In this document: piece by piece, positions 1-52,231 of the stretch
Position numbering within the stretch: the stretch's first letter is position 1
How the letters are laid out: each line of letters opens with the position of its first letter
Source of the DNA: Pseudobutyrivibrio sp. OR37
GTDB lineage: Bacteria > Bacillota > Clostridia > Lachnospirales > Lachnospiraceae
Direction of reading: 5' to 3'
Length of the DNA: 52,231 bases
NCBI RefSeq assembly: GCF_900113655.1
Contig: NZ_FOQF01000026.1
Span: 1-52,231, forward strand
Made by a program: the position numbers and the translations under genes
Notes under the pieces: generated by a model
The model's database searches: none
The model's input: only the letters and a program-made list of their open reading frames with translations
Told to the model about the DNA's origin: nothing

Positions 1-138
1 GTGAAGCCCCCCTCAAGATGAGATATCCCATTCCTTCAAGGAAATAAGATCCCTTAAAGACGATAAGGTAGATAGGTTCAAGGTGTAAGTGCGGTAACGC
101 ATTCAGCTGATGAATACTAATAGATCGAAGGTTTATTC
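1..138 (+). rRNA. 23S ribosomal RNA, 3' end (partial)
   Basis: The window opens inside the last domain of a 23S rRNA gene: the segment around 82-137 has the conserved pattern GGTGTAAGTGCGGTAACGC, ATTCAGCTGATGAATACTAA and TAGATCGAAGG that ends Gram-positive 23S genes. The 5' part lies outside the window. The exact 3' end is estimated by similarity; the mature end pairs with the unseen 5' end. A tRNA-Ala follows about 90 bases on, then a terminator; no 5S rRNA gene follows. Confidence 0.9.
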
Positions 139-227
139 TAAAAGAAAAGAATGTAGCAAAAATCGGAAGACTAAGTTTTACTGTGTGAAGTTTTGAGGTT
201 GCTATCGAATAGATGGTTTACCCATTT

Positions 228-300
228 GGGGGCGTAGCTCAGTTGGGAGAGCACCTGCCTTGCAAGCAGGGGGTCAAGAGTTCGAATCTCTCCGTCTCCA
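228..300 (+). tRNA. tRNA-Ala (anticodon TGC)
   Basis: A 73-base cloverleaf. The acceptor arm GGGGGCG pairs with CGTCTCC and contains the G3-U70 wobble that is the alanine identity element. The anticodon arm is CCTGC-CTTGCAA-GCAGG with anticodon TGC, and the T loop is TTCGAAT. The discriminator is A73 and no CCA tail is encoded. The first T-stem pair is an A/C mismatch. It sits after the 23S gene, probably in the same rRNA transcript. Confidence 0.96.
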
Positions 301-303
301 CTA

Positions 304-334
304 AAGTTCTTGTTAGTCACAAGAACTTTTTGTT
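304..334 (+). terminator. Intrinsic terminator after tRNA-Ala
   Basis: AAGTTCTTGT, a five-base loop, then ACAAGAACTT followed by a T-rich tail. It probably ends the rRNA transcript, which means that this operon ends with 23S and tRNA-Ala. Confidence 0.85.
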
Positions 335-381
335 TCTAAAAATTCAGTAGAAAAAAATGTGAAAAAATTGTGTTTTTTCTA

Positions 382-410
382 TTGAAAGCGACTTAAGAAT
401 GTGTTACTAT
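382..410 (+). promoter_or_regulatory. Candidate sigma-A promoter for tRNA-Trp
   Basis: TTGAAA (382-387), a 17-base spacer and TACTAT (405-410) lie about 60 bases before tRNA-Trp and just after the preceding terminator. The spacing is ideal; the -10 matches consensus at four of six positions. Confidence 0.6.
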
Positions 411-467
411 TTATAAGTCGCGTGGGTGAGGGACTTAAACCATGTTTAGGTTTTTCGCTTACGATTT

Positions 468-538
468 AGGGGACTGGTCAAATGGTATGATAGGGGTCTC
501 CAAAACCTTTGGTGGGAGTTCGATTCTCTCGTCCCCTG
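468..538 (+). tRNA. tRNA-Trp (anticodon CCA)
   Basis: A 71-base cloverleaf: acceptor AGGGGAC pairs with GTCCCCT, discriminator G538, anticodon loop CTCCAAA (anticodon CCA), T arm GGGAG-TTCGATT-CTCTC. No CCA tail is encoded. G73 fits bacterial tRNA-Trp. The anticodon stem holds two G-U pairs. The gene has its own promoter and terminator. Confidence 0.93.
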
Positions 539-545
539 TTTGACT

Positions 546-583
546 AATAGCTGTGAATCTTATGATTCACAGCTATTTTTTTT
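546..583 (+). terminator. Intrinsic terminator after tRNA-Trp
   Basis: AATAGCTGTGAATC, loop TTAT, then GATTCACAGCTATT and a run of T. The 14-bp stem is perfect. Confidence 0.92.
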
Positions 584-593
584 ATGCTATTAA

Positions 594-622
594 TTGAATC
601 TAAAAATACAGAATGCTATAAT
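594..622 (+). promoter_or_regulatory. Promoter of the EAL/HDOD gene
   Basis: TTGAAT (594-599), 17 bases, TATAAT (617-622) with an extended -10 TGC at 614-616. It would give an untranslated leader of about 70 bases before the start at 699. Confidence 0.75.
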
Positions 623-698
623 AAAAACAAGTATTCTGAATATTCTGTCAGAATGATTTTGCAACAAAAAATATGGGGTTATACAAAGGAGAGGGATT

Positions 699-1922
699 AT
701 GCTTGCTACGTTAGTACCACTATTTTACGAAGATATGTCTGTTGCATCATATTGTTTATATGCACAGAAGGAAAACCTATTTGAAAAACCACATTTATTG
801 ATGGCTGGTAAATATGATGGGGCTGGTTCTATTGTTGGATTAGAAGTTTTTGATAGCGTTTCTGAAGACGATTTAGTTGCAAATTGTAGTATTATCGTTC
901 CGATTAACAATATTTCTTTGTTTTCTAATATAGAACAACAGCTGACAGGGTTTGTTGGAAGAATTATTCTTCTTGTTGATCAAACTATAAAGCCTGAAGA
1001 ATCTTATAATAAGCGTCTCCAGGATTTAAAGAGCAAGGGATTTAAGCTTGCACTTAAAGACTTGCCAATTACAAGTATAGATGAATTCAAATTCATGATG
1101 GATGATTTTGATTTATTACTAATAAATAGTGATAATGGGGATGTAATTGAACAGGCTAAAGCTTTTAGAAAGTTAGTTCCTAAAATTGATTTATGCGCAG
1201 AGAATATTCATACAATAGAAGAGTTTGAGGCAGCTAAGGAATCAGGATTGTTTAAGGTATTTGAAGGAACATTTTTCAGAGTTCCAATTAATACCGGTGA
1301 TACTGAAGTTGCTCCAATTAAAGTTAATTATATGAAGCTTATGAAGGTTATTAATGAGCCTGATTTTGATTTAGATGATGTTGCTAATGTAATTAGTCAA
1401 GACCCTGCTCTTACTATTGAGTTACTTAAGATTGCTAATAAGCTTACAATTAATTCTAATATTCGTTCTATTGCCCAGGCTACTGCTTTACTTGGACAAA
1501 AAGAGCTTAGAAGATGGCTTAACACCACTTTACTTAGCGAATTGGCAGCAGGTAAACCAAATGAAATTACTAGACTTTCTCTTGTTAGAGCTAGATTTGC
1601 TGAAAATCTAGCGCCAATCTTTGATTATGCAATGAGAAAAGAGGAATTATTCCTAATGGGATTGTTCTCTCTATTGAATTTGATTTTAGATATGCCGATG
1701 GATAAAGCCCTAGAGCAGGTTGGTGTAAGTAATGAAATCAAGAAGGCTTTGGTTAGTGATGATGGCATATTTGCACCACAGCTTGAGTTTTTATTAAGCT
1801 ACGAAGCTGGTGACTGGCAGGAAGTTTCAAGATTAATGGTTTTACATGATATTGAGATGGATGAAGTATATGATGCTTATGTAGAAGCATTGAAATGGTA
1901 CGGTAATATGTTCATACAGTAA
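699..1922 (+). CDS. EAL-like/HDOD signalling protein (YuxH type)
   Basis: A 407-residue protein with the two-part build of the YuxH/CdgJ family: an EAL-like barrel (about residues 20-200) and an HDOD domain (about 207-400, from VNYMKLMKVI through DVANVISQDPALTIELLKIAN and RSIAQATALLGQ). The EAL part has lost the family's signature (the usual Y-E-L-L-Y-R stretch reads GLEVFD) and I see no full set of metal ligands. It is therefore probably not a working cyclic-di-GMP phosphodiesterase; a scaffold or binding role is more likely. HDOD domains lack HD-hydrolase catalysis and act in signalling. The start is supported by AAAGGAGAGG just upstream. It is a monocistronic unit with its own promoter and terminator. 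The family call is firm; the function is open. Confidence 0.85.
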   Translation: MLATLVPLFYEDMSVASYCLYAQKENLFEKPHLLMAGKYDGAGSIVGLEVFDSVSEDDLVANCSIIVPINNISLFSNIEQQLTGFVGRIILLVDQTIKPEESYNKRLQDLKSKGFKLALKDLPITSIDEFKFMMDDFDLLLINSDNGDVIEQAKAFRKLVPKIDLCAENIHTIEEFEAAKESGLFKVFEGTFFRVPINTGDTEVAPIKVNYMKLMKVINEPDFDLDDVANVISQDPALTIELLKIANKLTINSNIRSIAQATALLGQKELRRWLNTTLLSELAAGKPNEITRLSLVRARFAENLAPIFDYAMRKEELFLMGLFSLLNLILDMPMDKALEQVGVSNEIKKALVSDDGIFAPQLEFLLSYEAGDWQEVSRLMVLHDIEMDEVYDAYVEALKWYGNMFIQ

Positions 1923-1940
1923 ACATTATAAAAGATGCTC

Positions 1941-1977
1941 AAAACCCCGATTAAATCTAGTCGGGGTTTTGTTTTTG
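1941..1977 (+). terminator. Intrinsic terminator after the EAL/HDOD gene
   Basis: CAAAACCCCGA, a ten-base loop, TCGGGGTTTTG and a T run. Perfect 11-bp stem. Confidence 0.93.
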
Positions 1978-2017
1978 ATACAGTGCAAAAATGACTAAAA
2001 TCATAGCTCCTAATGCA

Positions 2018-2046
2018 TTGACACTTTGTATATACCATGATATAAA
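2018..2046 (+). promoter_or_regulatory. Strong sigma-A promoter of the HPr-like gene
   Basis: Consensus TTGACA (2018-2023), 17-base spacer, TATAAA (2041-2046). This is one of the best promoters in the window and suggests high expression of the small protein after it. Confidence 0.88.
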
Positions 2047-2092
2047 TGTTAAATAAGTTTTTGTTTTTTAGTAGTATAGGAGTTGGATTTTT

Positions 2093-2320
2093 ATGAAATT
2101 TAAGATTCGTTTAGAGAACACACAGGATGCAGAAGAGTTTGTTAATGCTGCTTCACAGTGTGGTAGTGATATTGATCTTCACAGTGGTGTAGTTTACATC
2201 GATGGAAAGTCTCTTTTAGGAGTACTTGCAATGGGTATTAAGCGTGAGTTAGATGTTCATGTTTCTGAGCATGATGATTCAGTGTTCTTAAATGCCGTTA
2301 AGAAGTTCGTTGTTGCATAG
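2093..2320 (+). CDS. HPr-like protein lacking the phosphorylatable histidine
   Basis: 75 residues with the HPr fold pattern: an N-terminal strand, the helix DAEEFVNAASQ, the stretch SDIDLHSG, and GKSLLGVLAMGI, which matches the regulatory Ser46 region of HPr (K-S-I-M-G-V-M-S-L-G-I). The Ser equivalent is Ser40. The active-site loop that carries His15 in HPr (G-I-H-A-R-P) reads TQDAEE here, so the protein cannot relay phosphate in the PTS. It resembles the Bacillus Crh situation (Ser46 kept, His15 lost) but is shorter at the N-terminus. A regulatory role, perhaps after HPr-kinase phosphorylation of Ser40, is an inference. It has a strong own promoter, TAGGAG as RBS, and a terminator. Confidence 0.85.
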   Translation: MKFKIRLENTQDAEEFVNAASQCGSDIDLHSGVVYIDGKSLLGVLAMGIKRELDVHVSEHDDSVFLNAVKKFVVA

Positions 2321-2340
2321 TTTATTATATTGTATAATAT

Positions 2341-2371
2341 GACCTGTGAGTTTAGCTCATAGGTCTTTTTT
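2341..2371 (+). terminator. Terminator of the HPr-like gene, ending at the helicase start
   Basis: GACCTGTGAG, loop TTTAG, CTCATAGGTC and a T run. It ends three bases before the ATG of the next gene. TATAAT at 2333-2338 just upstream could be a -10 for that gene. Confidence 0.85.
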
Positions 2372-2374
2372 ATT

Positions 2375-4780
2375 ATGAAAGTATCAAGATTAGTTACTCC
2401 AGATGGAGAAAAAGCACAAATAAATATATCCGTAAGAAACCTTGTTGAATTCCTTCTTAGGGAAGGAGATATAGATGATAGAAGGGGGTCAGTCGACCCT
2501 TTTGAGGCTATGCAGGCAGGTAGTAGGATCCATAGAAAAATTCAAAGTTCTATGGGTCCCTTTTATAGTGCCGAAGTTCCTCTTAAATATCAGGTTGAAT
2601 ATGATGATTATATTCTTGGAATTGAAGGCCGTGCTGATGGTCTTGTTTTAGATAGAGATGAAGAAGGCCTGGTAGTGGCAGCCACAGTAGATGAAATTAA
2701 AGGCATGTATATGGATGTAATGACCTTTGAAAAGCCAGTTCTTGTACATGAGGCTCAGGCCAAGTGCTATGCCTATATTGTTGCCAGGGAATATCAGCTT
2801 GAGACAGTAGAGGTTCAAATGACCTATGTAAGTCTTGAGACTGAGGAAATAAAATACTTTAATCAGATATATACTTATGAAGAAATCGAAGATTGGTTTT
2901 TGACTATCATTGGTATATTTAAAAAGTGGTCAGATTTTCAATATTATCACAAGCAGGAGCTGCTTGAATCTGCCAAGGATTTGAAGTTTCCTTTTGAATA
3001 TAGGGATGGTCAGAAGAAGCTTGTTGGAGATGTTTATAGAAGTATATTCAGGCAGAAGATTTTATTTATGCAGGCACCTACCGGCACAGGAAAGACTATT
3101 GCGAATGTTTATCCAGCAGTCATGGCATTAGGCCAGAATCTTGCTGAACGAATCTTTTATCTTACAGCCAAAACAGCTACTGCTATTGCAGCTAAGGATG
3201 CATATTCGCTTCTTACTCAAAATGGATACGAAGGAAAAACAATCATGCTTACTGCTAAGGAAAAAATGTGTATGTGCGATGAAGCGGATTGCAATCCAGA
3301 TAATTGTCCTTTTGCCAGAGGTCATTTTGATAGAATTAATGATGCAATATATGAAGTAATAACTAAAGAAAATGTAATCACAAGAGATGTAATTTTAGGA
3401 TACGCTAACGAGTATGTGGTTTGTCCATTTGAGCTAGCCTTAGATGTTAGTACTTGGTGTGAGGGAATCATTTGCGATTATAATTACGTCTTTGATCCTA
3501 ATGTTTATTTGAAGCGATTTTTTGCAGATGGCAAAAGCGGCGAGCATATCTTCCTGATTGATGAAGCCCATAATATGGTAGATAGGGCTCGAGATATGTA
3601 TTCTGAGACCTTAATCAAGGAAGAAATACTTTCCATAAAAAGATATGCAAAACCTGTTAGCAAAAAGCTGGTCAATGCCTTGGAAAAATGCAACAGAATA
3701 TTGCTTGAATACAAGCGTGAATGTGAACATGATTTAACAGTGTTTGACGACATAGATATGCTCTTGAATGCCTGCGATAATCTTCAGATGATTTTAGAGC
3801 AACTTTTTAAAAAGGAAATCAAATTTGGTATATATCAGGATGAGGTTTTAGATTTTTATTTCAGATTGAGGAATTTTACAGCGCTGGCATATCAACAGGA
3901 CAGTGCTCACTATAGGATATATGCAGATTTTGATGAGGATAAAAACTTCAATCTCCATCTGTATTGTATTGACCCATCTGCTCAGCTCCAAGACAGGCTT
4001 AAAATGGCCAGGGCATCAGTTTACTTTAGCGCCACATTGTTGCCTATTGATTATTATAAAAATCTGCTATGTAACGAGCAGGATGTTTACGCCATTTATG
4101 TAGATTCAGTTTTTGATCAGAAGAACAGGTTACTTTTGCTAGGGACAGATGTAACCAGTAAATATACCAGAAGAGGCGACGAGGAATACTTAAAGTTTGC
4201 AAAATACATCCATGCAATAGTGGAAAAGAAGCAAGGTAATTACATGGTGTTTGGACCTTCCTATAAGTTTTTGGAAGACATTCGTGAACGGTATGAAACC
4301 TTGGCAAAGGATGTCGATATTATTGTTCAATGTCAAAACATGACAGAACAGGAGCGTGAAGAATTTTTAGGGGAGTTTGATAAGAACAGAAATAAATCCA
4401 TGGTTGCCTTTTGCACCTTGGGTGGTATTTTTTCAGAGGGAATTGATTTGGTTGGAGGAAAGCTGATAGGCTCCATAATTCTCGGTGCAGGCTTACCACA
4501 GGTTGGAAATGAGCGAAAGCTTATGAGTGATTTTTTTGATGAAAGTGGTAAAAATGGATTTGAATACGCCTATCTTTATCCTGGAATGAATAAGGTTATA
4601 CAGGCAGCTGGGCGCTTAATCCGTACCAAAGATGATGTAGGAGTTATCGCTTTATTAGATGATAGATTTAGATTATCCAGCTACAGAAAAACTTTTCCAC
4701 GAGAATGGAATGATGCTACTTTTACCACATTAGATGATATTTCGTTAAAAGTAACAAATTTCTGGCAAAAAAAGATATAA
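2375..4780 (+). CDS. PD-(D/E)XK nuclease-XPD/DinG-type Fe-S helicase fusion
   Basis: 801 residues. The N-terminal region (1-200) has a Cas4/RecB-like nuclease layout: His53 in AGSRIHRKIQ, Asp88 in EGRADGL, Glu107 and Lys109 in TVDEIKG, and a QAKCYAY motif. A superfamily 2 helicase of the XPD/DinG group follows: Walker A APTGTGKT (234-241), four or five Cys for a 4Fe-4S cluster (299, 301, 306, 311, 350), DEAH at 396-399, and late motifs GGIFSEGIDLVG and QAAGRLIRT. Such fusions are known in Clostridia and probably act in DNA repair, unwinding 5'-3' and cutting flaps. The start was kept because the family begins close to the SVRNLVEFLLREGDID segment, but no Shine-Dalgarno precedes it and a terminator hairpin ends three bases before it. 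Confidence 0.9.
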   Translation: MKVSRLVTPDGEKAQINISVRNLVEFLLREGDIDDRRGSVDPFEAMQAGSRIHRKIQSSMGPFYSAEVPLKYQVEYDDYILGIEGRADGLVLDRDEEGLVVAATVDEIKGMYMDVMTFEKPVLVHEAQAKCYAYIVAREYQLETVEVQMTYVSLETEEIKYFNQIYTYEEIEDWFLTIIGIFKKWSDFQYYHKQELLESAKDLKFPFEYRDGQKKLVGDVYRSIFRQKILFMQAPTGTGKTIANVYPAVMALGQNLAERIFYLTAKTATAIAAKDAYSLLTQNGYEGKTIMLTAKEKMCMCDEADCNPDNCPFARGHFDRINDAIYEVITKENVITRDVILGYANEYVVCPFELALDVSTWCEGIICDYNYVFDPNVYLKRFFADGKSGEHIFLIDEAHNMVDRARDMYSETLIKEEILSIKRYAKPVSKKLVNALEKCNRILLEYKRECEHDLTVFDDIDMLLNACDNLQMILEQLFKKEIKFGIYQDEVLDFYFRLRNFTALAYQQDSAHYRIYADFDEDKNFNLHLYCIDPSAQLQDRLKMARASVYFSATLLPIDYYKNLLCNEQDVYAIYVDSVFDQKNRLLLLGTDVTSKYTRRGDEEYLKFAKYIHAIVEKKQGNYMVFGPSYKFLEDIRERYETLAKDVDIIVQCQNMTEQEREEFLGEFDKNRNKSMVAFCTLGGIFSEGIDLVGGKLIGSIILGAGLPQVGNERKLMSDFFDESGKNGFEYAYLYPGMNKVIQAAGRLIRTKDDVGVIALLDDRFRLSSYRKTFPREWNDATFTTLDDISLKVTNFWQKKI

Positions 4781-4808
4781 AAAATTATTAGGAGATGTGA
4801 ATTTTTTG

Positions 4809-4894
4809 TGTTATACTCTTTTTGACTGTGAGGCTGACTGTCAGTGAATTACTAGTTTAGGTGACATAAATCTGACAGGAAGCAACACTCACAG
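4809..4894 (+). promoter_or_regulatory. Extended -10 promoter and structured leader of purL
   Basis: TGTTATACT (4809-4817) is an extended -10, placing the transcript start near 4824, right before a foldable element. P1 is CTGTGAG (4826-4832) with CTCACAG (4888-4894); inside it GCT/AGC (4833-4835, 4881-4883) and a tandem GA/GA (4836-4837, 4879-4880); P2 is CTGTCAG (4838-4844) with CTGACAG (4872-4878), closing a 27-base loop. No terminator follows; the RBS lies 19 bases after P1. It fits no riboswitch consensus I can recall (purine, ZTP, PRPP, THF). Regulation of purL is inferred. Confidence 0.5.
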
Positions 4895-4923
4895 ATTTTC
4901 AAGTAAATATACGGAGGTGTAAA

Positions 4924-7900
4924 GTGGGCAAGGTAAGAAGAGTTTACGTTGAAAAAAAGCCACAATTTGCAGTATCTGCCAAGTCATTGCTATCCGAAAT
5001 TGGAAGCTACTTAGGCATTAAGGATGTTACGGGAGTTAGAGTCTTGATTCGTTATGACGTTCAAGATGTTTCTGACGACGTTTTTAAGAAGGCAGTTAAA
5101 ACTGTTTTTTCGGAGCCTCCTGTTGATAACGTTTATGAAGAGACTTTCGATATTACTGGCAGAGTCTTTTCTGTTGAGTTTCTTCCAGGGCAGTTTGACC
5201 AGCGTGCTGATTCAGCGGAGCAGTGTCTAAAGCTATTAAATGAAAACGAAGAGCCAACCATTCACACAGCAACTACCTATGTTATTGAGGGTAGCATATC
5301 TGACGACGAATTCGATGCTATCAAGAAGCATTGCATTAATCCAGTTGATTCTAGAGAGACATCAGAAGATTTACCAGAGTCTCTATCTAATAATTTCGAT
5401 GAGCCAGCCGACGTCAAGACATTTGACGGTTTCACTTCAATGGCTGAAAATGATTTACAAGATTTATATAATTCCTTGAATCTTGCTATGACATTTAAGG
5501 ATTTCCTTCATATTCAAAACTATTTTTCCAAAGATGAACACAGAGACCCTACTGTTACTGAAATCAGGGTGTTAGATACATATTGGTCTGATCATTGTAG
5601 ACATACAACATTCTCTACAGAGCTTAAGAACGTTACTATCGAAGATGGTTACTACAAGGCTGCTATTGAAGACACTTACAATGATTATCTTGATAACTTC
5701 AAAATTCTTTATAAGGACAGAGATGACAAGTTCGTTTGCCTTATGGACCTTGCACTTCTTGCAATGAAGAGATTAAAGGCAGATGGCAAGCTTGCTGACC
5801 AGGAAGAGTCAGACGAAATCAACGCTTGTTCAATCGTAGTTCCAATCAATGTAGATGGAACAGAAGAGGAATGGCTTATCAACTTCAAGAATGAGACACA
5901 CAACCATCCTACAGAGATTGAACCATTTGGTGGCGCTGCTACTTGTCTTGGTGGAGCAATCCGTGATCCACTTTCAGGACGTACTTATGTATATCAGGCA
6001 ATGCGTGTTACAGGCGCCGCAGATCCTACAGTATCAGTAAAGGATACAATCGAAGGTAAGCTTCCACAGAAGAAGCTTGTTAGAGAGGCTGCTCATGGCT
6101 ACAGCTCTTATGGTAACCAGATTGGTCTTGCTACAGGATACGTTAAAGAGCTTTACCATCCAGATTATGTTGCAAAGCGTATGGAGATTGGTGCGGTAAT
6201 GGGTGCTGCTCCAAGACGTGCAGTTCAGCGACTTAACTCTGATCCAGGAGACAGAATAATCCTCCTTGGTGGACGTACAGGACGTGATGGTATCGGTGGT
6301 GCTACAGGTTCTTCAAAGGCACACAACACAGAGTCTACTGCAGTTTGTGGTGCAGAGGTTCAGAAGGGTAACCCACCTACAGAAAGAAAGATTCAGAGAC
6401 TTTTCAGAAGAGAAGAAGTTTCTTATATAATCAAGAAGTGTAACGATTTTGGTGCCGGCGGTGTTTCAGTTGCAATCGGCGAGCTCGCTCCTGGTCTTAC
6501 CGTTGACCTTGATAAGGTTCCAAAGAAGTATGCTGGTCTAGATGGAACAGAGCTTGCTATTTCAGAATCTCAGGAGAGAATGGCAGTTGTTGTTGATCCA
6601 GCAGATGTGAAGAAATTCCTTGAGTACGCAGCTGAGGAAAACCTTGAGGCTATCGAGGTTGCTGTTGTTACAAAGGAGCCACGCCTTGTACTTAACTGGA
6701 GAGGTAAGGAAATCGTTAATCTATCAAGAGCTTTCCTTGATACAAACGGTGCACATCAGGAAACAGACGTATATGTAGAGCTTCCTGACAGCAACAATAA
6801 ATATATTGATAAATTCGGAATTGAAAAGGTAGCTGAGGACCTTGAAAGAGGAGATGTTAAGGCAGCATGGCTTGATACTTTATCAGACCTTAACAACTGT
6901 TCACAAAAGGGACTTGTTGAAATGTTTGACGGTTCAATCGGAGCAGGCTCAACACTGATGCCTTTCGGTGGAAAATATCAGCTTACAGAAACTCAGTCAA
7001 TGGTAGCGAAGGTTCCTGTAGCAGATGGAAAGACTGATGCAGTTACAATGATGGCATTTGGTTTCAATCCTTATGTCAGCTCATGGTCGCCATATCACGG
7101 TGCCCAGTATGCAGTACTTGAATCAGTAGCTAGAATAGTTGCAACTGGTGGTGATTATAAGAAGATTAGATTTACATTCCAGGAGTACTTCCGCAGAATG
7201 AGCGAGGATCCAAAGAGATGGAGCCAGCCATTTGCAGCACTTCTTGGTGCATACAGAGCTCAGATGCAGTTTGAACTTCCATCAATCGGTGGTAAGGATT
7301 CAATGTCTGGAACCTTTAATGAAATCGATGTTCCACCAACACTTGTATCCTTTGCAGTGGATGTTGCTTCTGACAAAGACATTGTTACTCCAGAGCTTAA
7401 GGAAGCAGGAGATAAGCTCTTCGTTCTTAGAGTTTTAAGAGATGCTTATGATCAGCCTAACTACGAACAGGCAAAGCAGATTTACGCAGCCGTTCGTCAG
7501 ATGGTTGAAATGGGAAACATCAAGGCTGCTTATGCACTTGATGCTTACGGACTTGTACCTGCTATTTCAAAGATGGCCTTTGGTAACAAGCTTGGCGTTA
7601 AGATTGAAGATGGTTTCTCAAACAAGACCTTGTTCGGATATTCAGTTGGTGATATCGTCCTTGAGGTTTCAGAGGATGCCGCTCTTGCTATTGATAGAGA
7701 GCTTTCTAAGGTGGGACTTACAGATTGCGGATATGTGGTAGGTGAGGTTACAAATGACGGAGTCTTCACATATAAGGATGTAAGAATCACAATGGATGAG
7801 GCACTTGAAGCTTGGACAAGCCCTCTTGAAAAGGTATTTAAGACAAAGAGTACAGATGATAAGACACCAGTTCAATCTGACATATATCAGGCTAAGGACT

Positions 7901-8724
7901 TCTACATTTGCAAAAACAAGATTGCAAAGCCTAGAGTATTCATCCCAGTATTCCCTGGTACAAACTGTGAATACGATTCAGCCAGAGCCTTTGAGCAGGC
8001 CGGGGCAATCACAAATGTTAAGGTTTTCAAGAACCAGACAGCAGAAGACATCAGAGAATCAGTTGATGAATTCTCAAGAGCAATTGCTCAGTCACAGATT
8101 GTTATGTTCCCAGGCGGATTCTCAGCAGGTGATGAGCCAGAGGGTTCAGCAAAGTTCTTTGCTACAGCATTCAGAAATGCAAAGATGAAAGAAGCTATCA
8201 CAAATCTTCTCGAAAACAGAGATGGCTTGATGCTTGGTATTTGTAATGGTTTCCAGGCACTTATAAAGCTTGGCCTTGTGCCTTATGGAGAAATCCATAC
8301 ACAGACAGAGGATTCACCAACACTTACATACAACACTATCGGACGTCATATTTCAAAGATTGCATACACAAAGGTAGTCAGCAACAAGTCGCCATGGCTT
8401 GCAGGTACTCATTTAGGTGAGACATATTGTGCACCTGCTTCACATGGTGAAGGACGCTTCGTAGCTTCAGAGGAATGGATTAAGAAGCTTTTCGAAAATG
8501 GTCAGGTTGCTACACAATATGTTGATGTAGACGGAAATGCATCTATGGACGAGGAATGGAATATCAACGGAAGCTTTGCTGCTATCGAAGGTATCACAAG
8601 TCCAGATGGTAGAGTTTACGGAAAAATGTGTCATGCAGAGCGTAAGGGCGATGGTGTTTCTATAAACATCTATGGTAACCAGGATATGAAATTATTCGAA
8701 TCTGGTGTAGACTATTTTAGGTAA
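4924..8724 (+). CDS. purL: Phosphoribosylformylglycinamidine synthase (single chain)
   Basis: 1266 residues catalysing the fourth step of purine synthesis: FGAR, glutamine and ATP give FGAM. The chain carries an N-terminal PurS-like part (about 1-150), a linker helix region with the DTYWSDHCRHTTF motif, two AIRS-like halves (NETHNHPTEIEPFGGAAT; later GGKDSMSG), and a C-terminal glutamine amidotransferase (from about residue 1000: PVFPGTNCEYDSARAF, nucleophile Cys1107 in LGICNGFQ, His/Glu in SHGEGRF). This is the large fused form rather than separate PurL/PurQ/PurS. It starts with GTG at 4924, supported by GGAGGTG five bases upstream. It is monocistronic, with its own structured leader and terminator, and no other pur gene nearby. 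The next gene, carA, also uses glutamine as amide donor. Confidence 0.97.
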   Translation: MGKVRRVYVEKKPQFAVSAKSLLSEIGSYLGIKDVTGVRVLIRYDVQDVSDDVFKKAVKTVFSEPPVDNVYEETFDITGRVFSVEFLPGQFDQRADSAEQCLKLLNENEEPTIHTATTYVIEGSISDDEFDAIKKHCINPVDSRETSEDLPESLSNNFDEPADVKTFDGFTSMAENDLQDLYNSLNLAMTFKDFLHIQNYFSKDEHRDPTVTEIRVLDTYWSDHCRHTTFSTELKNVTIEDGYYKAAIEDTYNDYLDNFKILYKDRDDKFVCLMDLALLAMKRLKADGKLADQEESDEINACSIVVPINVDGTEEEWLINFKNETHNHPTEIEPFGGAATCLGGAIRDPLSGRTYVYQAMRVTGAADPTVSVKDTIEGKLPQKKLVREAAHGYSSYGNQIGLATGYVKELYHPDYVAKRMEIGAVMGAAPRRAVQRLNSDPGDRIILLGGRTGRDGIGGATGSSKAHNTESTAVCGAEVQKGNPPTERKIQRLFRREEVSYIIKKCNDFGAGGVSVAIGELAPGLTVDLDKVPKKYAGLDGTELAISESQERMAVVVDPADVKKFLEYAAEENLEAIEVAVVTKEPRLVLNWRGKEIVNLSRAFLDTNGAHQETDVYVELPDSNNKYIDKFGIEKVAEDLERGDVKAAWLDTLSDLNNCSQKGLVEMFDGSIGAGSTLMPFGGKYQLTETQSMVAKVPVADGKTDAVTMMAFGFNPYVSSWSPYHGAQYAVLESVARIVATGGDYKKIRFTFQEYFRRMSEDPKRWSQPFAALLGAYRAQMQFELPSIGGKDSMSGTFNEIDVPPTLVSFAVDVASDKDIVTPELKEAGDKLFVLRVLRDAYDQPNYEQAKQIYAAVRQMVEMGNIKAAYALDAYGLVPAISKMAFGNKLGVKIEDGFSNKTLFGYSVGDIVLEVSEDAALAIDRELSKVGLTDCGYVVGEVTNDGVFTYKDVRITMDEALEAWTSPLEKVFKTKSTDDKTPVQSDIYQAKDFYICKNKIAKPRVFIPVFPGTNCEYDSARAFEQAGAITNVKVFKNQTAEDIRESVDEFSRAIAQSQIVMFPGGFSAGDEPEGSAKFFATAFRNAKMKEAITNLLENRDGLMLGICNGFQALIKLGLVPYGEIHTQTEDSPTLTYNTIGRHISKIAYTKVVSNKSPWLAGTHLGETYCAPASHGEGRFVASEEWIKKLFENGQVATQYVDVDGNASMDEEWNINGSFAAIEGITSPDGRVYGKMCHAERKGDGVSINIYGNQDMKLFESGVDYFR

Positions 8725-8729
8725 AAAGA

Positions 8730-8764
8730 AACTCCAAGGTAAATTTACTACCTTGGAGTTTTAA
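8730..8764 (+). terminator. Terminator between purL and carA
   Basis: AACTCCAAGGTA, a seven-base loop, TACCTTGGAGTT and TTAA. Perfect 12-bp stem, short T tract. Confidence 0.85.
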
Positions 8765-8787
8765 TAAAAAGGGTAGAAAGAGGAAAG

Positions 8788-9858
8788 ATGAAAGCATTTT
8801 TAATTTTGGAAGACGGGACAGTTTTTGAAGGAACCAGCATAGGTTCAACAAGAGAGGTCATTAGTGAGATAGTTTTCAATACTTCTATGACTGGATATTT
8901 GGAGGTTCTTACAGACCCTTCTTATGCAGGCCAGGCAGTGTGTATGACCTATCCACTCATCGGAAATTATGGAATTACCGATGATATGGAAAGTGGCAGA
9001 CCTTGGCCAGATGGATTTATTGTAAGGGAGCTTAGCAGAATCCCTTCAAACTTCCGCTGCAAAGGAACCATTCAAGATTTCTTGGTAAAGCATAATATTA
9101 CAGGTATTTCAGGAATCGACACACGTGCCCTTACCAAAATCCTTAGAGACCGCGGAACTATGAATGGAATGATTACCACAAACGAGCACTTCAATTTTGA
9201 GGAAATCCAGCCAAAGCTTAAAGCATATGCAACAGGTGATGTGGTATCAAAGGTTACTTGCCATGAGAAATCTGTGTTATCAGGAAATGGTAAGAAGGTT
9301 GCGCTTTTAGATTTTGGTGCAAAGCGCAATATCGCCAAATCATTAAATGATAGAGGATGTGAGGTAACAATTTATCCTGCACATACAAAGGCTAAGGAAA
9401 TTTTAGCAGCAAACCCAGACGGAATTATGCTTTCAAACGGACCTGGGGATCCTAAGGATTGCGGCGAAATTATAGATGAGGTTAAAAAGCTATATGACAG
9501 TGATGTACCAATCTTTGCAATCTGTCTGGGACATCAGCTTATGGCACTTGCAAATGGACTTGATACACACAAGCTTAAGTACGGTCACCGCGGTGGCAAT
9601 CATCCTGTAAAGGATTTGGAGACTGGCAAGGTTTACATTTCATCACAGAACCACGGTTATGTAGTAGATACAGATGGCTTAGACGAAAAGATCGCAGTAC
9701 CTGCATTTGTAAATGTAAACGATGGTACAAATGAAGGACTTAAGTACACAGGAAAGAACATTTTCACTGTTCAGTTCCATCCTGAGGCATGCCCAGGACC
9801 ACAGGACAGCGGATATTTATTTGATAGATTTATTAAGATGATGGGAGGAGAGCAGTAA
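8788..9858 (+). CDS. carA: Carbamoyl-phosphate synthase small subunit
   Basis: 356 residues, the usual length. It splits glutamine and passes ammonia to CarB for carbamoyl phosphate, the precursor of pyrimidines and arginine. The N-terminal CPSase domain starts with AFLILEDGTVFEG and has FNTSMTGYLEVLTDPSYAGQ; the class I amidotransferase domain has nucleophile Cys246 (AICLGHQ) and His331/Glu333 (QFHPEA). RBS AGAGGAAAG. Its stop codon abuts the ATG of carB with no spacing, so translation is coupled. No pyr or arg genes are near, so which pathway controls this pair cannot be read from context. Confidence 0.97.
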   Translation: MKAFLILEDGTVFEGTSIGSTREVISEIVFNTSMTGYLEVLTDPSYAGQAVCMTYPLIGNYGITDDMESGRPWPDGFIVRELSRIPSNFRCKGTIQDFLVKHNITGISGIDTRALTKILRDRGTMNGMITTNEHFNFEEIQPKLKAYATGDVVSKVTCHEKSVLSGNGKKVALLDFGAKRNIAKSLNDRGCEVTIYPAHTKAKEILAANPDGIMLSNGPGDPKDCGEIIDEVKKLYDSDVPIFAICLGHQLMALANGLDTHKLKYGHRGGNHPVKDLETGKVYISSQNHGYVVDTDGLDEKIAVPAFVNVNDGTNEGLKYTGKNIFTVQFHPEACPGPQDSGYLFDRFIKMMGGEQ

Positions 9859-12800
9859 ATGCCAAAAAGAAGTGACATTAAGAAAGTAATGGTGATTGGC
9901 TCAGGTCCTATCGTAATCGGTCAGGCAGCAGAGTTTGATTATGCGGGAACACAGGCTTGTCGTTCACTTAAGGAAGAGGGCATGGAGGTATGCCTTGTAA
10001 ACTCTAACCCAGCAACAATTATGACTGATAAGGAGATTGCTGACCAGGTTTATATCGAGCCACTTACAGTTGATGTTTTAAAACAGATTATTATAAAGGA
10101 AAAGCCAGATTCACTTCTTCCAACACTTGGAGGACAGGCTGGACTTAATCTTGGTATGGAGCTTGCAGAATCAGGCTTCTTAGAGGAGCAGGGAGTTAAG
10201 CTCATCGGTACAACAGCTGAGACAATCTTTAGAGCAGAGGATAGACAGGCATTTAAGGACACCATGGAAAAGCTTGGAGAGCCTGTTGCAGCTTCACTCG
10301 TTGTAAATACAGTAGAGGATGGAATCAAGTTTACTAATACTATCGGATACCCAGTAGTACTACGCCCTGCTTACACACTTGGTGGTTCAGGCGGTGGTAT
10401 CGCTCACAACCAGACAGAGCTTGTAGAAATCCTTACAAACGGTCTTAGACTTTCACGTGTACATGAAGTACTTGTTGAAAGATGTATCGCTGGTTGGAAG
10501 GAAATCGAGTACGAGGTAATGCGTGATGCCAATGGTAACTGCATCACAGTTTGTAACATGGAAAACATCGACCCAGTTGGTGTACATACAGGTGACTCAA
10601 TCGTAGTAGCACCTTCACAGACACTTGGTGATAAGGAATACCAGATGCTTCGTACATCTGCGCTTCGTATCATCGACGAGCTTGGAATTACAGGTGGATG
10701 TAACGTACAGTACGCTCTTAACCCAGACAGCTTTGAGTACTGCGTAATCGAGGTTAACCCACGTGTATCTCGTTCATCAGCCCTTGCTTCAAAGGCAACA
10801 GGTTACCCAATCGCAAAGGTAGCAGCAAAGATTGCCCTTGGATACACACTTGATGAGATTCCAAATGCAATCACAAAGAAGACCTTTGCATCCTTCGAGC
10901 CAATGCTTGATTACTGCGTAGTTAAGATTCCACGTCTTCCATTTGATAAATTCATTACTGCTACTAGAAAGCTTACAACTCAGATGAAGGCAACTGGCGA
11001 GGTTATGTCAATCTGCAACAACTTCGAGGGTGCCCTTATGAAGGCTATCCGCTCGTTGGAGCAGCATGTAGATTCACTTTTAAGCTACGACTTCTGTGAT
11101 ATGACAGACGCAGAGCTTGAGGAAGCACTTACAGTAGTAGACGATAGAAGAATTTACTGCATCGCAGAGGCACTTAGACGTGGCGCTTCATACGAAACTA
11201 TCCACAATATTACAAAGATTGATATGTGGTTCATTGATAAGATTAAGATTCTTGTTGAAATGGAGCTTAGACTTCAGCAGGAGGAGCTTACAGTAGACCT
11301 TCTTAAGGAAGCAAAGAGAATCGAATTCCCAGATAGCGTCATCGCTCACTTAAATGGCAAGATGACTGAGGAAGAAGTTAGAAAGATGCGTTATGACAAC
11401 GGTATCGTGGCAGCATACAAGATGGTTGATACCTGCGCAGCAGAGTTTGATGCCATGACACCTTACTACTACAGCGTTTACGGCAGTGAGAATGAGGCTG
11501 TAGAGACTAAGGATAGAAAGAAGGTTCTTGTTCTTGGCTCTGGTCCAATCCGTATCGGACAGGGTGTTGAGTTCGACTACTGTTCAGTTCATGCTACATG
11601 GGCATTTGCTAAGGAAGGCTGGGAGACAGTCATCGTAAACAACAACCCAGAAACAGTTTCAACAGACTTTGATATTGCTGACAAGCTTTACTTCGAGCCT
11701 CTTACAAACGAGGATGTTGAGTCAATCGTAAATCTTGAAAAGCCTGATGGAGCCATCGTACAGTTCGGTGGTCAGACAGCTATCAAGCTTACAGAGCATC
11801 TTATGAAAATCGGTGTACCAATCCTTGGTACAAAGGCAGAGGATGTAGATGCAGCAGAGGATAGAGAGCTCTTCGATGAAATCTTAGAGCAGACACAGAT
11901 TCCTCGTGCAGCAGGCGGTACAGTATTTACAGCCGAGGAAGCAAAGGAAGTTGCAAACAGACTTGGCTACCCAGTACTTGTTCGTCCTTCATACGTACTT
12001 GGTGGACAGGGTATGCAGATTGCCTTCAACGATGATGAAATCGAAAAGTTCATGGATATCATCAATCAGATTGCTCAGGACCACCCAATCCTTGTAGATA
12101 AGTACTTACAGGGTAAGGAGATTGAGGTAGATGCCATCTGTGATGGAGAGAATATCTTAATCCCTGGTATCATGGAGCATATCGAAAGAACTGGTATCCA
12201 CTCAGGTGATAGTATCAGCGTATATCCAGCCCATACCATCACTCAGGATATTAAGGACAAGATTGTAGATTATACAGAGCGACTTGCAAAGGCACTTCAC
12301 GTACTTGGAATGATTAATATCCAGTTCATCGCAATGGATGGTGAGGTGTACGTAATCGAGGTAAACCCACGAAGCTCTCGTACAGTACCATACATCAGTA
12401 AGGTAACAGGTATTCCAATCGTAGATCTTGCAGCAAAGTCAATACTTGGTCACAAGATTACAGATATGGGATATAAGCCAGGTCTTCAGCCAGAGGCAGA
12501 CCACATCGCAATCAAGATGCCAGTGTTCTCCTTTGAAAAGCTTAGAGGTGCTGAAATCAGTCTTGGACCTGAAATGAAATCTACTGGTGAGTGCTTGGGT
12601 ATCGCAAAGACCTTTGAGGAAGCATTATATAAGGCATTCCTTGGAGCTGGTGTGGTACTTCCAAAGCACAAGCAGATGATTATCACAGTAAAGGATGCTG
12701 ATAAGCCAGAGGCACTTGAGGTTGCAAAGAGATTTGAAAAGCTTGGCTACAAGATTTATGCAACACGATCTACAGCAAAATACTTGCAGGACGGTGGAGT

Positions 12801-13059
12801 AGATGCACTTCAGGTAAACAAGATTACTCAGGAATCACCAAACGTTATGGACCTTATCTTAGGTCACAAAATCGACCTTGTAATCGACACACCTACACAG
12901 GGCCACGGTGATAAGACAAGAGACGGATTCTTGATTAGAAGAAATGCAATTGAAACTGGAATTAACTGTATCACAGCAATGGATACTGCAGTGGCGCTTG
13001 CAACATCACTTGAATCCGCAACTACAGAATATACACTTGTGGATGTAGCAAAAATATAA
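9859..13059 (+). CDS. carB: Carbamoyl-phosphate synthase large subunit
   Basis: 1066 residues with the duplicated ATP-grasp layout: carboxyphosphate half (start MPKRSDIKKVMVIGSGPIVI, GYPVVLRPAYTLGGSGGG) and carbamate half (VLVLGSGPIRIGQGVEFDY, YPVLVRPSYVLGGQGMQI, EVNPRSSRTVPYISKVTG), then a C-terminal MGS-like allosteric domain (from about residue 935, KQMIITVKDADKPEAL). Length and motifs are those of an intact enzyme. ATG follows the carA stop directly; AGGAGAGCAG inside the end of carA is the RBS. A strong terminator follows at 13073. Confidence 0.98.
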   Translation: MPKRSDIKKVMVIGSGPIVIGQAAEFDYAGTQACRSLKEEGMEVCLVNSNPATIMTDKEIADQVYIEPLTVDVLKQIIIKEKPDSLLPTLGGQAGLNLGMELAESGFLEEQGVKLIGTTAETIFRAEDRQAFKDTMEKLGEPVAASLVVNTVEDGIKFTNTIGYPVVLRPAYTLGGSGGGIAHNQTELVEILTNGLRLSRVHEVLVERCIAGWKEIEYEVMRDANGNCITVCNMENIDPVGVHTGDSIVVAPSQTLGDKEYQMLRTSALRIIDELGITGGCNVQYALNPDSFEYCVIEVNPRVSRSSALASKATGYPIAKVAAKIALGYTLDEIPNAITKKTFASFEPMLDYCVVKIPRLPFDKFITATRKLTTQMKATGEVMSICNNFEGALMKAIRSLEQHVDSLLSYDFCDMTDAELEEALTVVDDRRIYCIAEALRRGASYETIHNITKIDMWFIDKIKILVEMELRLQQEELTVDLLKEAKRIEFPDSVIAHLNGKMTEEEVRKMRYDNGIVAAYKMVDTCAAEFDAMTPYYYSVYGSENEAVETKDRKKVLVLGSGPIRIGQGVEFDYCSVHATWAFAKEGWETVIVNNNPETVSTDFDIADKLYFEPLTNEDVESIVNLEKPDGAIVQFGGQTAIKLTEHLMKIGVPILGTKAEDVDAAEDRELFDEILEQTQIPRAAGGTVFTAEEAKEVANRLGYPVLVRPSYVLGGQGMQIAFNDDEIEKFMDIINQIAQDHPILVDKYLQGKEIEVDAICDGENILIPGIMEHIERTGIHSGDSISVYPAHTITQDIKDKIVDYTERLAKALHVLGMINIQFIAMDGEVYVIEVNPRSSRTVPYISKVTGIPIVDLAAKSILGHKITDMGYKPGLQPEADHIAIKMPVFSFEKLRGAEISLGPEMKSTGECLGIAKTFEEALYKAFLGAGVVLPKHKQMIITVKDADKPEALEVAKRFEKLGYKIYATRSTAKYLQDGGVDALQVNKITQESPNVMDLILGHKIDLVIDTPTQGHGDKTRDGFLIRRNAIETGINCITAMDTAVALATSLESATTEYTLVDVAKI

Positions 13060-13072
13060 GAGTATTAAATAG

Positions 13073-13110
13073 AATATCCCGCTAGCTTTGGCTGGCGGGA
13101 TATTTTTATT
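13073..13110. terminator. Terminator between convergent carB and aldehyde dehydrogenase
   Basis: AATATCCCGCTAGC, loop TTTG, GCTGGCGGGATATT and a T-rich tail. The A-rich flank on the other side makes it a plausible bidirectional terminator. Confidence 0.9.
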
Positions 13111-13142
13111 ATGGTTATATTGTAGATTCTAAGCTTAGGATA

Positions 13143-14546
13143 TTATCTTTCAAAAAATTCAACAAGCTTTCTTTTCCTAGGAGAATAAGGATGCTCTCTC
13201 ATAGCTAGATTAAATATGGTGGAACCAATAAGAACTGTTTGAGGATGGGTGAATTCCATAAAGCCCCATTTTCCATGATAGGCACCCATTCCAGAATGCC
13301 CTACACCATTAAATGGAACGCCTTTTACCATCATATGAAGGCATACTTCATTTATGCAACCGCCACCAAACTGCATCTTTTGCATTACATTTTTTGCCCA
13401 GGCTATGTCCTTCGTAAATACGTAGAGGGACAGGCCCTTTTCTCTTTTTGAAATAGTATCAAGCAGGTTATCTATCTGGGAATCATTGTATGGTACTATA
13501 GGAAGAAGAGGGCAAAACAGCTCTCTTTGAACTATTTTTTCGTTAATATCTATTGGATATAAAATGGTTGGGGAATATTTTAAAGTTTCTTTATCACCAA
13601 AACCTCCAAATATAATTTTTTCCTTATAATCTTCAGCCATAGAGGCGCATTTGTTATAAGCTGCCTCATTTATAAGATGTGGATATTCTTCATTTAAAGT
13701 AGCATTTTCACCAAGCTGATTTATGAATGCCTGTTTTAATTCTTCTATGAACTCTTCAGCCACCTCATTTGCCACAGCAATCTGATTTATATTTATACAG
13801 ATTTGTCCACTGTTAAGAGCTTTGAAAAAGGCAATTTTTCTAGCGGCATCCTTTAGGTTTGCGTCTTTTCTGATGATGCACCAGTTTCCAGTTTCGCCAC
13901 CAAGCTCTAAGGCGGTAGAAGTAAGATTTTTAGCAGCTTCCTGAAGTACATGGACACCAACTCTAGGAGAACCAGTGTAGAAAATCTTATCAAAACGTTG
14001 AGCTAAACACATATCAGCAACATCATGGCCTCCATCTATGAGGGTGATGTATTCCTCTGAAAAGGTTTCACTTATAATTTCTTTTAAGGCCTTTGTACAG
14101 GCAGGAGATTTTGAACTTGCCTTAATGACGGCAGTATTTCCTCCGGCTATGGCAGCAGCGAGCACACCAAATGAGAGTATTACCGGAAAATTAAATGGAC
14201 TTATAATTAAAGAAACTCCGTATGGAACTTTGTATACCTTGGTAATAATGCTTGGGAAACAATGGAATCCACTAAAATGAGTTTCAGGTCTGGCCCATTT
14301 TTTTAATCCCTTAATGGTTTCATTTATTTCTAATATAAGACTTCCAATATCGCAAAAATAAGCTTCCATTGGAGCACGGCCTAAATCTTCAAAAAGTGCC
14401 TGCTCCAATTTTTCTCTATTACATATGACAGCCATCTTTAGTTTTTTCAATTTATCAATTCGCCAGCCGATGTCTAAGGTTGCCCCTGATAAAAAGAAAG
14501 CTCTCTGTGCTTCAACTATTTTTTCGATTTCTGAATTAGTGTACAT
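13143..14546 (-). CDS. NAD(P)-dependent aldehyde dehydrogenase (class 3-like)
   Basis: 467 residues of the ALDH superfamily, short class 3/YwdH-like form without the long N-terminal arm. Visible motifs: SPFNFP (116-121, cofactor/oxyanion region), FYTGSPRVG (189-197), catalytic Glu214 in LELGG, nucleophile Cys250 in NSGQIC, and a late PFNGVGHSGMGAYHGKWGF stretch. It oxidises an aldehyde to the acid; the substrate cannot be told. The start is supported by GAGGGGAAAAT before ATG. It stands alone on the minus strand, facing carB. It ends with a basic tail (PRKRKLVEFFER), a common membrane-binding feature in class 3 enzymes, though no hydrophobic anchor follows. Confidence 0.92.
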   Translation of the reverse strand: MYTNSEIEKIVEAQRAFFLSGATLDIGWRIDKLKKLKMAVICNREKLEQALFEDLGRAPMEAYFCDIGSLILEINETIKGLKKWARPETHFSGFHCFPSIITKVYKVPYGVSLIISPFNFPVILSFGVLAAAIAGGNTAVIKASSKSPACTKALKEIISETFSEEYITLIDGGHDVADMCLAQRFDKIFYTGSPRVGVHVLQEAAKNLTSTALELGGETGNWCIIRKDANLKDAARKIAFFKALNSGQICININQIAVANEVAEEFIEELKQAFINQLGENATLNEEYPHLINEAAYNKCASMAEDYKEKIIFGGFGDKETLKYSPTILYPIDINEKIVQRELFCPLLPIVPYNDSQIDNLLDTISKREKGLSLYVFTKDIAWAKNVMQKMQFGGGCINEVCLHMMVKGVPFNGVGHSGMGAYHGKWGFMEFTHPQTVLIGSTIFNLAMREHPYSPRKRKLVEFFER

Positions 14547-14666
14547 ATTTTCCCCTCATAGATTACTTTAAACTATATTAAAGGTACTATATGTGTTCAT
14601 ATTACCACATGGATTATGGTATACTCTAAAATAATTGTGTAATATTTGTTAATTTCTAAAAATGTG

Positions 14667-14697
14667 TTGACCTTCCACCTTATGGAAGGTTTATATT
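14667..14697 (+). promoter_or_regulatory. MerR-type promoter/operator (19-bp spacer with 21-bp dyad)
   Basis: TTGACC (14667-14672), a 19-base spacer and TATATT (14692-14697). The spacer carries a perfect dyad, ACCTTCC (14670-14676), seven bases, GGAAGGT (14684-14690). The overlong spacer filled by an interrupted repeat is the hallmark of MerR-family activation by DNA untwisting, and the half-sites are those of CueR-type operators. The operon it drives contains a MerR regulator (16406), so autoregulation is the obvious inference. Confidence 0.88.
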
Positions 14698-14747
14698 CTA
14701 GACATAGACAAGGCCAAGTCTAAAACTTTTCTTCAAAGGAGGCTGTT

Positions 14748-15533
14748 ATGGGAACAGTATCTGCGTTATCAATTATAGGAATGTGCATTGCTTTTATAGT
14801 GGCAGTTGGGCTTCCAATGGGACTTATGGTTTATGCATTTCTTAAACTAAAGGCAGATATGCTTTGGTTTGGGATTGGAGCTGCTACATTTATTATCTTC
14901 GCACTTGTGTTAGAGCAATGTCTTCATGTTGTTATGATTAAACAATTTGGTGAAGCATTAACAGGAAATCTTTTAGTGAAGGCTGTTTATGGTGGTCTTG
15001 CAGCTGGTGTGTTTGAAGAGATGGGGCGGTTCACTTCAATGAATCTTTTTAAAAAGAAGGGGCTCAATAAACTAAATGCATTAATGTATGGCATAGGTCA
15101 TGGTGGAATAGAGGCTATTATCATTGTTGGATTAACATCAATTTCAAATCTGATTACATCAATAATGATTAATACAGGAACCTTTGAACCAATGCTAGCT
15201 TCCCTTGATGATGAAGTGAAGGCTCAAACCTTAAAACAGGTTTCATTACTTTGGACTACTAGTCCACTGGATTTTTACCTGGCAGGATTGGAGAGAGTTG
15301 TTGCTATTACCCTTCATATCTGTCTATCCTATATAGTTTATAAGGCGGTGACAAATAAAAAAGTACAGCTATTGTTATTAGCCATTGTCCTTCATGCAGG
15401 GGTGGATTTTGTGACAGTGCTTTTAGCAGGATATGTATCAAGCTTAGTGTTAGAGCTGGTACTATTAGTGATTGTAGCTATTATTGCAGTATTAGTATTT
15501 AAGATATATTCAAATGATAGGGAGATTGCATAA
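14748..15533 (+). CDS. YhfC-family intramembrane protease homologue
   Basis: 261 residues, very hydrophobic, with about seven membrane segments. The family-defining residues are present: a Glu-Glu pair plus Arg (FEEMGRF, 90-94) in one helix and GHGGIEA (His118, Glu122) in the next, similar to CPBP/Abi-type glutamic membrane proteases. Proteolytic activity is known for the wider clan; the substrate is unknown here. RBS AAAGGAGG. First gene of a tight four-gene unit behind the MerR-type promoter; the next gene begins two bases after its stop. A role in a membrane-stress or peptide response is inferred from context only. Confidence 0.82.
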   Translation: MGTVSALSIIGMCIAFIVAVGLPMGLMVYAFLKLKADMLWFGIGAATFIIFALVLEQCLHVVMIKQFGEALTGNLLVKAVYGGLAAGVFEEMGRFTSMNLFKKKGLNKLNALMYGIGHGGIEAIIIVGLTSISNLITSIMINTGTFEPMLASLDDEVKAQTLKQVSLLWTTSPLDFYLAGLERVVAITLHICLSYIVYKAVTNKKVQLLLLAIVLHAGVDFVTVLLAGYVSSLVLELVLLVIVAIIAVLVFKIYSNDREIA

Positions 15534-15535
15534 TT

Positions 15536-16345
15536 ATGAAGGAGAAGATTTACAGCACAAGGTGTGGGCAGATTCATTATTGGATTAATCCTGATGGAAC
15601 GAATCAGGACAAGCAGCTGGTGTTTTTACCTGGATTAACTGCTGATCATAGATTATTTGATAAGCAGATTGAGTATTTTGAAGGTAAGTATCCAGTGTTT
15701 GTGTGGGATGCGCCTGCACATGCTCTTTCATATCCTTTTGATATGGATTTTTCCCTGGCAGATAAAGCTACATGGCTAAATGAAATCCTTATGGAGAATG
15801 GTTTTGATAAGCCTGTAATTATTGGACAGTCCATGGGTGGATATCTAGGACAGATGTTTATGCAGCTTTTTCCTGATAAAGCGGTCGGGTTTGTATCCAT
15901 TGATTCCGCTTCATTGCAAAAGCAGTATTATACAGGAATTGAGCTGTGGCTACTTCATAGAATGACTCCTGTGTATCGCTATTATCCTTGGAAGACATTA
16001 TTGAGACAGGGAACAAATGGGGTGGCAACCACTGAATATGGACGTGCTTTAATGAGGGAGTTCATGATGACCTATGATGGTGACCAGGAAAGATATTCAA
16101 GTCTTGCAGGTGGTGGCTACAGGATATTGGTAGAGGCTGTTGAAGCAGAGCTACCTTATGAGATTACATGCCCTGCAATGCTAATATGTGGCACTAAGGA
16201 TATGGCAGGCTCCACTAAAAGATACAACAGAGCCTGGCATGCCAAGACAGGATTGCCACTTCACTGGATTGAAGGTGCAGGCCATAATGCAAACACCGAC
16301 AGGCCAGAGGAAATTAATAGGTTAATAGAAGAGTTTATAAAGTAG
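15536..16345 (+). CDS. Alpha/beta hydrolase
   Basis: 269 residues with an alpha/beta-hydrolase core: oxyanion-side LPGLTADHRLFD near residue 31, nucleophile Ser99 in GQSMGG, probable Asp in MLICGTKDMAG and His in IEGAGHNANTDRPEEIN near the C-terminus, so the triad looks complete. No signal peptide or membrane segment: a cytoplasmic esterase, lactonase or C-C hydrolase. Two bases after the YhfC gene, so translation is probably coupled. The substrate cannot be inferred. Confidence 0.88.
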   Translation: MKEKIYSTRCGQIHYWINPDGTNQDKQLVFLPGLTADHRLFDKQIEYFEGKYPVFVWDAPAHALSYPFDMDFSLADKATWLNEILMENGFDKPVIIGQSMGGYLGQMFMQLFPDKAVGFVSIDSASLQKQYYTGIELWLLHRMTPVYRYYPWKTLLRQGTNGVATTEYGRALMREFMMTYDGDQERYSSLAGGGYRILVEAVEAELPYEITCPAMLICGTKDMAGSTKRYNRAWHAKTGLPLHWIEGAGHNANTDRPEEINRLIEEFIK

Positions 16346-16405
16346 AATTACTAACTGAGAAAGAAGAATGAGCTACAGGTAGTAGTTGGCAAGTGTGGAG
16401 ACGGC

Positions 16406-17050
16406 ATGAAGATTAATCAAGTAGAAGAACTAGTTGGAATTACAAAAAAGAATATCCGCTTTTATGAGGAGCAGGGGTTGATTAGTCCTAACAGAAATCT
16501 AGAGAATGGGTATAGGGATTATTCATTGAAGGATGTGGACCTATTAAATAAGATAAAGCTTCTTAGAAGATTAGAGGTTCCTATTGAGGAGATAAAAAGA
16601 CTTGAAGCGGGAGAAATCTCTGTAGCAGATTGTCTGGATAGACATATTTCTAATTTTACACATAGACAGCAGGAACTGGATGTGATGAAGGAAATGTGCA
16701 GAGAAATGATTGAAGCTGATGTTCATTTTGATAATCTACAGGCTGAATCTTATCTTGAGGAAATGAAAAAGCTCGAGAAGGGAGGCATTAGATTTATGGA
16801 TGTTAATAAGACTGATATAAAGAAAAGCAAGCAGGGGCCTATTATTGCAGCAACGGTTAGTATAGTATTCTTTTTGGCAATGATTATATTTATCTGCCTA
16901 ACTGCTTTAAGTGACCCAGATACACCACTTGGATTTATTGCTATTATTGTTGTGCTTTTTGGTGCTATGATTGTTGGTACAGTTATTGCACTTAAACAAA
17001 GATTAAAGGAAATAGAAGGAGGAGAAATATATGAAGCTCGTAAGTATTGA
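16406..17050 (+). CDS. MerR-family regulator with C-terminal membrane anchor
   Basis: 214 residues. The N-terminal winged helix-turn-helix is typical MerR (MKINQVEELVGITKKNIRFYEEQGLISPNR through about 70), followed by a dimerisation coiled coil (75-130). Instead of a metal- or drug-binding tail, the C-terminus has two hydrophobic segments (about 144-167 and 173-195) around a short DPDTPLG turn, then a charged end. It is thus a membrane-tethered regulator. There is no pair of Cys of the CueR/ZntR kind; Cys76 and Cys98 lie in the coiled coil. Its probable operator is the 21-bp dyad at 14670. The last 20 bases overlap the next gene. Confidence 0.88.
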   Translation: MKINQVEELVGITKKNIRFYEEQGLISPNRNLENGYRDYSLKDVDLLNKIKLLRRLEVPIEEIKRLEAGEISVADCLDRHISNFTHRQQELDVMKEMCREMIEADVHFDNLQAESYLEEMKKLEKGGIRFMDVNKTDIKKSKQGPIIAATVSIVFFLAMIIFICLTALSDPDTPLGFIAIIVVLFGAMIVGTVIALKQRLKEIEGGEIYEARKY

Positions 17051-17342
17051 AACAATCCCAGGTCAGAATTTTGAGGCCATTGGAGTAGTGAAAGGAACTA
17101 TCGTACAGTCAAAAAACTTTGGTAAGGATTTTATGGCTGGCATGAAGACACTTGTTGGTGGCGAAATCAAAGGCTACACAGATATGCTTGTGGAAGCTAG
17201 ACAGATTGCCACAAAGAGAATGGTGGATGAGGCAGAGCAGCTTGGAGCTGATGCCATTGTTGGTGTGAGATATGCATCATCATCTGTTATGCAGGGTGCA
17301 GCAGAGGTTATGGCATACGGAACAGCAGTAAAGTTCATTTAG
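17031..17342 (+). CDS. YbjQ-family protein (putative heavy-metal-binding fold)
   Basis: 103 residues, the full length of the YbjQ/UPF0145 family, with ETIPGQNFEAIGVVKGTIVQ at the start, the central VGGEIKGYTDMLVEARQIA and the C-terminal GADAIVGVRYASSSV. Family members form pentamers and were labelled metal-binding from structure; the biochemical role is unproven. Its RBS AAGGAGGAG and start lie inside the end of the MerR gene (20-base overlap), so translation is coupled. A terminator follows. Confidence 0.9.
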   Translation: MKLVSIETIPGQNFEAIGVVKGTIVQSKNFGKDFMAGMKTLVGGEIKGYTDMLVEARQIATKRMVDEAEQLGADAIVGVRYASSSVMQGAAEVMAYGTAVKFI

Positions 17343-17351
17343 AGTATAAAT

Positions 17352-17380
17352 GCCAGAGCAGTGATGCTCTGGCTCTTTTT
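17352..17380 (+). terminator. Terminator of the YhfC-hydrolase-MerR-YbjQ operon
   Basis: GCCAGAGC, loop AGTGAT, GCTCTGGC, then TCTTTTT. Perfect 8-bp GC-rich stem. Confidence 0.92.
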
Positions 17381-17452
17381 ATGTTTATGATGTATAATTG
17401 TGCGCAGGAAAATTGGGTAAAACCGAACCCAGAATTATCGAGGAATATTTAG

Positions 17453-18142
17453 GTGTACAGATTTTTAAGAGAAGAGAATAGGACTAATAGGAATAGGAGG
17501 ACTATTTTTTCAAACGCTATACTTGCTGCAGTGAGTTTATTTATAAATGGCTTTGGAGTGTATCTTACCATTCAGGCTAACATAGGTGCTGGACCGTGGG
17601 ATGTATTAAATCTTGGAATATCAAATAGCTTTGGAATCCTTTATGGAACCGCATCCATAATTGTTTCATATAGTATTTTAGGGATTGATATCCTCATGAA
17701 GGAGCCCATAGGAATAGCAATGTTTATAGATGCTTTCGTAGTTGGAAAATCCGTTGATCTTTTCAATTATTTAGATTTAGTTAAGCCTTGCGGTTCTATC
17801 AAAACAGGAATCCCTGTAATGCTATTAGGGCTTGTGATAATGGCATATACTCAATATACATATATGGCTGCTGCACTTGGCTGTGGACCAAGAGACACAT
17901 TGTTAGTTGGTTTAGTCAAAAGGCTTAAGAAGGTACCACTTGGTGTTGTGAGTATAGTATTGTTAAGTGCAGCTACATTTGTCGGCTGGCTTTTAGGAGG
18001 CCCTGTTGGTATTGGTACATTGATATGTGCTTTTTGTACTGGCCCGATAATGCAATTGGCATTTAATACAGTTCATTTTGATGCAGCAAAAATTCATCAC
18101 CAAAAAATAACAGAATCTTTTAGAACAATATTAAATAAATAA
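17453..18142 (+). CDS. YczE/YitT-like integral membrane protein
   Basis: 229 residues with five or six membrane segments and the group's pattern: NGFGVYLTIQANIGAGPWDVLNLGISNSFG, LGLVIMAYTQYTYMAAALGCGPRDTLLVGL and GGPVGIGTLICAFCTGPIMQ. The two G-P-(W/R)-D motifs mark the internal repeat of the COG2364 membrane proteins. The function of this family is not established. GTG start at 17453 with GAGGAA about ten bases upstream; TATAAT at 17393-17398 is a likely -10, though no good -35 is visible. Thirteen bases separate it from the next gene. Confidence 0.82.
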   Translation: MYRFLREENRTNRNRRTIFSNAILAAVSLFINGFGVYLTIQANIGAGPWDVLNLGISNSFGILYGTASIIVSYSILGIDILMKEPIGIAMFIDAFVVGKSVDLFNYLDLVKPCGSIKTGIPVMLLGLVIMAYTQYTYMAAALGCGPRDTLLVGLVKRLKKVPLGVVSIVLLSAATFVGWLLGGPVGIGTLICAFCTGPIMQLAFNTVHFDAAKIHHQKITESFRTILNK

Positions 18143-18154
18143 TGGAGAAGAAGT

Positions 18155-18610
18155 ATGACAGATTATAATTTATTAGCAGAACAGATTAAGGCACTTGCTG
18201 AGGATGAACCAAACTACATTCCAGTGCTTTCTAATGCATCAGCAATTATTTATGATGCTATGGAGGATTTGAACTGGGCAGGCTTTTATTTAATGAATAA
18301 GGGCTCACTTTTACTTGGACCATTCCAGGGAAAGGTGGCTTGCATCAGAATAGCACTTGGCAAGGGCGTGTGTGGAACTGCTGCAGGAAATGATGAGACA
18401 CTTGTAGTTCCAAATGTACACGAATTTCCAGGACACATTGCATGTGATTGTGCTTCTAATTCTGAGATAGTAGTGCCAATCCATAAGGATGGGAAAGTGG
18501 TTGGTGTACTTGATATTGATAGTCCAAAGCTTAATAGATTTTCAGAGGATGATAAGCTTGGGCTTGAGAAGTTTGTTAGAAGTCTGGAAAGCGTTATAAT
18601 TTTCGAGTAA
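18155..18610 (+). CDS. msrC: Free methionine-(R)-sulfoxide reductase (GAF type)
   Basis: 151 residues, one GAF domain of the fRMsr family: LNWAGFYLM, GPFQGKVACIRI (Cys63), GKGVCGTAA (Cys73), HIACDCAS (Cys97, Cys99) and VPIHKDGKVVGVLDID. The Cys positions match those needed for catalysis and resolution in characterised fRMsr enzymes. It reduces free methionine-R-sulfoxide with thioredoxin. RBS GGAGAAG; probably cotranscribed with the membrane protein 13 bases upstream. No terminator hairpin is clear before the gltB promoter. Confidence 0.92.
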   Translation: MTDYNLLAEQIKALAEDEPNYIPVLSNASAIIYDAMEDLNWAGFYLMNKGSLLLGPFQGKVACIRIALGKGVCGTAAGNDETLVVPNVHEFPGHIACDCASNSEIVVPIHKDGKVVGVLDIDSPKLNRFSEDDKLGLEKFVRSLESVIIFE

Positions 18611-18676
18611 GAAAAAGAAGTCTTATATTAGAAAGTAAAGTATTGAATACTTTAGTACTGTAAATTGAAAAAGAAC

Positions 18677-18705
18677 TTGCAATCTATCGAAAATAGTTGT
18701 ATAGT
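18677..18705 (+). promoter_or_regulatory. Sigma-A promoter of the gltBD-GS-ANTAR operon
   Basis: TTGCAA (18677-18682), 17 bases, TATAGT (18700-18705). The transcript would start near 18712, only a few bases before the hexaloop hairpin at 18714, so the leader holds essentially just the attenuator. Confidence 0.78.
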
Positions 18706-18713
18706 TTTGCACA

Positions 18714-18769
18714 AGACAAAGGCGTCTAAAGAAATTCCCGTAGTGGGAGTTTCTTTAGGCGCCTTTTTT
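18714..18769 (+). promoter_or_regulatory. ANTAR-type hexaloop hairpin overlapping a terminator (leader of gltB)
   Basis: Hairpin AGAC (18714-18717), loop AAAGGC (18718-18723), GTCT (18724-18727). The loop has A at position 1 and G at position 4, as ANTAR targets do. Alternative fold: the terminator stem from AAAGGCG-T-CTAAAGAAA to TTTCTTTAG-G-CGCCTTT, with upper stem CCC/GGG and a T run ending at 18769. The two folds share 18718-18727 and exclude each other, so a protein stabilising the small hairpin would prevent termination. The same loop occurs at 26813 and 30673. Confidence 0.82.
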
Positions 18770-18798
18770 GTATATCTAAAAGTGGAAGGAGTAGCATA

Positions 18799-21700
18799 AT
18801 GGACAATTGCAATCAGCAGGTGGGATTATATGATCCATCATTTGAGCATGACAACTGTGGAATTGGAGCGGTGGTTTCTATTAAAGGTGTAAAAACACAT
18901 CAGACTGTATCTGATGCACTTAAGATTGTTGAAAATCTTGAGCATCGTGCCGGAAAGGACGCCGCAGGAGAGACTGGTGATGGAGTAGGAATTTTACTGC
19001 AGATATCTCATAAGTTTTTCAAGAAGACATGCGCTCAGCTGAAAATAGATATAGGTAACGAGCGCGAGTACGGTGTGGGAATGTTTTTCTTTCCTCAGGA
19101 TGAGCTGAAACGTAAACAGGCTATGAAGATGTTTGAAATCATAGTTGAAAAGGAAGGAATGGAATTCTTAGGTTGGAGAGAGGTACCAACTAAAGCAGAG
19201 ATACTTGGAACCCTTGCAAGAGATTGCATGCCATTTATATGTCAGGCATTTATTAAAAAGCCTAAGGATGTACAAAAGGGATTAGCTTTTGACAGAAAGC
19301 TGTATGTGGCAAGACGTGTATTTGAGCAGACAGCAGAGGATACTTATGTTGCATCTCTATCAAGCAGAACAATCGTATACAAGGGAATGTTTCTTGTAAA
19401 CCAATTGCGTTTATTTTTTGAGGATTTGATGGATGAGGATTTTGAATCTGCTATAGCAACAGTACATTCTCGTTTTTCTACAAATACAAATCCATCTTGG
19501 GAGAGAGCACATCCTAACAGATTCATAGTACACAATGGAGAAATCAATACTATCAAGGGTAATGCCGACAAGATGCTTTCAAGAGAAGAGACAATGGTTT
19601 CTCAGGTACTTGAGGATGAGATGACTAAAATCACTCCAGTTTGCAATCAGGCCGGTTCGGATTCAGCCATGCTTGATAACGCATTGGAGTTCCTTGTAAT
19701 GAACGGAATGCCTCTTCCACTTGCAGTAATGATTACCATTCCTGAGCCATGGGTTAAAAACAAGGCTATGGAACAGGCAAGAAGAGATTTCTATCAGTAT
19801 TATTCAACAATGATGGAGCCATGGGATGGTCCTGCATCAATCCTGTTTTCGGATGGAGATATTATGGGTGCAGTGCTTGATAGAAATGGACTAAGACCAT
19901 CCAGATATTACATTACAAATGACGATTATTTAATCCTTTCTTCAGAGGTAGGAGTACTTCCAATAGAGGAAAGCAGAATCAAGCTTAAGGATAGATTAAA
20001 GCCAGGTAAGATGCTGCTTGTGGATACTGTTGAGGGAAGATTAATAGATGATAATGAGCTAAAGAAGGATTTTGCGGCAAGACAGCCTTATGGTCAGTGG
20101 CTGGATGCTAATTTGGCTCACTTAGCAGATATTAAGATTCCAAATGAGCCAGTGCCTAAATATTCCAAGGAAGAAAGAGACAGATTGCAAAAGGCATTTG
20201 GATATTCCTATGAGGAGATAAAGGATTCTATTCTTCCAATGGCACTTAATGGTGTGGAAAATACTGGTGCCATGGGTATAGATGTGCCACTTGCGGTGCT
20301 TTCAAAAAATCATCAGCCACTGTTTAATTATTTTAAGCAGCTTTTTGCACAGGTAACAAATCCACCTATCGATTCAATACGTGAGGAGATTGTTACCGCA
20401 ACAACTATCTATCTTGGTACGGCAGGAAATGTACTTGAGGAGAAGGAAGAAAACTGTAACATGCTACAGATTAACAATCCTATCCTTACTACTACAGATT
20501 TGATGAAGATTAAATCTATGAAGGTACCAGGCTTGCAGGCTGCCACTGTGCCAATTATCTTTTACAAAAATACCTCTTTAGAAAAGGCGATAGAGCATTT
20601 ATTTGTGGAAGTAGATAAGGTGAATCATGAGGGGGCTAATATTATCATCCTTTCCGATAGAGGTGTGGATGAAAACCATGTGGCTATACCTTCACTTCTT
20701 GCAGTTGCAGCAGTACAGCATCATTTGGTACAGACTAAAAAGCGTACTTCACTTTCACTGATTCTAGAATCAGGTGAACCACGAGAGGTGCATCATTTTG
20801 CAACCCTGCTTGGCTACGGTGCATCTGCAATCAATCCTTATCTTGCTCAGGAAACTATAGCAGAGCTTATAGAGAAGGGGCAGCTTAAGAAGGATGTTCA
20901 TGCTGCAATTGATTCCTACAATGAGGCAGTTATAAGTGGAATTATAAAGATTGCGTCAAAGATGGGTATTTCTACAGTCCAGTCATATCAGGGCGCAAAG
21001 ATTTTTGAAGCGATTGGAATCAGTAAGGAAGTAATAGACAGATATTTCACAGGCACTATTTCACGTATCGGTGGAATTACCCTTAGTGATATAGAGTCTG
21101 ATGTAGAAATGCAGCATTCTAAGGCCTTTGATCCACTAGAACTGGATGTGGATGAAACTCTTGATTCAAGAGGACAGCACAAGATGCGCTCAGGTGCAGA
21201 GGAGCATTTGTACAATCCTGCTACAATTCATTTACTTCAGCTTGCAACAAGAACGGGAGATTACAATACCTTTAAGGAATATACAAGTCTGGTAAATGAG
21301 GAAGACAATATCCGTAACCTAAGAGGATTAATTGATTTTAATTATCCTAAAAAGGGAATCAGTATTGATGAGGTAGAATCAGTAGATTCTATTGTTAGAA
21401 GGTTTAAGACTGGCGCCATGAGCTACGGTTCTATTTCAAAGGAAGCCCATGAGACTATGGCTATTGCCATGAACATGCTTCACGGAAAATCTAATTCCGG
21501 TGAAGGTGGAGAAGAGGATGAAAGATATGAGGTAGGTCCTGATGGACTTAATCGTTGTTCGGCTATCAAGCAGGTGGCATCTGGTCGATTTGGTGTAACC
21601 AGCAAATACCTGGTATCTGCTAAGGAAATACAGATAAAGATGGCTCAAGGTGCAAAGCCAGGTGAAGGTGGTCATCTGCCAGGCAAGAAGGTTTACCCTT

Positions 21701-23340
21701 GGATTGCAAAGACAAGACTTTCGACTCCAGGTGTTGCTCTTATTTCGCCACCTCCTCATCATGATATTTATTCAATCGAGGATTTGGCAGAGCTTATTTA
21801 TGATTTGAAAAATGCTAATAAGGATGCACGTATATCTGTAAAGCTTGTTTCAGAAGCAGGAGTTGGAACCATTGCATCAGGTGTTGCAAAGGCAGGAGCA
21901 CAGGTAATCCTTATTTCTGGCTATGATGGAGGAACAGGTGCAGCACCAAAGTCATCTATCCATAATGCAGGCTTACCATGGGAGCTAGGCCTTGCAGAGG
22001 CCCATCAGACTCTTATTATGAATGGTCTTCGAAATAAGGTGGTTATCGAGACAGATGGAAAGCTTATGAGCGGACGTGATGTGGCAATTGCCTGCGCTCT
22101 TGGAGCAGAGGAATTTGGATTTGCCACAGCTCCACTTGTAACTATGGGCTGTGTAATGATGCGTGTGTGCAATTTAGATACATGTCCTGTAGGTGTGGCT
22201 ACACAAAACCCAGAGCTTAGAAAGAGATTTTCTGGAAAGCCAGAGTATGTGGTGAACTTTATGCGCTTTATTGCACAGGAGCTTAGAGAATACATGGCAG
22301 CATTAGGCTGCAAGACTGTTGATGAGCTTTGCGGTAGAAGCGATTTACTTAAGGTAAAGGAGAATACTGACAGTGCCTTTAGAAAGGTTGATATGTCAGC
22401 TGTATTAAGCAACCCAACAGGTGGCGAGAAGATAGAATACGCTAAAAAGAATGTATATAATTTTGAGCTTGAAAAGACCATAGATGAAAGAGTGCTTTTA
22501 AAGGAATTTAAGAGTGCCATTGCAGCAGGAAAGCCAAAGGAGATTTCTGTAGATATCGTAAATACGGATAGATCTCTAGGTACACTTCTTGGTGCGCAGC
22601 TTACCAGAAAGTACGGTGAAGCTTTGCCAGAGGATACCTATAAGGTAAACTGCCATGGAGCAGGTGGACAATCCTTTGGTGCCTTTATTCCAAAGGGACT
22701 TACCTTAGAGCTATCAGGCGATTCAAACGATTACTTTGGTAAGGGCTTATCAGGCGGTAAGCTGATTGTCTATCCACCAGAGGGAGCAACCTATAAGGAA
22801 GATGAAAATATAATCATTGGTAACGTGGCACTATATGGTGCTACTAGCGGTAAGGCATTTATAAATGGTGTTGCAGGAGAACGTTTTGCTGTAAGAAATT
22901 CTGGTGCAACAGCTGTTGTAGAAGGTGTAGGTGACCACGGCTGCGAATACATGACAGGTGGCCGCGTGGTTGTGCTTGGTGAAACAGGAAAGAACTTTGC
23001 AGCAGGTATGAGTGGTGGAATCGCCTATGTGTTAGATGAGGATGCTACGCTGTACAAGAAGCTAAATAAATCCATGGTATGCCTTGAGACAGTAACAGAT
23101 AAATATGATGTTATGGAGCTGAAGGAAATTATTGGTGAGCACGTTTTGGCCACTGGCTCTAAAAAGGGCAAGGAGATATATGACAACTTCAGCAAATATC
23201 TGCCTAAATTTAAAAAGATAGTACCATTCGATTATAAGAAAATGCTGGCAGCCATGGTGAAGATGGAGGCTAAGGGCTTGTCTGCAGAGCAGGCTCAGAT
23301 TGAAGCTTTTAATATGTTAATGGGAAATCAGGGTGCATAA
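18799..23340 (+). CDS. gltB: Glutamate synthase large subunit
   Basis: 1513 residues. With GltD it converts 2-oxoglutarate and glutamine into two glutamates. Order: class II amidotransferase with nucleophile Cys20 in HDNCGIG (19 residues precede it, a propeptide to be cleaved), central linker domain, FMN-binding synthase domain (TGAMSYGSISKEAHETMA, SNSGEGGE, GGHLPGKKV), 3Fe-4S cluster cysteines in MRVCNLDTCPVGVATQ, and the C-terminal beta-helix with repeated G-x-x-G turns (GVGDHGCEYMTGGRVVVLG). Full length. RBS GGAAGGAG. First gene of the operon gltB-gltD-GS-like-ANTAR; expression is likely controlled by the attenuator directly upstream. Confidence 0.97.
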   Translation: MDNCNQQVGLYDPSFEHDNCGIGAVVSIKGVKTHQTVSDALKIVENLEHRAGKDAAGETGDGVGILLQISHKFFKKTCAQLKIDIGNEREYGVGMFFFPQDELKRKQAMKMFEIIVEKEGMEFLGWREVPTKAEILGTLARDCMPFICQAFIKKPKDVQKGLAFDRKLYVARRVFEQTAEDTYVASLSSRTIVYKGMFLVNQLRLFFEDLMDEDFESAIATVHSRFSTNTNPSWERAHPNRFIVHNGEINTIKGNADKMLSREETMVSQVLEDEMTKITPVCNQAGSDSAMLDNALEFLVMNGMPLPLAVMITIPEPWVKNKAMEQARRDFYQYYSTMMEPWDGPASILFSDGDIMGAVLDRNGLRPSRYYITNDDYLILSSEVGVLPIEESRIKLKDRLKPGKMLLVDTVEGRLIDDNELKKDFAARQPYGQWLDANLAHLADIKIPNEPVPKYSKEERDRLQKAFGYSYEEIKDSILPMALNGVENTGAMGIDVPLAVLSKNHQPLFNYFKQLFAQVTNPPIDSIREEIVTATTIYLGTAGNVLEEKEENCNMLQINNPILTTTDLMKIKSMKVPGLQAATVPIIFYKNTSLEKAIEHLFVEVDKVNHEGANIIILSDRGVDENHVAIPSLLAVAAVQHHLVQTKKRTSLSLILESGEPREVHHFATLLGYGASAINPYLAQETIAELIEKGQLKKDVHAAIDSYNEAVISGIIKIASKMGISTVQSYQGAKIFEAIGISKEVIDRYFTGTISRIGGITLSDIESDVEMQHSKAFDPLELDVDETLDSRGQHKMRSGAEEHLYNPATIHLLQLATRTGDYNTFKEYTSLVNEEDNIRNLRGLIDFNYPKKGISIDEVESVDSIVRRFKTGAMSYGSISKEAHETMAIAMNMLHGKSNSGEGGEEDERYEVGPDGLNRCSAIKQVASGRFGVTSKYLVSAKEIQIKMAQGAKPGEGGHLPGKKVYPWIAKTRLSTPGVALISPPPHHDIYSIEDLAELIYDLKNANKDARISVKLVSEAGVGTIASGVAKAGAQVILISGYDGGTGAAPKSSIHNAGLPWELGLAEAHQTLIMNGLRNKVVIETDGKLMSGRDVAIACALGAEEFGFATAPLVTMGCVMMRVCNLDTCPVGVATQNPELRKRFSGKPEYVVNFMRFIAQELREYMAALGCKTVDELCGRSDLLKVKENTDSAFRKVDMSAVLSNPTGGEKIEYAKKNVYNFELEKTIDERVLLKEFKSAIAAGKPKEISVDIVNTDRSLGTLLGAQLTRKYGEALPEDTYKVNCHGAGGQSFGAFIPKGLTLELSGDSNDYFGKGLSGGKLIVYPPEGATYKEDENIIIGNVALYGATSGKAFINGVAGERFAVRNSGATAVVEGVGDHGCEYMTGGRVVVLGETGKNFAAGMSGGIAYVLDEDATLYKKLNKSMVCLETVTDKYDVMELKEIIGEHVLATGSKKGKEIYDNFSKYLPKFKKIVPFDYKKMLAAMVKMEAKGLSAEQAQIEAFNMLMGNQGA

Positions 23341-23352
23341 GGAGGATTAGTC

Positions 23353-24849
23353 ATGGGAAAATCTACAGGATTTTTAGAATATGAACGTGTAGAGGAAGTG
23401 GCTGTAAGTCCTCTAGAGCGTATTAAGAATTTTAATGAGTTTCACACTCCTCTTCCAAAGGAGGAGCGTGAGCGTCAGGCAGCCAGATGTATGGATTGCG
23501 GTGTACCATTTTGTCAGTCAGGTATGACTATTAAGGGGATGACTTCAGGCTGCCCTCTTAATAATCTGATTCCTGAATGGAACGATTTGGTTTATCAGGG
23601 CAATTATGACATTGCCTACAAGAGACTACACAAGACTAGCAACTTTCCAGAGTTTACTTGCAGAGTCTGTCCAGGCTTATGTGAAAAGGCTTGCACCTGT
23701 AGCTTGAACGGTGATGCTGTTACCACAAAAGCAAATGAGATGGCAATAATTGAATATGCATATGCCAATGGTTTGGCTGATGCCAAGCCTGTAAAGCAGC
23801 GCACAGGAAAGCGTGTTGCAGTAGTAGGCTCAGGACCTTCAGGACTTGCTGTTGCAGATCAGCTTAATAGAAGAGGCCACAAGGTAACTGTATATGAGAG
23901 AAATGACAAGGTAGGTGGTTTGCTTCGATATGGAATTCCAAACATGAAGCTTGAAAAGCAGATTATCGATAGAAAGATTCATGTAATGGAGCAGGAAGGA
24001 ATTGAATTTATCGTAAATGCGAATGTTGGCGATAATGTAAAGGCTGCTGATTTAACAGACAAATTTGATGCTGTTGTTCTTTGCTGTGGCTCGTCAAATC
24101 CTAGGGATATTGCAGCAGAAGGCAGAAAGGAAGCAAATGGAATCTATTTTGCGGTAGATTTTCTGGCATCTACTACAAAGTGTCTGTGGAACAATAATAT
24201 GCAGCTTGTGGACGGTCAATATATTTCTGCTAAGGGCAAGGATGTGGTAATCATCGGTGGCGGTGATACAGGAAACGACTGCGTAGGCACCTCTATCCGT
24301 CATGGCTGTAAATCTGTAACACAGTTAGAAATGATGCCAAAGGCTCCAGATGAAAGAGCAGAAAGTAATCCATGGCCACAGTGGCCACTTGTGTGCAAGA
24401 CTGACTATGGTCAGGAAGAGGCTATAGCAAAGTTTGGACATGATCCACGTATCTATACTACTACGGTAAAGGAGTTTAAGACTGATAAATCTGGCAATCT
24501 GAAATCAGTTGTATTAGTTTCTCTGGAAGCCAAGTTAGATAAAAAGACTGGAAGAAAGCTGATGGTTCCAGTAGAGGGAACCGAAAAGGAAATCAAGTGC
24601 CAGCTTTGTCTTATTGCAGCAGGCTTTTTAGGCTCTGAAAAGTATGTAACTGATGCTTTTAAGGTAGGATTGGACGCAAGAACTAATGTGGCATCTGAAG
24701 GTAAGGGAAGCTTTGCAACAAATCAGCCAAAGGTATTTACAGCCGGTGATATGCACACAGGTCAATCTCTTGTAGTAAAGGCTATAAGAAGTGGACGAGA
24801 CTGCGCAAGACAGGTAGATGAATATCTGATGGGGTATACAAACCTCTAG
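23353..24849 (+). CDS. gltD: Glutamate synthase small subunit
   Basis: 498 residues. It passes electrons from NADPH through FAD and two 4Fe-4S clusters to GltB. Cluster cysteines are seen in ARCMDCGVPFCQ, GCPLNN and CRVCPGLCEKACTC; FAD site VAVVGSGPSGLAVADQL (from about 156), NADPH site VVIIGGGDTGNDCVG (about 297), and the GDMHTGQSLVVKAIRSGRDCA end motif. It starts 12 bases after gltB with GGAGG as RBS; clearly one operon. Confidence 0.97.
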   Translation: MGKSTGFLEYERVEEVAVSPLERIKNFNEFHTPLPKEERERQAARCMDCGVPFCQSGMTIKGMTSGCPLNNLIPEWNDLVYQGNYDIAYKRLHKTSNFPEFTCRVCPGLCEKACTCSLNGDAVTTKANEMAIIEYAYANGLADAKPVKQRTGKRVAVVGSGPSGLAVADQLNRRGHKVTVYERNDKVGGLLRYGIPNMKLEKQIIDRKIHVMEQEGIEFIVNANVGDNVKAADLTDKFDAVVLCCGSSNPRDIAAEGRKEANGIYFAVDFLASTTKCLWNNNMQLVDGQYISAKGKDVVIIGGGDTGNDCVGTSIRHGCKSVTQLEMMPKAPDERAESNPWPQWPLVCKTDYGQEEAIAKFGHDPRIYTTTVKEFKTDKSGNLKSVVLVSLEAKLDKKTGRKLMVPVEGTEKEIKCQLCLIAAGFLGSEKYVTDAFKVGLDARTNVASEGKGSFATNQPKVFTAGDMHTGQSLVVKAIRSGRDCARQVDEYLMGYTNL

Positions 24850-24853
24850 AATT

Positions 24854-24882
24854 TAATATCATAATCAACTATTATGATATTA
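24854..24882. repeat. AT-rich perfect inverted repeat between gltD and the GS-like gene
   Basis: TAATATCATAAT, loop CAACT, ATTATGATATTA: 12-bp perfect arms with no T tail. It may be an RNA processing or stabilising hairpin, a weak terminator, or an operator; the sequence does not decide. Confidence 0.6.
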
Positions 24883-24906
24883 TAATAACCTTTAGGAGAG
24901 AAGGAA

Positions 24907-26154
24907 ATGTCACATTTATCAATTGATGATATTATTAATTTTGTTGAAGAAAATGATGTAAAGTTTATCCGTCTGGCCTTTTGCGACTTGTACGGAAATC
25001 AGAAAAATATTTCTATAATGCCATCTGAGCTTAAGAGTGCTTTTGAGGATGGAATTAATTTTGACCCATTTTTAATATTGGGTTTTGAGGATGGGTTAGG
25101 CAAGGATTTATTCCTTAAGCCTGATGCAGATACTCTTCATGTGTTGCCATGGCGCCCACAATCTGGTCGTGTAATCAGATTTTATTGTGATGTAGTTTAT
25201 GCTGATGGAACACCTTTTTCAATGGACTATAGGCAGTTTTTGAAGAATACCCTTAAGGAATGTGAGAAAATTGGATTTTCTACCAAGATGGGACTTCGCT
25301 CGGAATTCTATCTCTTTAAAACAGATGATAATGGTATTCCAACTAGCGAGCCTTTTGACAATGGCGGATATTTGGATGTTGCCCCTAGTGATAGAGGTGA
25401 AAACATTCGAAGAGAAATCTGCCTAAGCTTGGAGGAGATGGGTATATCGCCACAATCATCACATCATGAGAGAGGCCCAGGTCAGAATGAAATCGATTTT
25501 CAATCTGCAGATGCTCTCACCACAGCGGATAATTTTGTTACCTACAAAAATGTTGTAGAAAATATTGCCGCAAGAAATGGTGCCTATGCATGCTTTGAAC
25601 CAAAGCCAATGGAGGATGCCCCAGGTAATGGACTCCATATACTTATGTCTACCCATAAGGGGGAGCAGAATCTTATCACTGAGGATAAGGAATTTGCTGA
25701 TAGCTTTATGGCAGGTATTATAAACAGGATGCGTGATATCACAATCTTCTTAAACTGTCGTAGAGATTCCTATGACAGATTAGGCTATCTTGAGGCCCCT
25801 AAGTATATCACCTGGTCTATGCAGAATAACTCAAGATTATTTAGAGTGCCAGAAATCAATGGCAAGAGAAAGCATTTTATTCTTCGTTCACCAGATTCTT
25901 GTCTTAATCCATATCTTGCCACAGCAATTATTTTGCAGGCAGGAATTGCAGGTGTGAAGAACAAGGAAACTCTGCCTCCTGCTTTAGAGGTAAAAACAAG
26001 ACTTTTAACAGAGGAAGAATATTCGAAATTAAAGGTTTTGCCAGCTACCATCGAAGAAGCAATAGAGTGTGCTGAAAACAGTAGCTTTATAAAAGAATCA
26101 AATTTTGCAGATATCGCAGAAAACTATATAGAGACAATCAAAATGAGCATCTAG
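24907..26154 (+). CDS. Glutamine synthetase-like protein with altered ATP site (probable pseudo-enzyme)
   Basis: 415 residues along the GS type I fold: beta-grasp N-terminus (FIRLAFCDLYGNQKNISIMP) and catalytic domain. Aligned by eye with Salmonella GS, the glutamate-side ligands remain: Glu133 (E131), Glu188 and Glu195 (E212, E220), His244 (H269), Arg291 (R321), Arg313 (R344), Arg327 (R359). The nucleotide side is changed: E129 is Arg131, E357 is Ile325, R339 is Asn308, and the DGSS loop reads DPFL. Two of three n2 metal ligands are thus lost, so normal ATP-dependent synthesis is doubtful. It may bind glutamate/glutamine and act as a sensor for the ANTAR protein encoded 17 bases downstream (inference). 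A true GSIII lies at 28493. RBS TAGGAGAG. Confidence 0.85.
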   Translation: MSHLSIDDIINFVEENDVKFIRLAFCDLYGNQKNISIMPSELKSAFEDGINFDPFLILGFEDGLGKDLFLKPDADTLHVLPWRPQSGRVIRFYCDVVYADGTPFSMDYRQFLKNTLKECEKIGFSTKMGLRSEFYLFKTDDNGIPTSEPFDNGGYLDVAPSDRGENIRREICLSLEEMGISPQSSHHERGPGQNEIDFQSADALTTADNFVTYKNVVENIAARNGAYACFEPKPMEDAPGNGLHILMSTHKGEQNLITEDKEFADSFMAGIINRMRDITIFLNCRRDSYDRLGYLEAPKYITWSMQNNSRLFRVPEINGKRKHFILRSPDSCLNPYLATAIILQAGIAGVKNKETLPPALEVKTRLLTEEEYSKLKVLPATIEEAIECAENSSFIKESNFADIAENYIETIKMSI

Positions 26155-26171
26155 CTTTTAAGGAGTAGACT

Positions 26172-26738
26172 ATGGAAAGAGCGTTAATTGTCTGCGATAA
26201 CGAAAAGGCTACGGCATTTTATAAGTCCTATCTGAAGGAAAATGGTTATGTTGATATGCTTCAGGTGGAAAGTATATCTGCTGCAAAGCGTGCTATCACT
26301 GATTATGATTTTGATATATGTTTTGTTAATCTGCCTTTAGGTGGTTCAAATTCAATTGATCAGGTTATAGATATAGCTGAGAAAAATGTATGCCAAATCC
26401 TTCTGTTTATCAAAGCTGATTACTATGATGAGATAACAGATAAGGTGGCTGATTATGGAATCATTACTGTGTCAAAACCAATCAGTAAGCAGCTGCTGTG
26501 GCAGGCCCTTCGTCATGCCCTTGCTGCCCAAAGGCGTATTGGCATGGCCCATAAGGAAAGTGCGAAGCTAGAGAAAAAGCTTGAAGAGCTTAAGACCATT
26601 TCCAGGGCAAAGCTGCTTTTGATTATCAATGAAAATTTGACAGAGGAAGAGGCTCATAAGCAGATAGAGAAGAATGCTATGGATTTTAGAATTTCAAAAT
26701 ATCAAATGGCAAAGGACATTATAAAAAAATATCAATAA
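26172..26738 (+). CDS. ANTAR-domain antitermination regulator (response-regulator-like receiver)
   Basis: 188 residues. N-terminal receiver-like domain (1-120) and a short coiled coil leading into a clear ANTAR RNA-binding domain (about 125-188: KLEELKTISRAKLLLIINEN, LTEEEAHKQIEKNAMDFRIS, MAKDIIKKY). The receiver keeps Asp8 and a Lys at KPISK (near 106), but the phospho-acceptor position after DFDICFVNLPL is Asn, so it is probably not phosphorylated in the usual way. ANTAR proteins bind hexaloop RNA hairpins with A1/G4 and block terminators (NasR, AmiR, EutV; GlnR of solventogenic Clostridium next to glnA). Three such hexaloops precede gltB, asnB and amt here. Last gene of the gltB operon; the asnB promoter starts 16 bases after its stop. 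Confidence 0.93.
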   Translation: MERALIVCDNEKATAFYKSYLKENGYVDMLQVESISAAKRAITDYDFDICFVNLPLGGSNSIDQVIDIAEKNVCQILLFIKADYYDEITDKVADYGIITVSKPISKQLLWQALRHALAAQRRIGMAHKESAKLEKKLEELKTISRAKLLLIINENLTEEEAHKQIEKNAMDFRISKYQMAKDIIKKYQ

Positions 26739-26754
26739 ATTTTTAAAATACTTA

Positions 26755-26783
26755 TTGACAAATAAATGTCAAACGAATAATAT
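26755..26783 (+). promoter_or_regulatory. Sigma-A promoter of asnB-glnN
   Basis: Consensus TTGACA (26755-26760), 17 bases, TAATAT (26778-26783), right after the ANTAR gene. The start would be near 26790, about 18 bases before the hexaloop hairpin. Confidence 0.85.
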
Positions 26784-26807
26784 ACTAAACAAATAAAAAT
26801 CAATGGA

Positions 26808-26860
26808 ACGACAAAGGCGTCGTGGAAAGTGCTTTTATGCACGGACCACGGCGCTTTTTG
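26808..26860 (+). promoter_or_regulatory. ANTAR-type hexaloop hairpin overlapping a terminator (leader of asnB)
   Basis: Hairpin ACGAC (26808-26812), loop AAAGGC (26813-26818), GTCGT (26819-26823). The competing terminator pairs GCG-T-CGTGG with CCACG-G-CGC, has an upper stem GTGC-TTTTAT-GCAC, and ends in TTTTT (26855-26859). Compared with the gltB leader the outer stem pairs have changed on both sides while the loop is identical. No second hexaloop hairpin fits between the promoter and this element. Confidence 0.83.
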
Positions 26861-26882
26861 TGTTTCTAGGGAAGGTGATTTT

Positions 26883-28469
26883 ATGTGTTCAATAATGGCT
26901 TTAAGTAAATGCCATCTTGAAATGAAGGATTTCGAAGAGGCATTTTCAAAAACAGTAACCAGAGGGCCTGACATGCAAAAGGTTATCACAGTAAGTGATT
27001 CGGTATTGGGCTTTCAAAGATTGTCAATTATGGGTTTGAGTGATGCTGGAATGCAACCCTTTGAGCTGAACGGAAATTACGTGATATGCAACGGAGAGCT
27101 TTACGGATTCAAGAAGGTAAGGGAAGAGCTAAAGGCAGAGGGGTACAAATTCATAAGCGATAGCGATTGCGAAATAATTCTTCCAATGTATCGTAAATAC
27201 GGATGTGAGATGTTTAGTAAATTGGATGCAGAATTTGCAATGGTTATTTACGACAAGGATTTGGATGATTTGGTGGCAGCCAGAGATCCGATAGGAATCA
27301 GACCTTTGTTTTACGGATACGATAGTGAAGGAGCAATCATGTTTGCTTCCGAGGCTAAAAATCTTGTGGGACTTACAGACAAGGTAATGCCATTTCCACC
27401 GGGACATTATTATTACAAGGGTGTGTTTACCTGCTACCGAGATCTGGCAAAGCGTAAGCCTTACAGTGAGGATTCACTGGAAGAGGTAGCAGCTAAAATC
27501 AAAGAAAAGCTGGTAGCCGGCGTAGAAAAGAGACTTGATGCGGATGCACCTGTAGGCTTCCTTTTATCAGGTGGACTTGATTCATCACTGGTGTGTGCCA
27601 TAGCACAAAAGATGATGGACAAGCCAATAAAAACCTTTGCTATCGGAATGAACGAGGATGCCATTGATTTGAAGTATGCAAAGGAAGTTGCAGATTACAT
27701 CGGTTCAGAGCACCACGAAATCATCATTGATAAGGATTTAGTAATTGAGTCTTTAGAAGAAGTAGTTGCTTCACTTGGCACCTACGATATTACAACCATT
27801 AGAGCAAGCATGGGAATGTATCTTATCTGCAAGGGAATCAAAAAGCAGTTCCCAGAAATTCGAGTATTGCTTACTGGTGAGATATCAGATGAGATTTTCG
27901 GATATAAATATACAGATTTTGCACCAAATGCAGAGGAGTTCCAAAAGGAAGCGGAAAAAAGACTTAGGGAGCTTTACATGTATGATGTGTTAAGAGCGGA
28001 CAGATGCATATCAGTACATTCAATGGAAGCAAGAGTTCCATTTGGGGATTTGGATTTTGTAGATTACGTAATGAGCATTAATCCTGAAATGAAAATGAAT
28101 AAATATCAAAAGGGTAAGTATTTACTAAGACATGCTTTTGAGAAAGATGATTATTTACCTTATGACATTTTGTTCAGAGAAAAGGCAGCCTTCTCAGATG
28201 CGGTAGGACATTCCATGGTTTATTACCTAAAGGAATACGCAAACAGCATTTACTCAGATGAAGATTTGGAAAATGCAAAACGTAAATACGAATTTAGAAC
28301 ACCTTTCACCAAGGAGTCACTTCTCTACAGAGAACTGTTTGAAAAATACTACAAAGGCCAGGCACACATGATAGTAGATTTTTGGATGCCAAATAAAACA
28401 TGGCCAGGCTGCAACGTAAACGACCCATCAGCCCGCGTGCTGAGCAATTATGGTGCATCTGGCATTTAA
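26883..28469 (+). CDS. asnB: Asparagine synthase, glutamine-hydrolysing
   Basis: 528 residues from the chosen start. A longer in-frame start at 26829 is rejected: it lies inside the terminator hairpin and would bury the nucleophile. ATG at 26883 gives MCSIM with Cys2, as class II amidotransferases require once Met is removed, and has GGAAGGTG in front. The glutaminase domain (1-190) has RGPD, FQRLSIMGLSDAGMQP and CNGELYG; the synthetase domain has the PP-loop SGGLDSS (229-235) and LLTGEISDEIFGYKY. It makes asparagine from aspartate, glutamine and ATP. Glutamine synthetase III follows 23 bases later, so the donor and its user are made together. Confidence 0.94.
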   Translation: MCSIMALSKCHLEMKDFEEAFSKTVTRGPDMQKVITVSDSVLGFQRLSIMGLSDAGMQPFELNGNYVICNGELYGFKKVREELKAEGYKFISDSDCEIILPMYRKYGCEMFSKLDAEFAMVIYDKDLDDLVAARDPIGIRPLFYGYDSEGAIMFASEAKNLVGLTDKVMPFPPGHYYYKGVFTCYRDLAKRKPYSEDSLEEVAAKIKEKLVAGVEKRLDADAPVGFLLSGGLDSSLVCAIAQKMMDKPIKTFAIGMNEDAIDLKYAKEVADYIGSEHHEIIIDKDLVIESLEEVVASLGTYDITTIRASMGMYLICKGIKKQFPEIRVLLTGEISDEIFGYKYTDFAPNAEEFQKEAEKRLRELYMYDVLRADRCISVHSMEARVPFGDLDFVDYVMSINPEMKMNKYQKGKYLLRHAFEKDDYLPYDILFREKAAFSDAVGHSMVYYLKEYANSIYSDEDLENAKRKYEFRTPFTKESLLYRELFEKYYKGQAHMIVDFWMPNKTWPGCNVNDPSARVLSNYGASGI

Positions 28470-28492
28470 ATAAATTAAGGAGGATATAGATT

Positions 28493-30586
28493 ATGAGTAA
28501 AGTTACAGAGATATTTGGAAGCAAAGTCTTCAACGATGAAACCATGAAGGAGCGTCTCCCTAAGGATGCCTACAAGGCCCTTAAAAAGACAGTGGAAGAG
28601 GGACGCCCTCTAGATAGAGATTTGGCAAATGTAATCGCCCACGCCATGAAGGAATGGGCAATCGAGCTAGGTGCAACACACTTCACACATTGGTTCCAGC
28701 CAATGACTGGTGTAACTGCTGAAAAGCATGATTCATTTATTCAGCCAGAAGAGGGTGGCAAGGTTATTATGACTTTCTCTGGTAAAGAATTAATCAAGGG
28801 TGAGCCTGATGCATCATCATTTCCATCAGGTGGATTGCGTGCCACATTTGAGGCAAGAGGCTACACAGCCTGGGACCCAACAAGCTATGTATTTATAAAG
28901 GATGATACACTTTGTATTCCAACAGCCTTTTGTTCATATTCAGGAGAGGCGCTTGATAAAAAGACTCCACTTCTTCGTTCTATGGAAGCTCTTGATAAAT
29001 CAGCAGTAAGAGCATTAAAGCTGTTTGGATATGAGGATGTTAAAAGAGTTATTACAACAGTTGGACCTGAGCAGGAATATTTCCTTATTGATGAAAAGAT
29101 GTACAACAAGCGCCCAGATTTGATTTATACAGGAAGAACATTATTTGGTGCAAAGCCTCCAAAGGGACAGGAATTGGATGACCATTATTTCGGAACTATC
29201 AAGCCAAGAGTATCAGCATTTATGAAGGAGCTTGATGAAGAGCTTTGGAAGCTTGGGGTTCTTGCAAAGACAAAGCACAACGAAGTAGCCCCAGCACAGC
29301 ATGAGCTTGCGCCAGTTTATTCTACAACAAATATTGCAACAGACCACAATCAGCTTACTATGGAGATGATGAAGGTGGTTGCAAAAAGACATGGTATGAC
29401 TTGCCTGCTACATGAAAAGCCATTTGCAGGAGTCAATGGTTCAGGTAAGCATAACAACTGGTCGATTTCGACTGATACCGGAGTAAACCTGTTAGAACCA
29501 GGTGCTACACCTTCCCATAACACACAGTTCTTATTATTCCTGACAGCGGTAATAAAGGCTGTAGATGAATATCAGGAGTTGCTCCGTGTATCGGTAGCTT
29601 CTGCTGGAAATGATCATCGACTTGGTGCAAACGAGGCACCACCAGCAATCATTTCTATGTTCCTTGGAGATGAGCTTGAGGCAATTGTTGAGTCAATCAT
29701 CGATGGAACTGATTATGAGGATATTAAAAAGAAAAAGATGTCTGTAGGTGCTGTGGTAATCCCAAGCATTTCACAGGATACAACAGATAGAAACAGAACT
29801 TCACCATTTGCATTTACAGGTAATAAATTTGAGTTTAGATCACTTGGTTCAGCAGCATCTATATCAGGACCAAACGTAATCTTAAACACAATTGTTGCAG
29901 AGGAGCTTGATAAGTTTTCAGATGAGCTTGAAAAGGCAACTGATTTTGAAAAGGCATTAGCAGAGCTTTTAAAGAGAGAACTTACAGCCCATAAAAGAAT
30001 TATCTTTAACGGAAATGGCTACTCAGAGGAATGGGTTAAGGAAGCTGAAAGAAGAGGACTTAAGAATCTTAAATCTACAGTAGATGCACTTCCAGCCTTT
30101 ATTGACGAAAAGGCAATAGATGTATTTACAAAGCATAACGTATTTACGGAGCAGGAGCTTTATAGCCGATATGATATTCAGCTTGAAAACTACTACAAGG
30201 TGATTGATATTGAAGCTCTTACAATGGATGCTATGGTTAAGAAAAATATCATGGCAGCAGCAAATGATTATCAGTATTCATTAGCAGAAACAATAAATGC
30301 TAAGGCTGCTACAGGAATTGATGTTGATTCCACTGTAGAGACAAAGAGATTAAAGCAGGCATCAAAGCTTACCTTTACAATGGATGAGCGTTTAGAGAAG
30401 CTTGAGGCTGATATTGAAAAGGCAAAAGAATTAGAGGATACATATGAGCTTGCCAAGTTCCATCATGATGTGATTTTTGCAGACATGAATGAACTTAGAG
30501 AAGTGGTTGATGAGCTTGAGACAGTAGTACCAAGTGACATCTGGCCATATCCAACTTATGGAGAAATACTTTATAGCGTGAAATAA
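28493..30586 (+). CDS. glnN: Glutamine synthetase type III
   Basis: 697 residues, typical of GSIII, found in Bacteroides, cyanobacteria and rumen/gut Clostridia. Visible: [20 protein letters not shown], the [10 protein letters not shown] catalytic strand, [20 protein letters not shown], the binding segment [12 protein letters not shown], and [16 protein letters not shown]. It assimilates ammonium into glutamine, and with GltBD completes the GS-GOGAT cycle. RBS AAGGAGG, 23 bases after asnB, so it probably shares the asnB leader and its attenuation. All expected motifs are present, unlike the GS-like gene at 24907, so this is the likely functional enzyme. Confidence 0.96.
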
Positions 30587-30591
30587 GGAAC

Positions 30592-30649
30592 ACTTCATCA
30601 TGCCTTCCCCCTTTGGGGGAAGGGGGACCACGAAGTGGTGGATGAGGGT
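30592..30649. repeat. Palindromic intergenic repeat (three-way-junction fold)
   Basis: An outer stem CTTCATC with GATGAGG encloses two hairpins: CCTTCCCCC-TTT-GGGGGAAGG (30603-30623) and ACCAC-GAA-GTGGT (30627-30639). This is a REP/MITE-like module of the kind dispersed through Lachnospiraceae and related genomes. Only one copy is in the window. It has no T run, so terminator function is unlikely. Confidence 0.7.
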
Positions 30650-30668
30650 TAATAAAATAAATAACATA

Positions 30669-30715
30669 GCACAAAGGCGTGCGGCAATTATTAAGTAATT
30701 GCTGCGCGCTTTTTA
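30669..30715 (+). promoter_or_regulatory. ANTAR-type hexaloop hairpin overlapping a terminator (leader of amt)
   Basis: Hairpin GCAC (30669-30672), loop AAAGGC (30673-30678), GTGC (30679-30682). The competing terminator pairs GCG-T-GC-G-GCAATTA with TAATTGC-T-GC-G-CGC and ends in TTTTT (30710-30714). As in the other two leaders there is a U-G wobble directly after GCG. The promoter is weak by eye: TAACAT at 30662-30667 is the best -10. Confidence 0.82.
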
Positions 30716-30740
30716 TATATTTAATTAGGAGGAAATAATT

Positions 30741-32486
30741 ATGGAAGAATATTCAAGCATGTTATTTGGCGTTTGGTTCTTAATAGGCGCCGCCTTGGTA
30801 TTTTGGATGCAGGCAGGTTTTGCTATGGTGGAGGCTGGCTTTACCAGAGCAAAAAATACTGGAAACATCATAATGAAAAACCTTATGGACTTTTGTATTG
30901 GTACAGTAATGTTCGTAATCCTTGGTTTTGGATTGATGTTTGGTGAAAATGCTTTCTTTGGTCTTGTTGGAAAGCCATCCCTTCAGGTATTTACAGATTA
31001 TGCCAGCTTTGACTGGAGCAACTTTGTATTTAACCTGGTATTCTGCGCGACAACAGCTACAATCGTAAGTGGTGCTATGGCAGAGCGTACAAAGTTCATT
31101 AGCTATTGTATCTACTCAGGTATTATTTCATTAGTAATTTACCCAATCGAGGCACACTGGATTTGGGGAGGCGGCTGGCTTTCTGCTATCGGTTTCCACG
31201 ATTTCGCAGGTAGCTGTGCAATCCACATGGTAGGTGGTATTTGTGCTCTTATCGGAGCTAAAATCTTAGGACCTAGAATTGGTAAGTTTAATCATGACAG
31301 CAAGGGCAGAATTACAAAAGTAAATGCTTTCCCAGGTCACAACATTGCACTTGGAGCACTTGGTGTATTTATTCTTTGGCTTGGTTGGTATGGATTTAAC
31401 GGTGCTGCTGCAACATCAGTAGAGCAGCTTGCTTCTATATTTGTTACAACAACAATTGCACCAGCAGTTGCAACATGTACAACAATGGCTTACACATGGC
31501 TTAAGTATGGCAAGCCAGATGTATCAATGTCACTTAATGCATCACTTGCAGGCCTTGTTGCAATCACAGCCCCATGCGACGTTACAGATGCACTTGGTGC
31601 AATCATTATTGGTGTTGTTTCAGGCTTTTTAGTAGTATTTGGTGTATGGCTTCTTGACTACAAGCTTCACATTGATGATCCAGTTGGAGCTGTAGCAGTT
31701 CACATGATGAACGGTATTTGGGGAACAATTGCAGTAGGATTATTTGCAACAACATCAGCTCCTGATAGCACACTTACTGGTCTTTTTTATGGAGGAGGAT
31801 TTAAGCTTCTTGGAATTCAGCTTTTAGGTGTTCTTTCAGTTGGCGCATGGGCAGCAGTTACAATTACTATCGCATTTACGTTAATAAAAAATACTATTGG
31901 ACTTCGTGCATCAGCAGAAGAGGAAATTGTAGGTCTTGATAGAACAGAGCATGGATTGCCATCAGCATACTCTGGTTTCAACATGCTTGAGGATGATTTC
32001 GATACAGATGAATATGATGATGAGACAGCAACACTTATTACAGATACATTAGAGGCTGCAGGTCTTGCATCTATGGATGAGGCGGTTGAGGTTGAATACG
32101 CACCTTCACAGATTACATCTGCAGGAAAGCCTAGAATGACAAAGGTAGAAATCCTTTGCAAGGAGCGTAACCTTGAAAAGCTAAAGAATGCCCTTATCAA
32201 GCTTGGTATTACAGGTATGACAGTATCACATGTAATGGGCTGTGGTGTTCAGAAGGGTGCCCCTGAATATTATAGAGGTGTAGCTTTAGAGCCAGCATTA
32301 CTTCCAAAGATTAGAGTGGATGTTGTAGTTTGCAAGGTTCCTGTTAAGGATGTAATTGAAACTGCAAAGAAGGTTCTTTACACAGGTCATATCGGTGATG
32401 GCAAAATCTTCGTATATGATGTTGAGCAGGTTGTAAAGATTAGAACAGGTGAGGAAGATTTCGCAGCACTTCAGGATGTGGAATAA
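30741..32486 (+). CDS. Ammonium transporter fused to a PII signal domain
   Basis: 581 residues. The first 390 are an Amt channel with eleven predicted membrane helices and the twin pore histidines His162 (CAIHMVGG) and His321 (AVHMMNG). An acidic linker (about 391-463) leads to a complete PII domain (466-581): TKVEILCKERNLEKLKNAL, T-loop GCGVQKGAPEYYRG, and TGHIGDGKIFVYDVEQ. PII proteins block Amt by inserting the T-loop into the pore; here the plug is tethered. The tyrosine uridylylated in GlnB (Tyr51) is Leu516, so control should be by ATP/ADP/2-oxoglutarate only (inference). No free glnB is seen nearby. RBS TAGGAGGAA; the ANTAR-type leader precedes it. Confidence 0.95.
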   Translation: MEEYSSMLFGVWFLIGAALVFWMQAGFAMVEAGFTRAKNTGNIIMKNLMDFCIGTVMFVILGFGLMFGENAFFGLVGKPSLQVFTDYASFDWSNFVFNLVFCATTATIVSGAMAERTKFISYCIYSGIISLVIYPIEAHWIWGGGWLSAIGFHDFAGSCAIHMVGGICALIGAKILGPRIGKFNHDSKGRITKVNAFPGHNIALGALGVFILWLGWYGFNGAAATSVEQLASIFVTTTIAPAVATCTTMAYTWLKYGKPDVSMSLNASLAGLVAITAPCDVTDALGAIIIGVVSGFLVVFGVWLLDYKLHIDDPVGAVAVHMMNGIWGTIAVGLFATTSAPDSTLTGLFYGGGFKLLGIQLLGVLSVGAWAAVTITIAFTLIKNTIGLRASAEEEIVGLDRTEHGLPSAYSGFNMLEDDFDTDEYDDETATLITDTLEAAGLASMDEAVEVEYAPSQITSAGKPRMTKVEILCKERNLEKLKNALIKLGITGMTVSHVMGCGVQKGAPEYYRGVALEPALLPKIRVDVVVCKVPVKDVIETAKKVLYTGHIGDGKIFVYDVEQVVKIRTGEEDFAALQDVE

Positions 32487-32517
32487 AAATAGGGAGAATT
32501 AATATATAATATATAAA

Positions 32518-32562
32518 ACAAGCGGGAGATATTCCAATACGGAATGTTGCTCGCTTGTTTTT
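32518..32562 (+). terminator. Terminator of amt
   Basis: ACAAGCG pairs with CGCTTGT, with an inner ATTCC-AATAC-GGAAT stem, followed by TTTTT. Confidence 0.87.
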
Positions 32563-32587
32563 GAATAAAGAAATTGATGATTATATG

Positions 32588-32616
32588 TTAAAAATAGCCT
32601 TAACACTTGTTATAAT
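32588..32616 (+). promoter_or_regulatory. Promoter of the small membrane protein pair
   Basis: TTAAAA (32588-32593), 17 bases, TATAAT (32611-32616). Downstream lies a dyad ATTCC-AAAAT-GGAAT (32636-32650), a possible operator or small hairpin just before the RBS. Confidence 0.65.
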
Positions 32617-32671
32617 AATTCTGCTGTAAAAATATATTCCAAAATGGAATTTTGGTAAAGGAGGAAATGTT

Positions 32672-33049
32672 ATGGCATGTTTTACAGTACCAGCAGGTGA
32701 GGCTGTTGTTACAACAATCGTGAAAAAGACAATGGAAAAGAAGGGCATTGAGAAAAAAGAAAATGATGGCTCAATTCCTATGACTAGAAAATTAAAGTGG
32801 CTTTCAAATCTTTTATGGGGAGGTTCTGCATTACTTGCATTTGAGCATGTTTGGCATGGAGAGGTTCAGCCTTTCTTCCCATTCTTAACTGCAATGTCAA
32901 ATCCAGAGGACACAGCAGAAATGCTTCATGAAATCGCTACTGTAGGTGTTTCAATGGCAGTACTTGTTACATCTATTTGGGTTGGAATTTGTGTTACTGC
33001 AGATATGATTGTTAGAAGACCTTCTTCAACTGTGAAGTCTACTTTTTAG
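32672..33049 (+). CDS. Small membrane protein of unknown function
   Basis: 125 residues that I do not recognise. It starts MACFTVPAGEAVVTTIVKK, has a charged stretch (KKTMEKKGIEKKEND), then two hydrophobic segments (about 43-60, LSNLLWGGSALLAFEHVW, and 90-112, VGVSMAVLVTSIWVGICVTA) and a short basic tail. RBS AAAGGAGG. It begins after its own promoter, 185 bases beyond the amt stop, and the next small membrane gene starts nine bases after it. Co-location with amt suggests a link to nitrogen transport, but the separate promoter and lack of a hexaloop leader argue against the same control. Confidence 0.75.
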   Translation: MACFTVPAGEAVVTTIVKKTMEKKGIEKKENDGSIPMTRKLKWLSNLLWGGSALLAFEHVWHGEVQPFFPFLTAMSNPEDTAEMLHEIATVGVSMAVLVTSIWVGICVTADMIVRRPSSTVKSTF

Positions 33050-33058
33050 GAGGAGAAT

Positions 33059-33361
33059 ATGACATTATTGATTACAGTCATAGCAGCTGTTATTTCAACT
33101 GCTATTTGGTACAACAGAAAGAATGATGACATGCAGCTACATGTGTTGATGTTTATGTTTTGGGGAGCTTCAATCATGTGGTTTGTAGATGCTATTTTTG
33201 AATATGCAGAGCTTAGAGCAGAGTATTTTACACCTGCAATTGAGGATATGATTAATGATACATTCTTAGGTTTTTCAGTAATAGCTCTTGCACTTGTTAT
33301 TTGGATTTTATTTGTATTAATCAAAGATCCAAAGGGTGTTGTAAGAAAAACATTATCATAA
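33059..33361 (+). CDS. Small membrane protein of unknown function (partner of the preceding gene)
   Basis: 100 residues, not recognised. Three hydrophobic segments: about 2-17 (LLITVIAAVISTAIWY), 29-47 (VLMFMFWGASIMWFVDAIF) and 70-91 (GFSVIALALVIWILFVLI), with an acidic loop (EYAELRAEYF, IEDMIND) between the second and third. It starts nine bases after the 125-residue gene with AGGAGGAG overlapping that gene's stop, so the two are translationally coupled and may form one membrane complex. A terminator follows. Confidence 0.75.
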   Translation: MTLLITVIAAVISTAIWYNRKNDDMQLHVLMFMFWGASIMWFVDAIFEYAELRAEYFTPAIEDMINDTFLGFSVIALALVIWILFVLIKDPKGVVRKTLS

Positions 33362-33374
33362 GCAGATTTTTATC

Positions 33375-33407
33375 AAAAAAGACCATTTTTTCGAATGGTC
33401 TTTTTTT
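33375..33407 (+). terminator. Terminator after the small membrane protein pair
   Basis: AAAAAAGACCATT, loop TTTTCG, AATGGTCTTTTTTT. Symmetric A/T flanks make it potentially bidirectional. Confidence 0.92.
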
Positions 33408-33414
33408 ATTTCCT

Positions 33415-33433
33415 TAAACGTTTATGATATACT
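33415..33433 (+). promoter_or_regulatory. Alpha-galactosidase promoter with LacI-type operator
   Basis: TGATATACT (33425-33433) is an extended -10. Directly upstream, TAAACGTTTA (33415-33424) is a perfect palindrome with central CG, the core shape of LacI/GalR-family operators (including CcpA-like sites). Its place just upstream of the -10 suggests repression; no regulator gene is adjacent. Confidence 0.6.
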
Positions 33434-33533
33434 GAATTAGAATTTTCATACAGATGGGCTCAGGAAATGGAAAAATTAGTATAAAGAAGAGTGAGTTTTG
33501 ATTATTACAGTTACCACAAGTTAGGAGGAAATA

Positions 33534-35729
33534 GTGAGTATAGTTTTTGATGATTCAAGAAAGATTTTTAGATTGTTAACAAAGGGAAGCGAGTATCAGA
33601 TTAAGATAGATGATATTGGACTACTTATTCATAACTATTATGGTAGACCAGCCTGCGACACAGATATGACCTATCAGATTATTTCTATTGATAGAGGCTT
33701 CTCTGGCAACCTGTTTGAAAATAGAGTAGATAGAGGTCGTTCTATTGATGTGCTGCCACAGGAATATTCTGGCTGCGGTGTAGGTGATTATAGAATCAGC
33801 TCTATCGGTATTGTTGCTAAAAACGGAAGCCGAAGCTGCGATTTGAGATACAAGAGCCATCGTATATACGATGGAAAGGAAGAAATTCCAGGTCTTCCAT
33901 CAGTTCGTAAATACGATGATGATGTTACCTCTCTTGTTATCACTATGGAAGATAAGGTAGTAGGACTTGAGGTTGAATTACATTATTCTGTATTCGAGGA
34001 TAAGGATGTAATCACAAGACACACCAGATTTATAAATGTCAGCGATAAAAAGATTCATTTGGAAAAGGCTGCATCAGCCATGCTTGATGTGCAGTACGGA
34101 AGCTGGGACGAAATTCATTTCGCAGGAAGACACTGTATGGAAAGAGTGATGTCCCGCAACAAGCTTACACAGGATATAAAGGTGATTAGCTCCAAGCGTG
34201 GTATGACCAGCCATCACCAGAATCCATTTGTTATTTTATGCGATCACGGTGCAACAGAGGCTTATGGTGAGTGCTACGGAATGATGCTTATGTATTCTGG
34301 TAATCACAAAATCGAGATTGAGCAGGACCAGGCAGGCAGCACAAGAATTGTTGCAGGAATCAATGAGGAAAACTTCTCATGGTGCCTTGAAGCGTCAGAA
34401 TCATTTGACACACCAGAGGCGATTATGGCGTATACCAAGGACGGTTTAGAAGCCCTTAGTCATATCTATCACAATATTATTCGCCAGAATGTATGTGACA
34501 GAAGATATATGGATATTAAAAGACCTATCCTTATTAACAACTGGGAGGCAACATATTTTGATTTTACCTCAGAAAAGATTATTGATATTGCAAAAGATGC
34601 ATCTGAGCTTGGAATCGAAATGATGGTTTTGGATGATGGATGGTTTGGAAAGCGTGATGACGATAATTCAGGCCTTGGAGACTGGTTTGTTAATGAGAAA
34701 AAGCTTGAGGGTGGCTTGAAGAAGCTGTCCGAGGAAATTGAAAAGCTTGGTATGAAGTTTGGATTGTGGTTTGAGCCAGAGATGGTAAACGAGGATTCTA
34801 ATCTTTATAGAGAGCATCCAGAATGGGCTTTGGTAGATCCTGAAAGACATCCAACAATGGCAAGAAATCAGCTTGTACTTGATATGAGTAATAAGAAGGT
34901 AGAGGATTACCTTTTTAATTGCATCAGCAATATTTTGGATGAAAATAATATTTCATATATAAAGTGGGACTTTAATAGAAGCTTAAGTAATGTATATTCA
35001 AACAATCTTCCTAATAAAAAGCAGGGCGAGGTATCACATAGATTCATTTTAGGCACCTATTCCCTTCTTGAAAGATTGCTTGAGGCTTACCCAAACCTTA
35101 TGATCGAAGGCTGCTCAGGTGGCGGCGGACGTTTTGATGCAGGTATGCTTTATTACTGCCCTCAGATTTGGTGTTCAGATGATACAGATGCTATCGAGCG
35201 TCTTGAAATCCAGGAGGGGACATCCTTTGGATATCCAGTAAGTGCAGTAGGAAGCCACGTATCAGCTTCACCAAATCATCAGACAGGAAGAAGCACACCT
35301 CTTTCTACACGCGGTGTGGTTGCTATGTCTGGTACCTTCGGATATGAATTGGATATTACCAAAATGTCCGAAGCAGAAAAGAATGAAGTTAGAGAACAGA
35401 TTAAGACCTACAATAAATATTATTGGTTAATACAAAAGGGAGATTACTATCGTCTTGTAAATGAAGAACAGGCAGAAATTTATAAGGCATGGGAATTTGT
35501 TTCAACAGATAAATCAGAGGCACTGGTTAATATAGTAGTGAAAAAGGTGCAGGCCAACGCCAAAATTAAGGTTATTAAGCTAAGAGGCTTGGAAGAAAAT
35601 GCCATGTATATTTTGGAAGGAACAGACACTATTTTATCTGGTGCAGCCCTTATGTATGGAGGATTTGCTATCAATATTTCAAATGGTGATTATCCAAGCG
35701 TACAGCTGCATTTTACTAAGGCAGAATAA
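33534..35729 (+). CDS. Alpha-galactosidase, GH36
   Basis: 731 residues, the size of clan GH-D family 36 tetrameric enzymes. N-terminal beta-supersandwich (1-about 325), catalytic barrel with MMVLDDGWFGKRDDD, the nucleophile Asp479 in YIKWDFNRS and the acid/base Asp549 in CSDDTDAIER, and GCSGGGGRFDAGMLYYCPQ between them; a C-terminal beta-sandwich closes it. It cuts terminal alpha-1,6-galactose from melibiose, raffinose or galactomannan fragments. No signal peptide: intracellular, so substrates must be imported. GTG start at 33534 with TTAGGAGGAA. No transporter or regulator neighbours. Confidence 0.96.
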   Translation: MSIVFDDSRKIFRLLTKGSEYQIKIDDIGLLIHNYYGRPACDTDMTYQIISIDRGFSGNLFENRVDRGRSIDVLPQEYSGCGVGDYRISSIGIVAKNGSRSCDLRYKSHRIYDGKEEIPGLPSVRKYDDDVTSLVITMEDKVVGLEVELHYSVFEDKDVITRHTRFINVSDKKIHLEKAASAMLDVQYGSWDEIHFAGRHCMERVMSRNKLTQDIKVISSKRGMTSHHQNPFVILCDHGATEAYGECYGMMLMYSGNHKIEIEQDQAGSTRIVAGINEENFSWCLEASESFDTPEAIMAYTKDGLEALSHIYHNIIRQNVCDRRYMDIKRPILINNWEATYFDFTSEKIIDIAKDASELGIEMMVLDDGWFGKRDDDNSGLGDWFVNEKKLEGGLKKLSEEIEKLGMKFGLWFEPEMVNEDSNLYREHPEWALVDPERHPTMARNQLVLDMSNKKVEDYLFNCISNILDENNISYIKWDFNRSLSNVYSNNLPNKKQGEVSHRFILGTYSLLERLLEAYPNLMIEGCSGGGGRFDAGMLYYCPQIWCSDDTDAIERLEIQEGTSFGYPVSAVGSHVSASPNHQTGRSTPLSTRGVVAMSGTFGYELDITKMSEAEKNEVREQIKTYNKYYWLIQKGDYYRLVNEEQAEIYKAWEFVSTDKSEALVNIVVKKVQANAKIKVIKLRGLEENAMYILEGTDTILSGAALMYGGFAINISNGDYPSVQLHFTKAE

Positions 35730-35850
35730 CAGAAAAATACCCAAGCAAGGTGAGGAAAATTCGTCATATTTTTTTGAGTGTTCATATATTTTTCACAATT
35801 AAAATTAGATATAATAAACTTAGTTTCAATAAACTAAGGAGGAATGATTT

Positions 35851-37512
35851 ATGAGACACAAAAATGGATTCAGGAGAGTTATCACTCTTGTATTGGCAAT
35901 TGCAATGGTTCTATCAATGAGCCTTGTGCCACAGACAGCACATGCTGCAGAGTATAAGGCAGATGTGAAGTCTATTGCCAATGTCCCAAATGATTTGAGT
36001 GGAAAGACTATTATTCTCCACACAAATGACGTACACGGTGCGATAGAGGGCTATGCTCAGGCAGCAGCACTTAAGTACGAATTTAAGGCTAGAGGAGCAG
36101 AAGTTATTTTAGCTGATGTTGGAGATTTTAGCCAAGGCTCACCTTATGTAAGCACAACAAAGGGTACAGATGCTATCACAATGATGAACTTCGCTGGCTA
36201 TGATGTAGTTACTCTTGGAAACCATGAATTTGATTATGGTTATGAGCAGCTTAAGAACAATCTTTCAAGAGCTTGGTTCAAGACAATCTGCGCTGATGTT
36301 CTTGATAAGGATGGCAAGCCAGTTTGCGACCCAACATACGAGTACACTACAGCTTCAGGATTAAAGGTTGGCTTCTTCGGTATGGAAACACCAGAGACAC
36401 AGACAAAGGTTAATCCAGCACTTATTAAGGGAATCAAGTTCCTTTCTAAGGCAGAGCTTTATCCATGCGCTCAGGAGCAGGTTAACAAGCTTAAGGCTGA
36501 TGGATGTGATGTGATCGTTTGCTTGGCACACTTAGGCGTTGATGACGAGTCTGCTCCAGATGGACATAGAAGTGTAGATTTATATGCAAAGACAACAGGC
36601 ATCGACATTATTCTTGATGGTCACTCACACACTGTAATGACAGAAGGTCTTAATGGAGAGCCAGTACAGTCTACAGGTACAAAGTTTGAAAACATTGGAA
36701 TGGTTGTTATTGATAACAAGACAAAGAAAATCGAATCAAACTATCTTGTAAAGGTAGATGATGGTATTGTTAAGGCTCCAGTTATTGAAGCTTTATCAAA
36801 GTCTATTCTTGATAGAGTAGATGCAGAATATGGTGTTGAATTTGCTAAGTCAGAAGTTGATTTGAATGGTAAGAAGGCACCAGGTGTTAGAACACAGGAG
36901 ACAAACCTTGGAGATTTAATTACAGATGCTTTAAAGTGGTCTGTACTTAAAGAGGGTGGACTTAAGGTTAAGGATGATCACGTTGTAGCTATCACAAATG
37001 GTGGTGGTATCCGTGCTTCTATTGACGCAGGTAGCGTTACAAAGAAGGACCTTAACACAGTTCTTCCATTTGGAAACACAGTTTCAGTTGTTTATATTAC
37101 AGGTGCTGATTTATTAGAGGCTCTTGAGGCTAGTACATTCTCAGCTCCAACAGCAGTAGGTGGATTCCCACAGGTTTCTGGTATCAAGTTTACAGTTGAT
37201 ACTACAAAGCCTTTTGCACAGGGAGAAGCTTACCCAGCATCTACATACTACAAGCCAGCAGCAATCACACGTGTTACTATCGACAGCGTAAATGGTAAGC
37301 CATTCTCACTTACAGATAAGTACGCAGTTGTTACAAACAACTTCTGCGCAGCTGGTGGAGATACATACTTTGTATTCGGCAATGCTTCAGAGCAGTTTGA
37401 TACAGGTATCGTAATGGACGAGGCTGTTATGGATTACGTTAAGACAGAACTTGGCGGCAATATTACAGCTAAGGCTTATGGCACAGCTAAGGGCAACATT
37501 GTTATTAAATAA
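35851..37512 (+). CDS. Secreted 5'-nucleotidase / 2',3'-cyclic phosphodiesterase
   Basis: 553 residues. A signal peptide (MRHKNGFRR, hydrophobic 11-27, cleavage after TAHA near residue 32) exports it. The metallophosphatase domain shows HTNDVHG, DVGDFSQGSP, LGNHEFDYG, and DGHSHT; the C-terminal 5'-nucleotidase domain shows QETNLGDLITDALKW and AITNGGGIRASI. It releases nucleosides and phosphate from extracellular nucleotides. There is no LPXTG or clear cell-wall motif, so it is probably released or loosely held. Very likely -10 TATAAT at 35810-35815; RBS AAGGAGGAA. Monocistronic. Confidence 0.94.
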   Translation: MRHKNGFRRVITLVLAIAMVLSMSLVPQTAHAAEYKADVKSIANVPNDLSGKTIILHTNDVHGAIEGYAQAAALKYEFKARGAEVILADVGDFSQGSPYVSTTKGTDAITMMNFAGYDVVTLGNHEFDYGYEQLKNNLSRAWFKTICADVLDKDGKPVCDPTYEYTTASGLKVGFFGMETPETQTKVNPALIKGIKFLSKAELYPCAQEQVNKLKADGCDVIVCLAHLGVDDESAPDGHRSVDLYAKTTGIDIILDGHSHTVMTEGLNGEPVQSTGTKFENIGMVVIDNKTKKIESNYLVKVDDGIVKAPVIEALSKSILDRVDAEYGVEFAKSEVDLNGKKAPGVRTQETNLGDLITDALKWSVLKEGGLKVKDDHVVAITNGGGIRASIDAGSVTKKDLNTVLPFGNTVSVVYITGADLLEALEASTFSAPTAVGGFPQVSGIKFTVDTTKPFAQGEAYPASTYYKPAAITRVTIDSVNGKPFSLTDKYAVVTNNFCAAGGDTYFVFGNASEQFDTGIVMDEAVMDYVKTELGGNITAKAYGTAKGNIVIK

Positions 37513-37516
37513 TTGT

Positions 37517-37915
37517 CTAACTAAATAAACCAAAGAAACGTTGTAGCAAGCTCTTTTTCCTTTTCTTAAAAGTGAATTTGAGCTTGCTATATTTTTCTAG
37601 AGGATCAGCCTTCTGATCAATTTTTTCCAGGAAGATTCTAATCCAAACTACATCCTCATCCTTGCCTTGAAAATCATCAAAGCTAACCTTTGCGCCATCA
37701 AGGCTTAGAAATCTGGCTTTCATTTTTTCTAGACGTTCTATTGTTGGCATCCATTCAGGAAGTACATCCTTTACTTCATAAATCGCATGCTTCATTTTCT
37801 TGACGTATTCATCTACACCGTTTTCTTCTACATGTAAATGCTCTGCCAAAAATTCATCGAAATATTTATATTCATCATAGAAATTCTGATTAGTAATTCT
37901 GTTATTTGACATCAT
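37517..37915 (-). CDS. Protein of unknown function (partner of GGDEF gene)
   Basis: 132 residues, not recognised. Mostly helical and charged: an acidic first half (YDEYKYFDEFLAEHLHVEENGVDEYVKKM), a segment PEWMPTIERLEKMKARFLSL, and a strongly basic amphipathic tail (FTFKKRKKSLLQRFFGLFS) that could touch membrane or nucleic acid. It begins 27 bases after the GGDEF gene's stop on the same strand and so is probably cotranscribed with it. Its stop is only four bases from the end of the convergent nucleotidase gene. Confidence 0.7.
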   Translation of the reverse strand: MMSNNRITNQNFYDEYKYFDEFLAEHLHVEENGVDEYVKKMKHAIYEVKDVLPEWMPTIERLEKMKARFLSLDGAKVSFDDFQGKDEDVVWIRIFLEKIDQKADPLEKYSKLKFTFKKRKKSLLQRFFGLFS

Positions 37916-37942
37916 ATAATATCACCATCCTTGTCATTACTG

Positions 37943-39388
37943 TTAGCGGCGTTTTTCAGGGTGTGCTTCATAGAAAGCATTTTTATCTTCGTACATATTT
38001 TCATCAGCGTAGCGCATAGCCAAGCGAAGATTTCCAGCTGAATTATCATGGTAGTGACCAATAGCAAAGTTTAGCCAGTCAGGGTCACATGCTTTCTTTC
38101 GTACTGCTGCAAGCTTTTGAAGAAAGGCCTCCTCTGAATCCTCTAAAGAGATAACTACAAATTCATCGCCGCCAGCTCTAAAGATTTTGTCATCAGGAAA
38201 AATCTCCTTTAATACCTTGGCAGCATCCTTTAACAGATCATCGCCTGAGTTATGACCGCCTTTGTCGTTGATTGATTTAAGACCATTTAAATCGAAGAAA
38301 GCAACGGAAAATGGTTTAGGCTCAAGCTTTAGCTTTAGGGACAATTCATCTACGTTTACGTTCATGCAGTTACGGTTGAAGACACCTGTTAATATGTCTA
38401 CATTGCTTAGATATTCAAGCTTTTCCATGAAGGTATGATTGGCCACCTCGGCGCTCAGGAAGAAGGATAGTAGCTCTACAATCTCTTTTATTCGAGCCAA
38501 GTTGGTATCATCAAAATCCGTTAAATATAAATAGCCTATTATTTCACCATGATGGATAAAAGGTGACAAGCATAGATTCTTAACATGTGCTTCCCTCATG
38601 GTTTGTACCCAGTCAGGTGCAATAGTCCCGTAATAATCCATGTCATTTTCATCCTTAATGATGATAATGTTGGTGGATTCCACAAGCTTTTCCCAACTAG
38701 CTATTATTTCGTAAGGGAAATTTTGAAAATAATCTTTTATTGAATGAATATTATTTTTAACTGACTCACCAATAACCTCGAAGGACTTTCTTTCAGAATC
38801 CACAGTCAAGATGCATGCATTAAGTGAATCAGTGTATGCTCTTAAATCATTTATAACCACATTCATGCTGGAGTAAAATTCATTTTCATTTCTAAGCTCC
38901 AGGCAGGCCTTTATAACATAGCTGGAAATATCAGGAGAAACGGCACTGAATTTTCCAGTATCCATGTTTTTGTTAAGCTGATATGTAAAATAGCAATAGG
39001 AAATATTTTCCTCGTGGTCACAATCGCAAGGAATTAAAAAATCTTCAGTCCAATAGCCGTACATTTTAGTAGTATCTACATAGGTGTGAATATACTCCTT
39101 ATTCCAGGCGGCCCTGAAACAAATCTCTTCAAATTTCGGCTCTTTTGCTATAGAAAGTGTGTAAAGCTGTCCCTCTATGTAAGAATCTAAATCTTTTAAT
39201 TCTGCAGGTTTTTGACCATAAGTTTCAATAAAAAGTCCGTAGAAGCTCTTTTTGAACGCATCATTTACAGCGAAGAATCGTACATCGCCACAGGTACCGT
39301 CAGGATTTTTCTCCACAGAAAGTGCTGTACAAGGAGCAGGAGCCAGATTTACAAATTCTTTTAAAAGTTCATAAATAGGTCTTTTCAT
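37943..39388 (-). CDS. GGDEF-domain diguanylate cyclase with N-terminal sensory domains
   Basis: 481 residues. The N-terminus (about 1-140) looks PAS-like (FFAVNDAFKKSFYGLF), 165-310 is GAF-like (ACILTVDSERKSFEVI and FIHHGEIIGYLYLTDFDD), and 320-481 is a GGDEF domain (DILTGVFNRNCMN, FFDLNGLKSIND, RAGGDEF). The active-site motif is intact, so it should make cyclic di-GMP. The RxxD inhibitory site normally five residues before the motif is replaced (FPDD), so product feedback there is unlikely. No membrane helices: a cytoplasmic sensor cyclase. It pairs functionally with the EAL-like protein at 699 only by family. Confidence 0.92.
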   Translation of the reverse strand: MKRPIYELLKEFVNLAPAPCTALSVEKNPDGTCGDVRFFAVNDAFKKSFYGLFIETYGQKPAELKDLDSYIEGQLYTLSIAKEPKFEEICFRAAWNKEYIHTYVDTTKMYGYWTEDFLIPCDCDHEENISYCYFTYQLNKNMDTGKFSAVSPDISSYVIKACLELRNENEFYSSMNVVINDLRAYTDSLNACILTVDSERKSFEVIGESVKNNIHSIKDYFQNFPYEIIASWEKLVESTNIIIIKDENDMDYYGTIAPDWVQTMREAHVKNLCLSPFIHHGEIIGYLYLTDFDDTNLARIKEIVELLSFFLSAEVANHTFMEKLEYLSNVDILTGVFNRNCMNVNVDELSLKLKLEPKPFSVAFFDLNGLKSINDKGGHNSGDDLLKDAAKVLKEIFPDDKIFRAGGDEFVVISLEDSEEAFLQKLAAVRKKACDPDWLNFAIGHYHDNSAGNLRLAMRYADENMYEDKNAFYEAHPEKRR

Positions 39389-39531
39389 GCTATCCTCACT
39401 TAATTACATAGTAACTTTAATATATTGTAGTTAATAAATGTGCGTACTTTGTGAATAATTTTTAAAAATAAATATGATAGGGAAAAGATAGATTTTGTAA
39501 TTTCTTTGTTTATTTTTCCCTAAAGCATAAG

Positions 39532-39557
39532 TATAATAAGCCTATAGTTTTTATAGG
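39532..39557 (+). promoter_or_regulatory. -10 element and dyad before the HD hydrolase
   Basis: TATAAT (39532-39537) followed by a perfect dyad CCTATA-GTTTT-TATAGG (39541-39557) at the expected transcript start. No good -35 is visible. The dyad may be an operator. This is the intergenic region shared with the divergent GGDEF gene. Confidence 0.5.
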
Positions 39558-39591
39558 TAAGAGACTCAATATCTAAAATAGGAGAAAAGTA

Positions 39592-40182
39592 ATGACTGAT
39601 AGACTAAAGAGACAACTGGATTTTGCTCTTGAAATAGATAAAGAGAAAAATATATTTAGACAGACACATCTTTCAGGCCATGGAAGAAATGAAAATGATG
39701 CAGAGCATGCCTGGCATATGGCTATAATGGCATATCTTCTAAGAGAATATTCCAATGAGCCTGTAGATATAGGTAAGGTTATGCTGATGTGCCTGATTCA
39801 CGACATTGTGGAAATAGAGGCTGGGGATACCTACGCTTATGATGAAGAAGGAAAGAAGACTCAGGCTTTAAGAGAAAAGGCTGCTAAAGAGCATCTTTTT
39901 GGAATGCTACCTAGTGATCAGGCCAGCGAGCTTATGGCTCTTTTTGAAGAGTTTGAAGCTTATGAGACTGCTGAATCAAAGTTTGCTCATTCTATGGATA
40001 ATCTTCAGCCGCTAATGCTTAATAACAGTAACGGTGGAGAGGATTGGAGACAGCACGGTGTAAGTGCTACACAGGTTCACGGTAGACAAGATAAAACAGC
40101 CCTTGGCTCTAAGGAGCTTTTTAAGGTTGTTGATTCTATAATAGAAGCCAATGTAAAGGCTGGGAATATTAAAGACGAATAA
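39592..40182 (+). CDS. HD-domain hydrolase (YfbR/HDDC2-like)
   Basis: 196 residues. HD-superfamily metal ligands are visible: the first His in NDAEHAWHMA (about residues 44-47), the HD pair in LIHDIVEIEAGD (68-69) and a later Asp in HSMDNLQPL. This pattern fits COG1896 nucleotidases (5'-deoxynucleotidase, YfbR and HDDC2). Substrate not proven. RBS AGGAGAAAAG. mnmA starts 14 bases after its stop, so it likely heads the mnmA transcript. Confidence 0.87.
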   Translation: MTDRLKRQLDFALEIDKEKNIFRQTHLSGHGRNENDAEHAWHMAIMAYLLREYSNEPVDIGKVMLMCLIHDIVEIEAGDTYAYDEEGKKTQALREKAAKEHLFGMLPSDQASELMALFEEFEAYETAESKFAHSMDNLQPLMLNNSNGGEDWRQHGVSATQVHGRQDKTALGSKELFKVVDSIIEANVKAGNIKDE

Positions 40183-40196
40183 GAGGTTTATTATAT

Positions 40197-41264
40197 ATGA
40201 AAGCATTAATAGCTATGAGCGGTGGCGTAGATAGTAGTGTCGCTGCATTATTAATGAAGGAAAAGGGATATGAGTGCGTAGGCTGCACTATGAAGCTTTA
40301 TGCCAACGAAGATATCGGGGTGTGCAATGGTCACACATGCTGTTCCTTAGACGACGTAGAGGATGCCAAGGCTGTTGCAAGACGTCTTGAGATGCCGCAT
40401 CATACCTTTAATTTCCAGGAGAAATTTAGAGAGACAGTTATTGATAATTTTATAAGCTGCTACGAATGTGGTATGACACCTAATCCATGTATTGAGTGTA
40501 ATAAGCACATGAAGTTTGATGAGCTTTATCGCAGAGCACAGATTTTGGGCTGCGAAAAGATTGTCACTGGACATTACGTTAGAATTCGTAAATGCGATAA
40601 TGGATATCAACTATTAAAGGGACTTGATGGTAATAAGGACCAAAGCTACGTACTTTATAACATGACTCAGGAGGAGCTTGCACATACAGAGTTTCCACTG
40701 GGAGAGCTTTCAAAGGATGAGGTACGCCGTATAGCAGAAAGTCACGAATTTATCAATGCAAACAAGCCAGATAGTCAGGATATCTGCTTTGTTCCAGATG
40801 GAGATTATGTCTCAGCTCTTAAGAGATTCACAGGCAAGGAATATGAGCCAGGTGATTTTGTAGATATGGAAGGGAATGTTCTTGGAAAGCACAAGGGCAT
40901 AGTAGGCTATACTATAGGTCAGCGAAAGGGACTTGGAATATCTGCCGCATATCCTTTATATGTAGTAGCTTTAGACGTTCCTGGCAATAGGGTTATCCTT
41001 GGAAAGAATGAGGATTTATTCTCAAAGGATGTATTAGTTAAGAATATCAATTGGATTGATCCAAATGATGATAGAGAAGAGTTTGATTGCAGCGCAAAGG
41101 TGCGCTACAGAATGGCAGATCAGCCTTGCCATGTGGTTAGACTAGATAAAACTACAGCTAAGATAACATTTGTGGAACCACAGAGAGCCATAACACCAGG
41201 TCAGGCAGCAGTATTTTATGATGGGGACGTGGTGCTTGGCGGTGGCACAATCGTGGGCAAGTAG
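40197..41264 (+). CDS. mnmA: tRNA-specific 2-thiouridylase MnmA
   Basis: 355 residues. PP-loop SGGVDSS (8-14), central thiolation site with Cys101 (NPCIECNKH) and Cys197 (SQDICF), and TIGQRKGLGI, LYVVALD in the C-terminal barrel. It puts the 2-thio group on the wobble uridine of tRNA-Lys, -Glu and -Gln. Extra cysteines (VGCTM, GVCNGHTCCS, ISCYECGM, CIEC) are more than in the E. coli enzyme and could hold an Fe-S cluster. Weak RBS AAGAGGTTTAT. Confidence 0.95.
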   Translation: MKALIAMSGGVDSSVAALLMKEKGYECVGCTMKLYANEDIGVCNGHTCCSLDDVEDAKAVARRLEMPHHTFNFQEKFRETVIDNFISCYECGMTPNPCIECNKHMKFDELYRRAQILGCEKIVTGHYVRIRKCDNGYQLLKGLDGNKDQSYVLYNMTQEELAHTEFPLGELSKDEVRRIAESHEFINANKPDSQDICFVPDGDYVSALKRFTGKEYEPGDFVDMEGNVLGKHKGIVGYTIGQRKGLGISAAYPLYVVALDVPGNRVILGKNEDLFSKDVLVKNINWIDPNDDREEFDCSAKVRYRMADQPCHVVRLDKTTAKITFVEPQRAITPGQAAVFYDGDVVLGGGTIVGK

Positions 41265-41304
41265 TATTAGTAGGCAACAGGTTCTTGCATGAAAGGGAGA
41301 CAGG

Positions 41305-43737
41305 ATGACACGACAAGAGTTTAGACAGCTATTAGAAGAAAGAATTGTTTTTATTGACGGTGCTACAGGAACAGAGCTTCAAAAGCGGGGGCTTAAAGCA
41401 GGGGTTTGTCCTGAAAAATGGATTATCGATAATCCTTCTGCAATTCAGGATTTGCAGAGATTATATTACGAGGCAGGCTCAGACATAGTTCTTGCCCCTA
41501 CCTTTACAGCATCTAGAATAAAGCTGGCAGAATATGGTCTTGAGGATAATCTGATTCAGATGAATAGACAGCTCGTAAGACTTACTAGAGAAGTGGCAGG
41601 CGAAAAGGGACTTGTGGCAGCTGATATTTCCATGACAGGTAAGCAGCTGTTTCCTCTTGGGGATTTAATGTTTGAGGATTTGGTGGATTGCTACAAGGAG
41701 CAGGTGGCTGCAATACTTGAAGAGGGTGTCGATTTATTTGTTGTGGAGACAATGATGAGCCTTCAGGAATGTAGAGCAGCAGTACTTGCAATCAAAGAAT
41801 CCTGTGACCTTCCTATTATCGTGTCACTTACATTCAATCCTGATGGAAAGACACTGTATGGAACTGCACCTGATACAGCCATGATAGTTCTTGAATCTAT
41901 GGGTGTAGATTGCGTGGGCATGAACTGCAGCACTGGCCCAGATGCTATGCTTGATTTGGTAAAGCAGATGGCTGCTGTTGCAAACGTCCCTATTATGGTT
42001 AAGCCAAACGCAGGATTGCCAGAGCTTGAAAATGGCAAAACTGTCTATAAGATGGGACCAGATGAATTTACAGAAGCATGTCTTAAGCTTTATGAGGCAG
42101 GTGCTTCACTTTTTGGTGGCTGCTGTGGTTCAACACCAGAGCATATTAGGGCGCTTGTTGCGGCCCTTAAGGACAAGCCTCAGCACGTATATAAGAACGA
42201 ACCTCTTAGAGTAGTTACCTCTGAGAGAATGAATACATGGATTGATTTGGATGGGCCATTTATGGTTATCGGAGAAAGAATCAATCCAACTGGAAAGAAG
42301 AAGTTCCAGGAATCCTTAAAGAATGGTTCCCTTTCAATGGTAGTGGATTTTGCCAGAGAGCAGGAGGAAAAGGGAGCCAACATATTAGATGTAAACATGG
42401 GTATGAATGGTATCGACGAAAAGCAGATGATGCTCGATAGCATTTATGAGGTTACATCAGCTGTTGATTTACCTCTTTGTATCGATACCAGCCATGTGGA
42501 TGTTATGGAGGCAGCTCTTCGTATTTATCCTGGTAGAGCACTTATCAATTCCATCTCAGCAGAGGAAGCAAAGATGGGGGACATGCTTCGTCTTGCTAAA
42601 AAATACGGTGCTATGTTTATCACCCTTCCTTTATCAGGGGCAGGCCTACCTAAGGATATTGAGGAGAAAAAGCAGCATATAAATACAGTCTTAACTGCGG
42701 CAGAGCGTATTGGCCTTCGCAAGGAGGATGCTGTTGTTGATGTATTAGTACAGACAGTAGGCGCAGAGGGTACAGCAGGCTTACAGTGCTTTGAAACTAT
42801 TGAATATTGCAAGAATGAGCTAAAGCTTCCTACAGTGTGCGGTCTTTCAAACATTTCCTTTGGAATGCCTAACAGACCATTTGTTAATACAACATATCTT
42901 ACTATAGCAGTTAGCAAGGGACTTACAATGGCTATCGCAAATCCTAATCAGGAAATGCTTATGTATTGCGCAGCAGCTGCGGATACATTGATGAATAAGC
43001 CAGGTGCCTTGGAGAAATATGCATCACTACCTGTGGTAGAGGCAAGTGTGGGTGCAGCAGGAAAAGCTTCTACAGCTCCAGCTACTGGTGCTACAGGTGC
43101 AGCAGTGGATTTAAGCCCAGTGGCAGAATGTGTTGTTAAGGGCAAAAAGGAGCAGATAATACCTGAGATTCAAAAGCTTATTGATGAGGGCGTGGAGCCT
43201 CAGGCTATTATAGAAGAACACCTTATCAAGGGAATCAATGTGGTAGGAGATCTTTACGATAAAAAGAAATACTTCCTGCCTCAGCTAATTGCTGGTGCTA
43301 ATGCAATGGAACTTGGTATGAAGCATATCGAACCACTTCTTGCAAGCGAAGATTCTGATGCTAAGGCTACAATCGTTATCGCTACTGTTGAGGGCGATAT
43401 ACATGATATTGGAAAAAATCTGGTGGCGCTTATGCTTAAAAACTACGGCTATAATGTAATAGATTTAGGTAAGGATGTGCCAGCAGATGTTATAATTGAT
43501 AAAGCGGTAGAGGTGGATGCTGATATCATCGGCTTATCTGCGCTTATGACTACCACAATGATGCGAATGGATGATGTGGTAAAGCTTGCCAAGGAAAAGG
43601 GCTGCAGAGCTCAGATTATTATTGGCGGCGCCTGCATCAACGAATCCTTTAAGGACGAGATTAACGCTGACGGTTATTCTGCAGATGCAGCAGACTGCGT
43701 TAAGCTTGTGGCTAATCTAATGAAGAAGTTTGGTTAG
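41305..43737 (+). CDS. metH: Cobalamin-dependent methionine synthase, short form
   Basis: 810 residues. Homocysteine-binding barrel (1-290; zinc cysteines in GMNCSTGP and FGGCCGSTP), pterin-binding barrel (about 310-570; FMVIGERINPTGKKKF, GANILDVNMGMNG), a linker (ASVGAAGKASTAPATG), the cap (from about 620), and the B12 Rossmann domain with EGDIHDIGKNLV carrying the axial His. The C-terminal AdoMet reactivation domain of E. coli MetH (about 1227 residues) is absent, as usual in anaerobic Firmicutes where a separate activator or low oxygen serves. RBS AAAGGGAGACAGG. Confidence 0.96.
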   Translation: MTRQEFRQLLEERIVFIDGATGTELQKRGLKAGVCPEKWIIDNPSAIQDLQRLYYEAGSDIVLAPTFTASRIKLAEYGLEDNLIQMNRQLVRLTREVAGEKGLVAADISMTGKQLFPLGDLMFEDLVDCYKEQVAAILEEGVDLFVVETMMSLQECRAAVLAIKESCDLPIIVSLTFNPDGKTLYGTAPDTAMIVLESMGVDCVGMNCSTGPDAMLDLVKQMAAVANVPIMVKPNAGLPELENGKTVYKMGPDEFTEACLKLYEAGASLFGGCCGSTPEHIRALVAALKDKPQHVYKNEPLRVVTSERMNTWIDLDGPFMVIGERINPTGKKKFQESLKNGSLSMVVDFAREQEEKGANILDVNMGMNGIDEKQMMLDSIYEVTSAVDLPLCIDTSHVDVMEAALRIYPGRALINSISAEEAKMGDMLRLAKKYGAMFITLPLSGAGLPKDIEEKKQHINTVLTAAERIGLRKEDAVVDVLVQTVGAEGTAGLQCFETIEYCKNELKLPTVCGLSNISFGMPNRPFVNTTYLTIAVSKGLTMAIANPNQEMLMYCAAAADTLMNKPGALEKYASLPVVEASVGAAGKASTAPATGATGAAVDLSPVAECVVKGKKEQIIPEIQKLIDEGVEPQAIIEEHLIKGINVVGDLYDKKKYFLPQLIAGANAMELGMKHIEPLLASEDSDAKATIVIATVEGDIHDIGKNLVALMLKNYGYNVIDLGKDVPADVIIDKAVEVDADIIGLSALMTTTMMRMDDVVKLAKEKGCRAQIIIGGACINESFKDEINADGYSADAADCVKLVANLMKKFG

Positions 43738-43743
43738 GAGATT

Positions 43744-44787
43744 ATGGAAGAAAAGAAGCATAAAAGAAGAGTACATTATTCTGGAAAATATCCAAAGAAA
43801 TTCGAAGAAAAATATAAGGAGCACAATCCTGAAAAGTATGCTGATACTATAGAGCATGTTATTGCAAAGGGCTCTACCCCTGCAGGCATGCATATTTCTA
43901 TTATGGTTCAGGAGATATTAGATTTTCTACAGATTAAACCAGGTCAGCAGGGCTTAGATTGTACCCTAGGCTACGGCGGTCATACTAGAAAAATGCTAGA
44001 GCAGCTTAAGGGCGAGGGCATAATGTACGGCCTTGACGTGGATCCAATCGAATCTGCAAAGACTGTAGAGCGTTTGCGTGGCGCTGGCTTTGGAGAGGAT
44101 AATTTTCAGTTTAGACTTATTAATTTTGCAAACATTGATCAGGTTGCGGCAGAGGCTGGAAAGTTTGATTTTGTTTTGGCTGATTTAGGTGTATCATCTA
44201 TGCAGATAGATAATCCTGAGCGTGGTTTTTCTTACAAGATAGATGGGCCACTGGATTTGCGATTAGACCCTGAGCATGGTGAAAGTGCAGCAGAACGTCT
44301 TCATAATATCACCGAGGAAGAGTTTATCGGAATGATGGTAGAAAACTCTGACGAGCCTTATGCTGAGGAGATTGCACACAAGGTATTTACTCTGATGTCA
44401 AAGGGCAATCCTATGGACACCACCACAGCCTTGCGTGAAGCTATATCAGAGGCCTTATGGAAGGTGCCAAAGGAGGAAAAGGAGCAGGCCATCAAAAAAT
44501 CCTGCGCAAGAGTATTCCAGGCACTTCGTATAGACGTTAATAGTGAATTCGAGGTACTTTATTCATTTTTGGAAAAGCTCCCTGGTATTCTTAATCCAGG
44601 TGGCAGAGTAGCAATACTTACATTCCATTCAGGGGAAGACAGACTGGTCAAAAAGTCATTTAAGGAATTGGCAAAGCTTGGAGTATATTCTGAGGTTTCT
44701 TCTGATGTAATAAGACCATCAGCTAAGGAATGCAGAATAAATCCTAGAAGTAAATCTACAAAAATGCGCTGGGCTATAAAGGCGTAA
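43744..44787 (+). CDS. RsmH-family methyltransferase paralogue with N-terminal extension
   Basis: 347 residues. The core is RsmH-like: HISIMVQEILDFLQIKPGQQ, the SAM loop DCTLGYGGHTRKML (family: D-x-T-L-G-G-G-G-H-S), LADLGVSSMQID, GFSYKIDGPLDLRLDP, and FQALRIDVNSEF, SGEDRLVKK at the end. It methylates N4 of C1402 in 16S rRNA if orthologous. Unlike dcw-cluster RsmH it has a basic extension of about 50 residues (MEEKKHKRRVHYSGKYPKKF), a substitution GYGGH in the SAM loop and no mraZ/ftsL neighbours. It is therefore probably a second, diverged copy. It begins six bases after metH. Confidence 0.88.
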   Translation: MEEKKHKRRVHYSGKYPKKFEEKYKEHNPEKYADTIEHVIAKGSTPAGMHISIMVQEILDFLQIKPGQQGLDCTLGYGGHTRKMLEQLKGEGIMYGLDVDPIESAKTVERLRGAGFGEDNFQFRLINFANIDQVAAEAGKFDFVLADLGVSSMQIDNPERGFSYKIDGPLDLRLDPEHGESAAERLHNITEEEFIGMMVENSDEPYAEEIAHKVFTLMSKGNPMDTTTALREAISEALWKVPKEEKEQAIKKSCARVFQALRIDVNSEFEVLYSFLEKLPGILNPGGRVAILTFHSGEDRLVKKSFKELAKLGVYSEVSSDVIRPSAKECRINPRSKSTKMRWAIKA

Positions 44788-44810
44788 AATATATTATTGG
44801 GGGAATAAAA

Positions 44811-46445
44811 ATGAACAAGATTTTTGTTAATCAGGTTGGGTTTTTACCTAATTCTGAAAAGAGAGCTGTGCTTAATTTTAATGCAGCAAAGTTTCAAGTA
44901 ATCGATGCAAACGGAGAGTCAGTGTTCAAAGGGGAAACTACCCACTTTGGCACTGATGAAATCTCTGGTGAGGACACTTATATCGCTGATTTTAGTCCAA
45001 TTAAGAATCAGGGTATGTACAAAATCCTTGCTGGTGATGTTTCCAGTGCATCTTTTTTTGTTGGAGATAATGCGTTTGGTAAGCTTATGGAGGATGTTTG
45101 CAAATGCTTTTATTATCTTCGCTGCGGTCATGGTTTGGATAAGAAATATGCAGGAAAGTATTATCATGACCCTTGCCATGTTTCAAAGGCAACAGTTTAC
45201 GGGGAGGATGTTCCAGCTGTAGATGTGTGCGGTGGCTGGCATGATGCAGGTGATTACGGTAGATATTCCACTGCAGGCGCTGTAGCAGTGGCACATTTAT
45301 TATATGCTATAAGATTTTTTCCAAAGCTTCTTGATGTGGAATTTGATATTCCAAAGGTTTCCTGTGAGAAAGGGCTTTTGCCAGATATATTAGCAGAAGT
45401 AAAAGTGGAATTGGATTTTCTTATGAAAATGCAAAGAGAGGATGGAAGTGTATGGCATAAGGTTACAACCTTTAGTCATGCTCCATTTATCATGCCAGAG
45501 GATGACAAGGAGGAGTTATATCTCTTTAGTGTATCATCACTTGCTACAGCAGATATTGCAGCTGTTTTTGCACTGGCACATTCCGTATATGCGATATTTG
45601 ATAAAAGCTATGGAGATTTACTTTTAGAGAAAGCCTTAAAGGCCTATGAATGGCTAGAGGCAAATCCTAAGCCTTTATTATTTAAAAATGCCGAAGGCTC
45701 TAATACAGGGGAATATCCTGAAAACGAAGATTACTCTAACAGATTCTGGGCGGCAGCAGCTTTGTACGAGGTGACAGGTGAAAAGAAATACTATGAGGAT
45801 GCCTTGAAGCAGAAGCCACTTATTGAAGCGTACGATAAGGGAGATGCATTTAAGGAATATACAGGAAATATTTTTACCTGCTTTGGCTGGGCAGATGTTG
45901 CAGGTCTTGGCGCGCTGTCAGTCATCTTAAATGATGATGGAAGTGAGCTTCATGCATTTGTGGAGAATGCACTAATAGAAGAGGCTGAAAGATTAGTAGA
46001 AAACGCTTCGGAAAATGGTTTTGGCCTATGCATGAAAAAGAATAATTTTATCTGGGGAAGTAACATGGAGCTGTTAAAGTATCTCATGGTACTTACAGTG
46101 GCAAATGAAATAAAGCCAGCTGAGAAATTCGTAAATACGATAACAGCTGGAATCGATTATTTATTGGGCTGCAATAGCATGGATGTAAGCTATGTTACAG
46201 GACACGGTGAAAAGGCATTTAAGAATCCTCATCTACGTCCTACATTTGCAGGCAAACTAGAAGCATGGCCAGGCTTGGTTTCAGGCGGTCCTAACACAGG
46301 CCTTCAGGATGAAAGGGCACAGAGCCTTCCAAAGGATACTGCTCCTATGAAGTGCTATATAGATCATGTGGATTGCTATTCACTTAACGAAATTACTATT
46401 TATTGGAACTCGCCATTAGTATTTGTATTGGCTGGGTTGTTGTAA
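44811..46445 (+). CDS. GH9 cellodextrinase/endoglucanase, intracellular
   Basis: 544 residues. An N-terminal Ig-like CelD_N domain (1-85, FVNQVGFLPNSEKRAVL) precedes a GH9 catalytic (alpha/alpha)6 barrel with Asp145 and Asp148 in GGWHDAGDYG and the acid Glu527 in LNEITIYWNSP; a GHGEKAFKNPHLRP segment carries the conserved His/Arg. There is no signal peptide, so it acts inside the cell on imported cello-oligosaccharides. Size and domain order match Ced1 of Butyrivibrio fibrisolvens. RBS GGGGGAAT. Its terminator overlaps the 3' end of the convergent channel gene. Confidence 0.94.
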   Translation: MNKIFVNQVGFLPNSEKRAVLNFNAAKFQVIDANGESVFKGETTHFGTDEISGEDTYIADFSPIKNQGMYKILAGDVSSASFFVGDNAFGKLMEDVCKCFYYLRCGHGLDKKYAGKYYHDPCHVSKATVYGEDVPAVDVCGGWHDAGDYGRYSTAGAVAVAHLLYAIRFFPKLLDVEFDIPKVSCEKGLLPDILAEVKVELDFLMKMQREDGSVWHKVTTFSHAPFIMPEDDKEELYLFSVSSLATADIAAVFALAHSVYAIFDKSYGDLLLEKALKAYEWLEANPKPLLFKNAEGSNTGEYPENEDYSNRFWAAAALYEVTGEKKYYEDALKQKPLIEAYDKGDAFKEYTGNIFTCFGWADVAGLGALSVILNDDGSELHAFVENALIEEAERLVENASENGFGLCMKKNNFIWGSNMELLKYLMVLTVANEIKPAEKFVNTITAGIDYLLGCNSMDVSYVTGHGEKAFKNPHLRPTFAGKLEAWPGLVSGGPNTGLQDERAQSLPKDTAPMKCYIDHVDCYSLNEITIYWNSPLVFVLAGLL

Positions 46446-46466
46446 TAATTTAATATTTTATTAAAG

Positions 46467-46510
46467 ACAAATCTAAGTATGATTACAACTCATACTTAGA
46501 TTTTGTTTTT
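46467..46510 (+). terminator. Terminator of the GH9 gene inside the 3' end of the channel gene
   Basis: ACAAATCTAAGTATGA pairs with TCATACTTAGATTTTGT (one bulged T), followed by TTTTT. The second arm overlaps the last codons of the minus-strand channel gene, so convergent transcripts overlap here. Confidence 0.82.
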
Positions 46511-47211
46511 GTAATCTCTGTCATATAAGCAGCTGTAATAATACCTGATGGCAGGGCAATCACAGCCACACCTACAAGTGCTGAACACATGGTAATAAGG
46601 CGTCCAATAGGAGTTACAGGTGATATATCGCCATAACCGATTGTTGTGATAGAAATGGTTGCCCAGTAGAGAGCATCGAAAAAATTATTAAATAGGTTAG
46701 GCTCTAGCTGGAATATCAGCATGGCAGAAACAAATATATACACAATAATCAGAATGAGAACAGCCATAAGCTGAGACTTAACCTTGCGAATAACATTGGC
46801 GATTATTATCATTGTTTTCGAATATCTAATCAGCTTTAGGGCGCGGAATATTCTAAAAAGGCGAAGTAGACCAATCATTGAAGAGACAGGTGTAAACAGA
46901 TAGATAACAGGTAAAATAGATAGAAAATCAAATATTGCCAGTGGCGTGAAAAGATAGGCTATGTAAGCTCTATAGCTTTTATAGCCCATTTTATAGTCGG
47001 CAGTGTAAACTCTGGCGATGTAGTCTGTCAGAAAAATGAAGCTGGTTAGAATTTCAATCCAGTAGGTATAGGTGGTTTCCTTTTTTAACATCATAGGAAT
47101 TAAACCTACAATAATTGCTGCTGTCATTAATTGATCGTAGGCATGGCTGGACTTATCACCAAATTTTGAAACCTCTAATACTTCGTATATTCTTCGCTTG
47201 AAATCGTACAT
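46483..47211 (-). CDS. Voltage-gated-type potassium channel
   Basis: 242 residues with six membrane segments. S4 carries spaced Arg/Lys residues (GLLRLFRIFRALKLIRYSK), the pore loop contains the K+ selectivity filter TTIGYGD before SPVTPIGRL, and S6 follows (ALVGVAVIALPSGIITAAYM). It lacks a cytoplasmic RCK domain and ends soon after S6. It should form tetrameric K+ channels. RBS AGAGGG overlaps the stop of the 50-residue gene ten bases upstream, so the two are cotranscribed. Confidence 0.93.
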   Translation of the reverse strand: MYDFKRRIYEVLEVSKFGDKSSHAYDQLMTAAIIVGLIPMMLKKETTYTYWIEILTSFIFLTDYIARVYTADYKMGYKSYRAYIAYLFTPLAIFDFLSILPVIYLFTPVSSMIGLLRLFRIFRALKLIRYSKTMIIIANVIRKVKSQLMAVLILIIVYIFVSAMLIFQLEPNLFNNFFDALYWATISITTIGYGDISPVTPIGRLITMCSALVGVAVIALPSGIITAAYMTEITKTKSKYEL

Positions 47212-47221
47212 AAATTACCCT

Positions 47222-47374
47222 CTACATAAATCCGTTGTACAATGCGGCTACCCCTAGAATTGCTAACACAATACAAAAGAAACGACATATCCATACAAAT
47301 CTCCTTGAAGCTATCTCTTGAGTGTCTGAGTGCATTCCAGAATCATCAATTAATTGTTTGTTGTTATCAGCCAT
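47222..47374 (-). CDS. 50-residue single-pass membrane peptide upstream of the K+ channel
   Basis: A short ORF reading MADNNKQLIDDSGMHSDTQE, then IASRRFVWIC and a hydrophobic helix RFFCIVLAILGVAALYNGFM. ATG (at 47374) has GAGGA eight bases upstream. The stop overlaps the RBS of the K+ channel and lies ten bases before its ATG, on the same strand. A hydrophilic N-terminus, a basic R-R patch and one helix are typical of small accessory membrane subunits. I do not recognise a family. Confidence 0.68.
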   Translation of the reverse strand: MADNNKQLIDDSGMHSDTQEIASRRFVWICRFFCIVLAILGVAALYNGFM

Positions 47375-47552
47375 ATTATTATCCTCACAAGAATCACTAT
47401 ATGGGTAATAATATCATCTATATGTGAAATAATTATAAAACTTTTATAGCTATTAAATGTACGATAGTATAGGGACTGGGGGCTGAGATGGGATGGGAAA
47501 TTTCAGCAAATTAATGCTCAAAATAAAAGTATTGCGAATATTTGTTTTTGAG

Positions 47553-47581
47553 TTGACATTCTTTGAATCCAATGCTATATT
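47553..47581 (+). promoter_or_regulatory. Strong promoter of tRNA-Val and tRNA-Met
   Basis: Consensus TTGACA (47553-47558), 17-base spacer, TATATT (47576-47581), about 43 bases before tRNA-Val. The 170 bases between the 50-residue gene and this promoter show no other feature I can support. Confidence 0.9.
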
Positions 47582-47623
47582 ATACGAGTCGCTTGAAGCG
47601 GTAAACAAATCGCAAAAAGCTCT

Positions 47624-47696
47624 GGGATCTTAGCTCAGCTGGGAGAGCATCTGCCTTACAAGCAGAGGGTCACAGGTTCGAGCCCTGTAGGTCCCA
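47624..47696 (+). tRNA. tRNA-Val (anticodon TAC)
   Basis: 73-base cloverleaf: acceptor GGGATCT with AGGTCCC, anticodon arm CTGCC-TTACAA-GCAG with anticodon TAC, T arm ACAGG-TTCGAGC-CCTGT, discriminator A. No CCA encoded. Confidence 0.96.
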
Positions 47697-47722
47697 TTTT
47701 AAATCAAATATTTCATTAATAT

Positions 47723-47796
47723 GGCGAGATAGCTCAGTTGGCTAGAGCACGCGGTTCATACCCGCGGTGTCGAGGGTTCGAATCCCCCTCTCGCTA
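47723..47796 (+). tRNA. tRNA-Met (anticodon CAT, elongator)
   Basis: 74-base cloverleaf: acceptor GGCGAGA with TCTCGCT (first pair G-U), anticodon loop TTCATAC, T loop TTCGAAT, discriminator A. The GGCG start, GGTTCATACCC loop and absence of the initiator GGG/CCC anticodon stem with C1-A72 mismatch indicate elongator tRNA-Met, not initiator or lysidine-type Ile. One T-stem pair is A/C. No CCA encoded. Confidence 0.92.
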
Positions 47797-47854
47797 CGCA
47801 ACAAGAAGGAATCCATCAGGATTCCTTTTTTTGTTGCGTAGCGAGAGGGGGATT
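47781..47854. repeat. Long inverted repeat containing the tRNA-Met 3' end
   Basis: The last 16 bases of tRNA-Met plus six more (47781-47802) recur as an exact reverse complement at 47833-47854. Between them lie the terminator hairpin arms, so 22 + 7 bp pair around a short internal asymmetry. The match stops abruptly inside the T arm of the tRNA. Confidence 0.92.
47808..47832 (+). terminator. Terminator of the tRNA-Val/tRNA-Met unit
   Basis: GGAATCC, loop ATCA, GGATTCC, then seven T. It forms the centre of the longer inverted repeat. Confidence 0.9.
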
Positions 47855-48075
47855 TCTGTATTTATTCAAACCGTGGGTCTCCCGCGATGTCTGACTACAC
47901 TGGCATCACAAAAGAACAGTATGCAAACCGCATGCTTTTAAGAGATGTTATGCTTCGTCATGGGTTTAATCCATTAGCAGAAGAGTGGTGGCATTTTACC
48001 CTTGCTAATGAACCATATCAAAATACTTATTTCACATTTCCAGTGAGTGCATCCTCTGTAAAGAAAAAAGTATAA
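47842..48075 (+). pseudogene. Remnant of a VanX-like D-Ala-D-Ala dipeptidase
   Basis: The reading frame from 47842, just after a stop, gives about 77 residues. Its end (SDYTGITKEQYANRMLLRDV, then HGFNPLAEEWWHFTLANEP) matches the C-terminus of peptidase M15D/VanX enzymes: the E-W-W-H-F motif supplies the last zinc His and catalytic Glu. A complete enzyme has about 200 residues with an earlier zinc His/Asp pair. Just before the match the frame reads SNRGSPAM, reminiscent of the S-R-G-S-A-x-D segment, which suggests an internal deletion. The possible ATG at 47887 has no RBS. It lies directly after the tRNA inverted repeat. Confidence 0.75.
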
Positions 48076-48173
48076 AAAAATTGTGAAAAAAGCCTATAGA
48101 TAAGCCTTTTCTTTTATAATTATTGTGTCGGGGTTTTGTGTATTAATATACATCATGTATTGGAGGAAAAGGT

Positions 48174-49847
48174 ATGAATAAGAGGAAAGGGACAATAGCA
48201 CAGGCACTAAATGGTTTTTCGACATTTACTATCAAGCTGTTTCAAGGGATAACTTTGATAATGGCAATATTTTTGGCTGTGATTTTTGTTAATATTTATA
48301 GCTTTTATAATGTGCAATTTGTAACCGAAACCTACCAGATGGAAATTAGAAAGGATGTGCAGACAATTAATAAGCGTTTGCTTCTTGCTGTTGCATCTAA
48401 TGATTCTGAGGTTACAGCTGCACAGAAGGAGGATTTGGAAGGAAGATTCCCGAAGATTGAGGGATATTTTTCAACTATTTCGGATAACCTTAACAACGAT
48501 ACTTTAGGCTCTCAGCTTACAACCAATTGGAAGGCATTCGAGGATGCTTCCTTTGAGATGTTAGCTTTGGTGGAAAAAGGAGATACTAAGGGCGCATTAG
48601 AATATTATAATTCTACACTTAATGATGTATCAGAGACCTTAGCAGATTCTTTGGATGAAACTGGTACACTGGCAGAAAAGGCAGCAGCTGGTAAATATAG
48701 AACAATTCTTGTTATCATTGGCGCTGCAGTTGTTGTTTTAATTATTGGACTTATAGTTATCATAACAATTAATAAGAAAAAGAGTAAAGCCCTTATCCAT
48801 GAAATAGAAGAGGATTTGGATGTTCTTGCAAAGGCTACGGAAGAGATAGCTAAGGGCAATGTCCATGTTGAAATTGATTATGATGCTGATAATGAAATTG
48901 GCAGAGTTGTAAATCAGCTTAGAACAGCAGTTGATTCCCTGATTTATTATATTGATGAGATTGGAAACAACATGTCTACTATGGCACAGGGCGATTTTAA
49001 TGTTACCTTTGATAAAGACTTTGATGGGGATTTCAGGGATATCCAGAATGCAATCGAAGCCTTTTCACAGCAGATATCTGATTCTATGACAGAGATTATG
49101 GAGGTGTCTGAGATGGTATCTGATGGTGCTAATCAGATAGCAGGCGCAGGACAAAACCTAGCAGATACAGTTACATCACAGGCGAATATTGTTGACGATT
49201 TATCTGTTACCGTTAATCATATTACAGATCAGATTTCTACAAGCTCAGCAGATGCTACAACTATTTCAAAAGAGGTTGAGGTGGTTGCAGAGAATATTGT
49301 AGAAGGTAATAAGAGGATGCAGGATGTAGTAAATGCAATGGATGCCATTTCATCATCATCTCAGGAGATTTCAAAGATTATTGATACAATCAATGAAATC
49401 GCAGATGAAACAAATCTGTTATCCCTTAACGCATCCATTGAGGCTGCCAGAGCGGGAGAGGCAGGCAAGGGCTTCGCGGTTGTTGCAGGAGAAGTTTCGA
49501 AGCTGGCTGGACAGACAGTGGAGGCTGCGCAGGACACAGCAGAGCTTATTAATGCATCTCTTAGAAATGTAGAAATAGGTATATCAATTGCAAATGATAC
49601 AGCAACAAAGCTTAATGCTATGGTGGAACAGGTTCAGGGAATTGCTGGCAAAGTAAAATCTATTGCAGATGCATCTAATACCCAGGCTGAATCCGTAAAG
49701 GAAATGTCTAGTGACATTAGTGAGATTTCTTCTGTTGGTCAGAACAATGCCGCCACATCGGAGGAGTCACTTGCATTAAGCTACGAGATGAACGAGCATG
49801 CTAATTCACTGAAGGGATTGGTTGAAAAGTTTAATCTTAAAAGGTAA
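48174..49847 (+). CDS. Methyl-accepting chemotaxis protein
   Basis: 557 residues. TM1 about 20-44, an extracellular four-helix-bundle sensor (45-175), TM2 about 178-199, HAMP (about 200-252), a second HAMP-like stretch ([20 protein letters not shown]), then the signalling domain. The conserved tip reads [41 protein letters not shown] across residues about 405-446; two tip positions (LSLNAS for LALNAA, VAGEVSK for VADEVRK) are conservative changes. It passes ligand signals to CheA/CheW. RBS TGGAGGAAAAGG; TATAAT at 48115-48120 is a likely -10. Confidence 0.96.
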
Positions 49848-49980
49848 AGAAGAAATTTTACAGGTACAAACTATAATATCGATAGAATAGTTCGATTTTA
49901 GTGGAAAAATATAGAAAAATTAGATATTATATATGTATCAAATATTATTTACTGATATCATATTGAGGAGGCATAATGTA

Positions 49981-50331
49981 ATGGGGAAAAAATTTAAGCT
50001 CAAGGTAACCGAGTACAACGACAAAAAAGAGGTTATCAACGAAGAACTAATGGGGAAGGCTACTAATATTCAGGATGCTGAACGCTATATGCGTGATTTT
50101 ATATTAGGTGGTATGATCTTTTTTAATTATCGTGTAACTAACGTATCTAAGGATATTAAGGTTTCTGTTAAAGAAGCTCCTGATTATGAATGTACATATA
50201 GATTTTATGATACTTCAGATAGCATTATTTTTATCTCACATGCGTTCGATTACGATATTGTTAAAGAAGACGAAGATGGAAGCGTAACTACAAAACATGC
50301 TTCGTGCTCTTTAGTCGAAGTTGACAACTAG
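49981..50331 (+). CDS. Protein of unknown function, 116 residues
   Basis: From MGKKFKLKVTEYNDKKEVIN to LVEVDN; beta-rich and acidic, no membrane segment, no motif I recognise (alternating strands KLKVTEYN, YRVTNVSKDIKVSVKE, ECTYRFYDTSDSIIFISHAF). The start at 49981 is chosen over the in-frame 49933 because GAGGAGG sits nine bases before it. An ATG at 49976 is followed at once by TAA, giving ATGTAATG: a start-stop pair overlapping the true start by one base. Monocistronic; terminator follows. Confidence 0.8.
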   Translation: MGKKFKLKVTEYNDKKEVINEELMGKATNIQDAERYMRDFILGGMIFFNYRVTNVSKDIKVSVKEAPDYECTYRFYDTSDSIIFISHAFDYDIVKEDEDGSVTTKHASCSLVEVDN

Positions 50332-50345
50332 TAAAAATGAGGGCT

Positions 50346-50381
50346 ATAGGGTCTGGCTGCATAAGCCAGATCCTATTTTTT
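50346..50381 (+). terminator. Terminator after the 116-residue gene
   Basis: ATAGG-G-TCTGGCT, loop GCATA, AGCCAGA-T-CCTAT and six T; one G-U pair in the stem. Confidence 0.92.
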
Positions 50382-50414
50382 ATAAAAATTTTTTTAATTC
50401 TCTACTTAAAATTC

Positions 50415-50521
50415 TTGACGATTTTACACAGTTCTGTTAATCTACTTATGGTTAGCAATAGCTAACTAATGTGTGAATCATTGTGGAACTCCTTATATTG
50501 TTGCTACCAATTGGGAGTTCC
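50415..50521 (+). promoter_or_regulatory. Enolase promoter and leader with two dyads
   Basis: TTGACG (50415-50420), 17 bases, TAATCT (50438-50443) with an extended -10 TG. Next to the start is a perfect dyad GTTAGC-AATA-GCTAAC (50451-50466), then GGAACTCC (50485-50492) with GGAGTTCC (50514-50521), both before the RBS AAGGAGGAAG. The first could be an operator, the second an mRNA-stabilising hairpin; neither function is shown. Confidence 0.55.
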
Positions 50522-50544
50522 CGAATTTAAGAAGGAGGAAGTAA

Positions 50545-51849
<1,305 letters not shown>

Positions 51850-51905
51850 ATGAATATTATGAACTAGGCTAAACACATGGATGCTACCTTTGTATTTGAT
51901 ATGAT

Positions 51906-51956
51906 CCTCCTTAAGTAGACAAGGTAAATAACCAAATCTACTTAAGGAGGTTTTTT
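51906..51956 (+). terminator. Hairpin that sequesters the transposase RBS and can terminate read-through
   Basis: CCTCCTTAAGTAGA (51906-51919), 17-base loop, TCTACTTAAGGAGG (51937-51950), then six T and the ATG. The 14-bp stem buries AAGGAGG, the transposase ribosome-binding site, and has the form of a terminator for transcripts entering from enolase. Confidence 0.85.
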
Positions 51957-52231
51957 ATGTCAAAATCCCCATTTACTCCAGAGTTTAGAGAAATGGTATC
52001 AAAATTGTTTTTAGATGGTGAGTCTTCAATTGAGTTATCCAAGAAATATGGTGTCTCTGCTTACACAGTTCGAAAGTGGGCTTTAAGATATAAAGAACAA
52101 GGTATTGAAGCTTTCGCAAATCATGTTGGTAACAAGGCCTATTCACTTGAATTTAAGCAGCAATGCGTAGAGCTATATCTTTCAGGGACGCTCTCAATAG
52201 ATGAAATAGTTGCTAAGTATTGTATATCAGC
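51957..52231 (+). CDS. IS3-family transposase OrfA (partial, runs off the window)
   Basis: 91 codons are visible: MSKSPFTPEFREMVSKLFLD, then SSIELSKKYGVSAYTVRKWA and a second similar unit (YSLEFKQQCVELYLSGTLSI, DEIVAKYCIS). The two helix-turn-helix units (residues about 5-45 and 65-91) are the InsE/InsJ-type pattern of IS3/IS150 OrfA, which binds the IS ends and is joined to OrfB by -1 frameshifting. The RBS AAGGAGG is in the hairpin just upstream. The rest of the gene lies beyond the window. Confidence 0.88.
   Translation, partial: MSKSPFTPEFREMVSKLFLDGESSIELSKKYGVSAYTVRKWALRYKEQGIEAFANHVGNKAYSLEFKQQCVELYLSGTLSIDEIVAKYCIS

Follow-up and report, generated by a model that had tools for sequence, protein, structure and literature searches.

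A candidate single-hairpin antitermination element linking nitrogen operons of Pseudobutyrivibrio to the ANTAR protein NitR

The leaders of gltB, asnB and amt in Pseudobutyrivibrio sp. OR37 each carry one small hairpin that overlaps a terminator, and we consider it highly probable that NitR, an ANTAR protein encoded among these genes, acts through this one hairpin to switch gltBD-glnA-nitR, asnB-glnN, amt-glnK and at least one more operon by antitermination. NitR and ANTAR-controlled nitrogen regulons are already known; what is new is the architecture, a single hairpin at the predicted 5' end of the message in place of the two that make up the published ANTAR motif. A literature search on single-hexaloop sites and NitR, with most subscription papers outside its reach, found no report of single-hexaloop NitR leaders.

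Leaders and operons in the window

The window is the whole stretch analysed, 52,231 nt of contig NZ_FOQF01000026.1, and its relevant features are as follows.

18677..18705, + strand: predicted gltB promoter, TTGCAA - 17 nt - TATAGT (consensus scan)
18714..18727, + strand: hairpin AGAC-AAAGGC-GTCT in the gltB leader, putative NitR site 1 and antiterminator (sequence, folding)
18718..18769, + strand: gltB-leader terminator, mutually exclusive with the hairpin (folding)
18799..23340, + strand: gltB, glutamate synthase large subunit (open reading frame; identity assigned from sequence and position ahead of gltD)
23353..24849, + strand: gltD, glutamate synthase small subunit (TIGR01317, 637 bits, cut-off 447.7)
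24907..26154, + strand: glnA, glutamine synthetase, type I family (Gln-synt_C/N)
26172..26738, + strand: nitR, pseudo-receiver-ANTAR protein of 188 aa with Asn53 at the phospho-Asp position (PF03861)
26755..26783, + strand: predicted asnB promoter, TTGACA - 17 nt - TAATAT (consensus scan)
26808..26823, + strand: hairpin ACGAC-AAAGGC-GTCGT in the asnB leader, putative NitR site 2 (sequence, folding)
26813..26861, + strand: asnB-leader terminator, mutually exclusive with the hairpin (folding)
26883..28469, + strand: asnB, glutamine-hydrolysing asparagine synthase (open reading frame and family model match)
28493..30586, + strand: glnN, glutamine synthetase type III (PF12437, GSIII_N)
30669..30682, + strand: hairpin GCAC-AAAGGC-GTGC in the amt leader, putative NitR site 3 (sequence, folding)
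30673..30716, + strand: amt-leader terminator, mutually exclusive with the hairpin (folding)
30741..32486, + strand: amt fused to a P-II (GlnK) domain (PF00909 and PF00543)

An earlier note on this DNA had described a 4-5-bp hairpin with the loop AAAGGC in all three leaders and a terminator that excludes it, and both descriptions hold: the hairpins are present at all three places, and in folds of each leader the loop and 3' arm double as the 5' arm of the terminator. Whole-leader folds favour the terminator (gltB -38.0, asnB -32.4 and amt -26.4 kcal/mol; z -8.0, -6.3 and -5.8), and the small hairpin forms in each leader once the downstream part is left out of the fold. By themselves the small hairpins are weak (-2.3, -4.8 and -3.8 kcal/mol, in the same order) and show no unusual stability against shuffles (z -0.7, -2.1 and -1.2). 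Both window strands were scanned for C-G-closed A..G.. hexaloops with a stem of at least 4 pairs that overlap a terminator, which returned the three leaders and one weak match at 41096 (7-pair arm); the latter was set aside as weak, yet is counted among the 102 sites used below. The predicted -10 element of gltB ends 8 nt 5' of its hairpin and that of asnB 24 nt 5', and similar gltB and asnB promoters were seen by eye in L062, L063 and L064. The promoter consensus scan gave 34 matches across the window against 36.4 in shuffles, no excess, so the argument from -10 elements rests on the comparative position test described below.

The gene at 26172 lies within the gltB operon, gltBD-glnA-nitR, as the note had it, and its ANTAR domain (PF03861, 47.4 bits, E 1.7e-12, cut-off 27.3) is the sole one found in a genome-wide search for a second. 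We place the asnB start at ATG 26883 and not at GTG 26829 of the mechanical open reading frame, because the family model aligns only from residue 19 of that frame onward. Since glnN stands only 24 nt behind asnB, two glutamine synthetases are probably under the switch.

The regulon of three leaders that the note proposed stands for those three and proved larger: another leader, outside the window in the same genome, lies 5' of a glnP-like permease gene, bringing the set to at least four. The 10-mer ACAAAGGCGT has 8 copies in the 3.56-Mb genome, four of them with hairpin and terminator (the three window leaders and L004), and the other four (L005-L008), judged by eye, lack that combination. With one mismatch allowed it is a poor detector, at 199 genome-wide matches against 229 for the reversed control. 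Named Pseudobutyrivibrio relatives retain the leaders. The loops of the L064 gltB, asnB and amt leaders differ and keep A1 and G4, and loop base 6 of its asnB leader has changed from C to G together with a matching change in the 3' arm of the terminator.

Covariation, loop constancy and association with nitR

The stems go with the terminators: counted without selecting for stems, a stem of at least 4 pairs occurs at 53 of 82 CAAAGG[CT]G sites with a terminator versus 14 of 128 without. Covariation was scored over 28 of 29 distinct hairpins with a terminator of at least 10, a set in which pairing is inflated because its rows were picked for stems of at least 4. Changes on both sides of the stem fill 45 cells versus 16.7 after shuffling, and the covariation score is 0.76 versus 0.26 in shuffles and no more than 0.12 after sliding; neither the count of covarying pairs (4/5) nor that of pair types rises above shuffles. 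Together, the stem excess and the covariation bear out the stem covariation that the note had read from three leaders. Loop positions were assessed without prior choice of loop. In a scan of 80 loci, hairpins in nitrogen-gene leaders combine A1, G4 and a C-G closing pair in 18 of 21 cases versus 19 of 70 elsewhere, and among terminator-linked hexaloop hairpins 5' of glnN, A1 and G4 are found in 48/50 and C-G closing in 47/50. Positions A1, A2 and G4 and the C-G closing pair are near-constant while positions 3, 5 and 6 vary, in agreement with the view that A1 and G4 are ANTAR-type loop positions.

Across a sample of 293 genomes, NitR was called at 154 bits or more, which separates 82 nitR genomes from 211 others. 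The 14-mer CAGCAAAGGYGCTG occurs in 35/82 versus 13/211 (p=1e-12) and GAACAAAGGYGTTC in 34/82 versus 21/211 (p=5.5e-9), with reversed-pattern controls at 3/82 versus 4/211 and 5/82 versus 12/211, respectively; neither 14-mer is present in 37 of the 82 nitR genomes. Pattern matches in nitR-free genomes include coding sequence, and three of them (L209, L215 and L220) resemble elongation factor G by eye. For glnN, leaders were instead picked by orthology, at the best listed places only (150 leaders from 126 of 188 glnN-matching genomes). The hairpin is present in these leaders in 53/71 nitR genomes, 13/21 with a more distant ANTAR match and 4/34 without any (53/71 versus 4/34, p=8e-10), and the strict loop in 37/71 versus 3/34 (p=1e-5). 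The 13/21 indicate that the tie is to ANTAR proteins beyond the NitR clade alone. Before any glnN copy examined, the hairpin was not found in 18/71 nitR genomes, among them the source genome, in which glnN follows asnB, and the congener G417. Enrichment before nitrogen genes in ANTAR-holding relatives, which the note had named as the result on which its reading would stand or fall, is thus present, and with the nitR association it supports reading the leaders as a regulon.

Within 320 nt of gene starts in 80 nitR loci, the hairpin precedes glnN in 18/32 cases, asnB in 6/10, gltB in 5/7 and amt in 5/12, and is rarer before glnA (10/63), gltD (1/11) and glnK (0/7), many of which may be internal to operons. 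Directly behind glnA is where nitR lies in 68 of the 80 loci, and a contig end interrupts a further 4.

Ordinary terminators would explain AAAGGC as an A-tract followed by the GC start of a terminator stem, the small hairpin arising by chance. AAAGGC...GCCTTT is a plausible terminator composition and the window hairpins are no more stable than shuffles, but the excess of stems at terminator-linked sites, the covariation, the fixed A1 and G4 beside variable positions 3, 5 and 6, and the association with nitR make this scarcely credible; we rejected a chance or plain-terminator origin on the stem excess, the loop-blind scans, the covariation and the glnN-leader association. We regard it as highly improbable that another factor, an RNA-binding protein or small ligand, reads the hairpin and that nitR is a mere neighbour. 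Four of 34 genomes without an ANTAR match do have the glnN hairpin (G293, G186, G395 and G182), where an ANTAR gene was possibly missed; however, ANTAR targets are marked by just such a hexaloop, with A1, G4 and conserved closing pairs (PMC3369931, PMC8934654), the hairpin goes with nitR, the genome has a single ANTAR domain, and an Rfam search of the leaders returned no family at gathering score.

A single hairpin and a pseudo-receiver

The published ANTAR target is a pair of hairpins, P1 and P2, a point that the note missed, and the eut, nas and ami leaders described in PMC3369931 have both. That P1 was overlooked here, and that these are canonical paired targets, is very unlikely in our judgement, although NitR is a true ANTAR protein and, at loose spacing, upstream A..G.. 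hexaloop hairpins are in weak excess over the 102 sites (6 versus 3.4 +- 1.7 within 40 nt; 14 versus 7.4 +- 2.7 within 70 nt). At linkers of 3-14 nt (5-12 nt published for eut), P1 with a stem of at least 3 was found at 2/102 sites versus 4.3 +- 2.1 in shuffles, and at a stem of at least 4 again at 2/102 versus 1.8 +- 1.3; within 60 nt, none of the three window leaders has one. An AT-rich candidate occurs in only 4/71 glnN leaders (a raw count with no shuffle background), and a comparable search does see P1+P2 just 5' of eutA in 3/16 loci of the same class (raw count; L233, L237 and L242). The place of P1 is often taken by a -10-like box, found just upstream of the hairpin at 69/102 sites versus 14-20 in shifted controls. 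The single hairpin would then lie at the transcript start, whose position we infer from the sequence. We caution that NitR might bind a lone hairpin without causing antitermination, because EutV is reported to need both hairpins to antiterminate (PMC8934654, PMC3369931).

The predicted structure of NitR has the receiver, coiled-coil and ANTAR fold (AF2 model, pLDDT 92.9), with Rv1626, EutV and AmiR as best PDB fold matches. Pfam Response_reg scores 26.9, under its cut-off of 30.2, and no NCBIfam model matches. The phospho-Asp position holds Asn in 75/78 NitR sequences and Asp in 1, by which NitR is a pseudo-receiver protein lacking the phospho-acceptor of EutV-type REC-ANTAR proteins. Among EutV RNA contacts, K149 and E160 are retained in 78/78, and the K143 and K147 positions are Arg/Lys in 75/78 each. 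Differences at other contacts count against the proposed switch: R142 is hydrophobic in at least 74/78, Y164, which stacks on G4, is His in 78/78, R168 is Glu in 75/78 and R177 is mostly Thr/Ser.

Proposed switch and comparison with known systems

Under the NitR switch that we propose for the three window operons and the glnP-like transporter operon elsewhere in the genome, each message would start with one small C-G-closed hairpin with the loop A-A-x-G-x-x. With nitrogen plentiful, NitR would be inactive, and the downstream inverted repeat would capture the hairpin loop and 3' arm to form a terminator before the start codon. With nitrogen scarce, NitR would grip the hexaloop on its exit from the polymerase and stabilise the hairpin, and because NitR holds it the terminator would be blocked and transcription would continue; as nitR stands last in one of the target operons, positive feedback would be expected. 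We infer binding, antitermination and the signal, and the direction, on under nitrogen limitation, is taken by analogy with Clostridium saccharobutylicum NitR. The near-constant glnA-nitR pair suggests glutamine synthetase as the sensing partner, a role that AmiC plays for AmiR. A fuller reading, which we offer tentatively and hold to be somewhat doubtful as a whole, is that the 5'-end hexaloop replaces the 'recruitment' hairpin P1 of EutV and that glutamine synthetase gates the pseudo-receiver as nitrogen sensor. The hexaloop would fold and be captured before the polymerase advances another 40-50 nt, the feedback-inhibited glutamine synthetase encoded directly upstream would hold or release the pseudo-receiver, and the class-wide regulon would cover ammonium uptake, GS/GOGAT, asparagine, tRNA-amidotransferase and purine genes. 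A one-hairpin switch is simpler than the two hairpins so far thought necessary for the ANTAR family, and a gut-type bacterium appears to use it; with NitR in 82 of the 293 sampled genomes, many nitrogen-assimilation genes in Clostridia may be regulated in this way.

NitR of C. saccharobutylicum is reported to act by antitermination on GS/GOGAT genes when nitrogen is limiting (Stutz et al. 2007, cited in PMC6316151), and that system shares with the one here an ANTAR protein tied to glutamine synthetase; in G209 and G362, the hairpin stands before a glnA-like gene (by eye) that adjoins an ANTAR match of 63-64 bits. The present system differs from that description in having an element defined as a single hexaloop, a set of at least four operons, among them asnB-glnN, amt-glnK and that of a glnP-like transporter, and support from comparisons spanning the class. 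The Desulfotomaculum acetoxidans regulon, in which six units carry at least 13 elements (PMC3369931), likewise puts several nitrogen operons under one ANTAR RNA class, but was found with a dual-hairpin model, whereas NitR leaders lack that P1.

EutV of Enterococcus faecalis eut shares the REC-ANTAR fold, the A1/G4 hexaloop and the terminator overlap, and the window hairpins have the A-U/C-G closing pairs of eut targets; NitR leaders differ in lacking P1 and in placing the hairpin at the predicted transcript start, and NitR in its receiver without phospho-Asp and in His at the G4-stacking Tyr164. NitR resembles AmiR of Pseudomonas aeruginosa as a pseudo-receiver ANTAR protein with His at the EutV Tyr164 position. 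AmiR is governed by its partner protein AmiC rather than by a kinase (PMC8934654); the amiE leader has P1+P2, and the neighbour of NitR is glnA. EutV structures reduced the minimal ANTAR site to one hexaloop, leaving why antitermination needs two, and how far single hexaloops are used in nature, as questions in that account (PMC8934654), and NasR has a weak affinity, about 12 uM, for the P2 hairpin on its own (PMC7496416). Single-hexaloop sites have been suggested in the EutX sRNA and some M. tuberculosis leaders (PMC8934654), where, as here, one hexaloop is proposed as the binding unit; as described, those sites lack the time limit set by a transcribing polymerase, whereas each hexaloop here shares sequence with a terminator and the set is linked to a nitrogen regulon. 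NitR leaders would form a large natural single-hexaloop set within a class that has two hairpins in at least some of its eut leaders, and because such a set exists, a few short templates would suffice to test the need for two hairpins directly in vitro.

Hexaloop leaders in Pseudobutyrivibrio

The window carries the gene orders gltB-gltD-glnA-nitR, asnB-glnN and amt fused to a P-II domain. The earlier note had placed AAAGGC hairpins in the gltB, asnB and amt leaders, with each hairpin's loop and 3' arm shared with a strong terminator as its 5' arm, and an ANTAR gene in the gltB operon. The hairpins were located in all three leaders, this overlap was found in 3/3, and the gene at 26172 encodes an ANTAR protein, the sole one found in the genome, which is named NitR after its Clostridium counterpart.

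Leader hairpins with loop AAAGGC in this genome
18714-18727: gltB leader hairpin, 4-5 bp stem, overlapping terminator
26808-26823: asnB leader hairpin, 4-5 bp stem, overlapping terminator
30669-30682: amt leader hairpin, stem GCAC/GTGC, overlapping terminator
G000:C45:49348-49361, minus strand (L004, outside the window): hairpin GAAC-AAAGGC-GTTC with overlapping terminator, upstream of an amino-acid ABC permease gene

A both-strand scan of the window returned the gltB, asnB and amt leaders and one weak match at 41096. The three had been described as a set; all are present, but the set is not complete, as a fourth site, L004, lies elsewhere in the genome. ACAAAGGCGT has eight exact matches in the 3.56-Mb genome, L004 being the sole one outside the window with the full architecture. 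The best NCBIfam model for its permease is GlnP (189.5 bits, under the model cut-off of 303), and its 14-mer recurs upstream of a very similar permease (by eye) at L231 in G417, the only other genome of the genus within the class sample.

The leaders recur in three named Pseudobutyrivibrio (L062-L064; NitR 87-95% identical), where the gltB stem AGAC/GTCT and the asnB stem ACGAC/GTCGT are kept. In L064 the loops are AAGGGC (gltB) and AAAGGG (asnB), and the asnB terminator's 3' arm is altered to match. For amt, L064 has the hairpin TGCAC-AATGAG-GTGTA, against GCAC-AAAGGC-GTGC in the window, and L063 has TACGC-AATGGG-GCGTA (by eye), where the inverted repeat lacks a long T run. Among further loci, the element lies upstream of glnA in L065, a related hairpin with loop ATGGGC is present in L066 and no clear hairpin was seen in L067 (the last two by eye).

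Between glnN and the amt leader lies a dispersed palindromic repeat, TTCCCCCTTTGGGGGAAGG (30588-30650, core 30605-30623), with 35 genome matches at up to 2 mismatches (reversed control, 0); in L062 and L063 the asnB-glnN gap was seen by eye to hold a similar repeat. Positions 1-140 are a 3'-terminal piece of a 23S rRNA gene, within which the contig begins.

Association of the hairpin with NitR across Clostridia

The cleanest test uses leaders of glnN (glutamine synthetase type III), which were selected by protein, independently of the motif. Among 293 Clostridia genomes sampled regardless of nitR, 188 matched, and the best places listed gave 150 leaders of about 500 nt from 126 genomes. A C-G-closed AAxG hexaloop hairpin (stem of at least 4) with a terminator was found in 53/71 NitR genomes, 13/21 with a distant ANTAR match (58-125 bits) and 4/34 without a match (NitR versus no ANTAR, p=8e-10; versus all the rest, p=2e-6; kinship ignored); with a strict AAAGG[CT] loop the counts were 37/71, 6/21 and 3/34. 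A scan blind to the loop (stem of at least 5 including at least 2 G/C, terminator arm of at least 12) yielded 50 hairpins, in which the ANTAR rule cited earlier, A at loop position 1 and G at position 4, held in 50/50 and 48/50, with a C-G closing pair in 47/50 and A/T/G/C at position 3 in 35/11/3/1. The constancy of A1 and G4 is as ANTAR recognition predicts and is not explained by terminator pairing alone.

The expectation that the motif would be enriched near nitrogen genes in nitR relatives was borne out by two 14-mers sought in the same sample, divided into 82 NitR-positive genomes (at least 154 bits) and 211 others. CAGCAAAGGYGCTG occurs in 35/82 versus 13/211 (p=1e-12) and GAACAAAGGYGTTC in 34/82 versus 21/211 (p=5.5e-9), both in 24/82 versus 3/211 and either in 45/82 versus 31/211; the reversed 14-mers showed no association in these genomes (3/82 versus 4/211; 5/82 versus 12/211). 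The 14-mers have 63 and 73 places, and loci were read for 30 and 30 of them. CAGC matches overlapped a terminator in 24/31, with 21 of the 24 upstream of gatC, glnN, asnA or amt (first residues, by eye); GAAC matches did so in 17/30, with 12 of the 17 upstream of glnA, gltB-type, asnB, purA, purC, dapF or permease genes (by eye). Several matches without a terminator by the criterion used also precede such genes, among them glnN (L184), gltB-type (L204, L221, L223) and glnA (L219), and others resemble coding sequence. A gatC-like gene (Gln/Asn-tRNA amidotransferase) follows the element in L172-L175, L187 and L191 (by eye), confirmed by NCBIfam in L172; the element also precedes purA (L207), purC (L212), dapF (L210), nadE (L072) and pyrG (L208, terminator not detected).

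When GTDB genomes were scanned using 21 aligned NitR sequences, the best 80 loci were kept (up to 10 kb of flank per side), 36 of which hold 57 C-G-closed AAAGG[CT] hairpins (stem of at least 3) overlapping a terminator, mostly upstream of glnN, gltB-type, asnB, glnA, amt, asnA, gdhA, purA and nadE. One example each of asnA, gdhA, purA, nadE, gatC, purC, pyrG and dapF was checked by NCBIfam, which yielded no more than weak amidotransferase matches for the gltB-type protein of L202; remaining names come from tblastn with window proteins or by eye. When CAAAGG[CT]G sites were chosen ignoring the stem, a stem of at least 4 was present in 53/82 with a terminator versus 14/128 without. Counted by gene, A..G.. 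hairpins with a terminator up to 320 nt upstream (AAAGGY plus other loops) occur at 16+2/32 starts of glnN, 5+1/10 of asnB, 3+2/7 of gltB, 1+4/12 of amt, 2+8/63 of glnA, 0+1/11 of gltD and, within 320 nt in NitR loci, 0/7 of glnK; these counts pool operon-internal genes with others, and part of the other loops are chance. Immediately 5' of nitR lies glnA in 68/80 loci, and a contig end in 4 more.

Tandem hairpin-terminator modules, 72 nt apart, precede a purA-like gene in L138 (minus strand, 19359 and 19431). Element copies lie on both strands at one place in L189 (~1473-1514) and L109 (~936-970), so that a single palindromic terminator may act in both orientations. The NitR homologue match of L084 (10001-10564) has an in-frame stop.

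A single hairpin at the predicted transcript start

According to PMC3369931, ANTAR proteins use two hexaloop hairpins, P1 and P2, in eut, nas and ami leaders (5-12 nt apart in eut), and P1 deletion abolishes induction. No P1 was found within 60 nt in the three window leaders, and a P1 at a 3-14 nt linker (stem of at least 3) occurred at 2/102 sites versus 4.3 ± 2.1 in shuffles. Loosely spaced upstream hairpins show a weak excess (14/102 within 70 nt versus 7.4 ± 2.7), and 4/71 glnN leaders hold an AT-rich P1 candidate. As a positive control, a similar search recovered P1+P2 just upstream of eutA in 3/16 same-class loci, a count without computed background; the dual hexaloops of the L233, L237 and L242 eutA leaders offer a usable within-class contrast.

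A -10-like box (at most 1 mismatch to TATAAT) ends 3-14 nt upstream of the hairpin at 69/102 sites versus 14-20 at six shifted positions, most commonly at 8-12 nt, and in 46/71 glnN leaders (three shifted positions: 9, 10 and 21); the predicted message start is therefore only a few bases from the hairpin. The gltB leader fits (TATAGT, 8 nt from the hairpin), and the asnB box ends 24 nt upstream.

In the window leaders the terminator (-26 to -35 kcal/mol) energetically beats the hairpin (-2 to -5), so by default it would win and transcription would end upstream of the gene; active NitR would have to capture the hexaloop during the polymerase's next 40-50 nt. We infer that NitR antiterminates these leaders and, by analogy with C. 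saccharobutylicum NitR as reviewed in PMC6316151, that they would be switched on under nitrogen limitation.

NitR and known ANTAR systems

The NitR structure model (pLDDT 92.9) matches Rv1626, EutV and AmiR. The phospho-Asp position is Asn in 75/78 NitR sequences, which makes kinase control unlikely; a natural guess would be control through a partner protein, as by AmiC for AmiR, and the near-constant neighbour of nitR is glnA. Among the EutV RNA contacts described in PMC8934654, K149 and E160 are invariant in NitR (n=78) and K143 and K147 are Arg/Lys in 75/78 each, whereas the G4-stacking Y164 is replaced by His in 78/78 (as in AmiR), R168 by Glu in 75/78 and R142 by a hydrophobic residue in at least 74/78.

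ANTAR nitrogen regulons are known, the one in Desulfotomaculum acetoxidans having at least 13 elements (PMC3369931), and the link of NitR to glutamine synthetase is likewise already known. One hexaloop is the minimal ANTAR binding unit, single-hexaloop sites being suggested for EutX and some M. tuberculosis leaders (PMC8934654), and NasR binds one hairpin weakly (PMC7496416). What is new, as far as the literature searched shows, is a large natural class of single-hexaloop, terminator-overlapping leaders, placed at predicted transcript starts and tied to a pseudo-receiver ANTAR protein and glnA.
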